A stretch of DNA of 54,674 bases, taken from contig JAAXXZ010000001.1 in NCBI GenBank assembly GCA_013334245.1, positions 1 through 54,674 on the forward strand. Reading direction: 5' to 3'. Each line of letters begins with the position of its first letter. The stretch's first letter is position 1. The position numbers and the translations under genes are program-made. The notes beneath the pieces were generated by a model. That model was not told where the DNA came from. It saw only the letters and a program-made list of their open reading frames with translations, and did no database searches. Source of the DNA: Candidatus Moraniibacteriota bacterium (GTDB lineage Bacteria; Patescibacteriota; Minisyncoccia; Moranbacterales; UBA1568). This document shows positions 1 to 54,674 of the stretch, piece after piece.

Positions 1-290
1 CCCCCTTTGGAAAAGGGGGACGTCCCATCTCCGGATGGGACAGGGGGATTTTCTGAAGGATCAAATCCCTCCCCTCGCGGCGCGGTACTCCCTTTCACGA
101 AAGGGAGAAAGGGATCGTTTAGGTTTCCCACTTTGGAAAAGGGGGACGTCCCATCTCCGGATGGGACAGGGGGATTTTCTGCTTCTGAAAACGAATCGGT
201 CAAATCCCTCCCCTGAGTACAGGTACTCCCTTTTCCTAAGGGAGAAAGGAATCGGATACGATAAAGGAGAAAGGGATAGGATACGACAAG
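1..290 (+). repeat. Palindromic repeat cluster 1 (A-B-A-B)
   Basis: Two alternating repeat types are visible. Type A (about 1-56 and 120-182) is a double hairpin: CCCCCTTT/AAAAGGGGG followed by GTCCCATC/GATGGGAC, then AGGGGGATTTTCTG. Type B (about 63-117 and 201-285) starts AAATCCCTC and carries the hairpin CTCCCTTT/AAAGGGAG. The same two units recur at 700-910 and, inverted, at 16690-17000. The short open frames through the repeats look incidental. The cluster abuts the 3' end of the DUF559 gene. Confidence 0.85.
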
Positions 291-295
291 CGAAT

Positions 296-649
296 TTATT
301 TCACCGAATCTAATATCTTCTCCAAAACACGGTTCAGATTCGTCCGGATATCGGTATTCGTAAATCGCAATACGATGAGTCCTTCCTTTTCCAGAAACGC
401 ATCGCGTTCTTTGTCCCTCCGCACACTCTCTCCCCCATCATAATGCTGTCCGCCATCCAGCTCGATTACCAGTTTCTTCGTCGGACAATAGAAATCGACA
501 ATGTACTTCCCTATCGGTTTTTGACGAAGAAATCGTACGTCATTCATCTGCCTCCCGCGCAACCGACTCCAGAGTATTACCTCTGTTTCAGTCATGCTGC
601 CCCTCAGTGCTCGTGCATTCTTCTTAAGACGGGATTCGTATCGAAGCAT
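296..649 (-). CDS. DUF559-family endonuclease-like protein
   Basis: A 117-residue protein of the DUF559 family, which is related to Vsr and other PD-(D/E)XK nucleases. Visible marks are an N-terminal helix with MTETEVILWSRLRGRQ, then FLRQKPIGKYIVDFYC, then LVIELDGGQHY, and a C-terminal strand with VLRFTNTDI. D52, E63 and D65 (VDFYC and IELDG) are the likely metal-binding residues, and the length is usual for the family. The gene is complete, stands alone, and lies between two clusters of palindromic repeats (1-290 and 700-910). Members of this family are found in many genomes without a known role. The nuclease fold is known for the family; a link to the surrounding repeats is my inference. 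A possible promoter (TTCAAG, 16 bp, TATTAT) lies just upstream but is weak. Confidence 0.85.
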   Translation of the reverse strand: MLRYESRLKKNARALRGSMTETEVILWSRLRGRQMNDVRFLRQKPIGKYIVDFYCPTKKLVIELDGGQHYDGGESVRRDKERDAFLEKEGLIVLRFTNTDIRTNLNRVLEKILDSVK

Positions 650-699
650 ATGACCGGTGATTTTTATTTTATAATACGCTGATTCACACCCGCTTGAAA

Positions 700-910
700 C
701 ACTTGTCCAAAATCCCTCCCCGTATCCGGTTCCCCCTTTGAAAAGGATAGGCTAACTGATCAAAGTCGGGTTTCCCCCTTTGAAAAAGGGGGACGTCCCA
801 TCTCTTGATGGGACAGGGGGATTTTCTGAATCGGAGAATGCAGTCGTTAAATCCCTCTGTCCTGCTGGACATCTCCCTTTTCCTAAGGGAGAAAGAGATC
901 GGATACGATA
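700..910 (+). repeat. Palindromic repeat cluster 2
   Basis: Contains a partial hybrid unit (709-749), a full type A unit (about 764-829, hairpins CCCCCTTT/AAAGGGGG and GTCCCATC/GATGGGAC) and a type B unit (about 847-895, CTCCCTTTTCCTAAGGGAG). The A and B units of this cluster recur almost base for base, inverted, at 16809-16946; only the short spacer between them differs. The cluster sits on the other side of the DUF559 gene from cluster 1, so together with the terminator at 966-1010 it fills the gap between that gene and the giant adhesin gene. Confidence 0.85.
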
Positions 911-965
911 CAGGAGAAAGGAATCGGGCACAAGGGCAACAGGATCTACGGCCGATTTCCCCTTT

Positions 966-1010
966 CAGAAAAAGCGGGAGGCCGGGAGCCCATACGGACC
1001 CCGGCCTCCC
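966..1010 (-). terminator. Intrinsic terminator of the giant adhesin gene
   Basis: An 11-bp GC-rich perfect stem (GGGAGGCCGGG at 976-986 with CCCGGCCTCCC at 1000-1010), followed on the minus strand by GCTTTTTCTG. It lies 85 bp beyond the stop codon of the 3,515-residue gene and is one of the strongest terminators in the window. Confidence 0.8.
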
Positions 1011-1094
1011 AAAGGACATGCATTGCCCGGTATGACATCTTTCACCAGCCCTCAACGTGTCGGATAGCTCAACGCGAGCATCTTACCCGACAGC

Positions 1095-4000
1095 CTACTT
1101 CACCTCCGGCGTGCCCTTTTTCCGTGCGATATAGTAGCGATAGGCGCCATAGGCGGCAGCACCCGCTATGATGACCCAAATCCAGGTATTCGGGCCTCCT
1201 GAGGCCGTTTCAGCCCCTTCCACGGCCCCCTGCTCGCCTGCCTGCGCCCCTTCCACGGTCCCATTGACGGTCTCCGAACCGGATCCGGCCCCCTCGACCC
1301 CCGTTCCGGCACCGGCTGCTCCCGGCGTCAAGGTGACGCTCCCGGCAGCAGTCGTATCCTCGTAGACGGTCACATGATTCGTTTCGGAGATATCCTCCTC
1401 GCGAACCGGCGATGCATTCCCCGCATCGTCGAAGGCACGAACGGCATAGAATACCTTCTTTCCGCAAAGCGAATCCGGACGAACATCGTCGTACGCATAG
1501 GTAGCATTCGGTCCGACCGCAGCCGTATGGACCATGGTCGAAGCGTCCGCAGTGAAGTCTTCGCTCGTCGAACGGTAGACCTCGACATGCGTGGTCTGAC
1601 CATCGTCTGCCGTACGGAGCTTCACACGGTTCGTGCAGCTCGACATGTAGCTCTTGTCGATCGACTTCGGCTTCCCGGGGAAGATCGTATCGTACGAAAC
1701 CGTACTCTCTTTGCTCGTCGCCACCTCGGACCCCGACGTCGCCCGGACACGGAACACATAGGTACCGTCGTCCGGAAGTTCCGCTGCCCCGACCGAACAC
1801 TGGCCGGAATCACCGCCCTCCTGGACCGTCATCGACTGAAACGTCGTGAAGTCCGACTCGCCCGGCTTCTTCACCTGACACTTCACCGTGATGGCACCCG
1901 ACTGGTCCGTATCGAGCGTGACAAAGTCGAGCGTGAACGAACCGTTCGCCGCGACTGCCGGCTTCTCCGCGCGGATATAGAGATCCGGAACGGAATCCGC
2001 CTTCGCCGTATCCGTCGCCACGAATCCGAGCGACATCGCGAACGCGAATATCGCCGCGCCCTTCCCCCACTTCTTGAGAATCCTGGTAAACATATCCTTC
2101 TTCATCGCGTATCCCGTCCCCGCGAGCGCGGCTCCGAGAATCAGCAGTAACCCGAGCAGCATGATCAGGAACGTCGGCGATCCGGTTTCCGGCAGTGTCG
2201 CGCCGAGCACCCGTCCCTTTACGACCTTCTTCTCCTTTTCCGTGTGATCGGTCGTCACCTTCGCCGGGTCGGGCGTGGACGAATCCGCGACCGCGATCGC
2301 GGTACCCACGTAGCGTCCGTCCTCGATGTTGCCGCCGAGTCCCGCCATGGCATACAGGTTCCCACCCTGACCGACACCCTGCGCGTACGCAAGGTCCGGA
2401 TATTCACCGGCGTCCGTTCCGGCATTCACCGTCGCATCATAGGATAGCGTCACGACTTCGCCGTCTTGCAATTCACCAAGGTCCCAGATACCCGGCGATG
2501 CATACACGTGATCAAGTTTGAGATTGCCGACATGTGCCCCGCCGAGACTCGATTCGGCCGTCCACGAATCCGGCACGTAGGTCGCGACTTCCGGAGGAAG
2601 GTCGGTTGTCTTCACGTCGAGCACCTTTCCTTCGGACGCGGTCACCTTCAGCGTATATTTCACCGTCTCACCCGGCTTTCGCTCTTCGCCGTTCGTATCG
2701 TTTTCCTTCTCGATCGAGAGAAGTCCGAGCTTCGCGTTTCCGAAGTCATACTTCGGACCGACGACCATGTTTTCCACACTCTCTTCCTGTCCGTTATCGG
2801 GCAACGTCACCGTATGGCACGATGTCTCACCCGAAGGATATGTCTGTTCCCAGCCGTCTTGCATCACTTCACAGACGCTATAGGTCCCGGGAAAGAGATG
2901 GTCGAACCAGTACCAGCCCAATTCGTTTTCATCCGAGGACGTCTGCGTGGACTGTTCCCCGTCGTCGAGTTTGCCGTCACCATCCTTGTCGAGGAAGATC
3001 GACCATCCGGACAGATACGGTTCGCCCTCCACATCGCGTTCACGATCCATATCGCGATCCTCCCACTTCTGACCATGGATGGTTCCGTTCGGGGTGTTGT
3101 AGAACGTACAGACCGTTTCGGCATCCTTTGACACGGTCACGCCGTATACGATGTTCCCATCGAGGAGTCCGTTCTCGACGCCGCAGTTCGCTCCGATCAG
3201 TTCGTATCCGTCCTGAGTCGTCTCGGCGACCGAATACTGCCCGGTCTTCAGGCCGGTAAACGACACCAAGCCGTCCGCACCCGTCGATACCGGAACCGGA
3301 TTGCCCGTATCGGTGCCCGTCCCGTTCACATCGAACTCCCAACCCGTTCCGTGAGTCTGATCGTCGGTCGTCGAAAGATTCCCGTCCGCGTCGATCACCT
3401 TGTTCACCTTGATACGACCCGTATCGCGGGTATTGGTGAAGGTGCAGGTCATCTCTCCGCCCGGATTCATCGAAAACTCGGCTGGATCGATATGATGGCC
3501 GCTCCTGTCTCTGTTGTCATCCTTGTCGTTATTGTTGTCATTGTCGAAACGGTTGTCATTGTTGTCGCCATCCTTTCCTTCATCGTGGCGACCATCCTTG
3601 TCACAGTCGAATTTCACATCCTTCTTCTCGTCCACGCAACGGACTCCCGTCAGGCTCCATCCCGCCTGCTCCGCCTCGGAAATTCCGTACGTATTGTCAG
3701 GATCGATGCCCGAGAACGTCTGCATCGCGGAACCGTTCACGGTCGTCAGCGATGCGCTTTCCGGCAATGTCGTGCCGCTCATCGCGAAGTCGAACGTCCC
3801 GTCGCTCCCGACCGCTTTCTTCACGAGTTTGATCTTCCCGAGCTTCTTGTTCGTGAACGTACAGGTGATATGTTCGCCCGGTACCGCGTTGATCGCGGAT
3901 ACTTCGCTTCCATCGCTGCAAACCGCTCCTGCCAATTTCCAACCAACCAATGAATTTTCAGCCACTGAATATGTTCCGGGTTTTACTGAGAATGTCTGCT

Positions 4001-7000
4001 CATTGGAATGTCCAGGCCACCAATTCCAACCATCATCATCAAGGGTGAAATTTGAAGGGATTCCGTCTCCGAAATTATTGCTGAAAGTGAAATCCTGTGA
4101 ATCATCAGGAATCGCATCCTTCTTGACGGTGATCTCGGCCCGCTTCGTATTGGTGAACGTACAGGTCACGATCTCTCCCGGATCGAGCGCGATATGGTTC
4201 GGATCGCTTCCGTCCGAACACGTCACGTTCGTCATATCCCATCCGGATTCCCCTTCCTCGCGCACCGAGTAGGTGCCCGGCACCAGGATTCCGCTATCGC
4301 GACGCTCCCCGTCCTTGAGCTCGAAGTTGCGCCATCTGTCCCAACTCGGATCGAACTCGAACTTCGTCCTGTCCCCGTCCGGAAGCGTCTGCTTCTCGAC
4401 GACGATATGGCCGCGCTTCGTATTCACAAACGTGCAGGTGATCGTCTCGCCGGGATCAAGTTTAAGGGTCGCCTTCCTGGAGCCGACGCTCGTAGTCGAG
4501 TTCTTCGCTCCGGTCTCGTCGCATGTCAGACCCGTGAGATCCCAACCGCCGACGCCTCCCTCCGTGAAGGCGTATGTTCCCGGGAACAGGGTCGTGAATG
4601 TCCGCGTATTCGAGTGATCGTTCGCGTTGTCGCCGTCATCGTCGAGCGTAAAGCCGGTGACGTTCTTTCCGGTCGCCACGAACGTGAAGTCCTGCGCATC
4701 GTCCGGTGCCGCGTCCTTGATAATCGTGATCGTGCCCTTGTTGATCTCGTTGCTGAAGGTGCAGACGGTCGTCTTTCCCTTTTCCACCGTAGTCGTGGCG
4801 GATCCGTTGGTCAGGTCGACCGATCCGCCGGTCGGCGAGCACTGTATGGACGCCGTCTTATACCCGCTCGGTCCGCTTTCGACGATGGTGTGCGTATCGA
4901 TCGTCGTCACCTGGCCGAAATCGACCATTCCACGCGAATCAGCCGAGACCGGGGTACCGTTATCGAGTGAGAATTTCCACTTCCTCAGGTCGGATCCGTC
5001 GTCGATGACCTTCACGGCCTTCAATCCGCCCTTGTCGCGGGTATTCGTAATGTCACAGGTCGCGCTGCCACCCTCGTCAAGTTTCACCTTGTTGTCGTTC
5101 AGCGTCGCGCCCGAGCAACTCCAGGTTCCCGGAGTGTATCCGTCCTTCCCGGTCTCGGACAGCGTGTATTCGATATTCGAGTACGCGGACGCATCCGTGA
5201 ATCCTCCGTTTCCCGAGATCGTCACAGCACCCTTGTCATTCGCCGCGGGCATCGCCGAAAGGTTGAAGTCCGCGGCACTCGCCGTCCCGCCGGACACGAG
5301 TTTTCTCAGGGTCAGTTTCGGCGCGATGTCGTCGTTCGTGATGGTGCAGGTCTTGTGGTCGCCGTATGAGAGCGCTATGGAGCCGTCCGTAGCACAGTCT
5401 CCTTCCCACGCCGATGCACCGTAGCCCTCGCCGCCCGACAGGACCGATTCGCTCGCGGTATAGGCTCCCGGAGTCAGTGTCGTCACCGAACCCCACGCGA
5501 CTGAATCGGCGCCGATCTTCCCCTCGAAGTTCGCCGTTGTCGCGTTTCCGCCGTTATCGTTCGTCACCGTCTTGTGGAGCGTCAAGGTCGGCAATTCGCC
5601 GTTCGTAAAGACACAGGTCACCGTCTCGCCTGCCTGCAGGCTGATCGCACCGATAGGGCTCTGGTCGCTGCAGACCGCGGACACCTGCGTCCAGCCCGTC
5701 GGCACCGCTTCGCTTACCGAATACGTTCCCGGAGCAAGGTATCCGCTGTCATTCGATCCGTTGTCGGAGAGTGAAAACTTCTGACCATAATTCGGAGTGA
5801 ATTCGAACGACTGGGCCGACCCTTCCGGACTCGTCTGTTTCTCGATGATGATCTTTCCGGCCTGGTACGTCTTCACGGCATCGGCACCCGAGCCGAGTGC
5901 GCCGTCCGTCGATCGGGCAAGCGTGAGTCCGCCGACGGATACGTTCGCCGACGCATGTACCGTCACCGTTCCCGGCGTGGCACTGTTGAAGACGATCGTG
6001 CACTGTCCGTTCGTATCGGTATTCGCACCGGCATCGTCACATGTGCTATGAGCGGCATCCAGGGTCGATATGGCCCCGCTCCCGTCGGTCAGCGTGAAGT
6101 CGACGTGTTCGCCCGAAGCCGCCGTCCATCCCGTCCCGTCGTTTTCCGTGACCGTGACGGTGAACGTGTGCGAGACATTGACGTTGTTCGTCGCGGCTGT
6201 CTTGTCGAAGGCTATCCGCGCTCCGACGACCTTCACCGTCTCGCTGTCATCGTCTTCCGCCATGTTGTTCTCGTTGTCCTTGACCGTGACTTTGGCCGTG
6301 TTGCCGTATGTTCCGGCGACGGCATGGTTCACGACATAGGAGCAGGTCGTCGTCGCGTTCGGCGCGATCGTTTGCCCGACCAATGCGAGACAGGCGGGAC
6401 TCAGTGCGTTACTGTCGGTAAGTGCCGTAATGGAAACGGTTTCCACCGACGTGTTTTTGATCGTCAGGGTGTAGGTGAAGTTTCCGCCCGGTTCGGCCAT
6501 GCCGGTCGTGTCGACGGACTTCTCGATCGTGATCGACGGCTTGACATCCGTGAACGTCACGGTCGCATCGTCGCTATCGTCCGCCTTATTGTTCTCGTTG
6601 TCGACCGCGATAGTCCTGAATATGTTCGTATGCGAGGTATTCGCATCGCCGGAGATCGATTTCGTCGTCTGGAATGAGCAGGAAGCGCCGGCGGCAAGCA
6701 CGGTGCCGACCTGGCAGTCCGCATCGCCCGAGAGGGTACCGAACCGGTCATCGACAAGCATCGTGATCGTGACGGACTCCGTCGCGCTCGTATTCTTCAC
6801 GTCGAACGTATAGGTCACATCGCCTCCCGGCTCGTCGATCGTGGCTACGTTTGCGGTCTTCGTCACCTCGATCGTCGGTTTGACATCCGTTATCGTTACC
6901 GTAGCATCGTCACGCTTCGTATCCGTTGATTCGTCGTTATCGGTAACGGTTGCCGTCACGACGTCTGTATGAACACCCGGCTCGCCACTCACGGAACCCG

Positions 7001-10000
7001 TGAAACTACACGCATATTCGGCGCCGGCAGCGATCGTACCTCCGATAACGCAGGTGCCCTTGCCGTTCAGATCACCATAGATATCGTCCGAAAGGCTCGT
7101 CAGCGTGACCGACTCGAAACTCGTATTCCGAACCGTGACCGAGAAGGTCGCGTCACCTCCGGGTTCCGGAAGCGTCGTCGGGTTCGCGCTCTTCGCGACC
7201 TCGATCGTCGGCTTCACGTCCGTGAAGGTCACGGTCGCGTCGTCCGAATCGGTAGCGGTGTTTTTCTCTTCGTCTTCGGCAACGGCAGTGAAGGTATTCA
7301 CATGAGAGGTGCCGGCATTGCCGGATATCGTCGCCGCGAGCGTGAACGTACAGCTCGCGCCGATCGGCAGAATCGTTCCCACCTTACAATCCGCATCGCC
7401 AACAAGCGTTCCGAGTTTGTCATCGAAAAGAGAAGCGACGGTGACTGCGTCCGCCGGACCGGTATTCTTGACCGTGAACGTATATGTAACGCTATCGCCG
7501 TTCTCCGGAACCGAAGCCTTGTCCGCTTCCTTAGTTACGTCTATCGTCGGCTTGTAGTCGATATCGTCATTCGTGATGGTACAGGTCTTGGTTTCGCCGA
7601 GCGCGATGGAACCGGCGCACTCGGAAGAGAGCGCCTTCTCGTACCCGTCATGTGTCCCCTCGTCCACGGTATACGGACCCACGGTCGTCAGCACATTGTC
7701 CACGCCGGATTCCGAACCGTTGGCGGTCGGATGAGTCGTCGTGACGCCGGATATCGTCGTCGCGAACTGCGCGGCGACCTTCGTCCCGTCACTGTCGTTC
7801 ACGACATGCTTCTTGACGATCAGGTGCGCCGGCTCGTCGTCGTTCGTCACTATGCAGGTCTTGGTCTGTCCGTTCGCGATGGTTCCGGAGCACCCGGAAT
7901 AGCTTGCCTCATATCCGGCGACCGCATCCTCGCTCACGCCATACGATCCAGCATCAAGCGTCACGGTCGTCCCGGCTTCCGATCCGGCAAACGAACCGCT
8001 TGAGACGTCGGTACCGGTCACCTTCATCGTGAACGCATCCGCGCTCGCCACGCCGCCGTTATCATTCACGACGTGCTTTTTCACGACGAGCGTCGCGGGC
8101 TTGTCCTCGTTGGTCACGGTACAGGTCTTGGTCTGGCCGATGGCAATGGCCCCGGCACAGTCCGCGGACATCGAACTCAGGTATCCGTCAGGACCGGACT
8201 CCGTGACCGTGTACGATCCCGGCATCACGGTCCTGTCCGTTCCCGGCGTCTCCTGTCCTGAGAAAGAGCTGCCGCCGTTTACGGTGATGCCGTTTATGGT
8301 CATCGTGAAGTCTGCCGACGAGGCGGATCCGCCCTGGTCGTTGTTCACGTGCTTGATGACGATGAGGTGTGCGGGGATATCGTCGTTCGTGATCGTACAG
8401 GTGGCCGTACCCCCGTTCGGCACGACGACGTTCTCGCAGTTGTCATAGGTCGTGGCATATCCGGCGATTCCCGGCTCCGTGACCGTATACGTACCGGCAT
8501 TCACCGAAACGTCGTTCTGTCCGTCCGCTTCGAAAGCGACCGTATTGCCACCATTCACCTTGAACCCGAAGTTCTCTGCCTTGAGCGTTCCGCCATTATC
8601 GTTCGTCACGACCTTCTTCACGATGAGTGTTCCCGGTTGGTCATTGTTCGTTATCGAACAAACGGTACTTTTTCCAAGACCGAGCGTGATTTTGTTATCC
8701 GCTGAAACGATCACGCCGTTACTGCACGTCCATGCACTCGCCGAATATCCCGAAGGTCCGCCTGTTTCGGACAGTGTGTATGTGTCAGCCTTGAAGCCTG
8801 ATCCGCTGACGACATCGGTCGAACCACTTGCACCGTTTCCGGAAAGATCTGTCGCACCTGCTGCGGTTCCCGTAGCGGAAAGCGTCCAGTCCGATTCGTT
8901 CGCGGAACCGCCGTTATCCTTCACGAGAATCTTATCGAGTGTCAGGGACGGGGCGATATCGTCATTCGTGATCGTGCAGGTTTTTTCCTGTCCCGCGACG
9001 ACGGCAACGACACCGTCGCTGTTACAGTCGCCACTAAATCCGGTCTTGGCGTAGCCGGATACCGGCGCATCCTCGCTGACCGCATATGATCCGGCATTCA
9101 GGGTATACACCGTACCCGTGGCGGAACCTGCTGCCGGACTCCCGGAAACATCCGATCCGCCCGACTTGACGTGCAGATTGAAGGACGACGACGAAGCCGA
9201 GCCCCCGTTATCGTTTATGACACTCTTAATGACGCGCAATGTTCCCGTCTGTTTCGTATTCGTGAACGTGCATTTCACCGTCTCGCCCGGATCGACTTTG
9301 AACGTTGCGCTACGCGTTGAAACATCCGTCGTGCTGGGCGTGGCCGATGCACCGTCGTCACAGGATATGGAAGACAACGTCCAACCGGTCGCGGCCGACT
9401 CGGTCGAGGTGTATGTTCCCGGCGTCACGTTGTTCACGGTGATCGTCCCGTTATTCGTCGATATGGTTCCGCTGGGATTTCCCGTATACGTGAAATTCCC
9501 CGTTCCACCGACCATATTCTTCTGAACGATCATCGTCCCTTTATTGGTCGTGTTGATGAAGTCGCAGGAGATGATATCGTCCGCACCAACCTCGATCCCG
9601 GTGACGCCGTTCGAAGCAGCAGTTCCGACCGACGTTGTCCCGTTCTTCGTACAGCTTGCCGAGCCGAATGAATACCCTTGAACAGATCCGGTCTCCGTCA
9701 CGGTCTTTCCGGAGCCGACCGATACGGGAACGGCTTCGGTCTGACCGTTCGAATCGGTAGCTACCGTCGTCCCGGACACATCAAACGTCCATCCCGCACC
9801 GCCCTTATGATTGACGTCATCATAAAACTTATTGACCGTGATCGTCCCTCCGCAGGTCGACGAGGCGAACTGCCCCAGCTTGGCCGACATCCCACTGAAG
9901 TCGGTCGTGATGACATCGGTTGACGTGAGATCTGAACCATTGACGGTCGGTCCGGAAATCGCCTTCAGGTTCTCGGTACTCAATCCGCTGCCGACACCGA

Positions 10001-11642
10001 TTCCGAGTACCAGAATCCTGGTATTATCGGCCCCTTTTATCTGATTCGCTACGGACGCGGCCTGGTTGACCGCATCGGACACGGTCGTCGAAGAGCCGTT
10101 ATCGACGGTGTTCGGATCGCCGTCCGATGCGAAAATGACAAGGTTCGGCTTCGACGTTCCGGAGGAGAAAGTGGATCGTGCCTTTACGAGACCGTCTTCC
10201 CAGTTCGTAAAACTTCCGCTCGTGATCGAATCGATCTTCGACTTCACGAGCGAGCCATCCGACGTGAAGTTCTGAAGCACCGAAGCGGTCGTATTGAATT
10301 TCGTGACGGAAAACCGGGTGGGAGTGCCCGCCAGCGCATCGACGAATCCCTTCATCGCCGTTTTCATCTGACCGAGTTCGGTGGAACTGATACTCCCGGA
10401 ATTGTCGAGCACGAGCGCGATATCGAGCCCGCACGCCTGAGAAAGCGCCGGGTTTGCGACCGACTGCAACGTCGTAACGGCGAATGTCTTGACTGCGCTC
10501 GGCTCATGGTTCGAGTTCGCGTTCTGACAGTTGCTTTGACTGGTAAAGCCGTGAATCTCCGCCGACCAATTATTATCGACTGTCGCGTCAGCAGGCAAAA
10601 CGTAAGAAGCCGTCAATTCACGACTCGCATCCGGCTGCTGACAGCCTGCCATGTAGGATAAGTTTCCGTTTCCCGGAGGATCGATCGCGAACCGATAGTA
10701 ATTGCCGGAAACGAGATCTCCCGCCTTCATGAACACCGCTTCTCCTTGTTGGTAGGAGGTTTTCGTCACGGTCAAAGTCGCATCGGAATACGTCGTGACA
10801 TAGATCGTAAAATGATCCTGACTGAACTCCACGTTCTTCTCGCCGACTTTCACGTCGTTTCCCGGAACGGTCTGAGGATCGTCCAACTGTGACCGTTCTT
10901 CCGCAAACTTCACCTCTACGATTCCGACCTCGGCAGGCTTGGGCAGCGTCAAGGAATATTCGAACGTCCCGTCCGTCATGTCGGAGGTGATGTCATACGC
11001 CTTGTTGGAAAGCGCATTGAGACCTTCCACCTGCTGATCGGAGAGCGTGACCTCCTCGATGGAGAGCTTGCCGGGATTTTCCGGCAGCTTGCCGAACGTG
11101 ACGGTCACCTGATCGTTCTGCGGCGCGACATAGGTCCGGCCGAGTTCGACCGCACTTCCGGTCGTCTCCTTGTCGCCGTCCCTTACCCATTCCGGTGCGC
11201 GTTCGGCCGAGGCCTCGCCTTCGGCCTCCACGGTCGGCACGGCCGGTACCTCCGGCGTCACCGCCCCAGCTACCGGCGCTTCGGTCGGTTCGACCGTCTG
11301 AACAGGCTCGCTCACGACAGGAGCTGTTTCAGTCGACGGTTCGACGGCTGCGGCCGGTTCTTCGGCCTTCGGTTCTTCGACCGGAACAACCACCGGTTCC
11401 ACCGCGGGAGCGGCGACTTCTTCCGTCTTCGTTTCGACGGGAGCTGTCTTCTCTTCCACTTTCGGTGCTTCCGCTTCGGTAGACGCCGAGGCTTCCGTCG
11501 CGACCGACGCGCCGTCACCGCTCGAAATCTCCTGTGAGAAGATCACCGCCGGTGCGACCGGCTGCAACAGCATCGAGAAGATGACCACCGTGTCGAACAG
11601 GCGGAACCATCTCCTCAACTTCCGTGTCATCATGAGCGTCAT
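1095..11642 (-). CDS. Giant surface adhesin: vWA, prealbumin-like and DUF11 repeats, internal LPETG
   Basis: A 3,515-residue secreted protein. In order: signal peptide (about 1-36); Pro/Glu/Ala/Val-rich linker (about 40-150); a beta-rich domain; a vWA domain (about 403-598) with the MIDAS motif DNSGS near 412; two blocks of prealbumin/SpaA-like repeats (about 600-1360 and 1928-2850) with recurring TNDNGG and CTFTNT motifs; four DUF11-type repeats beginning KPTI or KPSI (about 1361-1800); a Big-1-like domain (about 1807-1925); an SdrD-B-like domain (about 2852-2965) with DKDGDGKLDDGE; a further DUF11-like domain; then LPETG at 3150-3154 and a membrane segment. Unusually the frame continues: MKKDMF at 3180, a second signal-like segment ending AKA-DS (3196-3215), a fibronectin-like domain, a Gly/Ala linker and a last membrane helix before KKGTPEVK. 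It probably acts as a cell-wall or membrane-anchored adhesin. The exact start (M1 or M4) is not fixed by a clear ribosome binding site. Confidence 0.85.
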   Translation of the reverse strand: MTLMMTRKLRRWFRLFDTVVIFSMLLQPVAPAVIFSQEISSGDGASVATEASASTEAEAPKVEEKTAPVETKTEEVAAPAVEPVVVPVEEPKAEEPAAAVEPSTETAPVVSEPVQTVEPTEAPVAGAVTPEVPAVPTVEAEGEASAERAPEWVRDGDKETTGSAVELGRTYVAPQNDQVTVTFGKLPENPGKLSIEEVTLSDQQVEGLNALSNKAYDITSDMTDGTFEYSLTLPKPAEVGIVEVKFAEERSQLDDPQTVPGNDVKVGEKNVEFSQDHFTIYVTTYSDATLTVTKTSYQQGEAVFMKAGDLVSGNYYRFAIDPPGNGNLSYMAGCQQPDASRELTASYVLPADATVDNNWSAEIHGFTSQSNCQNANSNHEPSAVKTFAVTTLQSVANPALSQACGLDIALVLDNSGSISSTELGQMKTAMKGFVDALAGTPTRFSVTKFNTTASVLQNFTSDGSLVKSKIDSITSGSFTNWEDGLVKARSTFSSGTSKPNLVIFASDGDPNTVDNGSSTTVSDAVNQAASVANQIKGADNTRILVLGIGVGSGLSTENLKAISGPTVNGSDLTSTDVITTDFSGMSAKLGQFASSTCGGTITVNKFYDDVNHKGGAGWTFDVSGTTVATDSNGQTEAVPVSVGSGKTVTETGSVQGYSFGSASCTKNGTTSVGTAASNGVTGIEVGADDIISCDFINTTNKGTMIVQKNMVGGTGNFTYTGNPSGTISTNNGTITVNNVTPGTYTSTESAATGWTLSSISCDDGASATPSTTDVSTRSATFKVDPGETVKCTFTNTKQTGTLRVIKSVINDNGGSASSSSFNLHVKSGGSDVSGSPAAGSATGTVYTLNAGSYAVSEDAPVSGYAKTGFSGDCNSDGVVAVVAGQEKTCTITNDDIAPSLTLDKILVKDNGGSANESDWTLSATGTAAGATDLSGNGASGSTDVVSGSGFKADTYTLSETGGPSGYSASAWTCSNGVIVSADNKITLGLGKSTVCSITNNDQPGTLIVKKVVTNDNGGTLKAENFGFKVNGGNTVAFEADGQNDVSVNAGTYTVTEPGIAGYATTYDNCENVVVPNGGTATCTITNDDIPAHLIVIKHVNNDQGGSASSADFTMTINGITVNGGSSFSGQETPGTDRTVMPGSYTVTESGPDGYLSSMSADCAGAIAIGQTKTCTVTNEDKPATLVVKKHVVNDNGGVASADAFTMKVTGTDVSSGSFAGSEAGTTVTLDAGSYGVSEDAVAGYEASYSGCSGTIANGQTKTCIVTNDDEPAHLIVKKHVVNDSDGTKVAAQFATTISGVTTTHPTANGSESGVDNVLTTVGPYTVDEGTHDGYEKALSSECAGSIALGETKTCTITNDDIDYKPTIDVTKEADKASVPENGDSVTYTFTVKNTGPADAVTVASLFDDKLGTLVGDADCKVGTILPIGASCTFTLAATISGNAGTSHVNTFTAVAEDEEKNTATDSDDATVTFTDVKPTIEVAKSANPTTLPEPGGDATFSVTVRNTSFESVTLTSLSDDIYGDLNGKGTCVIGGTIAAGAEYACSFTGSVSGEPGVHTDVVTATVTDNDESTDTKRDDATVTITDVKPTIEVTKTANVATIDEPGGDVTYTFDVKNTSATESVTITMLVDDRFGTLSGDADCQVGTVLAAGASCSFQTTKSISGDANTSHTNIFRTIAVDNENNKADDSDDATVTFTDVKPSITIEKSVDTTGMAEPGGNFTYTLTIKNTSVETVSITALTDSNALSPACLALVGQTIAPNATTTCSYVVNHAVAGTYGNTAKVTVKDNENNMAEDDDSETVKVVGARIAFDKTAATNNVNVSHTFTVTVTENDGTGWTAASGEHVDFTLTDGSGAISTLDAAHSTCDDAGANTDTNGQCTIVFNSATPGTVTVHASANVSVGGLTLARSTDGALGSGADAVKTYQAGKIIIEKQTSPEGSAQSFEFTPNYGQKFSLSDNGSNDSGYLAPGTYSVSEAVPTGWTQVSAVCSDQSPIGAISLQAGETVTCVFTNGELPTLTLHKTVTNDNGGNATTANFEGKIGADSVAWGSVTTLTPGAYTASESVLSGGEGYGASAWEGDCATDGSIALSYGDHKTCTITNDDIAPKLTLRKLVSGGTASAADFNLSAMPAANDKGAVTISGNGGFTDASAYSNIEYTLSETGKDGYTPGTWSCSGATLNDNKVKLDEGGSATCDITNTRDKGGLKAVKVIDDGSDLRKWKFSLDNGTPVSADSRGMVDFGQVTTIDTHTIVESGPSGYKTASIQCSPTGGSVDLTNGSATTTVEKGKTTVCTFSNEINKGTITIIKDAAPDDAQDFTFVATGKNVTGFTLDDDGDNANDHSNTRTFTTLFPGTYAFTEGGVGGWDLTGLTCDETGAKNSTTSVGSRKATLKLDPGETITCTFVNTKRGHIVVEKQTLPDGDRTKFEFDPSWDRWRNFELKDGERRDSGILVPGTYSVREEGESGWDMTNVTCSDGSDPNHIALDPGEIVTCTFTNTKRAEITVKKDAIPDDSQDFTFSNNFGDGIPSNFTLDDDGWNWWPGHSNEQTFSVKPGTYSVAENSLVGWKLAGAVCSDGSEVSAINAVPGEHITCTFTNKKLGKIKLVKKAVGSDGTFDFAMSGTTLPESASLTTVNGSAMQTFSGIDPDNTYGISEAEQAGWSLTGVRCVDEKKDVKFDCDKDGRHDEGKDGDNNDNRFDNDNNNDKDDNRDRSGHHIDPAEFSMNPGGEMTCTFTNTRDTGRIKVNKVIDADGNLSTTDDQTHGTGWEFDVNGTGTDTGNPVPVSTGADGLVSFTGLKTGQYSVAETTQDGYELIGANCGVENGLLDGNIVYGVTVSKDAETVCTFYNTPNGTIHGQKWEDRDMDRERDVEGEPYLSGWSIFLDKDGDGKLDDGEQSTQTSSDENELGWYWFDHLFPGTYSVCEVMQDGWEQTYPSGETSCHTVTLPDNGQEESVENMVVGPKYDFGNAKLGLLSIEKENDTNGEERKPGETVKYTLKVTASEGKVLDVKTTDLPPEVATYVPDSWTAESSLGGAHVGNLKLDHVYASPGIWDLGELQDGEVVTLSYDATVNAGTDAGEYPDLAYAQGVGQGGNLYAMAGLGGNIEDGRYVGTAIAVADSSTPDPAKVTTDHTEKEKKVVKGRVLGATLPETGSPTFLIMLLGLLLILGAALAGTGYAMKKDMFTRILKKWGKGAAIFAFAMSLGFVATDTAKADSVPDLYIRAEKPAVAANGSFTLDFVTLDTDQSGAITVKCQVKKPGESDFTTFQSMTVQEGGDSGQCSVGAAELPDDGTYVFRVRATSGSEVATSKESTVSYDTIFPGKPKSIDKSYMSSCTNRVKLRTADDGQTTHVEVYRSTSEDFTADASTMVHTAAVGPNATYAYDDVRPDSLCGKKVFYAVRAFDDAGNASPVREEDISETNHVTVYEDTTAAGSVTLTPGAAGAGTGVEGAGSGSETVNGTVEGAQAGEQGAVEGAETASGGPNTWIWVIIAGAAAYGAYRYYIARKKGTPEVK

Positions 11643-11908
11643 ATGCGTCTTTGTTACTGATTCGGATAAAAATCAAATATAAAAAACCGACGAAAGTTAC
11701 GCAGAAAAACTGCTGAACTTTCGTCGGCCTTCAAACCGAAAAAGCATTTCATCAAACAAGCCTTTCTCATACGCATCCGGACGAAAACCCTCGTCCGAAA
11801 TTATCGTATCACCCGTATCAGCCCCCCTCCGGGGCTTGTTTATGTTGGTTTGAGTGTAAACCATTTCCATACCCCCTGGCAAGCCCTTTTTCAGCACCTG
11901 CCGCACGA
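11642..11908 (-). promoter_or_regulatory. Leader RNA with attenuator, copy 1 (giant adhesin)
   Basis: About 265 nt of untranslated leader between the promoter at 11915-11943 and the start codon. Visible structure in the RNA: a 9-bp stem AAACAAGCC (11833-11841) with GGCUUGUUU (11754-11762), enclosing GAUACG/CGUAUG and GGACGA/UCGUCC helices. Next come the box UAUGAGAAAGGC, the box CGGUUUGAAGGCCGACGAAAG, and an intrinsic terminator. CGG/CCG around UUUGAAGG can form an alternative hairpin that uses the 5' arm of the terminator. The two boxes and the terminator are shared with copy 2 upstream of the TasA-like operon. I recognise no known riboswitch class. Confidence 0.6.
11681..11727 (-). terminator. 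Attenuator terminator in leader copy 1
   Basis: A 12-bp perfect stem (CCGACGAAAGTT with AACTTTCGTCGG; 11687-11698 and 11716-11727) with an inner GCAG/CTGC helix, followed on the minus strand by six U residues (11681-11686). It stands about 38 nt before the start codon of the giant gene and downstream of a good promoter, so it must be read through for expression. Confidence 0.8.
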
Positions 11909-11914
11909 CCGGTC

Positions 11915-11943
11915 ACCATAGCAATAGAACGCCTATTTGTCAA
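11915..11943 (-). promoter_or_regulatory. Sigma-70 type promoter of the giant adhesin gene
   Basis: TTGACA (11938-11943 on the minus strand), 17-bp spacer, TATGGT (11915-11920). It places the transcript start near 11908, about 265 nt before the start codon. Confidence 0.7.
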
Positions 11944-11997
11944 GGGTCACTTATGCTCATTTCTTATTGTTAAGCCGCAGTAAAAAAAATTCAACGA

Positions 11998-12642
11998 TCA
12001 ATCGCGAAACCGGTTCCGCCAGGAGCGCCAGAGGATTTCCAGAGCTCGCTGATAGGCATCCCGAGTCCGCTTCCACCAATTGTCATCACTATGCGACCCA
12101 GCATTATCACCGCGCTCATGCTCCCACCGGTCCCGGCATCGGTCCGTCCGACATGGCGGGTCGGAGCCCGGCTTCGCCGGATTCGCCGTCAATCTGAACA
12201 TAAGATCGAATTTAGTCGAAAGATTCTGATACCGGTTCCCGACATTCGTGTCGAACGTCAGGGTTATCAGATATGAATTTGATCCCTTTCCCTTCAATCG
12301 TTCAATAAAGACATTCCCCTCCTCACCAAGATCTCGAAGCGTATATTCGTTCCCTGGTCCGCCGATGAAATATTCATCGGTATCCTTGTCGATCAACGTG
12401 AAATCCAGCACGTCGGCCAGCCGGTTTCCCTGAACATTCTCGACATTCAGGAAGATGTCCGCCTTATCCTTGCTTGTGTTCGTTACCGTTATCTCCTTCG
12501 TCACGGACTGGCCGGGAGCCATATCCTTCACGTTGAACAAATGATCGCCGCTCGGATTCAACACGAGCTCGCCTGCGGCATGTGCCGGAGTGGCACAGAG
12601 GAACGCTAAGAGCAGGGAGACCGTCAGGATGATTCGTTTCAT
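11998..12642 (-). CDS. TasA/camelysin-like secreted protein
   Basis: A 214-residue secreted protein. I chose the ATG at 12640-12642, 7 nt after the stop of the upstream lamin-tail gene, because it gives a classic signal peptide (MKRIILTVSLLLAFLC...PAHA). The longer frame upstream is an arginine-rich shadow of the neighbouring gene. The mature part begins AGELVLNP and has PGQSVTKEITVTNTSKDKADI, the beta-sandwich 'additional strand' pattern of TasA/CalY and DUF11-like domains. The last 60 residues are polar and charged (ERGDNAGSHSDDNWW, then RNRFRD). It is the last gene of the SipW operon, so it may be a fibre subunit or an assembly protein. The family call is moderate; the function is inferred from context. 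Confidence 0.65.
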   Translation of the reverse strand: MKRIILTVSLLLAFLCATPAHAAGELVLNPSGDHLFNVKDMAPGQSVTKEITVTNTSKDKADIFLNVENVQGNRLADVLDFTLIDKDTDEYFIGGPGNEYTLRDLGEEGNVFIERLKGKGSNSYLITLTFDTNVGNRYQNLSTKFDLMFRLTANPAKPGSDPPCRTDRCRDRWEHERGDNAGSHSDDNWWKRTRDAYQRALEILWRSWRNRFRD

Positions 12643-12649
12643 ATCACGC

Positions 12650-14101
12650 TTAGGTCGTCGGATTACCCCCGTCACCGGCGCTTCCCGCACCATCCGTCCC
12701 CGAACCGCCACTGTCACCGCCCGAACCGCCCGTATCCTTCGGTGTACTATCGCCAGTTCCGGTATTCGATTCCCGTTTCGTCGTATCGGTCGCAGTAGCT
12801 GTGGTCGTGTCCGTCGCATTTCCGTTTCCGGTCGCGTTGCTATCGTTCGAAGTATTTGTTCCGGCATCTGTTCCGCTCGTCGGGACTGTTCCTCCGGACA
12901 CGGGCAGCGTCTTATCTGTCGATGAATCGGTCGGCGTAGTCGACGTATCTGATGCCGGATCCGTCGCGATTCCCCCATCAACTATCGTATCAGATTCCCC
13001 CTCTTCCTGTTCGTCCAGATAATCAGCCTCCATGAAAGCGGGATCGTATTCGGGCGAACTCGGGTCGTTCACCGAAAGATTCTTGCCTCCCGGCGTACCG
13101 AAGTTCGGCCCCAAACTCCCGTTGCCGTTCCAATACTTCGTATCCCTGCAGCCCTTGTCCACGCAGGTATGCCAGTTATCCTTTTTGGTCCCGTCCTTGG
13201 GCGAATCATTCCGTTCCATGGACATGTGCAGCAAGATACCGTGCCATCCGGCCGGCCACCCGCAAGACGGCGTCCGGTCTATGACATGGTGTCCATTGTC
13301 CGAAAGCGTCAGCTGTTCGCCCTTCTTCAGAAGATTCATGCCGGCTACATGCGACAGACCTTCGTCCCGTGCGAGATCTTTCGACAGATTCACCTTGGTC
13401 TCGCTCCACTTTTTTCTCAGTATCAGGAAGTAGCCTTTCGACTCGATGCTATAGCCTCGAGGAATTTCGATATGCCCGTTTCCACTTCCTCCCCTGCCGA
13501 TATGCCAGTTCGAAAGATCAATAGGATGGTCGGTCATATTCCGAAGTTCGATCCATTCATCTTCCGATTCTCCGAATGAGCCCATCCACATGACCTCGTT
13601 TATAACCACATCGCCCAACGCCACCGCCGCCGCGACCGTGAAATCGCGCTCCATCACAGCGCTTCGCCACGCATCGTTGCCATCGTTTATCGCGACCGCC
13701 TGGAAATGCGTCGGGTTCCCATCCGGAACCGGGATGCAAGTACCTTCATATTTTGAACCTCCCGCCTTCGGGTCACCATCGGACGAAAACTCGTACCAGA
13801 TGGTCGCGGTCCCCGAGGAGAGTCCCGAATATGAGAGTGCCACACACGGTGTCGTCGCATATGTTCCGTCCGGACCGTCGGGAGTTTCTGGCGAGACGGT
13901 CATGCCAAGCGTAGGAATCCAATAACCCGACACGAATGAATTCCCATTATTCCCTGCCTTGTCCGCAAAAAACGCGTTCGTTCCCGGTACCGACGACATC
14001 CGCAGTACGAGCATCACGCACACCACGACGAGCGCCGTCCGGAGCAAGCTACTCCCGATGGCACATATCGATGGTGGATTGTATGGCACCGTACGCATCA
14101 T
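12650..14101 (-). CDS. Secreted lamin-tail domain (LTD) protein with SipW-type signal
   Basis: A 483-residue protein. An N-terminal hydrophobic segment (about 21-34) is followed by NAFFADKAGNNGNSF, which resembles the SipW-processed signals of TasA-like proteins. A lamin-tail domain starts near VVINEVMWMGS and continues through EDEWIELRNMTDHPIDLSNWHI. The C-terminal 100 residues are a Ser/Thr/Asp/Gly-rich low-complexity tail. LTDs occur in many secreted bacterial proteins, often with nucleases or surface layers; their ligand is not known here. The gene follows sipW by 17 nt and precedes the TasA-like gene by 7 nt, so the three are probably co-transcribed. Confidence 0.8.
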   Translation of the reverse strand: MMRTVPYNPPSICAIGSSLLRTALVVVCVMLVLRMSSVPGTNAFFADKAGNNGNSFVSGYWIPTLGMTVSPETPDGPDGTYATTPCVALSYSGLSSGTATIWYEFSSDGDPKAGGSKYEGTCIPVPDGNPTHFQAVAINDGNDAWRSAVMERDFTVAAAVALGDVVINEVMWMGSFGESEDEWIELRNMTDHPIDLSNWHIGRGGSGNGHIEIPRGYSIESKGYFLILRKKWSETKVNLSKDLARDEGLSHVAGMNLLKKGEQLTLSDNGHHVIDRTPSCGWPAGWHGILLHMSMERNDSPKDGTKKDNWHTCVDKGCRDTKYWNGNGSLGPNFGTPGGKNLSVNDPSSPEYDPAFMEADYLDEQEEGESDTIVDGGIATDPASDTSTTPTDSSTDKTLPVSGGTVPTSGTDAGTNTSNDSNATGNGNATDTTTATATDTTKRESNTGTGDSTPKDTGGSGGDSGGSGTDGAGSAGDGGNPTT

Positions 14102-14118
14102 ATCGGAACGATATTTTC

Positions 14119-14745
14119 CTACACGATTTTCCGTTTCTCCACGCTTTTGGCTTCGTTCACTGCCACCGGTTCCTGCACACGCACCTGCGGTTCTTCGGTA
14201 TGTGCGATGTTTTCTTTTACCTTGACTTCACGCTTCTTCTTCCACAGGGCGGCGACTTCCATTCGTATCTTCTTCAGCTCCTCGTACACGATGATCGCGG
14301 CGGGCACTATCACGACGAGTGCGAATCCTTCTTTCGTCTTCGCGAAGTTCACGGCATAGCCCATCCACGGCACTGTCACCGCTTCCTTGCCGATAATCGA
14401 CGAGACAGGAATATCCTCGGCATCGGCCACATCGTTCGCGTCGCCCTTGGTATGGAACACCGTATCACCGTCGCGGTCGATCTTTTCCGAGATGCGGTGC
14501 GTCACGGTCACTGCGGGGTCCTCGGTCTTGCGCGTTACAACGTCGCCCACCTGATAGGACGCCTGCGGAATGACGAAGATGATGCTCCCCGTATGCAACG
14601 TCGGTTCCATCGAACCCGAAAGCACCGTATACAGTCGTACGCCGGCCACCGAGAACATCGAGAGCAGCACCGCAAGCGCGAGCAGCAGGAACGCCGCATA
14701 CACCGTATTCACCATGACCGAAAAGAACTTCTTCATATCCGACAT
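14119..14745 (-). CDS. sipW: Signal peptidase I, SipW (ER) type
   Basis: A 208-residue membrane peptidase of the archaeal/ER type. An N-terminal helix (about 11-35) precedes the catalytic serine in VLSGSMEPTLHTGS (S45). The general base is histidine (H83 in TVTHRI) in place of the lysine of the LepB type. The box HTKGDANDVADAEDI matches conserved box E. A second hydrophobic segment near GFALVVIVPAAIIVY precedes a long charged cytoplasmic tail, Lys/Glu/Val-rich. In Bacillus, SipW processes TasA and TapA. Here it lies between two TasA-like genes upstream and two probable substrates downstream, so it is almost certainly the dedicated peptidase of this locus. Confidence 0.92.
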   Translation of the reverse strand: MSDMKKFFSVMVNTVYAAFLLLALAVLLSMFSVAGVRLYTVLSGSMEPTLHTGSIIFVIPQASYQVGDVVTRKTEDPAVTVTHRISEKIDRDGDTVFHTKGDANDVADAEDIPVSSIIGKEAVTVPWMGYAVNFAKTKEGFALVVIVPAAIIVYEELKKIRMEVAALWKKKREVKVKENIAHTEEPQVRVQEPVAVNEAKSVEKRKIV

Positions 14746-14819
14746 CGGTTAATCGTTACGATATTCGCCATCCTCGCTCCCTTCACCCCGCGATATTCGC
14801 GGAGTGAGAGGAGATCGGA

Positions 14820-15434
14820 CTAGTTGCTCCGACCTTCGATCGAGAGATCGAACTGCGCAAGCATACCCTGTAACGTGCTCTGATCGCCGCCCGTTTCGGG
14901 AAGCTCGGCATCCAATGTCATCGTTAGGGAACTTCCGGCAGCAAGAGACGGGGTCGCGCCCCACTGCGTCGCATGAAGGATATCCACACCGGAAAGTCCG
15001 CTCAACGGACCCTTATATACTTCACATCCCTTTCCGGCGACGAATGACACGCCCGGATTCGAACAACCGCCCCACCCGGCGTTCGCATACAAGGACACGG
15101 TAAGCGCATTAAAAAGTTCGCCCGGATTTCCGGATTTCTTCACTGCGGTCGTCAGCAGCTTTTTTGCGGATACCGTGCTTGAACCGGAAAAATACGGCTG
15201 ACCGTAATTTTGAAGCGTGAACTGCTTCTCGACGACCGTACCCGGGATCGCATTTTGCACGTTAAATCCCACGATCGACGGCTCGCCATCGACGCGAATA
15301 TCTAATGTTCCCGCAGAAAACGTATTGTTCGTGACCGTCGCCTTATCACTGAAATACGCATAGGTCGCACCGCCCGCTATCGCCGCAACGGCAGCTATCA
15401 TCGAAACACTTTTCAAAATCTTCATCATATTCAT
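14820..15434 (-). CDS. TasA/camelysin family fibre protein 2
   Basis: A 204-residue protein with the SipW-type signal MMKILKSVSMIAAVAAIAGG followed by ATYAYFSDKATVTNNTFSAGTL, a hallmark of CalY/TasA proteins (cleavage expected near TYA-YFSD). The mature domain has the family pattern NAIPGTVVEKQFTLQNYG near its start and a C-terminal SSLTMTLDAELPE strand. Its signal is nearly identical to that of the next gene upstream, so the two are paralogues with diverged mature parts. sipW starts 75 nt downstream. Family members form amyloid-like biofilm fibres or act as surface metalloproteases (camelysin); no zinc motif is visible, so a fibre role is likelier. Confidence 0.85.
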   Translation of the reverse strand: MNMMKILKSVSMIAAVAAIAGGATYAYFSDKATVTNNTFSAGTLDIRVDGEPSIVGFNVQNAIPGTVVEKQFTLQNYGQPYFSGSSTVSAKKLLTTAVKKSGNPGELFNALTVSLYANAGWGGCSNPGVSFVAGKGCEVYKGPLSGLSGVDILHATQWGATPSLAAGSSLTMTLDAELPETGGDQSTLQGMLAQFDLSIEGRSN

Positions 15435-15609
15435 TCACCAACGAATTAGCCCCTCCGTCCTCCGGGTCGCGGCGCGTTCGACCAGGCCAAAGCCACACGA
15501 ACCGCTTTTTTCTTTCGATGGAACATTTCCTCGCTCCCTCCCCGGCACCACGAAACGATGTCGGGAGAGGAGATTGAAACGGAACATCGTCCGCTCATTC
15601 TACAACCAA

Positions 15610-16242
15610 CTACTGCGTCAGACCGAACTCCACATCGACGTCCGCGGCATCAGTCATAATCTCGTTTCCAGCTGAAGTCGGGATATACCAGACGAGCTTG
15701 ACATTACCCAATTTACTCTCATCGTCCGTCGCGCCGCTCTGCGCCTGCAGATTTCCAAGCGCATAATTGGTATACGTGCTGTTCCAATCCGCCAGCGTTG
15801 CATCCCCGACTTCCGCAAATGAGGTTTCGGAACCCTGCTTATAGAACACTTTGACGCGAAGATTCTCCGGAAGATTGCCCGGTCCATTCACGTTACAACC
15901 CGTTCCTTCCGCCGCGAGACAACTCACCTCATGTCCCGTGACTATGAATGTAATCGTTGCCTTACCAGCGACGCTGCCCTCGTTCTTCAAATCGACAATC
16001 TGTCCTTCACCTGAAGAAAATCCCGGGAACAAGTCCGCAAGTGAAACAGTCGTGTTGTTGAATGTCTTCACCCATTGGTGAGCACCGCTCGCTGGATTGC
16101 TATCGACTTTCAAATCCATCGATCCCGACGTAAACTTATTGCCCGTAATGCTCGCCTGAGACGACCACAATGCATACGTAGCGCCGCCGGCGACCGCCGC
16201 GACCGCGACGACGAGCGACAGGCTCTTGAGAATTTTCATCAT
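15610..16242 (-). CDS. TasA/camelysin family fibre protein 1
   Basis: A 210-residue protein starting at the ATG at 16240-16242, preceded by AAGAAGAAAGAAT. The 47 residues of open frame further upstream fall in the leader RNA and look non-coding. It has the signal MMKILKSLSLVVAVAAVAGG then ATYALWSSQASITGNKFTSG, closely matching its paralogue 175 bp downstream, and the TasA pattern FSSGEGQIVDLKNEGSVAGKA. The C-terminus ends VDVEFGLTQ. It is the first gene of the SipW operon, expressed from a promoter near 16528-16556 through an attenuator-bearing leader. It is probably the major fibre subunit or one of two. Confidence 0.85.
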   Translation of the reverse strand: MMKILKSLSLVVAVAAVAGGATYALWSSQASITGNKFTSGSMDLKVDSNPASGAHQWVKTFNNTTVSLADLFPGFSSGEGQIVDLKNEGSVAGKATITFIVTGHEVSCLAAEGTGCNVNGPGNLPENLRVKVFYKQGSETSFAEVGDATLADWNSTYTNYALGNLQAQSGATDDESKLGNVKLVWYIPTSAGNEIMTDAADVDVEFGLTQ

Positions 16243-16521
16243 ATTCTTTCTTCTTAGAAAAAATGAGTTATTCCAACAAAAACCGCCTCGACCTGGGGAC
16301 CGTCCCCGCGCGGCACTTTCGGTTTCTCTTTCGCCCCCGAAAACAAACCTTTCCGAGGCAATGAAAAAACCGACAAAAATCATGCAGAGAATCCTGCAAA
16401 ACTTTCGTCGGCCTTCAAACCGATCACGCGCTGTTCGTCTATTGCCTTTCTCATAGGCTTCCTGATGAAGTACATCATCTGCGGAGACCCTGGCGGCCGC
16501 CCTCCCAGGCGCATACTCGAC
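16243..16521 (-). promoter_or_regulatory. Leader RNA with attenuator, copy 2 (TasA-like operon)
   Basis: About 280 nt of leader between the promoter and the first gene. It shares with copy 1 the box UAUGAGAAAGGC (plus-strand 16444-16457), the box CGGUUUGAAGGCCGACGAAAG (around 16403-16423) and the terminator architecture. The upstream helices differ in sequence: GAUGA/UUCAUC around UGUAC, and GCCU/AGGC. The UCGG/CCGA alternative hairpin around UUUGAAGG would compete with the terminator. The two operons joined by this element both encode surface proteins. Confidence 0.6.
16363..16411 (-). terminator. Attenuator terminator in leader copy 2
   Basis: The 5' arm CCGACGAAAGUU is identical to copy 1, while the 3' arm has changed. 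All 12 positions still pair, with G-U wobbles, and the inner GCAG/CUGC helix is kept. Six U residues follow. It lies about 120 nt before the start codon. Pairing kept despite sequence change supports a functional RNA structure. Confidence 0.75.
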
Positions 16522-16527
16522 ACCTTC

Positions 16528-16556
16528 ATCCTACACCGGACCAACGCTCAAATCAA
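16528..16556 (-). promoter_or_regulatory. Probable promoter of the TasA/SipW operon
   Basis: TTGATT (16551-16556), 17-bp spacer, TAGGAT (16528-16533) on the minus strand. A TTGACA at 16562-16567 is too far from this -10 and has no good -10 of its own. Confidence 0.45.
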
Positions 16557-16619
16557 TCCGATGTCAAGCCGACGGACGGTCAGACGCTCAATTTTGTGTT
16601 ACCAACGTTTAAGCGACGA

Positions 16620-17010
16620 CATAAATTTTTTCTCTTTGAGACAAGGCGCTTACCCGGAAAATACGGGGTATCTCGTTGCGCAGGGCGAGATTTTTTTCTC
16701 CCTTTCGTGAAAGGGAGCTTGCCCCACAAAGGCGGGTACCCGTACTCGGAATCAGATGTATTTCTCCCTTTTGAGAAAGGGAGTACCTGTACTCAGGGAG
16801 GGATTCTTTTCTCCCTTAGGAAAAGGGAGATGTCCAGCAGGACAGAGGGATTTAACCGAATGAAAATCCACTTTGTCATTTCGGAAAATCCCCCTGTCCC
16901 ATCAAGAGATGGGACGTCCCCCTTTTTCAAAGGGGGAAACCCGACTTAGATCTGTTAACCAATATTTTTCAAAGTGGGAAACCCAGACACTGACTTTTTC
17001 AAAGTGGGAC
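16620..17010 (-). repeat. Palindromic repeat cluster 3 (inverted)
   Basis: The same A and B units as clusters 1 and 2 in reverse orientation: B-like units at about 16690-16750, 16757-16806 and 16809-16856, an A unit at 16883-16946, and two half-A units (TTTTTCAAAGTGGGA) at about 16966-17008. The segment 16809-16946 is an inverted copy of 764-895. The stretch 17011-17119 holds nothing I recognise. Confidence 0.8.
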
Positions 17011-17119
17011 TTGCCGGCAGAAATTCGAAAATTTCGGCTGCACGCCCGGAATCGCTACGCGAAGCGTTGCGGACAGACAGACCATATTGCGTCCGTCGTA
17101 GTTTCATGTGTTGCCCATC

Positions 17120-17980
17120 TTACGCCATGGATGCATCGGCGAGGATTCCGAATCCCCTCGAGAGCCGCTCACGAGCGGACATGATCCGCTTGAAAACCCC
17201 TCGAGAGCATCCTTCCTCCTTCAGCGTCCGTTCGACATCGTCCAACAAGGCGATTACCGTCTCGAGATTTCCGGTCGCACAATAGAACGTCTGCGCGTCG
17301 ACATCATACTGCTTCCACTCGATGCGTGACTGCAGCAGCCTGCATTCGTTCCTCGTCCCGTCCAAAAGGATCGGCACCGCTTCGACATAGAATGTCTTCT
17401 CGAGCGTCTGAGACAGGACCGACTCGACCAAGCGGCTCATGTTCCGAAGGTACGCAGGCGTGTCGATCCTCGGGTCTTCCTTCAACATCTCGGCTATCTC
17501 GCGCCTCGTGTCGGCATCCAACGCGGGATTAGATCCGTTGCACTGCAGAAAACCGAAGTGGCATTGAGCAAGGAAAGCCGTCCATCGCTCGACAGAAAAG
17601 AACTGCTCGCCCAGCCGATCGTACGCCTCCGTCAATCGCGAATGATCGACTTCCGCCCTGTCGATGCCTTGCCCGATTTCGGTCAGCGTCTCGTGAAAAC
17701 GCGGACCGGATCGCGCACGGATACGCCTGAGACGGGTCCCATATGAATGCAACTCGAGCCGGACGGCATCGATCTCGTTTCTAATTTCCGAAAAGTTCTT
17801 CGAATTTAAAATGAGTGGTCGCAGCCCGAACCAGTTCAGCATCCGAAGTTCGAGGATGAAACGCTTTTCGGCCAAACGGATGCGATAGGTCTCCGCATTC
17901 ACGAGCTGTTCCAGAATCCTGGAAGGAAACAATTCCCGGAACGGGAAGGCGCCTGAAAGATAATCAAGTATGTATCCCAT
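17120..17980 (-). CDS. Hypothetical protein, helical, 286 residues
   Basis: I do not recognise this protein. It is 286 residues, mostly alpha-helical by composition, without signal peptide or membrane segment. It is rich in Arg, Glu and Leu with a heptad-like stretch around SEIRNEIDAVRLELHSYGTRLRRI. Four Cys residues are scattered (CHFGFLQC, NECRLL, FYCATG). Codon use and length support a real gene. It lies alone, between the palindromic repeats and a small membrane protein gene on the same strand. Function unknown. Confidence 0.65.
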   Translation of the reverse strand: MGYILDYLSGAFPFRELFPSRILEQLVNAETYRIRLAEKRFILELRMLNWFGLRPLILNSKNFSEIRNEIDAVRLELHSYGTRLRRIRARSGPRFHETLTEIGQGIDRAEVDHSRLTEAYDRLGEQFFSVERWTAFLAQCHFGFLQCNGSNPALDADTRREIAEMLKEDPRIDTPAYLRNMSRLVESVLSQTLEKTFYVEAVPILLDGTRNECRLLQSRIEWKQYDVDAQTFYCATGNLETVIALLDDVERTLKEEGCSRGVFKRIMSARERLSRGFGILADASMA

Positions 17981-18049
17981 CTGCTAAGAAGGTTTGGTGT
18001 TGTAAAAGAAATTCCTTCCAGAGTACCAGACAACCGTGCTGACGTCAAT

Positions 18050-18110
18050 CGTAACGCCGCGAAAACGACAATCGGGGAAACCTTCGCGGCTCCCCCGATA
18101 TTGAACGGCA
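18050..18110 (-). terminator. Possible terminator after the small membrane protein gene
   Basis: On the minus strand ATCGGGG ... CCCCGAT forms a stem around GAGCCGCGAAGGTTT (about 18070-18098), followed by TGTCGTTTT. The U-tract is interrupted, so this is a moderate call. Confidence 0.4.
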
Positions 18111-18115
18111 TTGCG

Positions 18116-18331
18116 TCAGCTGGCAGGCGGTGACTCTATCTTTTTCCTGACATTGAAATCGATGATCTTTGCACCGATTACGATGGCTGCGATGGCAACC
18201 GCTGCTCCCAGCGCGGGATTATTCGCACACAGGACGCCCAAGCCAAGGATTGCCGCGCAACAAAGCAGATAGATGAGGAAAATTTTCAACAATGAGTATG
18301 AATCTTCGTATTCAACGTTTCGGTTTTTCAT
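18116..18331 (-). CDS. Small two-helix membrane protein
   Basis: A 71-residue protein with a charged N-terminus (MKNRNVEYEDSYS), two hydrophobic segments (about 14-35 LLKIFLIYLLCCAAILGLGV and about 40-58 LGAAVAIAAIVIGAKII) and a basic C-terminal tail. I recognise no family. Coding potential rests on the ATG, the membrane pattern and a possible terminator just beyond. It could be a membrane accessory of unknown function. Confidence 0.5.
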   Translation of the reverse strand: MKNRNVEYEDSYSLLKIFLIYLLCCAAILGLGVLCANNPALGAAVAIAAIVIGAKIIDFNVRKKIESPPAS

Positions 18332-18402
18332 GTGACACCATCCGGTTTGTTTAAATGAACGAAACGCAACCTATGAATACCTTGGTTATACGTCGAAACC
18401 GG

Positions 18403-18436
18403 TAAAAAGACAAGGGGCGGATTTCTCCGCCCCCTT
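18403..18436 (-). terminator. Terminator of the GlmU-like gene
   Basis: GGGGCGGA/TCCGCCCC stem (18414-18421 and 18426-18433), followed on the minus strand by TTGTCTTTTTA, 30 bp beyond the stop codon at 18468. Confidence 0.75.
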
Positions 18437-18467
18437 AACTCATCGACGTGCATCATTATATACCGCC

Positions 18468-19229
18468 CTATCCACGCTTCACGAAAATCTCCTCGATCGC
18501 CTGCAGCTGCTCGGGTGTGTTCACGTTCAGCCCCTCGAGCGGGTTCGGCAGCGGGATGGCACAGATGTTCTTCCCTTCCGCCATCGCCATGGCGATGAGG
18601 TCCGTGATATAGAACTCCTTCGAGGCGTTATCGCTCCCCAACCGGTCGATATGTTCCCACAGCCAGGAGGCTTCGAAACAGTACACGCTCGTGTTCACCT
18701 CGCGGATGGCACGTTCCTCCTCGGTCGCATCCTTGTATTCCACGATCCGCTCGACGATACCATCCTGCGTACGGACGATTCGGCCATAGTGGAGCAGGTG
18801 TTCGTGGATTCCCGAAAAATCCGGGGCGACGACCGTCCCGAGGGTGATGGTCTCACCTCGTCCTTCATGATGTGCGATGATGCTCCGGATCGTCGCTTCG
18901 GATATGAGCGGCTGGTCTCCGGCGATGACGACGATATTCGATATGTCCGACCGGTCCCGCAGCAAGGGTGCGGCACACGCCACGGCATGTCCGGTACCGA
19001 GCTGCTCCGCCTGTTCCACACAGGTCACGCGTCCGTCGAGCTGTTCCTTGATCTTGTGCCCCTGAAATCCGACGATGACGATGGGCCTCGATTCCGGTAT
19101 GGCTTGCTCCGCCGCCTCGACGATGTATTCGACGATGGGCTTCCCCGCGACGGGAATCATCGTCTTCGGAATATCGGTCATGTTCATCCTCGTCCCCTTG
19201 CCGCCGGCCATTATGATCACCTGATTCAT
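18468..19229 (-). CDS. GlmU-like UDP-GlcNAc pyrophosphorylase (uridylyltransferase domain only)
   Basis: A 253-residue nucleotidyltransferase. It would transfer UMP from UTP to a sugar phosphate, most likely GlcNAc-1-phosphate, giving UDP-GlcNAc for peptidoglycan. Visible motifs are the nucleotide-binding MAGGKGTRM (7-15) with PKTMIPVAGKPIVEYI, QAEQLGTGHAVACA, the metal-binding VIAGDQPLIS, VNTSVYCFEA and KEFYITDLI, all in GlmU order. The left-handed beta-helix acetyltransferase half of full GlmU (about 450 residues) is absent, and the protein ends soon after LNVNTPEQLQAIEEIF. It may act with a separate acetyltransferase elsewhere, or be a general sugar-nucleotidyltransferase; the GlmU-type ITDLI motif favours the former. 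Stand-alone gene with its own terminator. Confidence 0.85.
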   Translation of the reverse strand: MNQVIIMAGGKGTRMNMTDIPKTMIPVAGKPIVEYIVEAAEQAIPESRPIVIVGFQGHKIKEQLDGRVTCVEQAEQLGTGHAVACAAPLLRDRSDISNIVVIAGDQPLISEATIRSIIAHHEGRGETITLGTVVAPDFSGIHEHLLHYGRIVRTQDGIVERIVEYKDATEEERAIREVNTSVYCFEASWLWEHIDRLGSDNASKEFYITDLIAMAMAEGKNICAIPLPNPLEGLNVNTPEQLQAIEEIFVKRG

Positions 19230-19282
19230 ATTCGATCGAGATATCGCTGTTTATGCATCGTCCGATGCTTGTGTATGCCTAC

Positions 19283-19306
19283 AAAAAAGGCCGGAAGCAG
19301 TCCGGC
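19283..19306 (-). terminator. Intrinsic terminator (minus strand)
   Basis: GCCGGA/TCCGGC stem with a short loop followed by six T residues on the minus strand. The surface-protein gene upstream already has a terminator at 19749-19777, so this one may end a short transcript starting within 19310-19740, or be a back-up. Confidence 0.65.
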
Positions 19307-19309
19307 GCT

Positions 19310-19740
19310 CTTACGGGAATATATCATATACCGAAAACATTTTCCAGTGTCAAAACGACTTTTTTTCCTTATTTGTGCCTATTTTTGTTTGTTACCGGAC
19401 CAATAACCGACCACGGGACCGAGGTCCGGTGGCTTTGTACGTTCCGGCTACGCCGGCAGGGCGATCGTTTATCATTCCAGACTTGATATCTTTTCCCGTC
19501 TTTGCGAGGTATGAATATGATTTCATATTCATACCGCGGCAATCCAGTCACGTCGTTTACGAATGACACGACTGAATGATTTTCCGAACTTCTGGACCGC
19601 CACGCCACGCCCTTCGCGAAGGGCGGGACTCGCGGAGACATACGGGGATAGATTTTTTTCAGACGGTATCGGAACCGTCTTTCAAGACAACCAATGTATG
19701 GTGTCGCCTTGAAACGTACGCTGAAGTTTCGCCGGAGATT
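19310..19740. repeat. Gene-free mosaic of palindromes
   Basis: No convincing gene. The stretch is a chain of inverted repeats: CCGGC/GCCGG (about 19448-19459), GGTATGAATATGA/CATATTCATACC (about 19508-19536), GCCCTTCGCGAAGGGC (about 19610-19625) and AGACGGT/ACCGTCT (about 19660-19680). The pattern 'GATTGCCGCG ... hairpin ... CGCAAAGACGGG' on the minus strand resembles short interspersed palindromic repeats found in many bacterial genomes (recalled, not searched). Confidence 0.5.
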
Positions 19741-19748
19741 TAGAAGGT

Positions 19749-19777
19749 AAAAAACCGGCCCATTCCCATGGGCCGGT
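19749..19777 (-). terminator. Terminator of the TSP1 surface-protein gene
   Basis: A 10-bp stem ACCGGCCCAT/ATGGGCCGGT with a 4-nt loop and a T-run on the minus strand, about 40 bp past the stop codon at 19814. Confidence 0.85.
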
Positions 19778-19813
19778 CCTGCTGACTTCGGATCGATGTG
19801 TCCGGCACGTGCC

Positions 19814-22207
19814 CTAGAACCCCGGAGTCACCTCGCGGATGTTCATGTCGCAGACGCGCGTGCCCTTGCAGTGGAACGTCGTTCCGCAGACGGGATCCGT
19901 GACGGTGAAGTCCTGATCCTTGCAAGTCTGGGACGCCTTGTCGGAGCAGGCGACCGTAGCTTCGCAGAATCCGACGAGTCCGAGATTGACCGACTGGCCG
20001 TTCGCGGAGACCCGCATGCTTCCGTCTCCGACGTTCACGCCCGTCAGGTTCGCCGTGGCCACGCTTCCCTTGGCTACCGTGAAGGCGCTACTCGGGTCGG
20101 AGAGCTCGGTCCATGAAACGTTTTGGTCGTTCGTCACTTCCGTGCCGGCACAGTCGCCGATGCTGGTGTCATAGAAGGCTTTCAGGGAGACGGTGTTGCC
20201 TCTCGCGGTGTTCAGATTCGCCCCGTTCGCCCGATGGAACCATTCCGTACCGATCTTTTCGCAGACTTCGAGCTCTGGGCAGGGATCGGTATTGCAGACC
20301 TGGGTGGATTCCCCGACACACGGAATACCGGTACCCGACGGCGCAGGGTTGATGCAGGTACGCGTCAGCACGCCGCCACCGCACGTGGCGCTGCAGGTCG
20401 TGCTCCACGGCGACCATCCGCCGTTCACATTGAGCGGCGCCACAGTGAAGGGCATATTGACACAGCTATATTCATCGTCTTTTACGTCTGTTATCTTCGC
20501 GCAGACCCTTGCCTTGTAATTTCCGGGCGCCTGATTCAAGGGAACCGTCGTAGACATCGAAAGCGGCGCGCCCTGCATGCCATTACCAAGATCGGCGGAA
20601 CCGTCGGCATTCGTATCGGTGCTGTCGTAAATATCGTCTTTAAAAACGCGGAACTTGACCATCGCCGGATGAAATACGCCGTCGTTACACCGTGAATCCA
20701 CCATGGTGTAATTGAGTGTCATCTTTTCTCCAGGGGCATAGGTCGCCTTATCCAGGCTACCGGTCATGGTAAGAGTGACGTACCACGAATCCGTAAAATA
20801 ATACATATGCGTCCACGTCATCGCCAACGCCGACTTGCCGCCATAGAGGAGCGCGGAGGCGAAAAGGATGAACATGAGGCTCTTTTTCCGGTACTTCCAG
20901 ACCAGAATCGCGATCAGCACAAGGGCGGTCAGTCCGCCGAACACTTCGAGCGCGAGGAAGAACACGGATCGGGACGAACCATCGGCAACCGACGTTTTCG
21001 AAGCGGCCTGCGCTGCAGCCTCGGCCGATGTCGCCTTGTTCAGGACTTGTTCGTCCAGGACGTTCCCGGTCGCATCCGTCAGCGAGAGTCGCAGCACGGG
21101 ATTATCGCATCCCTTCGGGAGCCGCACGGTGACGGTTTCCCGCTTGATATTCGTCTCGTCAAGTTTGGTCGGATCCGACACGACACAGACAGCGCCGCTG
21201 CTTCGGTTTTCCGCGGAAAGTTTGGCAAAATACGTGTTGTTTTGCTGCTGTTGTACGCGGGTCTGAAAATGAGAATCGGCGGACGGCGTCCATTCGAACG
21301 ACGCGGATGCGGCCGGGCCGGCTCCGTCGAACGAATACTGCGCCTGCTGCAGGGTTCCGCTGAGTCCGCGAACGACGTAGTGGGCGATCACCTCGTTCGA
21401 TACCGTTTCGCCCTTGTCATTCACGAGCGAGATTGCGGCATTGTATGATTGTGGCACAGAAGAAGTCGGAATGTTGAAAACGACCTCCTTCGCCTCTCCG
21501 GCCGCGAGCATCACCGCTTCATTCCGGACATCCGGTACCGATACGGTCTGCCCGACTGCGGAGCGCCAGGTCGTATCGAACCGGTACGTGGCATTCAGAG
21601 ATTCCTTGGACAGATTCGTCAACAGACAATGCCCGACGATCGTTTCCGACTTGTCGATGTCGACACCCAGCGAGAGCGGATATTTCTTGTCTCCGGCTTC
21701 CCCCGCGACCGAAAGATAGCACTTGTTCGATTGGAACAACGCATGCGAACCGGTGCCGTTCAACTGGATTTTTCCGGCATTCCCTATCGAGTAGGTCATT
21801 CCGCTGATATTCGCGAGGCTGACGAGCAGTTCGTACTCGCCGCTGACAAATACCGGAGCGACATACTCGACGGTTTTCGGCATCTTCGCTCCCTTGACCA
21901 CCTGGAACGGCTCCTTTTCGACCCACGAATCGATCGTGACCCTGGCTGTGCCGTCAACCTTGATTAGGTCGAGTTTGGTGACGACATTGTTCTGCGTATC
22001 GCCGTTGTTGACGATATCGAACGAGACCGCATACGTTCCGGGCTGTTTCCGCTCCGCCATCACGTCATAGACGTTCACGTCCGACGTAACGACCGCATCA
22101 ACCTCCTTTTCCTCCGCTGCGAACGATTTTCCGCTTGTGCCGAGGAACAACGTCACTACAAATAACATGGAGACGACTCCACGGATTAAGACCGATGTCC
22201 TTTTCAT
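19814..22207 (-). CDS. Surface protein with internal anchor, second signal peptide and thrombospondin type 1 repeat
   Basis: A 797-residue exported protein in two halves. The first half has a signal peptide (1-31, ending SFAA) and beta-rich domains, then a membrane helix (about 414-436, [17 protein letters not shown]). Directly after the basic stop-transfer comes a second signal-like helix (about 441-462, ending KSALA-MTW). The second half has a domain with [16 protein letters not shown], then a thrombospondin type 1 repeat (about 596-645) with the W-x2-W of GGWSPWS, the CSATCGGG motif and six cysteines, then a cysteine-rich tail. The 'anchor plus second signal' pattern is the same as in the giant adhesin at 1095-11642. 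It is probably displayed on the cell surface; no enzyme motif is seen. Promoter and terminator make it a single-gene unit. Confidence 0.8.
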
Positions 22208-22233
22208 GTGTTTGTGTTACCGCTTATACGGAA

Positions 22234-22242
22234 AGTATATCA
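22234..22242 (-). promoter_or_regulatory. Extended -10 promoter of the TSP1 protein gene
   Basis: TGATATACT on the minus strand (an extended -10 element, TG-n-TATACT), 27 nt upstream of the start codon; no good -35 is visible. Confidence 0.5.
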
Positions 22243-22324
22243 CAAAATTTGCAACTGCGCATCAGACATTTCAAGTGGGAAAACTATGTCATGTTTCTCG
22301 CGTTGACCATTACGGTCTACGCGC

Positions 22325-23458
22325 TCAATGTATCAATACCGGCGTGCCCATGTCCGCCCAATCGAATACCCGCTTAGCCGGTCCGACACCGAGCCGGACG
22401 CATCCGTGCGATACGGGGATGCCGAGATGGTTCGCGCCTTCCTTGTATCCGCCCGGCCACTCCGGAAGTTCGTGTATCCCGAACTTCCCGTCGGGCACAA
22501 GCGCCATCCAGTTCGGCATATAGAGTCCGTACGCCTTTGACCACGGTCGGGCCGCCTTGTTCCTGACGGCGAACTCCCCCTTCGGCGTCTCCATACCGCG
22601 TTTCCCGGAGGATATGGGATACGCGTCGAGCGCGAGTCCGTCCTGAAAGAGGATCATGGCCTGACTTTCCAGATTGATATCGATGTACTTTCCGGCAGGT
22701 TTCGAGGCATGCGTGAACCGCTTCGCCTGCGATACCCTCTCGGCGATGTCCTTCGCCCACTCGACCGGTTTTTCCGGGAGCGTCGAAAACGACGCGCTTC
22801 CCAGCTCCTTGTATGCGCCGTCGGACTCGCCGCGCCATTTGGCAAGGATGGAAACCGTGTATTTCGTTCCCGGCTGTACGTCTCCTTTCGGGAGAATTCT
22901 AAATTCCGTCTTGTCCGCATCGTTCTCGTATGTGACCTCGACGCGCGGCGATATGCGGAAGTCAACGTAAAAGTCCTTCACGGACCGGTCGAATCGGACG
23001 ACGATCGGATCCTCGATATCCAACACGACGCCGGAAGTTCCATCCCCGGGCGTTACGGAGGAAATACCTGGGTAATCCGGGACACGGAAAGAGAACGAGG
23101 ACGTCGGAACGGTTTTCGCGATACCGGATTTGGACTGATCGATCGTGACCCGGTACTGCCCGTCGGAGTCCCACCGGCCGTCCGGAATTATCGATACGTT
23201 CGTACGGTCGTCGTTCCACAGCATACGGAACGGCTTCTCGGGATATATCGAGATTTTTCCATCGAGACCGTCACCGACTATCGGCTCGGAAAATCCGATG
23301 ACGAACGCGTCCTGCGGCGTCTTCGGTCCGTCTCCGACCGCTTGGGCCCGTACGGTACCGAACATATGCAGCGTGCCAAATACGAAAAAATATGCCGGTA
23401 TGAGTCCGGCCATGACGGCTGCGAAAAATGAGAGGAATCTGAATGTTCGGGGAGACAT
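22325..23458 (-). CDS. L,D-transpeptidase (YkuD) with Ig-like domains
   Basis: A 377-residue membrane-anchored enzyme that would make 3-3 cross-links in peptidoglycan or attach proteins to it. An N-terminal helix (FLSFFAAVMAGLIPAYFFVF) is followed by two Big_5/Ig-like domains (PQDAFVIGFSEPI, then IVVRFDRSV). The C-terminal catalytic YkuD domain starts near YIDINLESQAMILF and has the hallmark HLGIPVSHGCVRL with the active-site cysteine. The enzyme ends soon after, as usual. I chose the ATG at 23456-23458; an in-frame GTG at 23513-23515, 5 nt after the queA stop, would add 19 residues. The gene follows queA directly, so both are probably in one transcript. Confidence 0.9.
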   Translation of the reverse strand: MSPRTFRFLSFFAAVMAGLIPAYFFVFGTLHMFGTVRAQAVGDGPKTPQDAFVIGFSEPIVGDGLDGKISIYPEKPFRMLWNDDRTNVSIIPDGRWDSDGQYRVTIDQSKSGIAKTVPTSSFSFRVPDYPGISSVTPGDGTSGVVLDIEDPIVVRFDRSVKDFYVDFRISPRVEVTYENDADKTEFRILPKGDVQPGTKYTVSILAKWRGESDGAYKELGSASFSTLPEKPVEWAKDIAERVSQAKRFTHASKPAGKYIDINLESQAMILFQDGLALDAYPISSGKRGMETPKGEFAVRNKAARPWSKAYGLYMPNWMALVPDGKFGIHELPEWPGGYKEGANHLGIPVSHGCVRLGVGPAKRVFDWADMGTPVLIH

Positions 23459-23520
23459 TCCGTTTCGTGTTCGTATCGATCCGAATCCGTACCCGCAACA
23501 GATCAATCTTATCACGAAAA

Positions 23521-24651
23521 TCAGCGGATCAGCATGGAATCGCCGAACGAGTAGAACGCGTAGCCTTCCCGGATCGCTTCCTCGTAGAGCGATACGAGAG
23601 TACGTTTCGCCCCCTTGTCCCGAAGAAACGCCTCGACGAGCAGCATGAGCGAGGATTTCGGCAGATGGAAATTCGTCAGGAGCATATCCGCGGAACGGAA
23701 GCCGTGAGGCGGAAATATGAATATGTCGGTATCGCCCGAATACGGACGAAACTCCGTCATTCCGGTATCGGCCCCCGGAACGATTACGGTTTCCAGTGTC
23801 CGAAGCGCGGTCGTGCCGACGGCTACCATGCCGCGACCTTCGGCCTTCGCCCGGGTCAATCGTTCCGCAGCCGCTTCCGACACGCGGATGTGTTCCCGAT
23901 GAAGCGTCTTCGATACGAAGTTCTCGGGTCGGAGCGATGCAAAAGTCCCCAGACCGACATCCAATCCGACGCGTACCGTTTCGATCCCTTTGCCGGCAAG
24001 CGATCCGAGCACCTGATCGGTAAAATGCAACGACGCGGTCGGGGCGGCCACCGACGCTCCCGACCGGGCAAAGACGGTCTGATACCGCCTTCGAAGGGCC
24101 TGCTCGTCGCGTGTTGCGCCCGCATCCTCGAGGTAATGAGGAATCGGCGTTTCACCGTACGCATCCAGCAGATCCGAAAGCGATTTTCCGGAATGAAGCC
24201 TCACGAAAAATCGGTTCTCATCCTGCGAGACGACCTCGAAACGGCTGCCATCCGGAAAGAACAGCTTCATTCCCGGTACGCACTTCCTATCGACCAGAAT
24301 CGGGATCAGCGGATCCGACACGTCGGACCCCGACGACTCATCCGACCGCGGCATTTCACCTGCCTCTGGTCGGGCATCACGTATCTCGTTCGCCAGGACG
24401 AACGCTTCGATCTTTCCTCCGGTTTCCTTGGATAGCATAAGCCGCGCCGGAACGACCCGCGTCTCGTTGAGAACGAGCATCGCACGTTCCGGCAGGTATG
24501 AAGCGAGATTCGCGAACGTATCATGAAAGACCGTATCGGTCCCGGTATCATAGACGAACAAGCGCGCCGAATCGCGCGGTTCGACGCCACACTTCCGTAT
24601 CAGCTCCTTGGGAAGCCGATAGTCGTATTTCTCAAGATCCCGGTATTCCAT
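23521..24651 (-). CDS. queA: S-adenosylmethionine:tRNA ribosyltransferase-isomerase
   Basis: A 376-residue QueA, which transfers the ribosyl part of SAM to preQ1 in tRNA to make epoxyqueuosine at the wobble position. Visible marks are the start YDYRLPKELI, LNETRVVPARL, the box APTASLHFT (usually APTAGLHFT; here Ser replaces Gly), GLDVGLGTFASLRPE, the segment LHREHIRVSE, VAVGTTALRTLE, and the C-terminal DMLLTNFHLPKSSLMLLVEAF. Length is close to the family norm. A promoter lies at 24688-24716, and the L,D-transpeptidase gene follows within 5-65 nt. Confidence 0.95.
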   Translation of the reverse strand: MEYRDLEKYDYRLPKELIRKCGVEPRDSARLFVYDTGTDTVFHDTFANLASYLPERAMLVLNETRVVPARLMLSKETGGKIEAFVLANEIRDARPEAGEMPRSDESSGSDVSDPLIPILVDRKCVPGMKLFFPDGSRFEVVSQDENRFFVRLHSGKSLSDLLDAYGETPIPHYLEDAGATRDEQALRRRYQTVFARSGASVAAPTASLHFTDQVLGSLAGKGIETVRVGLDVGLGTFASLRPENFVSKTLHREHIRVSEAAAERLTRAKAEGRGMVAVGTTALRTLETVIVPGADTGMTEFRPYSGDTDIFIFPPHGFRSADMLLTNFHLPKSSLMLLVEAFLRDKGAKRTLVSLYEEAIREGYAFYSFGDSMLIR

Positions 24652-24687
24652 GATCGCCTTGCGTTCATCATTCTATCGGACCCTGCC

Positions 24688-24716
24688 AGTCTATGGGAGG
24701 CTCCGTCATGAGTCAA
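24688..24716 (-). promoter_or_regulatory. Promoter of queA and the L,D-transpeptidase gene
   Basis: TTGACT (24711-24716), 17-bp spacer, TAGACT (24688-24693) on the minus strand, about 40 nt upstream of the queA start. Confidence 0.6.
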
Positions 24717-24962
24717 CCGGAAAGACTGGACGTGACGCCGGTATCTGTGTACGATTACCTTGATATGACTTCGTTCCTTTTTACGCCGAACGGCCGACAG
24801 GACGGTCGCTATACGATACACGCCTTACCAGGGTCGGGTTCCCGGGAACCCTTTTGCCCAAGAATGTCCTCACTTTGGGGCGATCGTGTCGACCGTTCGG
24901 CAGTATATTCATGCTCGCTGAGCCATATTTCAAAGTCCGCTTCCCCGACACATCGTCGGCAA

Positions 24963-24989
24963 AAGAAAAAAAGCCGGGCTTTTTTTCTT
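24963..24989. terminator. Bidirectional terminator-like palindrome
   Basis: AAGAAAAAAAGCC paired with GGCTTTTTTTCTT around a 1-3 nt loop: an A/T-run-flanked hairpin that can terminate on either strand. A second one, GGGTTC/GAACCC followed by TTTTG, lies near 24836-24858. No gene is visible between 24717 and 25075. Confidence 0.55.
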
Positions 24990-25074
24990 GCATCGATACC
25001 GTCGGATATCGCATTGACAACGGAGTCGGACGATACCATGCTGTCTTGTGCCGCTCTTTCATCCCACCGTTCCT

Positions 25075-25266
25075 TGAGAATCTATCTCAAATCTCATGTC
25101 GAGATGAAATGCTGAAATTTAGAGCGAAAACGCTAAATATCGAGCAAGGCTACTATCGTAACCTGACGAGATATGAAGCGTTTGCAGCTGAAATTTCAGT
25201 CAGCATTTCATCCGGCAAGCAGAATTTGCAGCTTATCACCGCGGTGAGATTTGAGATAGATTCTGA
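25075..25266. mobile_element. MITE-like element, copy 1
   Basis: An internal 186-bp element (25078-25263) with 20-bp near-perfect terminal inverted repeats starting GAATCTATCTCAAATCTCA, flanked by a 3-bp direct repeat TGA. The interior is itself one long imperfect palindrome (GAAATGCTGAAATTT and partners) with no open frame. TNA target duplications are typical of IS1031/ISL2-type IS5-family elements, so this looks like a non-autonomous derivative. Related copies lie at 31684-31796 and 34974-35161. Confidence 0.75.
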
Positions 25267-25370
25267 GGTCCGTCGGACACCAATACTCCGGATTCGACGG
25301 TTTACGGAGAGAACGCCCGTATGATCGTTCATGCCGGTGTTCTCCCGACTCGTCGCGCCGATTCCCTTCC

Positions 25371-25398
25371 GCCAAGAAACCTTGGCTTTTCTTTTTTT
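25371..25398 (+). terminator. Intrinsic terminator (plus strand)
   Basis: GCCAAG/CTTGGC with a 4-nt loop followed by TTTTCTTTTTTT. It ends a plus-strand transcript for which I see no gene in 24.7-25.4 kb, and it insulates the candidate RNA gene that starts just downstream. Confidence 0.75.
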
Positions 25399-25405
25399 GG
25401 AGAAG

Positions 25406-25433
25406 TTGACGGTTTCCGGAGCGCGACTATCAT
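25406..25433 (+). promoter_or_regulatory. Promoter of candidate non-coding RNA
   Basis: TTGACG (25406-25411), 16-bp spacer, TATCAT (25428-25433) on the plus strand; it places a transcript start near 25440. Confidence 0.5.
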
Positions 25434-25439
25434 GCTTTC

Positions 25440-25897
25440 AATGAAGGATTCAGCCTCCTTCATTCCGCCGCAAAGGCATTCACGGCCTCTGATCCGTGGC
25501 CAGTCGTTTGAGACAACATCGGGAGTCCCGAATAGGTGAAACGATGAAACACCGTATCATTCGTTCCGGGATTCCACACATTGTACCTTTTTACGCGATC
25601 CCAATGATCGCTCCCATCCGGGAAGATTCTTCAGCCTTCGCGTTCGTCAATTTTCCGGATCAAGGGGAAGATCTGGGAAAGGCTTGTCATCAGCTGACAG
25701 AGGATGACAATACAACACCGCCCAGGCGGTATCATCGAGGCTGTAGCCTCAAAGACAATCTCCGGGGAGAGAAAGGCTACGTTCACGCTGCGGGATCGCG
25801 GCAATATTTACGGCATAAATCGAGAAAGGCGAGAAAAAACCGCGACAAACCCCGGCAAAGAATAGTAAACAGCCCCTCCCGGAGGCTGTTTATCTTT
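25440..25897 (+). ncRNA. Candidate structured non-coding RNA (~455 nt), family unknown
   Basis: A promoter and a terminator bound about 455 nt with no convincing gene. An open frame with AGGTGAAACG before an ATG exists at 25544, but its protein looks random in composition and runs through the terminator. The sequence is dense in pairing: AATGAAGG/CCTTCATT, TCGTTT/AAACGA enclosing TCGGG/CCCGA, GCGATC/GATCGC, ATCCGG/CCGGAT, GTCATC/GATGAC, ACCGCC/GGCGGT, GAGGC/GCCTC, TCTCC/GGAGA and TCGCGG/CCGCGA. I looked for RNase P, tmRNA and SRP RNA consensus boxes and did not find them. It may be a lineage-specific RNA; the call depends on structure by eye. Confidence 0.4.
25867..25897 (+). terminator. Terminator of the candidate RNA
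   Basis: AAACAGCC/GGCTGTTT stem with inner CTCC/GGAG pairing (25867-25891), followed by ATCTTTT on the plus strand. Confidence 0.65.
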
Positions 25898-26038
25898 TAT
25901 GGCTTATAATACGAGTTTAATTACTTTTTCTTCGTACTGGACTTGACAAATATTGATTCTTCTGTCAAATTCTGCTTATAGCTCCTTTGACTTATGAATC
26001 CGCAGCGCGAGCGATTTGGGGCGCAAACGCTGTTACGG

Positions 26039-26101
26039 ACCGCCGATGAGTATCTTAAGAACGCTTGCGTTCGAAAAGATCTCACGGCGGTTCTTTTTTT
26101 T
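26039..26101 (+). terminator. Long hairpin with U-tract (plus strand)
   Basis: An extended stem: ACCGCCG (26039-26045) with CGGCGGT (26085-26091), inside it ATCTT/AAGAT and GAACGC/GCGTTC, then TC and eight T residues. It is far longer than a usual terminator. It could be the 3' part of a short RNA beginning after a weak promoter (TTGATT, 18 bp, TATAGC, about 25950-25980). Confidence 0.6.
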
Positions 26102-26135
26102 CGAAGCACCATCCGTCGTCACGGCCACAAATCCT

Positions 26136-26621
26136 CTACGATTTGTCATCGGTAACGACAAGGTTTTTCCTGATGATGACGCTGGTCCGGTCGGATGAGG
26201 AGGGTCGGTCGTACGTAAAGTCGCCCTCGAACGTTTTCCCCGAGAGAAACAGCGGCAACCACAACGCGTCCGCGGTCCACATCTTTCCTATCGGGATAGT
26301 GCTCACGTCGAACCATTTCGGCCGCATTTCTTCCGACTCCTCGGCCTCCCCTTCGAAATCATCGCAGGCGAATATATGGACCTCGACTCCCCGCGTTCCA
26401 TCCTCGAAATCGAATCGGATCAACCCTCTCTTCTTGACTGACCGGGCAGCCAGACCCGACTCTTCGAATACCTCCCGTCTTGCGGCTTCCTCGATACTTT
26501 CCCCTTCCTCGACCTTTCCGCCGAAGCCGTTCCATCGACCCATGCCGAACCCGCGTTTCTTCATTCCAAGAAGCAGCTTGCCGTCTTGCATGACCATGCA
26601 GAGTGTCAGGACTTTTCTCAT
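26136..26621 (-). CDS. NUDIX hydrolase, MutT/MTH1-like
   Basis: A 161-residue NUDIX protein. I chose the ATG at 26619-26621 because MRKVLTLCMVMQDGKLLLG is the usual start of this subgroup; the 42 residues of frame before it are not conserved-looking. The Nudix box spans about 35-57 (GKVEEGESIEEAARREVFEESGL), and WNGFGGKVEEGESIEEAARRE is very close to the human MTH1 pattern. It probably hydrolyses oxidised purine nucleotides such as 8-oxo-dGTP, cleaning the nucleotide pool. Ribosome binding site weak. Stand-alone, reading away from a plus-strand RNA candidate at 26684. Confidence 0.88.
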   Translation of the reverse strand: MRKVLTLCMVMQDGKLLLGMKKRGFGMGRWNGFGGKVEEGESIEEAARREVFEESGLAARSVKKRGLIRFDFEDGTRGVEVHIFACDDFEGEAEESEEMRPKWFDVSTIPIGKMWTADALWLPLFLSGKTFEGDFTYDRPSSSDRTSVIIRKNLVVTDDKS

Positions 26622-26649
26622 ACATCGGGCGTTCTTCGGATCAGGACCG

Positions 26650-26677
26650 TTGACAGCTTCCCAAAAGCTGTTACCAT
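26650..26677 (+). promoter_or_regulatory. Promoter of candidate small RNA
   Basis: TTGACA (26650-26655), 16-bp spacer, TACCAT (26672-26677), plus strand, overlapping the region just upstream of the NUDIX gene. Confidence 0.5.
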
Positions 26678-26683
26678 CGGAGC

Positions 26684-26809
26684 ACCTGCCACAAGAGGTA
26701 CCACGAAACGAATCAGGAGATGTCCGGTAGCGACCAGCGAAAGACATCGACGCGTGACCACGTCCGGACGTGAGCGCGACGCAAAGCTCCTGATTCGGCG
26801 GTTTTTTTG
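26684..26809 (+). ncRNA. Candidate small RNA with three-way junction
   Basis: About 125 nt between the promoter and a T-run. An 11-bp closing stem CGAATCAGGAG (26709-26719) with CTCCTGATTCG (26787-26797) encloses two hairpins: ATGTC/GACAT, and CGCG/CGCG capped by the self-complementary ACGTCCGGACGT. GGCGG and seven T residues follow. No open frame of note. I recognise no known family; 5S, SRP and hammerhead cores were considered and not found. Confidence 0.45.
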
Positions 26810-26811
26810 TT

Positions 26812-27207
26812 TCAAATTCCCCACGAACGTATCATTCGCGTTGAATCAATCGTCGGAACCGACCCATCGGATGACGACAGCCTACTCTCCGATAAGGCTT
26901 CGTTCTCGTGCGCGAGAGCGCCCTCATACGTCAGATAGTCACCAGGACTTTCCAATATGACTTCGGATCCGTCCTCCGCGAATCGGGTCAACCAGCGGCC
27001 CGAAAGCAGGATGACGGTCGTTCGCGTTTCGGATTCAAGATCGCTACCCGATCGCTTCTTCATGCCTTCGGGGTGCGTCACCCATTTCACCGAACATTTT
27101 CCAGTACGCATCAGCGACGCTTCGGGAGCACGACCGCCGACACACCACCCGCTCCTTTCCGGATGTTCCGTGTTCTCCGAATCAAGATTTCCGGTTTCAA
27201 ATCTCAT
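26812..27207 (-). CDS. Cupin-like protein
   Basis: A 131-residue soluble protein. Its pattern SVKWVTHPEGMKKRSG, then TTVILLSGRWLTRF, then GDYLTYEGALAHENEAL is that of a small single-domain cupin (beta-barrel) found in many bacteria, beginning NTEHPERSGWCVGG. The usual cupin metal ligands are only partly visible (His in THPEG, His in ALAHE). Its ligand is unknown. I chose the ATG at 27205-27207; a GTG 9 nt upstream is an alternative. It lies 25 nt downstream of the remnant of a second SecA tail and is probably co-transcribed with secA. Confidence 0.65.
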   Translation of the reverse strand: MRFETGNLDSENTEHPERSGWCVGGRAPEASLMRTGKCSVKWVTHPEGMKKRSGSDLESETRTTVILLSGRWLTRFAEDGSEVILESPGDYLTYEGALAHENEALSESRLSSSDGSVPTIDSTRMIRSWGI

Positions 27208-27314
27208 ACGGCACACAAAGGGTGTCTATCCTTACCCGCGCTGCTGTCCGTGACACTTCTTATATTTCTTCCCGCTCCCGCCTGCCTTCGCACGAGGCTT
27301 CGGCGTGGCTCCGC

Positions 27315-29993
<2,679 letters not shown>

Positions 29994-30171
29994 AGGTACG
30001 TCAATAACCAATGATCAGTATCCGATAATCAACACGCGATCGGAGCACACGACTATCGAACAGAGAATGATTTCGGAAAACGGCTATAAACCGAATGCTG
30101 TCCTCCGCTGTCTGATTCCTGTTCCCTGTTCACCGTTATCTGTTGACTGTGCTTCTTCCCATTGTAGAAGC

Positions 30172-30221
30172 AAAAACCCTCCCCGTCAAAGGCCGGGAAA
30201 GGCCGATGCAAAGAGGGAGGG
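30172..30221 (-). terminator. Terminator after hpf
   Basis: CCCTCCC (30177-30183) pairs with GGGAGGG (30215-30221), with a nested GGCC/GGCC helix; on the minus strand the stem is followed by five T residues. It separates hpf from secA. The rest of 29994-30171 holds only tandem-like TGTTCC/TTATCTG sequence. Confidence 0.7.
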
Positions 30222-30237
30222 CCGCTGAAAACAGTCG

Positions 30238-30588
30238 CTAAAAACGGGCGGATTCGTCTATCACGAGACCCTTTTTGATGGAACGGCCTCCGCGCTCCTT
30301 GAGATCGCGCCGCTTGTCCTTCTCCTTGACTATCTGCACGCGGAGCTTGTCGATGACCATATCGATCGAGCCCTCGACGCTTTTGCTCGTCTCTTCCGCC
30401 CGGATGAGGTCCCGCGCATCGCTGACATTCACCTCGACACGGAAAAACCCTTTCTTATCCATCGCGACTTCGATCTCGTACAGGGAATTCTCCTCGAACA
30501 GATCCTCGATTTCCGATAATCGCTTCTCGATATACTCCTGTTCGCTCTCCCGTATCCGACAGTCCTTCGCCAGGAACTTCGTTTTCAT
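30238..30588 (-). CDS. hpf: Ribosome hibernation-promoting factor, short form
   Basis: A 116-residue HPF/RaiA family protein (sigma-54 modulation protein family). It would bind the decoding centre of the 30S subunit and silence ribosomes in stationary phase. Family features are the beta-alpha-beta-beta-beta-alpha pattern, with EYIEKRLSEIEDLFEEN, YEIEVAMDKKGFFRVEVNVS, and the second helix EGSIDMVIDKLRVQIVKEKDKRRD, ending in a basic stretch GGRSIKK. The C-terminal dimerisation domain of long HPF is absent, as in the short form. It lies 74 nt after murB on the same strand and is closed by its own terminator. Confidence 0.9.
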   Translation of the reverse strand: MKTKFLAKDCRIRESEQEYIEKRLSEIEDLFEENSLYEIEVAMDKKGFFRVEVNVSDARDLIRAEETSKSVEGSIDMVIDKLRVQIVKEKDKRRDLKERGGRSIKKGLVIDESARF

Positions 30589-30662
30589 ACTCTTTCCCTT
30601 ACGGATTATCCAGAATCATTATACCACCGCGTGTCTACTACGAACGAAACGACCGGACGCTT

Positions 30663-31655
30663 TCAAGACGGCCACGAAAAGTCGTTTTCGCCCTTTTCAC
30701 GCCTCGTTTTGACTTCCTCGTGACCGAATCCGACGAGTTGTACCTCCTCTTGCAGTTGTATGTTCAGCTCGTCGCGAACCTTCTGTTTGACGATCGAAAC
30801 GAGGGTCAGCACCTCCTCGGCGGTCGCGCCTCCCGTGTTCACGATATAGTTCGGGTGTTGTTCGCTCACCTTCGCGTGACCGATCGTCCGTCCGCGGAGC
30901 CCCACCTGGTCGATGACCCAGCCGGCCGGGAGTCGCTCTCCCTTCGGCTCCTTTCCCGAGTCGTGACGGAACTCCTCCCTCAGATGCTCGTCAGTGACCG
31001 TCGGGTTCATGAAGAACGATCCCGCGCAGAACGCGTCTTGGGGATGTTTCGCCTCACGCTCTTCTATCGTTTTTGTCGCGATTGATCTTAAGGCGACCGG
31101 ATCCGATCCGGAAGCAAGTCTGAATTCGACCGACACGATGATCAGCTCCGGATGTTTCTTGAACAGGCTCATCCGATACCCGAATGCACATGCGTCCTTC
31201 CCGTATTCCTTTACCATTCCCGTTTTATGGTTCAACACCTTCACGGAGACTATATGATCAGCTATTTCGGAACCGAACGCCCCCGCATTCCCACGCACCG
31301 CACCACCGACCGATCCGGGAATACCGGCGAGCTTCTCCATTCCAGACAATCCAGCCTGACAACAGGCAAGGATCACATCAAGCAACGTCTTTCCGGCACC
31401 GACCGAAACCCTGCCATTATCAAGGATCCTGAATCCACCGTCCGTCAGCCGCATGACGAGCCCAGGAAATCCCTTGTCCGAAAACAATATATTGCTTCCG
31501 CCGGACATTATATACACCGGAAGCCGTTCTGATGCGGCGCGTTCATACCCGAGCGAAAGCTCGTTCGCGTCCGAAACTTCCGCGAACAGCTTCGCCGGCC
31601 CTCCTATCTTAAAGGTCGTATAGTGCGCAAGTATCTCGTTTTCTCTGAATTCCAT
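30663..31655 (-). CDS. murB: UDP-N-acetylenolpyruvoylglucosamine reductase
   Basis: A 330-residue MurB, which reduces UDP-GlcNAc-enolpyruvate to UDP-MurNAc with NADPH and FAD. Visible marks are YTTFKIGGPAKLFAEV, the FAD-binding MSGGSNILFSDKGF, LAGIPGSVGGAVRGNAGAFG, the catalytic serine region CAGSFFMNP, AGWVIDQVGLRG, NYIVNTGGATAEEV, and the C-terminal catalytic glutamate in LQEEVQLVG. The arrangement is of the type I kind. Part of a mur/fts region with murC, murG and ftsW upstream. A MITE-like element (31687-31793) lies 32 nt before the start codon. Confidence 0.95.
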   Translation of the reverse strand: MEFRENEILAHYTTFKIGGPAKLFAEVSDANELSLGYERAASERLPVYIMSGGSNILFSDKGFPGLVMRLTDGGFRILDNGRVSVGAGKTLLDVILACCQAGLSGMEKLAGIPGSVGGAVRGNAGAFGSEIADHIVSVKVLNHKTGMVKEYGKDACAFGYRMSLFKKHPELIIVSVEFRLASGSDPVALRSIATKTIEEREAKHPQDAFCAGSFFMNPTVTDEHLREEFRHDSGKEPKGERLPAGWVIDQVGLRGRTIGHAKVSEQHPNYIVNTGGATAEEVLTLVSIVKQKVRDELNIQLQEEVQLVGFGHEEVKTRREKGENDFSWPS

Positions 31656-31683
31656 AGAATGGCAACTGACAACTGTTAGCTTC

Positions 31684-31796
31684 TAAGAATCGACCTCAAA
31701 TCTCATGTCGAGAGGAAATGCCGAAATTTCGGTATTTCCTCCGGCAAGCGGAGTTTTCGGCTTATTTATAGCGTTGAGATTTGAGAGAGATTCTAA
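31684..31796. mobile_element. MITE-like element, copy 2 (internally deleted)
   Basis: A 107-bp element (31687-31793) with ends GAATCGACCTCAAATCTCA and TGAGATTTGAGAGAGATTC, flanked by a 3-bp duplication TAA. It has the same orientation as copy 1 but lacks about 80 bp of the interior. It lies between the Tat lipoprotein gene and murB and will be transcribed as a hairpin. Confidence 0.75.
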
Positions 31797-31801
31797 CTTA
31801 C

Positions 31802-31830
31802 AAAAAAGCGGGGAGAACCTTTCGCTTCTC
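31802..31830 (-). terminator. Terminator after the Tat lipoprotein gene
   Basis: On the minus strand GAGAA/TTCTC (or GCG/CGC) hairpin followed by CCCGC and six T residues, 28 bp past the stop at 31858. A TGCTATACT box just upstream of it (31831-31839) resembles an extended -10 but would place the start inside the hairpin, so I do not call it a promoter. Confidence 0.55.
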
Positions 31831-31857
31831 AGTATAGCACAGCATGTAAAAGTATCC

Positions 31858-33555
31858 TTAACCGGAATAACCCGGATTTTCAACGCTGACTTCCCCTTTC
31901 CGTATGGCCGTACCGCGTCTGGTACGTTCCATAATCCCTAGTATCTCTTCGTCCGACGGAATGACCGTCTCCGGATCAATGTCATACTCGCCGAGATAGT
32001 CGTAAAAGAACGAATCTATACGGTCCGGATTGTCGGTCGTCCGAGCGAAGGCGAGCTTGGCGATATGCCGAACGACTTCTGGCCAGTCGGGATGCTCGAG
32101 GTCCCACGCGAGTATTTCAGCGAACTTATGATACGAGATAAGCTCGGGAAAAGTCCGCAAAACTACTTCCATGGCGTACTCCGGATAACGGAGAAAGAAC
32201 GACTTGTTCGAGAGATGCGCCGACCCTTCGAAATCAAGGATCGGACCTGTGCTGATTTTCCCGTCCGCCATCAGCCTGCCGATAAGGTGCAGCTTGACGG
32301 CCGAGAGCGCATCGGAAAAAAGAATTCGGCTGAATTCGAGCCCTTCGGGATCCAGAACATACTCGAAATCGCTTCCGACCGCCCTACGGGCACAATATGT
32401 TCGACCATCATGCGATACCTCCTTATCAGGTTTTCCGGTCAATTGCAAAAGGAGAAGCTTCCGGAATCGATCTTCCGAGCCTATCTCGGCATACAAAGCC
32501 GGATGTTCCCTGCGGATATACGCCAGATATTTCTCATAAAAATCATCCATGAACGGGAACGGATTTCTCTCGTTTATTTCCATAAGATCCTCCCAATCAT
32601 CGCGAGTATCTCTCGCATCCACTTCGGCGAACAGACCTTTGAAACCCGCTCGCACGGCCCGATGCATGAGTCTGTCGTAATGACCAGCTCCCTTGCCATT
32701 CCCCTGATAGTGCTCTTCATTCTTTTCCCCATACGGAACATCCGAATACCCCTCAATAGCGATAACCGACGCATTCCTTGAGATCCGCTCCAGGTAATCA
32801 CCATGGATTTCCTGATATTTTGACGTATGCGTATAGCCGATACTCAGAAGGTCGACGCCTCCTGGGAGCCTGAAATAGTTTTCTTGCCGCAAAGCAATCT
32901 CTCCATCTTCAGTATCTCCGTACAGCTCTTTCATCTCCGCGGCATGCTCGTACCGCGCTTCGAACATCTCCACAATCCGCGAATCGAGGTGTTGTTTGAG
33001 TTCTTCCGGCAGGCCGTCCGGATAAAGGTCGAGGATATCGGATGAGGAGATATGCTCCGGCAATATTTCGACGCCGGCCCTGTTGGTCAGTCTCTCCGCG
33101 ATGACCTCGTCCGTTTCCGAATCGGTCCGGACCGCCGCCTCGGTCGATGTCAGCGCGGATACCTGCCCCGACGGGATACCAAGCGCACGGATAATCGCAT
33201 GAGCGCGTATCTGCATCGGAATAGGATCCTCGCCGAAGCGCTCATAGATCTTCGTGATCACTCGGAACCAGAAATCATCCGGGAGTCGTCCGATCTCGAA
33301 ATCATCTTTCACCTCATCCTCTTCTCCTTCAAATGCGCAGCCGGACACACCGAGAACCGCCGCCCCACCGAGAAAAGCGACAAGTGTTTTCAGGAATTCC
33401 CGTCGCGTCCACGTTTCCCGACTCAAGTCGCTTTCATGACCCTGTTCGATTTCAGACCTTTGGACAGGCGGAACATTCGAGGAATCTGTAGGATTTTGAG
33501 TTTCCCTTTCCCGAACCCGCTTCGGCATGATCAGATTTTCGAATATTTCTTTCAT
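31858..33555 (-). CDS. Tat-signal lipoprotein of unknown function (TraB/TIKI-like pattern)
   Basis: A 565-residue exported protein. A twin-arginine signal TRREFLKTLV (R51-R52) is followed by a hydrophobic stretch and a lipobox-like LGVSGC (C73), suggesting Tat export and lipid anchoring. The centre has LLSIGYTHTSKYQEIHGDYL, then VIAIEGYSDVPYGE and AGFKGLFAEVDARD, the spacing seen in TraB/TIKI/ChaN-like hydrolases (G-x-x-H near a first strand, a Glu after the next). I could not confirm that family. The C-terminal part is acidic and helical. It starts 12 nt after murC, so it is probably translated from the same transcript, and it ends before a terminator. Patescibacteria usually have few Tat substrates, which makes the signal notable. 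Confidence 0.65.
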   Translation of the reverse strand: MKEIFENLIMPKRVRERETQNPTDSSNVPPVQRSEIEQGHESDLSRETWTRREFLKTLVAFLGGAAVLGVSGCAFEGEEDEVKDDFEIGRLPDDFWFRVITKIYERFGEDPIPMQIRAHAIIRALGIPSGQVSALTSTEAAVRTDSETDEVIAERLTNRAGVEILPEHISSSDILDLYPDGLPEELKQHLDSRIVEMFEARYEHAAEMKELYGDTEDGEIALRQENYFRLPGGVDLLSIGYTHTSKYQEIHGDYLERISRNASVIAIEGYSDVPYGEKNEEHYQGNGKGAGHYDRLMHRAVRAGFKGLFAEVDARDTRDDWEDLMEINERNPFPFMDDFYEKYLAYIRREHPALYAEIGSEDRFRKLLLLQLTGKPDKEVSHDGRTYCARRAVGSDFEYVLDPEGLEFSRILFSDALSAVKLHLIGRLMADGKISTGPILDFEGSAHLSNKSFFLRYPEYAMEVVLRTFPELISYHKFAEILAWDLEHPDWPEVVRHIAKLAFARTTDNPDRIDSFFYDYLGEYDIDPETVIPSDEEILGIMERTRRGTAIRKGEVSVENPGYSG

Positions 33556-33567
33556 ATTTTCGAAGCT

Positions 33568-34950
33568 TCATTTTTTCTCCATCATTCCTTCCGCGACCCT
33601 ATACACGTCTCCGGCGCCGAAGGTCACAAGCAGATCGCCCGGCTCAAGCGTTTCGCGGAGCACTTCGATCGCTTTCGATATGGTCGGGACATATTCCGCC
33701 TTGTCATGGACGTATTTGTTGATTTCGCGCACCAAATCAGCGGACGAGACGCCCCCCGCGGTTTCCCGCGCACTGCCATAAATGTCGAGTACCAGGACCC
33801 GCGACGCGTCGTCGAAACTCTGCGCGAATTCCGTCAGCAATGCCGCGGTCCGGGTGAACGTATGCGGATGAAAGACCGCGACCAGTCTCCGATCGGGATA
33901 TGCGTCACGAAACGATGCGATGGTCGCCCGCAGTTCCTCGGGATGATGGGCGTAGTCGTCGTATACCGGCACACCCGCGTATTCTCCCTTGTATTCGCTT
34001 CGGCGGGTCGTGCCGGTAAACGTGGAGAGGCATTCGCGGACCGCTTCCATATCGAGTCGTAGAAACGAACAAAGCGCTATCACGGCGGCGGCGTTCTGAG
34101 CGTTGTGACGCCCCGGAAGACGCAGCGAGAACGTACCGAGCGATCCGTCTTTCGTCTCGATACCGAACCGTTGACGCACACCCTCCGGCCCGGACTCCGA
34201 CGCGGGCACCGATGTGCGATCGATAATCCGCACGTCGGCCCGCCCGTCGAACCCGTAGGAAATCCGCCGGCACTTCGCCTCGGCCGCGACGGAGAGCACG
34301 GTTGCGGAGTCCGATGAATACACGAGTACGCCATGCATGGGGATGCGACGGACGAACTTCCGGAACGTTTCCCGATATGCCGCGGCATCGGGAAAAAAGT
34401 CCGGATGATCCCAATCGACGCTCGTGAGGATGGCTGCGAACGGAAGATAGTGGGACAGCTTGTCCTGATATTCGTCCGCCTCCAAGACCAGCATGTCCCC
34501 TCCTCCGACCAACGCGTTGCCGTTCCAGGAACGGACCCGGCTCCCGATGACGGCTGACGGGTCTTTCCCCCCGGCCCGAAGCACCTCGGCCAACATGGCC
34601 GAGGTCGTGGTCTTCCCATGTGTTCCGGTCACGAGGAGGCTCATCTTTTCCCGGGTAAGTTCCCCGATCGCCTCCGGGTACGACAGGACGCGGATGCCGA
34701 GTTCCCGCGCGCGATCGAGCTCCACGTTATTCGAAAACGCGGTCGAATGGACGACCAGCCCGCAATCGGATGGTATGTGGTCGGGATGGAACGAATCATG
34801 GACCAAGATTCCCTCCTTTTCGAGCACGGACGCGTAAAACCGGTCACCGTCATCCGATCCGGTCACCTCGTTCCCCTGACGGCGATACAACGTGGCCAAC
34901 GCCGACGTGCCCGCCCCCTCGATACCGACGATATGGATTTTTTGCGTCAT
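33568..34950 (-). CDS. murC: UDP-N-acetylmuramate--L-alanine ligase
   Basis: A 460-residue MurC, which adds L-Ala to UDP-MurNAc using ATP in the cytoplasm. Visible marks are the N-terminal nucleotide-binding HIVGIEGAGTSALA (usually GIGG; here GIEG), the ATP-binding VTGTHGKTTTSAM (109-116), VLEADEYQDKLSHYLP, SVDWDHPDFFPD, LPGRHNAQNAAAVIAL, and YDDYAHHPEELRATI with VAVFHPHTFTRTAAL. Length is as expected. It follows murG after a MITE-like insertion and precedes the Tat lipoprotein by 12 nt. Confidence 0.96.
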   Translation of the reverse strand: MTQKIHIVGIEGAGTSALATLYRRQGNEVTGSDDGDRFYASVLEKEGILVHDSFHPDHIPSDCGLVVHSTAFSNNVELDRARELGIRVLSYPEAIGELTREKMSLLVTGTHGKTTTSAMLAEVLRAGGKDPSAVIGSRVRSWNGNALVGGGDMLVLEADEYQDKLSHYLPFAAILTSVDWDHPDFFPDAAAYRETFRKFVRRIPMHGVLVYSSDSATVLSVAAEAKCRRISYGFDGRADVRIIDRTSVPASESGPEGVRQRFGIETKDGSLGTFSLRLPGRHNAQNAAAVIALCSFLRLDMEAVRECLSTFTGTTRRSEYKGEYAGVPVYDDYAHHPEELRATIASFRDAYPDRRLVAVFHPHTFTRTAALLTEFAQSFDDASRVLVLDIYGSARETAGGVSSADLVREINKYVHDKAEYVPTISKAIEVLRETLEPGDLLVTFGAGDVYRVAEGMMEKK

Positions 34951-34973
34951 GCGGCAAGATCGTGAACGGTTGC

Positions 34974-35161
34974 TAAGAATCTATCTCAAATCTCACCGCG
35001 GTGATAAGCCGAAAAGTCCGCTTGCCGGATGAAATCCTGAAATTTCGGCTGCAAACGCTTCAAGCCTCGTCAGGTTACATGAGTAGCCTTCCTCGACTTT
35101 CCGCGTTTTCGCTCGAAATTTCAGGATTTCCTCTCGACATGAGATTTGGGATAGATTCTAA
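34974..35161. mobile_element. MITE-like element, copy 3
   Basis: A 182-bp element (34977-35158) in opposite orientation to copy 1, with ends GAATCTATCTCAAATCTCA and TGAGATTTGGGATAGATTC and a 3-bp duplication TAA. Its right end joins the last codon of murG: the murG stop TAG uses one base of the element and two of the duplication. It separates murG from murC. Confidence 0.78.
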
Positions 35162-36288
35162 GACAATCCTATGATACCGTCGGCAATCATGTCAGCGGCG
35201 GCCGGATTATAGAACGCACGGATCTTTTCCGACATGTCCGAACGGAGCATCGGGTCGCGGAGCAGCAGGTCGACTTTTCCGGAAAGGATATGCTCACCGA
35301 GATTCGCCTCCTCGAGGACGATCGCGCCGCCGAGACGGGCGACCTCGTACGCGTTCATACGCTGCTCATCGTTCGCGGCCGTTGGAAGCGGCACGAGAAT
35401 CGAAGGCTTTCCGCACGCGGCCAGTTCGGTGACAGAACTCGCACCTGCCCGGGAAATGACGACGTCCGCCCGGGCAAGTGCGTCCGAGAGCTCCTGTCCG
35501 TTCAGAAACGGCGTCACGACATATCCGTCACGACCCGCCTTGATGCCATACTCTCCGGCCACCGAGACGGTATCGCGATAGTTCTTCTCGCCGGTCTGAT
35601 GAAGCACCTGCGTCTCGCGTATGATATCCGGCAGCATGCGCGCGACGGCAAGATTGAGTGCCCGGGCCCCAAGACTGCCGCCGAGAACGAGTACGACCGG
35701 TCGCTCCGCTGAAAATCCGAAATACGCGTTCGCCCGCGACGCGTCCCCCGAAAGGAGCTCCGATCGGACGGGGTTTCCGGTGATCGCCGTCTTTTCCGAC
35801 GGAAAGAACGACATGGCGGCAGGATATGCGATCGCTATGCGCGTCGCGAATTTCGCGAGAAACAGGTTCGCCCTGCCGGCAACCGCATCGGAATCATGGA
35901 TGACGAACGGGATCCGAAGCGCCCATGCGGCCATGCAGACCGGAACACTGACGGAGCCGCCCTTCGCGAATACCACGTCCGGCATGAAGACCAGGAGATG
36001 CCAAACCGCCTGCAGAAATCCGATCGGCACTTTGAACGGGTCCAACGCGTTCTGAAACGAGAAATACCGGCGCATCTTTCCGGACAGGACCGTCCGCGTC
36101 GGGATTCCCTCGGCTTTCATGACGTCTCGTTCTATTTTTCCGCCGGAACCGATATACAGCACGCTGACGGGTACGGCCGAACGGGACGCAAGGGATCGCG
36201 ACACGGCGATTAGTGGAAACGTATGCCCTCCCGTGAGTCCGCCCGTAAGCGCTACCCGAAGCTCCGTTGGATTGCTTTTTTGAGCCAT
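35158..36288 (-). CDS. murG: Undecaprenyl-PP-MurNAc-pentapeptide GlcNAc transferase
   Basis: A 376-residue MurG, which converts lipid I to lipid II at the inner face of the membrane. Visible marks are the G-loop LTGGLTGGHTFPLIAVSRSL, VFAKGGSVSVPVCMAAWALRIPFVIHDSDA (the usual Glu of HEQNA is Asp here), VLGGSLGARALNLAV, VISRAGASSVTELAACGKPSILVPLP and the AANDEQRMNAYEV motif that contacts UDP-GlcNAc. The C-terminus ADMIADGIIGLS is followed by a stop created partly by a MITE-like element. The gene is 17 nt after ftsW. Confidence 0.95.
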   Translation of the reverse strand: MAQKSNPTELRVALTGGLTGGHTFPLIAVSRSLASRSAVPVSVLYIGSGGKIERDVMKAEGIPTRTVLSGKMRRYFSFQNALDPFKVPIGFLQAVWHLLVFMPDVVFAKGGSVSVPVCMAAWALRIPFVIHDSDAVAGRANLFLAKFATRIAIAYPAAMSFFPSEKTAITGNPVRSELLSGDASRANAYFGFSAERPVVLVLGGSLGARALNLAVARMLPDIIRETQVLHQTGEKNYRDTVSVAGEYGIKAGRDGYVVTPFLNGQELSDALARADVVISRAGASSVTELAACGKPSILVPLPTAANDEQRMNAYEVARLGGAIVLEEANLGEHILSGKVDLLLRDPMLRSDMSEKIRAFYNPAAADMIADGIIGLS

Positions 36289-36305
36289 AATTCGTGATGA
36301 GATAT

Positions 36306-37451
36306 CTACCCTATTTTAGGACGTTTGGAGATGTTGAGCAATATGCCGATGGCTCCGAGGATGGCCGCAAGCGACGTGCCTCCGTAACTGATGAAGGGAA
36401 GCGGCACACCGGTCAGCGGCATAAGACCCGTGATGGCGAAGATATTGATGAACGCCTGAAAGACGATCCAGGACACGATACCCACCGCCAGTAAACGCCC
36501 GAACTCGTCGGGTGCCTTCTGAGCGATCCGGAACCCGCGATATGCGAAAAACAGGAATAAGGCGATGACTACTGCACACCCCACGAAACCGAGTTCTTCA
36601 CCAAGCACCGCGAAAATCGAATCGGTCATGGGTTCGGGAAGATAGAGGAACTTCTGACGGCTGTGCCCCAGCCCCACCCCCAGAAACCCGCCGGAGCCGA
36701 GAGCGATAAGCGCCTGCCGGATCTGATATCCGGCACCGCTCGGATCATGATCCGGGTCGAGAAATACGAGCAATCGCTTCATCCGATACGGCGCAAGCAG
36801 TATGAGTACGCCCAGTCCGACAAGGCCGGCCCCGAACAGGAGACCGATATGCGAAAGTCGGGCGCCAGCGGAAAAAAACATGGCCAAGGCGATGACAAAG
36901 AGGATTCCCAATGTTCCGGTGTCCGGCTGCTTCATGACAAGGAAGGCGATGATTCCGAGCATAAGGAGAAACGGTACCACCCCCTCGAAGAAATCGGTCT
37001 TGCGAAGCAGATCTTTTCCCGAGAACCACGCCGAGAAATACACGACGAGCGCGAGCTTCATGACTTCGGATGGCTGAAACGGCGGGATCGGCCCGAGCTG
37101 GATCCAACGTGCCGCCCCATAGGCCGACGTGCCGATACCCGGTATCAGGACGAGAATCAAAAGACCGATCGCTCCGAAGAACATCGGGATGGCGACCTTG
37201 CGCCAGAACTGGTACTGTATGCGCTGAAAAACGAACAAGGCGACAAGGCCCACGGCGACACCGAAAAGTTGCCGCTTGAAAAAGAACGCCCCGTCCTCGA
37301 AACGCAGGTTTCCATACGCCACACCGGCACTCGCCACCATGACGAGTCCGATACCAAGGAGCATAAACACCGAAATCAACAGGGGCCGGTCGAATGACGA
37401 CGCCCTCTCGTCCACACTTTGCTTTCGCATGGTTTTTCCGTTGTTCGCCAT
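36306..37451 (-). CDS. ftsW: Lipid II polymerase / cell division protein FtsW
   Basis: A 381-residue SEDS-family membrane protein, the peptidoglycan glycosyltransferase of the divisome. About ten membrane helices are visible, beginning LLISVFMLLGIGLVMVASAG. Conserved SEDS marks are KRQLFGVAVGLVAL, AARWIQLGPIPPFQPSEVMKLALVVYFSAW, DTGTLGILFVIALAMFFSAGA, GAGYQIRQALIALGSGGFLGVGLGHSRQKFLYLPEPMTDSIFAVLGEELGF, and the C-terminal GVPLPFISYGGTSL. Rod-shape RodA is the alternative, but the setting next to murG and murC favours FtsW. It begins 6 nt after trmD ends. Confidence 0.93.
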   Translation of the reverse strand: MANNGKTMRKQSVDERASSFDRPLLISVFMLLGIGLVMVASAGVAYGNLRFEDGAFFFKRQLFGVAVGLVALFVFQRIQYQFWRKVAIPMFFGAIGLLILVLIPGIGTSAYGAARWIQLGPIPPFQPSEVMKLALVVYFSAWFSGKDLLRKTDFFEGVVPFLLMLGIIAFLVMKQPDTGTLGILFVIALAMFFSAGARLSHIGLLFGAGLVGLGVLILLAPYRMKRLLVFLDPDHDPSGAGYQIRQALIALGSGGFLGVGLGHSRQKFLYLPEPMTDSIFAVLGEELGFVGCAVVIALFLFFAYRGFRIAQKAPDEFGRLLAVGIVSWIVFQAFINIFAITGLMPLTGVPLPFISYGGTSLAAILGAIGILLNISKRPKIG

Positions 37452-37457
37452 GTCGTT

Positions 37458-38132
37458 TCAATTTTCGCCGCTCCTTTTCCTCGACATCCCGTCCCTCCAC
37501 TTCGCTATTTCACCGTGATGTCCGGACAGGAGCGTTTCGGGCACCTTCCATCCGCGGAATTCCTCCGGCTTCGTATACTGCGGATGTTCAAGCACGCCCT
37601 CTTCGGTATGCGATTCCGTCTCGGCGCTTTCCGCGTTGCCGAGCACGCCGGGAATGAGTCTCGTCACCGCATCCGCGACGATCATCGCCGGCAGTTCGCC
37701 GCCCGTCAGCACGTACTCCCCTATCGAAAGCTCCTCGTCCGCCAAATGTTCCGCTACACGCTCGTCCACGCCTTCGTACCGTCCACAGACGAAAATCAGT
37801 CGGTCATAGTCCGCCACGAACCTGCGTGCGTCCTTCTGTGAGAACCTTTTCCCTTTCGCCGAAAAAAGGATGATTCTCGTCCGTTCCCGTGGTACGTCCC
37901 CTTTCGTGAGCACGTCCTCCACGCATGCGAAAATCGGCTCCGCCTTCATGACCATCCCCGCTCCGCCGCCGTATGGCGTATCGTCCACGGTCCGATGCCT
38001 GTCCGCCGTATAATCGCGCGGATTCGCGAACGAAAACGAAACCAACCCGTCCTCTTTGGCACGGTTCAGCATGGATACGCCGAGGTACGATGCGAAACAT
38101 TCGGGAAACAGGGACACGAAATCGAAAACCAT
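37458..38132 (-). CDS. trmD: tRNA (guanine-N1)-methyltransferase
   Basis: A 224-residue TrmD, which methylates G37 of tRNAs with SAM and prevents frameshifting. I chose the ATG at 38130-38132 ([13 protein letters not shown]), the usual start; the frame runs to a TTG four codons earlier. Visible marks are [29 protein letters not shown], the SAM knot region [42 protein letters not shown] and the C-terminal [24 protein letters not shown]. The gene is usually next to rpsP and rplS; here it precedes ftsW. Confidence 0.96.
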
Positions 38133-38400
38133 AGCGGAGAACAATTAGCATGGAACAGTAAGCACGGAACGAGATCGGGAACCGGATACAAAAAAAGAAA
38201 AGAAGCAGCGGTCGCACACGACGTCTTCACACGCGAACCCTATCCCAGTAACGGGCGGGAAGGACACGGGAAAATGACATTCAATATCCGGAGCCTCAAA
38301 CAGTCGCACTACCGAGCGTATGCTCCGGCCGGATCACTTTTGACCTGCTCCTCCTTGCCATTCTACCCCGAAAAGACGGCAAAAGGAAGGAAAATAATTC

Positions 38401-38432
38401 AGCCGCGGCGACACTTGACAGTGGCCACGGCT
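38401..38432 (-). terminator. Terminator after the three-gene array
   Basis: A 9-bp stem AGCCGTGGC/GCCGCGGCT (one G-U pair) around 14 nt; on the minus strand GAATTATTTTCC follows. It lies 28 bp beyond the last of three small genes. The remainder of 38133-38400 holds only a possible -10 (TAGAAT near 38362) and no gene. Confidence 0.5.
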
Positions 38433-38459
38433 GAAACCGGTGTTTCCCGGTGTTTCCCT

Positions 38460-38861
38460 TCAGAACGGAGGGAGTCGGCATAAGAATGCGTCCCAGAAGA
38501 CCTTGAAGTCCTCACTGGCATCAAACGCGACCGGCTCCCCCATCCGCTCAAGGGAAACCTCGACGAGACAATACTCGTCACCCTCGACGATCGGACCGAG
38601 TAAAATCCGCAAGTTCTGCGCCTCATCGACGATATGTGCTTCACATAAACTGGCTTGTCGACATCGGCAATCCTGCGCGAACATGCCATCTTTGAAATAA
38701 AACGTGTCGACGTTATACGAAGGTTCGTCGGCGACCCGAGTCGGCTTATCGACGATCCAACCGCACGTCCTTGCCGCATCAGTGAACGCCTTTACCACTT
38801 CTTCCGCACTGTATGGCCCCCTTTCCCCGAGTGCGATTCTTGATACTTTCCCTTCTTTCAT
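38460..38861 (-). CDS. Small protein of unknown function, array member 3
   Basis: A 133-residue protein. I chose the ATG at 38859-38861 with AAAGCGAG before it; the frame extends 15 codons to a GTG. The sequence has no signal peptide or membrane helix. Its pattern is AFTDAARTCGWIV, then FYFKDGMF and LRILLGPIVEGDEYCLVEVSL, ending VFWDAFLCRLPPF. This resembles the order of elements in the two genes before it (array members 1 and 2): a helix ending in GW or STW, a central ILGP or ALGP, and a C-terminal helix, though similarity is faint. Six Cys residues. I do not recognise the family. Confidence 0.6.
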   Translation of the reverse strand: MKEGKVSRIALGERGPYSAEEVVKAFTDAARTCGWIVDKPTRVADEPSYNVDTFYFKDGMFAQDCRCRQASLCEAHIVDEAQNLRILLGPIVEGDEYCLVEVSLERMGEPVAFDASEDFKVFWDAFLCRLPPF

Positions 38862-38926
38862 CTCGCTTTTTGATTTATTATGGTTATCAATAATTTTTAC
38901 ACTCACATTTGGCGCGCGTGGACGCT

Positions 38927-39268
38927 CTATAACAGCTCCTCAATGATTGCTGCCATAAGGCTTTTCACCTCTTCGGAAGCGCCCTCCAATGACACCTCCT
39001 GGTCGTCATTGTATACTGCCACCTGTAATTTTCCTTCGTGATAGTCAAGATCCGGACCAAGAATCACGCGCTGACGCCCGCAGTCAAATTCATACCTTTC
39101 CTTTCCGGGAAGGCGATAGGAAAAATAGATCTTGTTTTCAGTCGCGTTCATCCTGTACACTTCGACCTCGCCTGATTCACGCTTCAATGACCACCCCGTT
39201 CTTCTTGCCGCGATCATCAACCTCGCGTAAAGATTTCGCAGGTCTTTTCCCGTTTCGAACAATGTCAT
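38927..39268 (-). CDS. Small protein of unknown function, array member 2
   Basis: A 113-residue soluble protein preceded by AAGAAGGTTATCAAC. The pattern is YARLMIAARRTGWSLKRE, then IYFSYRLPGKERYEFD, RQRVILGPDLDYHEGKLQVAVY, and a C-terminal helix EEVKSLMAAIIEELL. The element order GW - beta strands - ILGP - acidic helix is shared with its downstream neighbour at 38460. Not a known family to me. It starts 80 nt after the end of array member 1. Confidence 0.6.
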   Translation of the reverse strand: MTLFETGKDLRNLYARLMIAARRTGWSLKRESGEVEVYRMNATENKIYFSYRLPGKERYEFDCGRQRVILGPDLDYHEGKLQVAVYNDDQEVSLEGASEEVKSLMAAIIEELL

Positions 39269-39348
39269 GTTGATAACCTTCTTTAAACCGCTTTGGCTAG
39301 CGGTCTTGTTTCAAGATTTTTTGTCGTCTTCCAAAATTTTTTTCGGGA

Positions 39349-39786
39349 CTAGCCGAGCGCTTTCCAGAAACACACCAGGAAATCATCCACCCGAGTGCGA
39401 GCCACCTGTTGAACCTCGGCATAATGAATATCCGAAACCGGCAACGAGCACGAAATCTCGTATACGATTTCATCATATTCGGAATCCGCCGACGCGCTTC
39501 CTATTGGAGCCTTCTTCAGATAGATATGCAGTGACAGCAAGACACTCTCGGCCCTCTCAATGACGACAGGACAGCTGAGCGAAAAACATTCGTGCTCCCG
39601 GCTCACATGCAAAATGCGAATATCCGAACCTGCATCGTCGGTTATCAGCGTTACGATCTCTTTCTCGTGGGGTCCCAACGCGGAATACCGGTAATCACTC
39701 CAGGTCGAACCCGCGAATGCCGACTCGGCCGCAGCGAAAATCTCACTGAGGCGATATTTCTTTCCCAGTGGCAACGTATAGTACAT
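39349..39786 (-). CDS. Small protein of unknown function, array member 1
   Basis: A 145-residue soluble protein with a strong ribosome binding site (GGAGGTACGCC-ATG). Its pattern is LSEIFAAAESAFAGSTWSDY, ALGPHEKEIVTLITDD, a stretch of alternating hydrophobic strands ending YEISCSLPVSDI, and a C-terminal helix VDDFLVCFWKALG that recalls VFWDAFLCRLPPF of member 3. I do not recognise the family. First gene of the three-gene array. The 39787-40051 stretch upstream has only short TGTTCC and TTATCTG repeats, and possibly a weak promoter (TTGCGT, 17 bp, CCATAA). Confidence 0.6.
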   Translation of the reverse strand: MYYTLPLGKKYRLSEIFAAAESAFAGSTWSDYRYSALGPHEKEIVTLITDDAGSDIRILHVSREHECFSLSCPVVIERAESVLLSLHIYLKKAPIGSASADSEYDEIVYEISCSLPVSDIHYAEVQQVARTRVDDFLVCFWKALG

Positions 39787-40019
39787 GGCGTACCTCCATC
39801 CGTATGTTTATTCGTTATGGTAATGTTCTTATGACCAACGCAAGAAAGACGAGCGGCTCGTATTCCTTGCGCCGGCGGAAACGGTATTCCAAAACGCCTC
39901 GCGCGTCTTCCGTTTCCTGTCAGCCGTTTCATGTCCAATGCAGGCTGTTCCCTGTTCTCTGTTCCCTGCCCACCCGTCGTAGCAAGCGGGTCCGCGCACT
40001 CCGTCATACGGAATGAGAA

Positions 40020-40060
40020 CGGGTTCCCCGTTATCTGTTATCTGTTATCTGCTATCTGTT
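40020..40060 (+). repeat. Short tandem TTATCTG-type repeats
   Basis: Near-perfect tandem units of TGTTATC/TGCTATC (about 40030-40062) overlap the end of the DUF4012 gene; similar TGTTCCC units lie at about 39944-39968 and 30117-30145. They look like slippage-prone spacer sequence. Confidence 0.6.
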
Positions 40061-41449
40061 TTCTGATTTGCTCAATACGAAATCCCGATCAAGCACGATA
40101 CTTTTTTCGGTCCTGTTCCCGTCCTTGCCGAGTATCGAAATCGACACCGGATTGTCACCCGTTCCGGCCTGACGCGCAATCTTAAGGTCGTAAAAATCAC
40201 GATCGATTCCGGAGGGAAGGTCGTATTCCAAAACGATATCTTTCGATTCGCCGAGCTTCACCTGTATCAGCGCGCCGACATATTTCTTTCCCATGAAGGC
40301 CCCATAGACCGGCTCGGTAGCAACGCCGTCCATGCTTCGGACGAAGCTCCCCCCGGGAACGTAGACCCGAAGGAACGTCTGGTAATCCTTTACCATGAAG
40401 GTCTTCTCCGTACCGGTATTTTCGTAATGAATCGTCAGCCTCGCCTTCGCGGTCTCACCGGAAAGGTCCACGTCGTAGTGCATCGAGCGCTTCATCACGG
40501 AATCGGTCTTCCACGCGTTCAGGTTCGCATCAACAGCCATCAGGAAGTCATCTTGCCACTTGGAATCGAACGCGCCACCCCACCCCGCGGCAAGGACCGA
40601 TGATTCGAGGGTTTCGTCCGAAAACGAAAGCTGTATATCCTTGCGATTCAGGTCCCCGATCATGACCTTGAACAGTGTCAGGAGATCCTGCGGCGGGAGC
40701 GATTTCACCCGCTCGAGAATCTGCCCACCGAGGAGCCCGAGCACGGACTTGCGCTCACCGAAATCGATTCCCTGATCGATGTAGGACTTCTCCACCTGTT
40801 TCTCCAAGTCGAGAATGGCATTGTCGGAACCGTACGAACCCGGGAAACCCGGCACCTCGACCGGTCCGGTAACCGCAAGCACCGAAGAAAGCACGTCAGC
40901 GGTTATCCCGATGACACCGTCGAAATGTTCCTCGCCGCCACCCATCTCGTAGAACTCCGTCGCCTTGTCCGCATCCGTCTTGAAATCCGGTTCCCAGTTC
41001 GAATCACGGAGTTTCCACGAAGAAATCTTCAACGTTTCCTTCATGGGGTATGGCGGCGCGACCGTATCCGGAATGCGGCCGTCGAAGTTGCCGGTATCAT
41101 GCGTCTGAAAATCAGTCACGTGCCCGTCACGGACTTTAAGGATGCCGAACGAACCTATGAACCCGCCGCCCGGACGAAGTTCGAGGTTGTTTTGAAACAG
41201 TATGAGAAACGTCTTCTCCTTGCCGCCCGTCCGAAGCACGGAATCGGCAAGATATCCGAGCGCCTGCGTATCGTTCTTCATATCGGACGGAAATGGCAGC
41301 TTTCCCGCAATCTCTCCCACGGAACCGAATCCCTGGTTCCGCGCCTCCCAATAGAAAAACCAGCCGGTAAGAAACAGCGCCGAAAGGATCGCGACGATCG
41401 TCCCCGTACGATACGGGTGTTTTCGATCCGGTTTGACTACGGTATCCAT
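40052..41449 (-). CDS. DUF4012 domain protein
   Basis: A 465-residue membrane-anchored protein. One N-terminal helix (TGTIVAILSALFLTGWFFYW) is followed by the DUF4012 signature KTFLILFQNNLELRPGGGFIGSFGILKVRDGH, then HFDGVIGITADVLSSVLAVTGPVEVPG. The C-terminal part is beta-rich, with ARLTIHYENTGTE and VLEYDLPSG. DUF4012 proteins are common near polysaccharide genes in Gram-positives and in Patescibacteria; their biochemical role is not established. I chose the ATG at 41447-41449; a GTG at 41486-41488 overlaps the upstream stop and would add 13 residues. It is the last gene of a run with a Wzz-like protein and a glycosyltransferase. Confidence 0.85.
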   Translation of the reverse strand: MDTVVKPDRKHPYRTGTIVAILSALFLTGWFFYWEARNQGFGSVGEIAGKLPFPSDMKNDTQALGYLADSVLRTGGKEKTFLILFQNNLELRPGGGFIGSFGILKVRDGHVTDFQTHDTGNFDGRIPDTVAPPYPMKETLKISSWKLRDSNWEPDFKTDADKATEFYEMGGGEEHFDGVIGITADVLSSVLAVTGPVEVPGFPGSYGSDNAILDLEKQVEKSYIDQGIDFGERKSVLGLLGGQILERVKSLPPQDLLTLFKVMIGDLNRKDIQLSFSDETLESSVLAAGWGGAFDSKWQDDFLMAVDANLNAWKTDSVMKRSMHYDVDLSGETAKARLTIHYENTGTEKTFMVKDYQTFLRVYVPGGSFVRSMDGVATEPVYGAFMGKKYVGALIQVKLGESKDIVLEYDLPSGIDRDFYDLKIARQAGTGDNPVSISILGKDGNRTEKSIVLDRDFVLSKSENR

Positions 41450-41480
41450 ATGATTCGTATTGTAATCCGAACGGTAACGA

Positions 41481-42677
41481 TCAACCACGAAGCAGCTCGT
41501 TCAAACGTCGCTGATAATCCGATTTCGTCGGAGAAGGATGATTTTCTTCAACCGAAGGAAGCTCTTCCGACCGCGACGGCTCTTCCGAAACCGACGTGGC
41601 CGATTCCTCAACGACTATCGGCATGGCAGTTTCCTCGATATCCTCATCGCCGGTCCCATCGTGCGATTTTCCATCCCCTTCGAACTCTTCGAACGTGAAT
41701 TCCTTCAGGAACCGCTCCTCCTCTTCGGAATACGTCGGGATATCCATCGGCGCAGGGGCCTGTTTCGCGGCGGTTACGGGCGCCGATTTCAGCGCCGGAA
41801 GATCGCTCCTACGAGTCGCCTCCACTCTCATTGCGGGCTCAGGCTCGAAAAATGCGTCGTCCTTCAAGGTCGCAGGCGACCCATCGATTTCTTCCGATAC
41901 CTCCGTCATCCCGGAATCGATGACCGGCATTTCCCGGGAAGCCGAATCGGAAAGTAAGGGCGAAACCGGGCGCTTCGGCTCGAAGATATCCGCACTGAAC
42001 GGATTGATCGGAAGAGGCATCTTTCGACGGCCGCTCATGGCCGGCAAGTTCCGTATCGCGGATGATATGAAAAATATCGCTCCGGTGACGGCTATGCCGA
42101 TCGCGGCGCTCCCGAAAAACAAAAGGAAACCATTCGGCAATCGGGACGAGACCGACGGACCGTCGACGATCCGGAAGTCCGCCTCCCCGTCCACATCATA
42201 GTACGCCGAAGCGTATCGGAACAGCGCAAGCGTCGCAGTCCTCGCGATGTCCTTCGCGTCGTCCGGGTCGTTCGCGAATGCCCGAACCGAAATCGTGCTT
42301 CCGGTTCCGGTCGGCACTATCGAGATCATGGATTCGAACGACGCTCGCATCGCATCGCCGGACAGTTCCGAAACGTCCGCTGTCGCCATCAGTCCCGGGA
42401 CGGATTCCGAATCCTTGAAAAACAATTCACGGAATTTCGCGGTCCGCGACAGGAATACGACGTTCTCGACGATATCCTTGGACGAGGCGGTCGACTTTTC
42501 GCCGGGTATCACGAGCACGGAAAGATCCGCCTGATAGCCGCGGTTCCCTTCCGAAAGCGCGATAAACGATACGAGCGTTATGAACAGGACCGTCCCCGTG
42601 AAGGTACCGCCGTATCTGCCCCAAAAGGATTCCCGCATCTTTTTCATCCGCGGCCCATTGACGTTGTCCGATGCCAT
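41481..42677 (-). CDS. Wzz-like chain-length determinant protein
   Basis: A 398-residue protein starting at the ATG at 42675-42677, 4 nt after the glycosyltransferase stop; the longer frame upstream is an Arg-rich shadow. Two membrane helices, about 27-42 (TGTVLFITLVSFIALS) and about 175-200 (FLLFFGSAAIGIAVTGAIFFI), flank an exported domain of about 130 residues with DLSVLVIPGEKST and ISVRAFANDPDDAKDI, which is the Wzz/GumC/YveK arrangement. The roughly 200-residue cytoplasmic tail is acidic and low-complexity (Glu, Pro, Ser), unlike a tyrosine kinase. It probably regulates polysaccharide chain length with the O-antigen ligase-like protein at 49066. A second, shorter Wzz-like gene lies at 53088. 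Confidence 0.72.
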   Translation of the reverse strand: MASDNVNGPRMKKMRESFWGRYGGTFTGTVLFITLVSFIALSEGNRGYQADLSVLVIPGEKSTASSKDIVENVVFLSRTAKFRELFFKDSESVPGLMATADVSELSGDAMRASFESMISIVPTGTGSTISVRAFANDPDDAKDIARTATLALFRYASAYYDVDGEADFRIVDGPSVSSRLPNGFLLFFGSAAIGIAVTGAIFFISSAIRNLPAMSGRRKMPLPINPFSADIFEPKRPVSPLLSDSASREMPVIDSGMTEVSEEIDGSPATLKDDAFFEPEPAMRVEATRRSDLPALKSAPVTAAKQAPAPMDIPTYSEEEERFLKEFTFEEFEGDGKSHDGTGDEDIEETAMPIVVEESATSVSEEPSRSEELPSVEENHPSPTKSDYQRRLNELLRG

Positions 42678-42681
42678 ATCG

Positions 42682-43818
42682 TTATTCGTTGCGGAGACGG
42701 ACCGTCTCCTCGTACAATTCCGCGGTCTGTCGCGCGATCGCCTCCCAGCCGTAGTGATCCTCCGCGCGCTTGTGCGCGAGCCGTCCGTATTCCGCCATCG
42801 CGGCCGGCCGATTGAGCAGTTTCGCGAGTTCAGCCTTGAGCGATTCGACGTCTTTGGCATCGAAATACTCTCCGGCATCACCAAGTGCCTCTTCATTGCC
42901 CGGTATGTGGCTCGCAATGATCGGCAACCCGTAGCTCATCGCCTCCAGGAGCGCGATTGACAATCCTTCATCCTCGGACGGCTGCACGAAGACTGCCGCG
43001 CTGGTGAACAGTTCGGCAAGCGCCTCTCCCGACTGTTCGCCGAGAAAAAGTACGCTCTCGCGGCCTTCGCTCATTTTGCGGAGATGTCGCTCATAGCCCG
43101 GCGTTTCCGCATGCGTCCCGACAATGGCAAGTTTGAAATTGTTCGGAAGCCGTCCCGTATCCTCGAGGTCGAGGAACGCCTTGATGAGATGGTGGATTCC
43201 CTTGTGGGCGACCAGGCGGGAGACGGCAAGCACATACCGCCTTTCCTTGAGTCCGAATGCGGAAAGCATATCCGACGACTTGGCCGGGACCGCTTCCGCT
43301 CCGTTCGGTATATAGACGATTTCACGACCGTACCGCTTCTTGGCATACTCCGCCATCCCCCGGGACACCGCGATGGTCCGATTCGGAAACGAACAGGTAA
43401 GCCGTTCCGCGAAACGCAGGCACGCTTTGGCGAACGCCCCCCATTTTCCATGGAAATAGTCCCGACTGTGAAACGTGGCGACGACATCCGTCTTCCGAAG
43501 CAGCATACGGGGAATGAACGAAAGGGCGGAGGGACCGATCGACTGGTAATGGATGATATCGTAACGACCGAAGAACGCATGCACCGTCGCGATCACGGTA
43601 TGCGTTATCGCATCAAGATGCTTCGTCGGAATGCTCGGAAGCGACACGATGCGGACACCCTGATACCGCGTCACGGCAGGATCGGCATAGTGCGGACGCG
43701 AATAGACCGTCACCTCGTGTCCGAGGGCGGCCAATCGCACGGCAAGATGTTCGACATGCGTTTCCACGCCGCCGGATTTCGCCGGAATCCCTTTTTGTCC
43801 GATGAATGCAATTTTCAT
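42682..43818 (-). CDS. Glycosyltransferase family 4
   Basis: A 378-residue GT-B enzyme that would transfer a sugar from a nucleotide sugar to a growing surface glycan. The N-terminal domain has GQKGIPAKSGGVETHVEHLAVRLA, typical of GT4; the C-terminal domain has VLAVSRLVAHKGIHHLIKAF, LAIVGTHAE, LFLGEQSGEALAELF and the nucleotide-sugar motif PSEDEGLSIALLEAMSYGLPIIAS (E-x7-E type). Its donor and acceptor cannot be read from the sequence. It lies between the beta-helix protein and the Wzz-like gene, all on the minus strand with small gaps. Confidence 0.9.
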   Translation of the reverse strand: MKIAFIGQKGIPAKSGGVETHVEHLAVRLAALGHEVTVYSRPHYADPAVTRYQGVRIVSLPSIPTKHLDAITHTVIATVHAFFGRYDIIHYQSIGPSALSFIPRMLLRKTDVVATFHSRDYFHGKWGAFAKACLRFAERLTCSFPNRTIAVSRGMAEYAKKRYGREIVYIPNGAEAVPAKSSDMLSAFGLKERRYVLAVSRLVAHKGIHHLIKAFLDLEDTGRLPNNFKLAIVGTHAETPGYERHLRKMSEGRESVLFLGEQSGEALAELFTSAAVFVQPSEDEGLSIALLEAMSYGLPIIASHIPGNEEALGDAGEYFDAKDVESLKAELAKLLNRPAAMAEYGRLAHKRAEDHYGWEAIARQTAELYEETVRLRNE

Positions 43819-43854
43819 GATGTCGACGTTTCCCGCGTTACGACCGACTCCCGC

Positions 43855-44796
43855 TTAGAACGCGCGGACGACCGGCGAGACATTCCCGAGTCGGTTGCCC
43901 CAAGACGAGTTCTTCTCGAAATAGACGTTCTTCCACATTCCCATGGCGGCACCGTTGCGAGCCAAAAGAGCGATTCCCCACCGACCGTTGTCCACCGTCT
44001 TCGAGGACTTCACCCCGAACTTCCCGGCGCCTCCGAAGCTTTCCACCTCGACGCCCTCACGTCCGTTCCTGCGGAACTGGTTGTCACGCGACCAGATTTC
44101 TGCACCGTCGACGACGGCCTTCCAGCCGCTGCCGCGGTTGTCGTTCGATCGGACATCCTCGAGCCAGGCCTTTACGCCGGCGATGAAATCGATGCCGTCG
44201 GTCCCGTTGTCATGGATGTCGCAGTTCACGAGTACGACGTAGCGCTTTTCGGAAAAGATACCTGCCTTTCCGCTTCCCTTCACTTCCACCTTCTCCGCAT
44301 AGAGTCGGCGATCCTTGTCCCGCGGCGCGGACTCGGCACGGATGCCGTCACGATCCGCTCCCTTCACGACGAGGTCGAACAGCTTCACTTTCGCGTCTTC
44401 CTCGACGCGGATTCCGTTCCGTCCGTCCTGGATCGTCACGTGATTGAGTTCGGACTTGTGCTTCATCGTCACGGTCGGCTTGTCGCTGTCACCGTCGATG
44501 ACCACTTTTCCGCGGTCCTTGCCATTCCCGCTCACCGTCACACCCTTCGGTATCGTGACATTCTCCTTGTACGTGCCGCCATGGACATACACTTCGTCGC
44601 CCTCTTTCGCGTTCTTCAACGCATCGGAAATTTTCCGATACGGATGGGCACCGCTTCCGTCTTGAACGCCGGACGCGTCCTTATCCACGATAATCGTCCG
44701 CGAATTTCCGAACGCCACCACCGGGACAATGATGGCGACGGCGAGCGCGGCCACGATAAACCCGTATTTTGCCCTTGAAAACGTCTGAAAAGACAT
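43855..44796 (-). CDS. Secreted right-handed beta-helix protein (DUF1565/pectate-lyase-like)
   Basis: A 313-residue exported protein. A membrane segment (about 12-30, FIVAALAVAIIVPVVAFG) serves as a signal. The segment IIVDKDASGVQDGSGAHPYRKISDALKNAKEGDEVYVHGGTYKENV is the start of a DUF1565/beta-helix domain. The rest has repeated coil patterns (NGIRVEEDAKVKLFDLVVKG, DGIRAES, AGIFSEKRYVVLVNCDIHDNGTDGIDF). Such proteins bind or cleave polysaccharides; no catalytic set can be assigned. Ribosome binding site GGGTGAACT. A strong promoter lies at 44825-44853. Confidence 0.85.
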   Translation of the reverse strand: MSFQTFSRAKYGFIVAALAVAIIVPVVAFGNSRTIIVDKDASGVQDGSGAHPYRKISDALKNAKEGDEVYVHGGTYKENVTIPKGVTVSGNGKDRGKVVIDGDSDKPTVTMKHKSELNHVTIQDGRNGIRVEEDAKVKLFDLVVKGADRDGIRAESAPRDKDRRLYAEKVEVKGSGKAGIFSEKRYVVLVNCDIHDNGTDGIDFIAGVKAWLEDVRSNDNRGSGWKAVVDGAEIWSRDNQFRRNGREGVEVESFGGAGKFGVKSSKTVDNGRWGIALLARNGAAMGMWKNVYFEKNSSWGNRLGNVSPVVRAF

Positions 44797-44824
44797 AGTT
44801 CACCCGGTCAATGATTAACGGAAT

Positions 44825-44853
44825 ATGATAACAAACAAGTCTTTTTTTGTCAA
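44825..44853 (-). promoter_or_regulatory. Promoter of the beta-helix/glycosyltransferase run
   Basis: TTGACA (44848-44853), 17-bp spacer, TATCAT (44825-44830) on the minus strand. Its -35 overlaps that of the divergent promoter for the acyl-CoA synthetase gene. Confidence 0.75.
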
Positions 44854-44875
44854 TAAGCGGAATCCGGGCTACAAT
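44847..44875 (+). promoter_or_regulatory. Promoter of the acyl-CoA synthetase gene
   Basis: TTGTCA (44847-44852), 17-bp spacer, TACAAT (44870-44875) on the plus strand, 25 bp before the start codon. The leader is very short (about 19 nt) with only GGAAAAG as a possible ribosome binding site. Confidence 0.72.
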
Positions 44876-44900
44876 AAGGGAAAAGAAACCTCAAACTCCT

Positions 44901-47012
44901 ATGAATCGTGAATCTCTTGAACGGCTGTTTTCACCCCGGTCCATCGCCTTGGTCGGCGCCTCGACCAAGCTCGGAACGGTCGGAAACGACCTCGCGAAAA
45001 ATCTCATCCTCGGCTCCTTCGGCGGAACGGTGTTTCCGGTGAATCCGAAGGCCGACGAGCTGTACGGTGTCCGATGTTTCCCGAACGTAGCGGCCATCGG
45101 TTCCGTTTCGGATCTTGCCATCATCGCGGTTCCGGCAGCCGCCGTCGTGGACGTTCTCAAACAGTGCACGGATATCGGCATCCGTGCCGGCGTCGTCATT
45201 TCCGCAGGCTTTCGGGAAACGGGGCCCGAAGGCGCCGCGCGGGAAACGGAACTCGCCGATATCGCGAGAAAGGCGGGCATGGCGCTTCTGGGACCGAACT
45301 GCCTCGGCTTTCTTCATCCGGCGCTTCGCCTGAACGCATCCTTCGCACCGCGATTGCCTCGCCGCGGTCCGGTAGGTTTCCTTTCGCAAAGCGGCGCACT
45401 CCTGACCGCCGTCCTGGATCTTTCGGAAGGAAGACTGGGCTTCTCCAAAACCATCAGCACGGGAAATACCGCGGTTCTCGATGAGAAGACACTGATCGGA
45501 TACCTTTCTTCCGATCCGGATACGCGGGTCATCTCCTTTTATGCCGAAGGTCTTTCCGACGCGCCGGCGTTCGTGACCCTCGGCCGCGAGTTGCTATCCC
45601 TTCCGGAAGCGAAGCCGGTGATCGCACTCAAATCCGGACGCACCGAATCGGGTATGCGGGCCTCCGGTTCACATACCGGATCGCTTGCCGGTACGGATGC
45701 GGCCTATGACGCGCTGTTCCGCCAGTCACGCATCCTTCGTGCCGATTCCGTCCGGGAGTTCCTCGACACCGCATCGGCGTTTTCGCTCAATCCGCTCCCG
45801 CACGGACCTCGCGTCGCCATCATCACGAATGCCGGCGGTCTCGGGGTCATCGCCGCCGACTCTGCCACGAAGGCCGGTCTCACCATTTCCCCCCTTTCCG
45901 AGAAAACCGCAGACGCCCTTCGGCCACTTCTTCCTCCCGCGGCAAGCGTCGGAAATCCGATCGACGTTCTCGGGGACGCGAAAAGCGACCGCTACCGGAT
46001 CGCGCTCGACCTCGCCGCCAAGGATCCCGATATTGACTCTCTGATCGTCATCGTGACCCCGCAATCCATGACGGAAGCCGACGAGACCGCGCACGTCATT
46101 ATCGAGGCGAAGCGGACGTACGGGAAGCCGATACTGGCCGTTTTTTCCGGAGGCCACGCGTTCGAACGCGGCATAGGCTTGCTTCGCGAGGCCAACGTCT
46201 CCGTCTTCACATATCCGGAAGACGCCGCGAAAACGCTGGGGATGATGGCCCAGGTATCCTCATGGCGAACGGGTCGCTTTTCGTCGAAGCGCCCGTTCGC
46301 CGGAATCGATCGCAAACGCGCGGCAGCAGCCATAGCAACAGCGAAGACTGAGGGAAGGACCAAGCTCACCGAAATGGAAATAGGCGAGATCCTTCGCGCA
46401 TACGGCTTCCCGATGCTTCAGAGCCGCTTCGCCGCGACGCCCGAAGAGGCAGCCGACATAGCGCGGTCCTTCGGAAAGCCGGTCGCACTCAAGATCTCTT
46501 CGCCCGACATCATCCACAAGACGGATACGGGCGGTGTCATGCTCGATATCGCCCCGGAACATGTCGCGGAGAAATATTCCGAGCTGCTCGATCGCGTGCG
46601 GATGAAACGCCCCGATGCGAAGCTCGACGGTGTCACGGTCATGGAAATGGGCGCTCCGGACGGCAAGGAACTCATACTCGGCGTGAAGGACGAACCGAGG
46701 CTTGGATCACTCATCCTGGTCGGCATGGGCGGTATTTACACCGAAACGCTACGAGACGTATCGTTCCGGTTCGCACCGCTCATGCCCGAAGACGCGACGG
46801 AGATGCTCGCCGAACTACACGGGTTTCAGATGCTCAAGGGAGTCCGCGGCGAGTCCGGCATAGACACCGGGCTCGTGACCGAGTGTCTGCAGCGACTCTC
46901 ACGACTGGTCGAGGACTTCCCGGAAATCTCCGAGCTCGATATCAATCCGCTGTCCGCACACTCGGACCCGTCGCTTACCCGTATTCTCGACGCGCGCATC
47001 TCTATCAAGTGA
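44901..47012 (+). CDS. ADP-forming acetate--CoA ligase (acyl-CoA synthetase, fused subunits)
   Basis: A 703-residue enzyme that would convert acetyl-CoA, ADP and phosphate to acetate, CoA and ATP, giving substrate-level ATP in a fermentative cell. In order: a CoA-binding domain with SIALVGASTKLGTVGNDLAKNLI and VNPKADELYGVRCFPNV; a succinyl-CoA-ligase-like part with LLGPNCLGFLHP, GFLSQSGALLTAVL and the active-site histidine region SGSHTGSLAGTDAAYDALF; and a C-terminal ATP-grasp domain with ILRAYGFPMLQ, PVALKISSPDIIHKTDTGGVML and ELDINPLSAHSDPSLTRILDARI. I chose ATG 44901; the longer frame falls upstream of the promoter. Alpha and beta parts are fused in the usual order for this family. Confidence 0.92.
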   Translation: MNRESLERLFSPRSIALVGASTKLGTVGNDLAKNLILGSFGGTVFPVNPKADELYGVRCFPNVAAIGSVSDLAIIAVPAAAVVDVLKQCTDIGIRAGVVISAGFRETGPEGAARETELADIARKAGMALLGPNCLGFLHPALRLNASFAPRLPRRGPVGFLSQSGALLTAVLDLSEGRLGFSKTISTGNTAVLDEKTLIGYLSSDPDTRVISFYAEGLSDAPAFVTLGRELLSLPEAKPVIALKSGRTESGMRASGSHTGSLAGTDAAYDALFRQSRILRADSVREFLDTASAFSLNPLPHGPRVAIITNAGGLGVIAADSATKAGLTISPLSEKTADALRPLLPPAASVGNPIDVLGDAKSDRYRIALDLAAKDPDIDSLIVIVTPQSMTEADETAHVIIEAKRTYGKPILAVFSGGHAFERGIGLLREANVSVFTYPEDAAKTLGMMAQVSSWRTGRFSSKRPFAGIDRKRAAAAIATAKTEGRTKLTEMEIGEILRAYGFPMLQSRFAATPEEAADIARSFGKPVALKISSPDIIHKTDTGGVMLDIAPEHVAEKYSELLDRVRMKRPDAKLDGVTVMEMGAPDGKELILGVKDEPRLGSLILVGMGGIYTETLRDVSFRFAPLMPEDATEMLAELHGFQMLKGVRGESGIDTGLVTECLQRLSRLVEDFPEISELDINPLSAHSDPSLTRILDARISIK

Positions 47013-47076
47013 CGTTTCACCGATGAAAAACCCCGTCGGAGAACGGAGTATCCCACAAAAATCAATCCGGGCGATT

Positions 47077-48306
47077 TCAGGTATTTTTTGTTTCGACAAG
47101 CTTCGAGTACAGAGCTGTCAGTTCCGCGCCATGCCGTTCGGCGACCAAGTCTGACACGCTTTCCCGGGCACGCTCACGAGTCTCACGAAGGTCGGCGACA
47201 TCCAGAGTACGGATGGCCTGGGCCAGATCCGCCGAATCTCCCAGCCTGAAGAGAAATCCGTTCACACCGTTTTCGATACGTTCGGTCATTCCACCGATGT
47301 CCGACGCGATGACGACCCTTCCTCGGGCAAGCGATTCAAGCAGCACGTACGGCATGTTCTCGTACCACACGGACGGGATGACGACCGCGTTCGCCTCACG
47401 TATTTCGGCATCGAGATCATGGCCATACTTCGGACCGGTAAAGGCGATGGATGCCGAAAGCCCGAGGTCCAAAACCTTCCGTCTCAGACTCTCCACATAA
47501 GTTTCCTCTCCGGATCCCACTATACGGACATCGTGCTTGTTCCAAAGTAATCCGATCGCCTCGATCAGCACTTCGATCCCCTTCTCCGGCGATATCCTGC
47601 CGTAGCAGAGGATACGATCCTTCCGGATACCCGAATCATCCATGCGCTCCGGAAACGGAACCAAGGGTTGCGATATGAGGGATATCGGGTGGCGAAATCC
47701 GAATTCGGAAAACTTTTCCGCAAGAAACCGACTCGGTGCGATGAACGCATCGACAAGGGAATAACAGCGCATCAGTGCATGCAGCCACCTTTCCGCCACG
47801 CAGACGAGGCTTTTCGCAAACGAGTCCTTCACGCAGCGGTCGACGATACACCGGAATCCGGATGCATGATTCCAGATCTTTCCGCGGACGAACAGGCTGT
47901 AATTCGGCGACACGAGTTTATAGTCGTGCAACGTCATGACCATGGGTACGTGACGACGATGCAAGGTCCGGATGACGGAAGGCGAAAGCTGATGATAGAT
48001 ATTGTGCAGATGCGCGACGTCCGGCCGAAAATCGTCGATCAATCGGTCAAGGTTCCGGGCCGCCTCCCGATTCCAGAGGATATTTCCCACGAGCCGGAGT
48101 TTCTCGACTATCGACTGTCCGCTCTCGCCGTATTCCGCGCCGCGAATGAAATACGCGTCCCATTCGGTCGGGAAGTTCTTCGTGTCCCGCGTAGAAAAGA
48201 ACGCGACCTCGTGACCGGCATCCGTCAGGACCTTTGCCGCATCGAAATAGGCACGTTCCGCGCCTCCTTTGAGAAAGTGATATTTGTTGATAAGTAGAAT
48301 CCGCAT
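47077..48306 (-). CDS. Glycosyltransferase family 4
   Basis: A 409-residue GT-B enzyme. The start MRILLINKYHFLKGGAERAYFDAAKVLTDAGHEVAFFSTRD, then PDVAHLHNIYHQLSPSVI, the acceptor-side MTLHDYKLVSPNYSLF, a C-rich insert near FRCIVDRCVK, and in the C-terminal domain ILCYGRISPEKGIEVLIEAI, VRIVGSGEE, and the nucleotide-sugar motif PSVWYENMPYVLLESLARGRVVIASDIGGMTE. It reads towards the acyl-CoA synthetase gene and divergently from the methyltransferase. Probably extends a surface polysaccharide; substrate unknown. Confidence 0.9.
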   Translation of the reverse strand: MRILLINKYHFLKGGAERAYFDAAKVLTDAGHEVAFFSTRDTKNFPTEWDAYFIRGAEYGESGQSIVEKLRLVGNILWNREAARNLDRLIDDFRPDVAHLHNIYHQLSPSVIRTLHRRHVPMVMTLHDYKLVSPNYSLFVRGKIWNHASGFRCIVDRCVKDSFAKSLVCVAERWLHALMRCYSLVDAFIAPSRFLAEKFSEFGFRHPISLISQPLVPFPERMDDSGIRKDRILCYGRISPEKGIEVLIEAIGLLWNKHDVRIVGSGEETYVESLRRKVLDLGLSASIAFTGPKYGHDLDAEIREANAVVIPSVWYENMPYVLLESLARGRVVIASDIGGMTERIENGVNGFLFRLGDSADLAQAIRTLDVADLRETRERARESVSDLVAERHGAELTALYSKLVETKNT

Positions 48307-48343
48307 ATCCTTTATATAGGCAAACGATTACTCCGCCGATGCA

Positions 48344-48372
48344 TTGACAAAACGTGCTTCTTTTCGTATATT
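48344..48372 (+). promoter_or_regulatory. Promoter of the methyltransferase / O-antigen ligase-like pair
   Basis: TTGACA (48344-48349), 17-bp spacer, TATATT (48367-48372), plus strand, 20 bp before the start codon of the methyltransferase gene. Confidence 0.78.
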
Positions 48373-48391
48373 ATGCTATAAATAAATTCAT

Positions 48392-49069
48392 ATGTCAATT
48401 ATAGGAAACGCCATAGAAAAAACCGCCTATACCGTCTCTCAAAAGAGTCGAAAACATAAGTTCGACCAGTTCTTCGCGCTGCTCGCTCCTACCGATCAAG
48501 AGACGATAGCGGACGTCGGTGTGAACGTCGTCGAATATTCCGACAGCGACAACTATCTTGAACGTCATTATCCGCATCCGGAAAAGATTACCGCGGTCGG
48601 AACGGACGATACGACCGCTTTTTCAGATCGATATCCGAACGTCCGGTACGTACCCGCGGATGGTCGGAAACTTCCGTTCAACGACGATGCGTTCGACATC
48701 TTCCATTCGAACGCCGTCATCGAGCATGTCGGGTCTCGGCAGGATCAGGAAGCGTTCGTTCGGGAAGCGATACGCATCGCCAGACGAGGATTCATGACGA
48801 CACCGAATCGGTACTTTCCGATAGAGACCCATACGAGGATTCCCCTCCTTCACCTGATCCTTCCGAAACGCTTCTTCGACGCGTTTCTTCGACTGATAGG
48901 AAAGGGCTGGGCCACCGGAACCTATATGAATCTCCTTTCAAAACGGGACGTGCAGGCACTGTTCGAAGCCTCCGGCGTAGAAGACTTCGTTATTCTGGAG
49001 AACCGTCTTTTCGGGATTCCCATGACGTTCACGGCGGTCTGGCATAAGCATTCTGAACCAATACGATGA
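48392..49069 (+). CDS. Class I SAM-dependent methyltransferase
   Basis: A 225-residue methyltransferase of the Methyltransf_11/25 kind. The SAM-binding motif I is IADVGVNVVEYSDS (an altered G-x-G), then a ITAVGTDD strand, the acidic YVPADGRKLPFNDDAFDIFHSNAVIEHV (motif II-III), and a C-terminal extension with GFMTTPNRYFPIETHTRIPLLHLILP. Target is unknown; similar proteins act on sugars or lipids in glycan clusters. It overlaps the next gene by 4 nt (ATGA), showing coupling with the O-antigen ligase-like protein. Confidence 0.85.
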   Translation: MSIIGNAIEKTAYTVSQKSRKHKFDQFFALLAPTDQETIADVGVNVVEYSDSDNYLERHYPHPEKITAVGTDDTTAFSDRYPNVRYVPADGRKLPFNDDAFDIFHSNAVIEHVGSRQDQEAFVREAIRIARRGFMTTPNRYFPIETHTRIPLLHLILPKRFFDAFLRLIGKGWATGTYMNLLSKRDVQALFEASGVEDFVILENRLFGIPMTFTAVWHKHSEPIR

Positions 49070-50448
49070 GACAGCGAATAATCGAGGTCATTCGGGAATC
49101 ACGAAAAAACCGCGGTATCGCCGCCGCAGGTCTGTTGTTCCTCCTTTCGGGGATCGCCGCGCTCGTCGGTGTCTTCGCGGGATCGTTCTTTCTTCCGTTA
49201 TTGGTCGCGTTCTCGGTCGGAGCCGTCATACTGTTTTTTATCCGACCCGACCTGTTCCTCTTCCTGTTCCTGATAATCCGCATGTCATTGGACTATTCGT
49301 CCCAATACATCACCATAACGCTGTTCGATGTCACGATGTCGTTCTCGCAGGTATTCGGCATCGCCATAGCGGCGATGGGGCTACTCCTAGTGATACGGGA
49401 AGGAAAACGACTCCGGACTTTCCCACTCCTATCGCCGTTCCTCATCATCGCCGTCTGGGGAATCGCCTCAACGATCGGCTCCATCGCCGTGCCCTCAAGC
49501 GCCCAAGAGATACTGAGGATTTTCGACCTCTTCGTGATCGCCTTTTTTTCATACTCCGTCATACGGACAGAAACCGCGTTCCGAAGACTGCTCATCGCGT
49601 CCACTTTAGCGTTCATCGTGCCGATCGGTGTCGGCATCTATCAGCTCGCAAACGGAATCGGGTTCCAGGACGAAGCCGTCGATATTCCCCGCATCTACGG
49701 AACGTTCGCCCATCCGAACGTATTCAGTCTTTCCCTCGTCGCCGCTTTCGCCGTCCAAACCACGTTCCTGCTGTCATACGCACGGAACCGGATGGAAAAA
49801 ACCCTTTCAACGGTCGCGCTCCTCATCATCGGTATCGCCCTTCTCCTCACGTACTCCCGCGTCGCCTGGGTCGCATTGGCGATATTCCTTTTTCTCCTCG
49901 CGTTGGCACGGTTCCGAAAACTGCTGATTCCCCTCATCCTGCTCCCACTCATGCTGATCGCCGTCTCGAGCACGATGCGCGACCGCGTCCTCGAATCGTT
50001 TAACCCGAAGCCGGACAGCTCCATCGTCTGGCGACAGACATTGTGGAACGACGTCACCAAGAAGACATACCTCGACGGTCGGGAGTGGTACGGGTACGGC
50101 ATAAGCACGTTCCCGAAGGTATCCGAGGATCTGCGCGGCATCCGACTCGGATCGAACGACGCCCATAACGACTACGTGAAGTTCTTCATCGACGGCGGCT
50201 ATACCGGTCTCATCGCGTTCCTCGCGTATATCGTCCTCATCCTGTTCTCCATGCTCGATCGGTATCGACCCATGACTGCCGGCCCCTTGAAGGACACGCT
50301 CGGTATACTCCTTCTGCTCTTCCTGTCGTTGGAAGCGTCCGCGTTCTCGGACAATGTCTTCAAGAATACCCCGCTCTGGTTCCTCTTCTTCGCCATCCTT
50401 GGAGCCGCCTTCGGCCAAGCGAAGGGTCTCAGGCGAGAACAAAATTGA
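49066..50448 (+). CDS. O-antigen ligase/polymerase (Wzy/WaaL) family membrane protein
   Basis: A 460-residue integral membrane protein with about ten to twelve helices (for example GIAAAGLLFLLSGIAALVGV, FLLALARFRKLLIPLIL). The Wzy_C region has GREWYGYGISTFPKV, then NDAHNDYVKFFIDGGYTGLIAFLAYIVLIL, which is the conserved exported loop and following helix. It would join glycan units or attach them to a lipid or protein carrier. Ends NFFAILGAAFGQAKGL-like with a basic tail. It forms a two-gene operon with the methyltransferase and is closed by a terminator at 50534. Confidence 0.88.
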   Translation: MRQRIIEVIRESRKNRGIAAAGLLFLLSGIAALVGVFAGSFFLPLLVAFSVGAVILFFIRPDLFLFLFLIIRMSLDYSSQYITITLFDVTMSFSQVFGIAIAAMGLLLVIREGKRLRTFPLLSPFLIIAVWGIASTIGSIAVPSSAQEILRIFDLFVIAFFSYSVIRTETAFRRLLIASTLAFIVPIGVGIYQLANGIGFQDEAVDIPRIYGTFAHPNVFSLSLVAAFAVQTTFLLSYARNRMEKTLSTVALLIIGIALLLTYSRVAWVALAIFLFLLALARFRKLLIPLILLPLMLIAVSSTMRDRVLESFNPKPDSSIVWRQTLWNDVTKKTYLDGREWYGYGISTFPKVSEDLRGIRLGSNDAHNDYVKFFIDGGYTGLIAFLAYIVLILFSMLDRYRPMTAGPLKDTLGILLLLFLSLEASAFSDNVFKNTPLWFLFFAILGAAFGQAKGLRREQN

Positions 50449-50498
50449 TTGCCTAGTCGCGTACGTTTCGCGTGTTTGATTTCTTGTATGAAAAGCAA

Positions 50499-50529
50499 AG
50501 AGACCGTCAGTTTGATCTGATCGGTCTCT
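50499..50529 (-). terminator. Terminator of the 50556 gene (minus strand)
   Basis: AGAGACCG (50499-50506) pairs with CGGTCTCT (50522-50529); TTTGCTTTTC follows on the minus strand. It faces the plus-strand terminator at 50534 in the convergent gap. Confidence 0.65.
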
Positions 50530-50533
50530 GCTG

Positions 50534-50556
50534 CCTAAGGTTACTTAGGACTTTTT
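50534..50556 (+). terminator. Terminator of the O-antigen ligase-like gene (plus strand)
   Basis: CCTAAG/CTTAGG with a GTTA loop (50534-50549), then ACTTTTT on the plus strand; it ends inside the stop region of the convergent gene. Confidence 0.65.
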
Positions 50557-51200
50557 CAGTTGCCCGGCACGGGGAGGTTCGCCTTGATGGCCGCCTTCAC
50601 CGTTTCAGGAGCGGGTGCTCCGAGGTTCGCGGTTCCGGCGCCCCACACATTGACGGGGTTCCCCTTGGCGTCATAGGCCTCGTAGGAGGCATGCGGCCAG
50701 ACTTTTGAAGCCCAGGCCCACGAACCATCCCCGAAAACGACCTTGCCGGTGCTGAGCTGCCAGCCATTCTCTCCAACGTACGGCAGGGCGACGGCGGTCT
50801 GACCGGCATGGATTACCGACCCGTCCGCAGCATTGAGCACCTGCCCCCACTCCGAACCGACGCCCAGGATCTGCAACTGAGCGCCATCAAGCGCAGAGCC
50901 AGACACCAGCCAGACATTCCCCCCTCTTCCATGGGAATCGGGTTTCTTGACTGCTGACGACAGTAATGCGGCCGGCGGCTCGGACGTAAAGACAGCAACA
51001 ATGCCGCTTACCTCCATGACGTAGAGCCCCTGGCTCCTGCCGTCATGAAATGTCGCAGACGTCGCAGACGTAGATCCACCCGATGCAACGGGGCCGCCAA
51101 GACCGGCAATGACCGGAGCGGCGGAAGTAGTTGCTGAAACGACGGGGTTTGCAACCAGTACGGCTGCAAGAGCGAGTAATGCAAAGCGTGAGTTCTTCAC
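50556..51200 (-). CDS. Secreted protein of unknown function
   Basis: A 214-residue exported protein. Start GTG at 51198-51200 with ribosome binding site GGAGG at 8 nt. Signal peptide MKNSRFALLALAAVLVANPVVSA. The mature protein is rich in Gly, Ala, Ser and Val, with many Trp (NVWLVSG, EWGQVL, NGWQLSTGKVVFGDGSWAWASKVW) and no Cys. I recognise no domain; alternation of short hydrophobic strands suggests beta structure. It has the best promoter in the window and its leader holds a hairpin over the ribosome binding site. It stands next to a LysM protein on the same strand. Confidence 0.75.
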   Translation of the reverse strand: MKNSRFALLALAAVLVANPVVSATTSAAPVIAGLGGPVASGGSTSATSATFHDGRSQGLYVMEVSGIVAVFTSEPPAALLSSAVKKPDSHGRGGNVWLVSGSALDGAQLQILGVGSEWGQVLNAADGSVIHAGQTAVALPYVGENGWQLSTGKVVFGDGSWAWASKVWPHASYEAYDAKGNPVNVWGAGTANLGAPAPETVKAAIKANLPVPGN

Positions 51201-51204
51201 TGTT

Positions 51205-51218
51205 TATCCTCCAGGATA
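51205..51218 (-). promoter_or_regulatory. Hairpin over the ribosome binding site
   Basis: TATCC (51205-51209 and its partner 51214-51218) forms a 5-bp hairpin around CTCC on the plus strand, so the GGAGG ribosome binding site of the 50556 gene lies partly in the loop and stem. It may tune translation. Confidence 0.4.
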
Positions 51219-51308
51219 GTTATGTAAGACGATGATTTAAAAAACAGTTATCAGCATCTTCCGATCTTGCTAAACCAAGCGCAAGTTCTCGAGATTATCT
51301 GACTCCCT

Positions 51309-51337
51309 ATTATACATGGTTCCATCTCCTCTGTCAA
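51309..51337 (-). promoter_or_regulatory. Consensus sigma-70 promoter of the 50556 gene
   Basis: TTGACA (51332-51337), 17-bp spacer, TATAAT (51309-51314): a perfect match to both consensus hexamers. It gives a leader of about 100 nt. Confidence 0.88.
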
Positions 51338-51373
51338 TAGTCAAAAGGTTCCTTATATAAGCCAGAAACGACT

Positions 51374-51403
51374 ACAGGGTTTCCTTGTTAGAGGAAACCC
51401 TGT
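51374..51403. terminator. Hairpin after the LysM gene
   Basis: An 11-bp perfect stem ACAGGGTTTCC/GGAAACCCTGT with an 8-nt loop, 80 bp beyond the LysM gene stop. The following minus-strand sequence (TAGTCGTTTC) is only weakly T-rich. Probably a terminator for the LysM gene. Confidence 0.5.
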
Positions 51404-51485
51404 CGACCGACTTGATTCGTGCTTTCTGAAGGACATGGGCTGCGTCGTTGCGCGCCCTATCGGTACTCATGCACATGTAAACGTC

Positions 51486-52949
51486 TTAGAAGGGAAGACT
51501 TGCCCAGACTCCGACTGCCGGCTGAATACCACCGGTTACGAAATCCTTATCAAGTCCGATATGCGCACCGACGGTACGATCGACTGCAAGGCCGACACGC
51601 ACACCACCGCTTTTCGAACTCGGACTTTCCAGCAAGAGATTCACCTGACCATACACCGCCAGGTCTCCGCTTTTTTTCCCTACCTCAAGAACATATTCCC
51701 TCGCGGCAGCCTGAACATAATAGTTCATTTTCTTCAGGTCGCTCGTATCGGCAATCTGCTTGCCGTCGTACGAGTGCTGCGCGGAAACTGAAACGGGAAC
51801 AGCGACTGTTGCCGAAGCAGAGAACTCGCTGAACAACTTCTCGCCACGCTCGCGCCTGGCGTAATTGTTATACGATGTCTCTACACCGACTAAAGTGAAC
51901 GAACGTCCACTCTGATAGCGATCATCCGTAGATGCGTAGTTCTCCTTGAGAGAGAACACCATCGGCGAAATGACCGCGTTCCAGCCCTTGTCGCTTACGC
52001 GCTTGTAGGAAGGGCCAACGCCATACAGATGGCCATCGAATCTTCCATCACTGTTCTTGCCATCCCACATGGAACCACGTACCGCGATTCCGTACCCGTT
52101 CGAACCTTTTTCCTGACTGTCGCGCTTCGTACAATACAGCGCGGCGGACAGATACTCGGCACCGACCTTGCCCGGCTCGGTCTCGTAACCGATTACCGCG
52201 TCAGGATCAAGCCTGCAGGCCTTCTTTACCTCTTTTGCAGGAGGCGGCGGTTCGATCGGCATCGGCTTCGGTGTCGGCTCTTCGGACGGAGGAATCGGCG
52301 TCGGCCGCTTCCCTATGCCCGAATGAAGATTGTTGCAGACATGGATGTATACGACATCCTTGCCATCAAATTGCATAACGGTCACGCGGTCGTCACTGAG
52401 AACCGACCGGCTGTTGAGTACGACCGGACCACTATGGCTAATCGCCGTATTGGCTCCGATCATGATGCCACCATCCAGAGACACTTCGCCACCTTCATCA
52501 AGGGATACGTAGTACGCGCCTTCACGGAGCGCAAGGCGACCGTTGCCGCCCTTGGCAGCACCTTCGCGAAGCTGCTCCCACAGGACTTTCGCCTCCTGCT
52601 TTGGCAGCTCAGGAAAAAGTCGACGCAACGCATCCGGCCCTTTCCATGACTTTGCGGAAAGCGGATCGCCAACTGGGCGCCACGCGAGTGTTTCTACCTT
52701 CCTTTCCTTGAATGACGCGGATACTTCGACGGCAGACTGCCCATCGATAACCAGCGTCTGTTTTGGAAAAATTACGTACGGCTTTGCGATGCCGTTTCGT
52801 TTTGCAAGTGCAAGATATCCCATCTTGTACTTGGCAGCGATTCCCGAAAGGGTCTCGCCGCGGCTAACCCGATGTTCCAAAGCGTTCGCCGTAAGCGAAA
52901 CGTTCAGAAACACGAGTAGCATTCCGATTGCTTTCAACAGTGTTTTCAC
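51486..52949 (-). CDS. LysM protein with beta-barrel-like C-terminal domain
   Basis: A 487-residue exported protein. Start GTG at 52947-52949 with ribosome binding site GGAGG. Signal peptide MKTLLKAIGMLLVFLNVSLTANA, then a LysM domain (about 25-70: EHRVSRGETLSGIAAKYKMGYLALAKRNG, PKQTLVIDG) that binds GlcNAc-containing glycan, a FecR-like middle region with SRSVLSDDRVTVMQF, a Pro-rich linker (TPIPPSEEPTPKPMPIEPPPP), and a C-terminal part of alternating polar/hydrophobic strands ending GVWASLPF. Alternating strands and a terminal Phe are those of outer-membrane barrels, but an outer membrane is not expected if this is a Patescibacterium. It may instead be a surface beta-barrel-like fold. Function unknown beyond glycan binding. 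Confidence 0.7.
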   Translation of the reverse strand: MKTLLKAIGMLLVFLNVSLTANALEHRVSRGETLSGIAAKYKMGYLALAKRNGIAKPYVIFPKQTLVIDGQSAVEVSASFKERKVETLAWRPVGDPLSAKSWKGPDALRRLFPELPKQEAKVLWEQLREGAAKGGNGRLALREGAYYVSLDEGGEVSLDGGIMIGANTAISHSGPVVLNSRSVLSDDRVTVMQFDGKDVVYIHVCNNLHSGIGKRPTPIPPSEEPTPKPMPIEPPPPAKEVKKACRLDPDAVIGYETEPGKVGAEYLSAALYCTKRDSQEKGSNGYGIAVRGSMWDGKNSDGRFDGHLYGVGPSYKRVSDKGWNAVISPMVFSLKENYASTDDRYQSGRSFTLVGVETSYNNYARRERGEKLFSEFSASATVAVPVSVSAQHSYDGKQIADTSDLKKMNYYVQAAAREYVLEVGKKSGDLAVYGQVNLLLESPSSKSGGVRVGLAVDRTVGAHIGLDKDFVTGGIQPAVGVWASLPF

Positions 52950-53087
52950 CGCTCTATCCTCCTTTTATCGACATTACATGAAATGAATACAAATTTTTAA
53001 TACTACGACCCGAGAACAAGATACTCACGAAGCATCCTGTTCCCGAGGAACCTTTCCGGGTGGAAAGATTTCGGGAGAAAGACCGCC

Positions 53088-53738
53088 TTACCGCATCACG
53101 ATCGCCGTACCGCGATTATCCGATTTCTTTCGACTTCCATAAAATCCTATCAATAGTCCGAACGCGCCGCCACAGACAAACGAAGCGGAAAGGATGAATA
53201 CCAGCTTACCGATTTCAGGGGTCGGCTTCACGATAGGACCGGAAAGCAGTCGGACTTCGACGCTTTTCTCGTCACCGCCACGAAACATCGCGTTCTGTTC
53301 GGTGAACACCTGCGTCACCGCCTGCATCGTCTTGTATGCCTCACGGTCATTCTTTCCTTTCACTTCGAAAGAGATCATACCGAGACTCTCGTCGCGACTG
53401 ACGGATACCAGCCGCCTCCAGGCGGTCAGTCGGTCCGACTTGTTCGCGGCGGACGGCAGGACACTCTCGTCCATCTTGCCGGAATCGATCGCGGCCTGCA
53501 TGAAGCGTTCGCTCCGGACGGCTTCGCCTAAAACCTTGCTCAGATATTCCGCCGATTTGAACGACGTGTAGAAATCCTGGTTCGACGCGTTCGGCTGCAC
53601 CAACAGGAAGTCCGCCTTCGCGACCGATCCGCGATCAAAGACCGTGAGCGCCAGGAATCCGACCGCGGCGAAGATGAGACCGACGAGCATCGCGGTTCCG
53701 ATATTTTTTCGCATGAATGAAACAAGCGAATGATCCAT
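53088..53738 (-). CDS. Short Wzz/YveK-like chain-length protein
   Basis: A 216-residue membrane protein with two helices (about 15-33, IGTAMLVGLIFAAVGFLALTV, and about 178-200, LVFILSASFVCGGAFGLLIGFY) flanking an exported domain with ASNQDFYTSFKSAEYLSKVL, MISFEVKGKNDREAYKTMQ and the proline-rich approach KPTPEIGK before helix two, which is the usual Wzz/YveK layout. No kinase domain. It probably controls polysaccharide length, like its distant relative at 41481. Single gene with its own promoter at 53819-53847. Confidence 0.78.
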   Translation of the reverse strand: MDHSLVSFMRKNIGTAMLVGLIFAAVGFLALTVFDRGSVAKADFLLVQPNASNQDFYTSFKSAEYLSKVLGEAVRSERFMQAAIDSGKMDESVLPSAANKSDRLTAWRRLVSVSRDESLGMISFEVKGKNDREAYKTMQAVTQVFTEQNAMFRGGDEKSVEVRLLSGPIVKPTPEIGKLVFILSASFVCGGAFGLLIGFYGSRKKSDNRGTAIVMR

Positions 53739-53818
53739 AACGATATCAAATCATGATTACCGTCGACCACGAAAGAATCGCTTTGAGGCGCGGTTCCCCG
53801 TATACGGTCAGACAGAGA

Positions 53819-53847
53819 ATAGTAACGCAAAAAAGGCAATTTGTCAA
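53819..53847 (-). promoter_or_regulatory. Promoter of the short Wzz-like gene
   Basis: TTGACA (53842-53847), 17-bp spacer, TACTAT (53819-53824) on the minus strand, giving a leader of about 75 nt. Confidence 0.75.
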
Positions 53848-53907
53848 TAGCCACCTCATGATGCCGATCAAAATCCTGACTCGTTCGGAGTGAAATCATA
53901 TATTTAT

Positions 53908-53939
53908 AAGAAAAGTCCCTTATATAAGGGACTTTTCTT
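53908..53939. terminator. Perfect 32-bp palindrome, bidirectional terminator
   Basis: AAGAAAAGTCCCTTAT followed by its exact inverse. The 16-bp arms have A/T runs at each end, so it can end transcription from either side; it lies 21 bp after the RseP-like stop. Confidence 0.75.
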
Positions 53940-53959
53940 GGACGAACTTTCAAGAACCG

Positions 53960-54674
53960 TCACGAGAACAGGTTACCGATCTTTTCAAGAATCCGGAATT
54001 GGGAGAAGTCCCGCACCGTGACGAAAATCATCAGGAGCAACAGGAGAAAGAATCCGACCTGATGAAACCGCTGCTCGATAATTTCCCGTACCGGGGTTCC
54101 CTTGAACTTTTCGATGATGACGAAGAGGATGCGCCCCCCGTCGAGCGCCGGTATCGGCAGTATGTTGAATATCGCAAGATTCACCGAGAGTATCGCGGCA
54201 AACTGGATGAGATACGCGATGCCGAGCTCGCTCATCTGCTTGGTCGCATACACGATTCCCACCGGGCCGGTCACGTCGATTCCCGCGCCGTGACCCATGA
54301 ACAACCCCTTCACCATTCCCGCGAGTGTGAGAAATATGGAAGCGGTCACGTTCCAGGTCGCCTGCGCCCCTCGGAACGGCGCCTCATACCAGGCGTATCG
54401 TATGGAACCGGTTTCCGCGAACGAGATACCGAGCGCACCCTCGTTTGCCGGCGCATTCTGACGAGGCGTGCCATGAAGCGTGAGCGTCTCTCCACCGCGT
54501 CCGACGGAAATTTTCGTGTCGCTGCCGAGGCGGGCATCGATCGCCCGTTTGGCCTCCGCAAGACCGGAAATCGTCACGCCTTCGACGGCGAGTATGCGGT
54601 CTCCGGGTCGAAGCCCCATGATTTCCGCCGGCGAGCCCTTGGCGACCGAGAAAATCTGCACCGATACGTCGCTC
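53960..54674 (-). CDS. RseP-like site-2 protease (M50), 5' part outside the window
   Basis: The C-terminal 238 residues of a membrane metalloprotease. The frame runs off the right edge, so the HEXXH zinc site and first helices are not seen. A PDZ domain is present (VAKGSPAEIMGLRPGDRILAVEGVTISGLAEAKRAI), then SIFLTLAGMVKGLFMG, the loop VTGPVGIVYATKQM, and the third zinc-ligand motif FNILPIPALDGGRILFVIIE. A last helix FFLLLLLMIFVTVRDFSQF ends the protein. The family (RseP/RasP) cleaves membrane-spanning anti-sigma factors and remnant signal peptides. Here it may clear the signal peptides of the many exported proteins. Confidence 0.93.
   Translation of the reverse strand, partial: SDVSVQIFSVAKGSPAEIMGLRPGDRILAVEGVTISGLAEAKRAIDARLGSDTKISVGRGGETLTLHGTPRQNAPANEGALGISFAETGSIRYAWYEAPFRGAQATWNVTASIFLTLAGMVKGLFMGHGAGIDVTGPVGIVYATKQMSELGIAYLIQFAAILSVNLAIFNILPIPALDGGRILFVIIEKFKGTPVREIIEQRFHQVGFFLLLLLMIFVTVRDFSQFRILEKIGNLFS

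Follow-up and report, generated by a model that had tools for sequence, protein, structure and literature searches.

Short leader ORFs running into an intrinsic terminator before adhesin and TasA-like genes: candidate ribosome-coupled attenuators in one order of Patescibacteria

What does a leader shared by two surface-protein loci, each copy carrying the same two boxes and an intrinsic terminator before the first gene, do for the genes that follow it? The question is raised by a 54,674-nucleotide stretch of DNA (the window, meaning the whole stretch analyzed) from Ca. Moraniibacteriota, an uncultivated ultrasmall bacterium. Both leaders and all of their elements lie on the minus strand, the leaders spanning 11943-11643 and 16556-16243. 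The features of the first locus are as follows.

11915..11943, minus strand: promoter 1, TTGACA-17-TATGGT with TG before the -10 (10/12 consensus match)
11643..11908, minus strand: leader 1, about 265 nt (transcription start predicted from promoter 1)
11809..11818, minus strand: AUACGGGUGA box of leader 1
11760..11771, minus strand: box 1, UAUGAGAAAGGC
11718..11737, minus strand: box 2, GGUUUGAAGGCCGACGAAAG
11654..11770, minus strand: leader ORF 1, MRKACLMKCFFGLKADESSAVFLRNFRRFFIFDFYPNQ followed by a stop codon, which holds both boxes and crosses the terminator
11681..11728, minus strand: intrinsic terminator 1, within leader ORF 1 (model R1, 54.9 bits)
1095..11642, minus strand: giant adhesin, 3515 aa, SpaA repeats and VWA (start ATG at 11642)

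Those of the second locus are as follows.

16528..16556, minus strand: promoter 2, weak, TTGATT-17-TAGGAT (by eye)
16243..16520, minus strand: leader 2, about 276 nt (start inferred)
16444..16455, minus strand: box 1
16402..16421, minus strand: box 2
16380..16454, minus strand: leader ORF 2, MRKAIDEQRVIGLKADESFAGFSA followed by a stop codon that lies within the terminator hairpin
16364..16412, minus strand: intrinsic terminator 2 (model R1, 52.1 bits)
16288..16293, minus strand: GGUCGA element, between terminator 2 and the first gene
15610..16242, minus strand: SipW-dependent TasA-like protein, first gene of the operon
14820..15434, minus strand: second TasA/camelysin-like protein (SipW-dependent)
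14119..14745, minus strand: SipW-like signal peptidase I (cognate_SipW)
12650..14101, minus strand: lamin-tail-domain protein

Much of what the initial annotation described at these loci was confirmed. The downstream genes are indeed a giant adhesin and a SipW/TasA-like operon, and two identical boxes are present in both leaders at the same spacing of 45 nt. The two-box pattern has only these two copies in the whole genome (1.117 Mb), and the leader copies align to each other at E=1.2e-13. In the second terminator none of the 12 lower pairs is lost, although three are G-U or U-G, and the GCAG/CUGC helix is retained, so that the alignment bears out the claim of a preserved, wobble-paired hairpin. 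A promoter had been placed before each leader; the first is good, and 0.5 sites of its class are expected in shuffles, but the second is weak, and no site in its region passes the promoter rule. The GGUCGA element is typical of TasA-type leaders, where it was found in 16 of 20.

The boxes themselves had been taken as the core of a new riboswitch. Judged by their sequence, they are instead codons of a short leader ORF, which begins with box 1, ends with box 2 and runs into the hairpin. Both boxes share one reading frame, which starts at an ATG inside box 1. From this ATG, leader 1 begins MRKACLMKCFFGLKADESSAVF and leader 2 reads MRKAIDEQRVIGLKADESFAGFSA to its stop codon, and both frames enter the terminator. 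The orthologous adhesin of a relative (G005) has a frame beginning MKKACLESILGGMNGKTDR in the same position, and a 6-nt change in length leaves it intact.

We weighed the leaders as a new ligand-binding riboswitch or structured RNA, in which the boxes would be the aptamer core and the CGG-UUUGAAGG-CCG hairpin the antiterminator, and regard this as unlikely. The two boxes are conserved, and the antiterminator pairing is predicted in both window copies (0.72 and 0.62). As a conserved element, however, the antiterminator did not hold up: across 42 loci, the mean pairing of the 5' arm with upstream sequence was 0.36 compared with 0.43 in shuffles. No Rfam family reached its gathering score in the window; permissive thresholds yielded two eukaryotic miRNA families only, both below their gathering scores. 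A riboswitch would also leave the open start frame unexplained. The cyclic dinucleotide ligand that had been suggested is likewise not favored: although GGAnGCnUAUGA and GAAGGCCGAC somewhat resemble the c-di-GMP-II-GAG consensus, and elements of that class precede the same genes in relatives, none of the six genomes of the window's genus encodes a GGDEF protein. Inspection of the boxes by eye had suggested a divergent c-di-GMP-II aptamer in the window; it was rejected on the same count and because it has neither a pseudoknot nor a model match.

The hairpin proved to be the part of the leader that can be followed through the order. Whole truncated leaders, folded singly, had no common fold. We aligned the terminators that precede TasA-like operons in order-level relatives; the alignment has few gaps outside the loop. 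Its mirror has a fixed 18-pair geometry with 90.6% of cells paired, and since the hairpins were collected as hairpins, the pairing itself was selected, while the fixed geometry and the conserved positions were not. Changes on both sides are seen in 15 of the 18 pairs, and the covariation score is 0.687, compared with 0.293±0.026 in shuffles; it is far above slid controls also. A covariance model, R1, was built from these 20 hairpins, using the hairpin alone. It matches in 39 of the 131 genomes of the order at one to nine places each, counting reverse-strand mirror hits, and when 384 genomes from the class were searched, the 10 with E<=1e-5 all belonged to this order. A search of the genome contigs by TasA alignment returned only six loci.

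The genes behind the held-out matches are mostly adhesins, TasA-like proteins and secreted repeat proteins that we call curli-like, a descriptive label of our own, as Pfam names almost none of these proteins. The adhesins among them share the N-terminal domain of the window adhesin, and in a reverse search with that domain most of the genes found carry the hairpin 20-130 nt upstream. Tandem copies of the element precede one gene. One held-out match precedes a family-2 glycosyltransferase, and a few R1 matches have no surface gene behind them (G085, G036, G102 and G041). The covariance model and inspection of downstream genes proposed in the initial annotation recovered held-out copies with covarying pairs before adhesin, TasA-like and curli-like genes in many genera. 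The element is more broadly spread than the window alone could reveal, and on this sequence evidence the conserved hairpin is confined to one order, with a strong bias toward attachment genes. A common generic terminator of this genome was also considered and rejected, because the genome has the pattern only twice and, beyond the order, R1 has no match at E<=1e-5.

Is the reading frame that enters the hairpin in the window a general feature? For each locus we took as the start the ATG nearest -42, otherwise a GTG. The frame so defined stays open into the hairpin at 31 of 33 loci, compared with 9.3±2.4 in 300 dinucleotide shuffles (maximum 16), and at 22 of those 33 loci a stop lies within the hairpin (4.7±2.0 in shuffles); the other two frames of the same loci are open in 5 and 13. 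Every one of the 12 held-out loci with a start has an open start frame, and the other frames are open in 1 and 3. For the full set of 56 loci, the figures are 50 for the start frame and 7 and 20 for the others, although these loci are related to one another and the counts are not fully independent. The c-di-GMP-II-GAG terminators found in the same order served as a negative control, and 3 of 11 have an open frame. The openness of the leader ORF is, by these sequence comparisons, not due to chance.

The peptide, on the other hand, is not conserved. Between close pairs, changes fall 29, 29 and 33 times at the three codon positions, without bias, and 8 codons are synonymous as against 48 non-synonymous. 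Depending on the lineage, the ORF crosses the hairpin in any of the three frames. Because neither the peptide nor its frame over the hairpin is kept, it is the act of translation, not its product, that appears to be selected; what is kept seems to be the ribosome's path into the terminator. The lack of peptide conservation also removes the usual codon-level proof of translation.

For the same reasons, arrest peptides and control codons are unlikely players. In an attenuator of the TnaC, Erm or trp/his kind, a small molecule or an uncharged tRNA would cause a specific nascent peptide or codon to stall the ribosome. There is indeed a leader ORF, the base of the hairpin repeatedly encodes KAD/KAN/KAS and SR/SQ motifs, and Phe and Lys each make up about 12% of the upstream codons. 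But the recurring motifs arise where the same nucleotides are translated in different frames, the other frames contain almost as much Phe and Lys (9%), and the codon-position changes are unbiased. Moreover, in classical amino-acid attenuators the leader gene ends more than 20 bp before the terminator (PMC4824070). The trp and his leaders, like those described here, combine a leader ORF with an intrinsic terminator, but in them the terminator lies beyond the ORF rather than overlapping it, and our leaders have neither a control-codon run nor a conserved antiterminator. We judge this explanation quite improbable; an arrest peptide or conserved small protein as such was rejected on the changing frame and the absence of codon-position bias.

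Could the hairpin simply be a plain terminator ahead of the operon, insulating it or closing off a tiny gene, with no regulatory role? It has the form of an intrinsic terminator, and the few R1 matches that precede no surface gene would fit. We nevertheless consider this very unlikely. The leader of copy 1 starts at its own promoter, tandem copies stand before one gene, and the geometry is conserved within one order with a strong bias to one gene class; an ORF that enters the hairpin is, in addition, the opposite of insulation.

The explanation we find probable, from the sequence and by analogy, is that both leaders are ribosome-coupled transcription attenuators working like pyrBI/pyrL of Escherichia coli, in which leader translation would turn the attachment genes on. 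The frame of a short ORF, about 20-40 codons long, enters the 5' arm of the intrinsic terminator, with the stop codon inside the hairpin in most relatives. A ribosome close behind RNA polymerase would cover the 5' arm and loop, the hairpin could not fold, and the adhesin or fibre genes would be transcribed; with weak or late leader translation, the hairpin would fold and transcription would stop. Rather than a ligand, the leader would sense translation itself, and with it the supply of ribosomes, the nutrient state or the attachment state; one of the first two would be the simplest input. In E. coli, the pyrBI attenuator sits within a 135-bp leader gene, and moving a stop codon from 28 to 5 bp before a terminator lowers termination from about 90% to less than 10% (PMC4824070); close ribosome-polymerase coupling keeps the pyrBI terminator from forming (PMC4824070, PMC5021804). 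Since ribosomes near a terminator suppress it there, translation of the leader ORF should, by analogy, let polymerase pass here. On this basis we infer that the leader ORF is translated and that its translation prevents termination. The attenuator-type leader that the initial annotation saw as co-controlling fibre and adhesin genes is in this respect supported, and its reading of the boxes as a riboswitch core is not.

The likeness to pyrBI is one of working, and we do not file the window leaders as members of that system. An intrinsic terminator inside a short leader ORF is found in both; that coupling of ribosome and polymerase blocks the terminator is the shared feature proposed here. The targets differ, being pyrimidine synthesis in pyrBI, which senses UTP, and adhesins, TasA-like and curli-like proteins here. 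The median distance from start to U-tract at the leader loci is only 93 nt, and over such distances coupling is difficult to achieve unless RNA polymerase pauses (PMC4824070). U-runs of the kind a pause could require are enriched before the hairpin overall (25 of 56 loci, 5.8 in shuffles) but stand in only 2 of 10 leaders of the window's genus, where this possible pause signal is, unlike in pyrBI, not conserved. A Shine-Dalgarno match of 5 nt or more accompanies 10 of 40 leader starts, and most have no clear match.

A further sequence, represented in leader 1 by the AUACGGGUGA box, recurs ahead of the hairpin. A box of the form CGGGUGA often precedes it at the adhesin genes with the N-terminal domain, and 30 of 56 related leaders have GGGUGA at a distance of 15-110 nt ahead of the hairpin, compared with 1 and 0 in control stretches. 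This strong enrichment, and a hairpin geometry more constant than termination requires, could point to antitermination by a protein (RAT/BglG-like or another RNA-binding protein) acting at the box or the hairpin, the ORF being incidental. However, no conserved hairpin overlaps the 5' arm of the terminator, and in many cases GGGUGA coincides with the ORF start or immediately precedes it, and may therefore serve translation initiation. With the open start frame again left unexplained, we hold protein-mediated antitermination to be highly improbable.

The c-di-GMP-II-GAG elements (RF03169) of the relatives bear on the wider setting of the leader-ORF element. Besides TasA-like operons, they precede genes for a UDP-sugar dehydrogenase, a glycosyltransferase-like protein and a probable sensor; one element in G050 and one in G286 are above the Rfam threshold, and the others are below it or were recognized by eye. 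The two elements occur in the same order before the same gene classes, with similar terminator geometry and often in tandem, the c-di-GMP-II-GAG element lying just upstream of the leader-ORF element (G035, G053, G092, G473, G069, G073 and G079). They differ in that the window leaders have no recognizable aptamer or pseudoknot and no Rfam match, and in that c-di-GMP-II-GAG terminators are not crossed by a conserved ORF. Because the window's genus has neither GGDEF genes nor a recognizable aptamer, the c-di-GMP and leader-ORF inputs appear to be separable.

In Patescibacteria, switching between the attached and swarmer states has been described as completely unknown, with regulation of translation suspected to be key (PMC11665869). 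We found no report of such a leader element in this group in the open-access literature. A more tentative proposal, possible but doubtful as a whole, is an order-wide, translation-gated checkpoint on attachment: an ORF selected solely for translation through a terminator of fixed geometry, placed in several lineages in series behind a c-di-GMP-II-GAG riboswitch, so that expression of adhesins and fibres would need both c-di-GMP and active translation. What we describe is a concrete cis-element that stands ahead of adhesin and fibre genes across one order and that, by its logic, would be a direct reader of translation. If the proposal is true, the checkpoint would be a regulatory route tying the attached state to the translational state in host-dependent Patescibacteria.

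Downstream of the terminator and ahead of the first gene, the leader of the window's SipW/TasA-like operon has the sequence GGUCGA, which recurs at the equivalent position in leaders of relatives. Of the 20 TasA-type leaders, 16 have it. It is rarer in adhesin leaders (3 of 23) and in curli-like leaders, those of secreted repeat proteins (3 of 11). The element, for which Rfam gives no match, often reads AAGGUCGAGGG and is then followed by a possible hairpin. A palindromic repeat also lies upstream of this operon.

Window 16288-16293, minus strand: GGUCGA element
Window 16688-16830: palindromic repeat of 30 nt (TTTCTCCCTTT..AAAGGGAG), present three times

Elements resembling the c-di-GMP-II-GAG riboswitch, with terminators, precede TasA-like, adhesin, secreted and polysaccharide genes in the order, and the leader-ORF attenuator often follows directly downstream, in tandem. 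Only two of these elements, at loci L064 (G050) and L084 (G286), reach the Rfam gathering score.

L064, 1211-1303: above the gathering score
L125, near 707: below it or recognised by eye
L126, near 2819: below it or recognised by eye
L059, L074, L080, L085, L086, L046, L091, L134, L135, L138, L164, L168, L171: below it or recognised by eye

A GGDEF domain, the source of c-di-GMP, is present in 55 of the order's 131 genomes and in none of the six from the window's genus (G000-G005).

The attenuator itself can be serial, with three, perhaps four, copies before a single curli-like gene.

L124 (G028 contig 47), 1328-2489: attenuator copies in series

The copies at 1732 and 2103, 371 nt apart, have identical hairpins and 90-nt upstream parts. 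Within G003, a genome of the window's genus, tandem pairs of the element stand upstream of a curli-like and a TasA-like gene (L041 and L042), and one further element precedes the adhesin orthologue (L139). Three attachment systems in this one genome have the same element before them.
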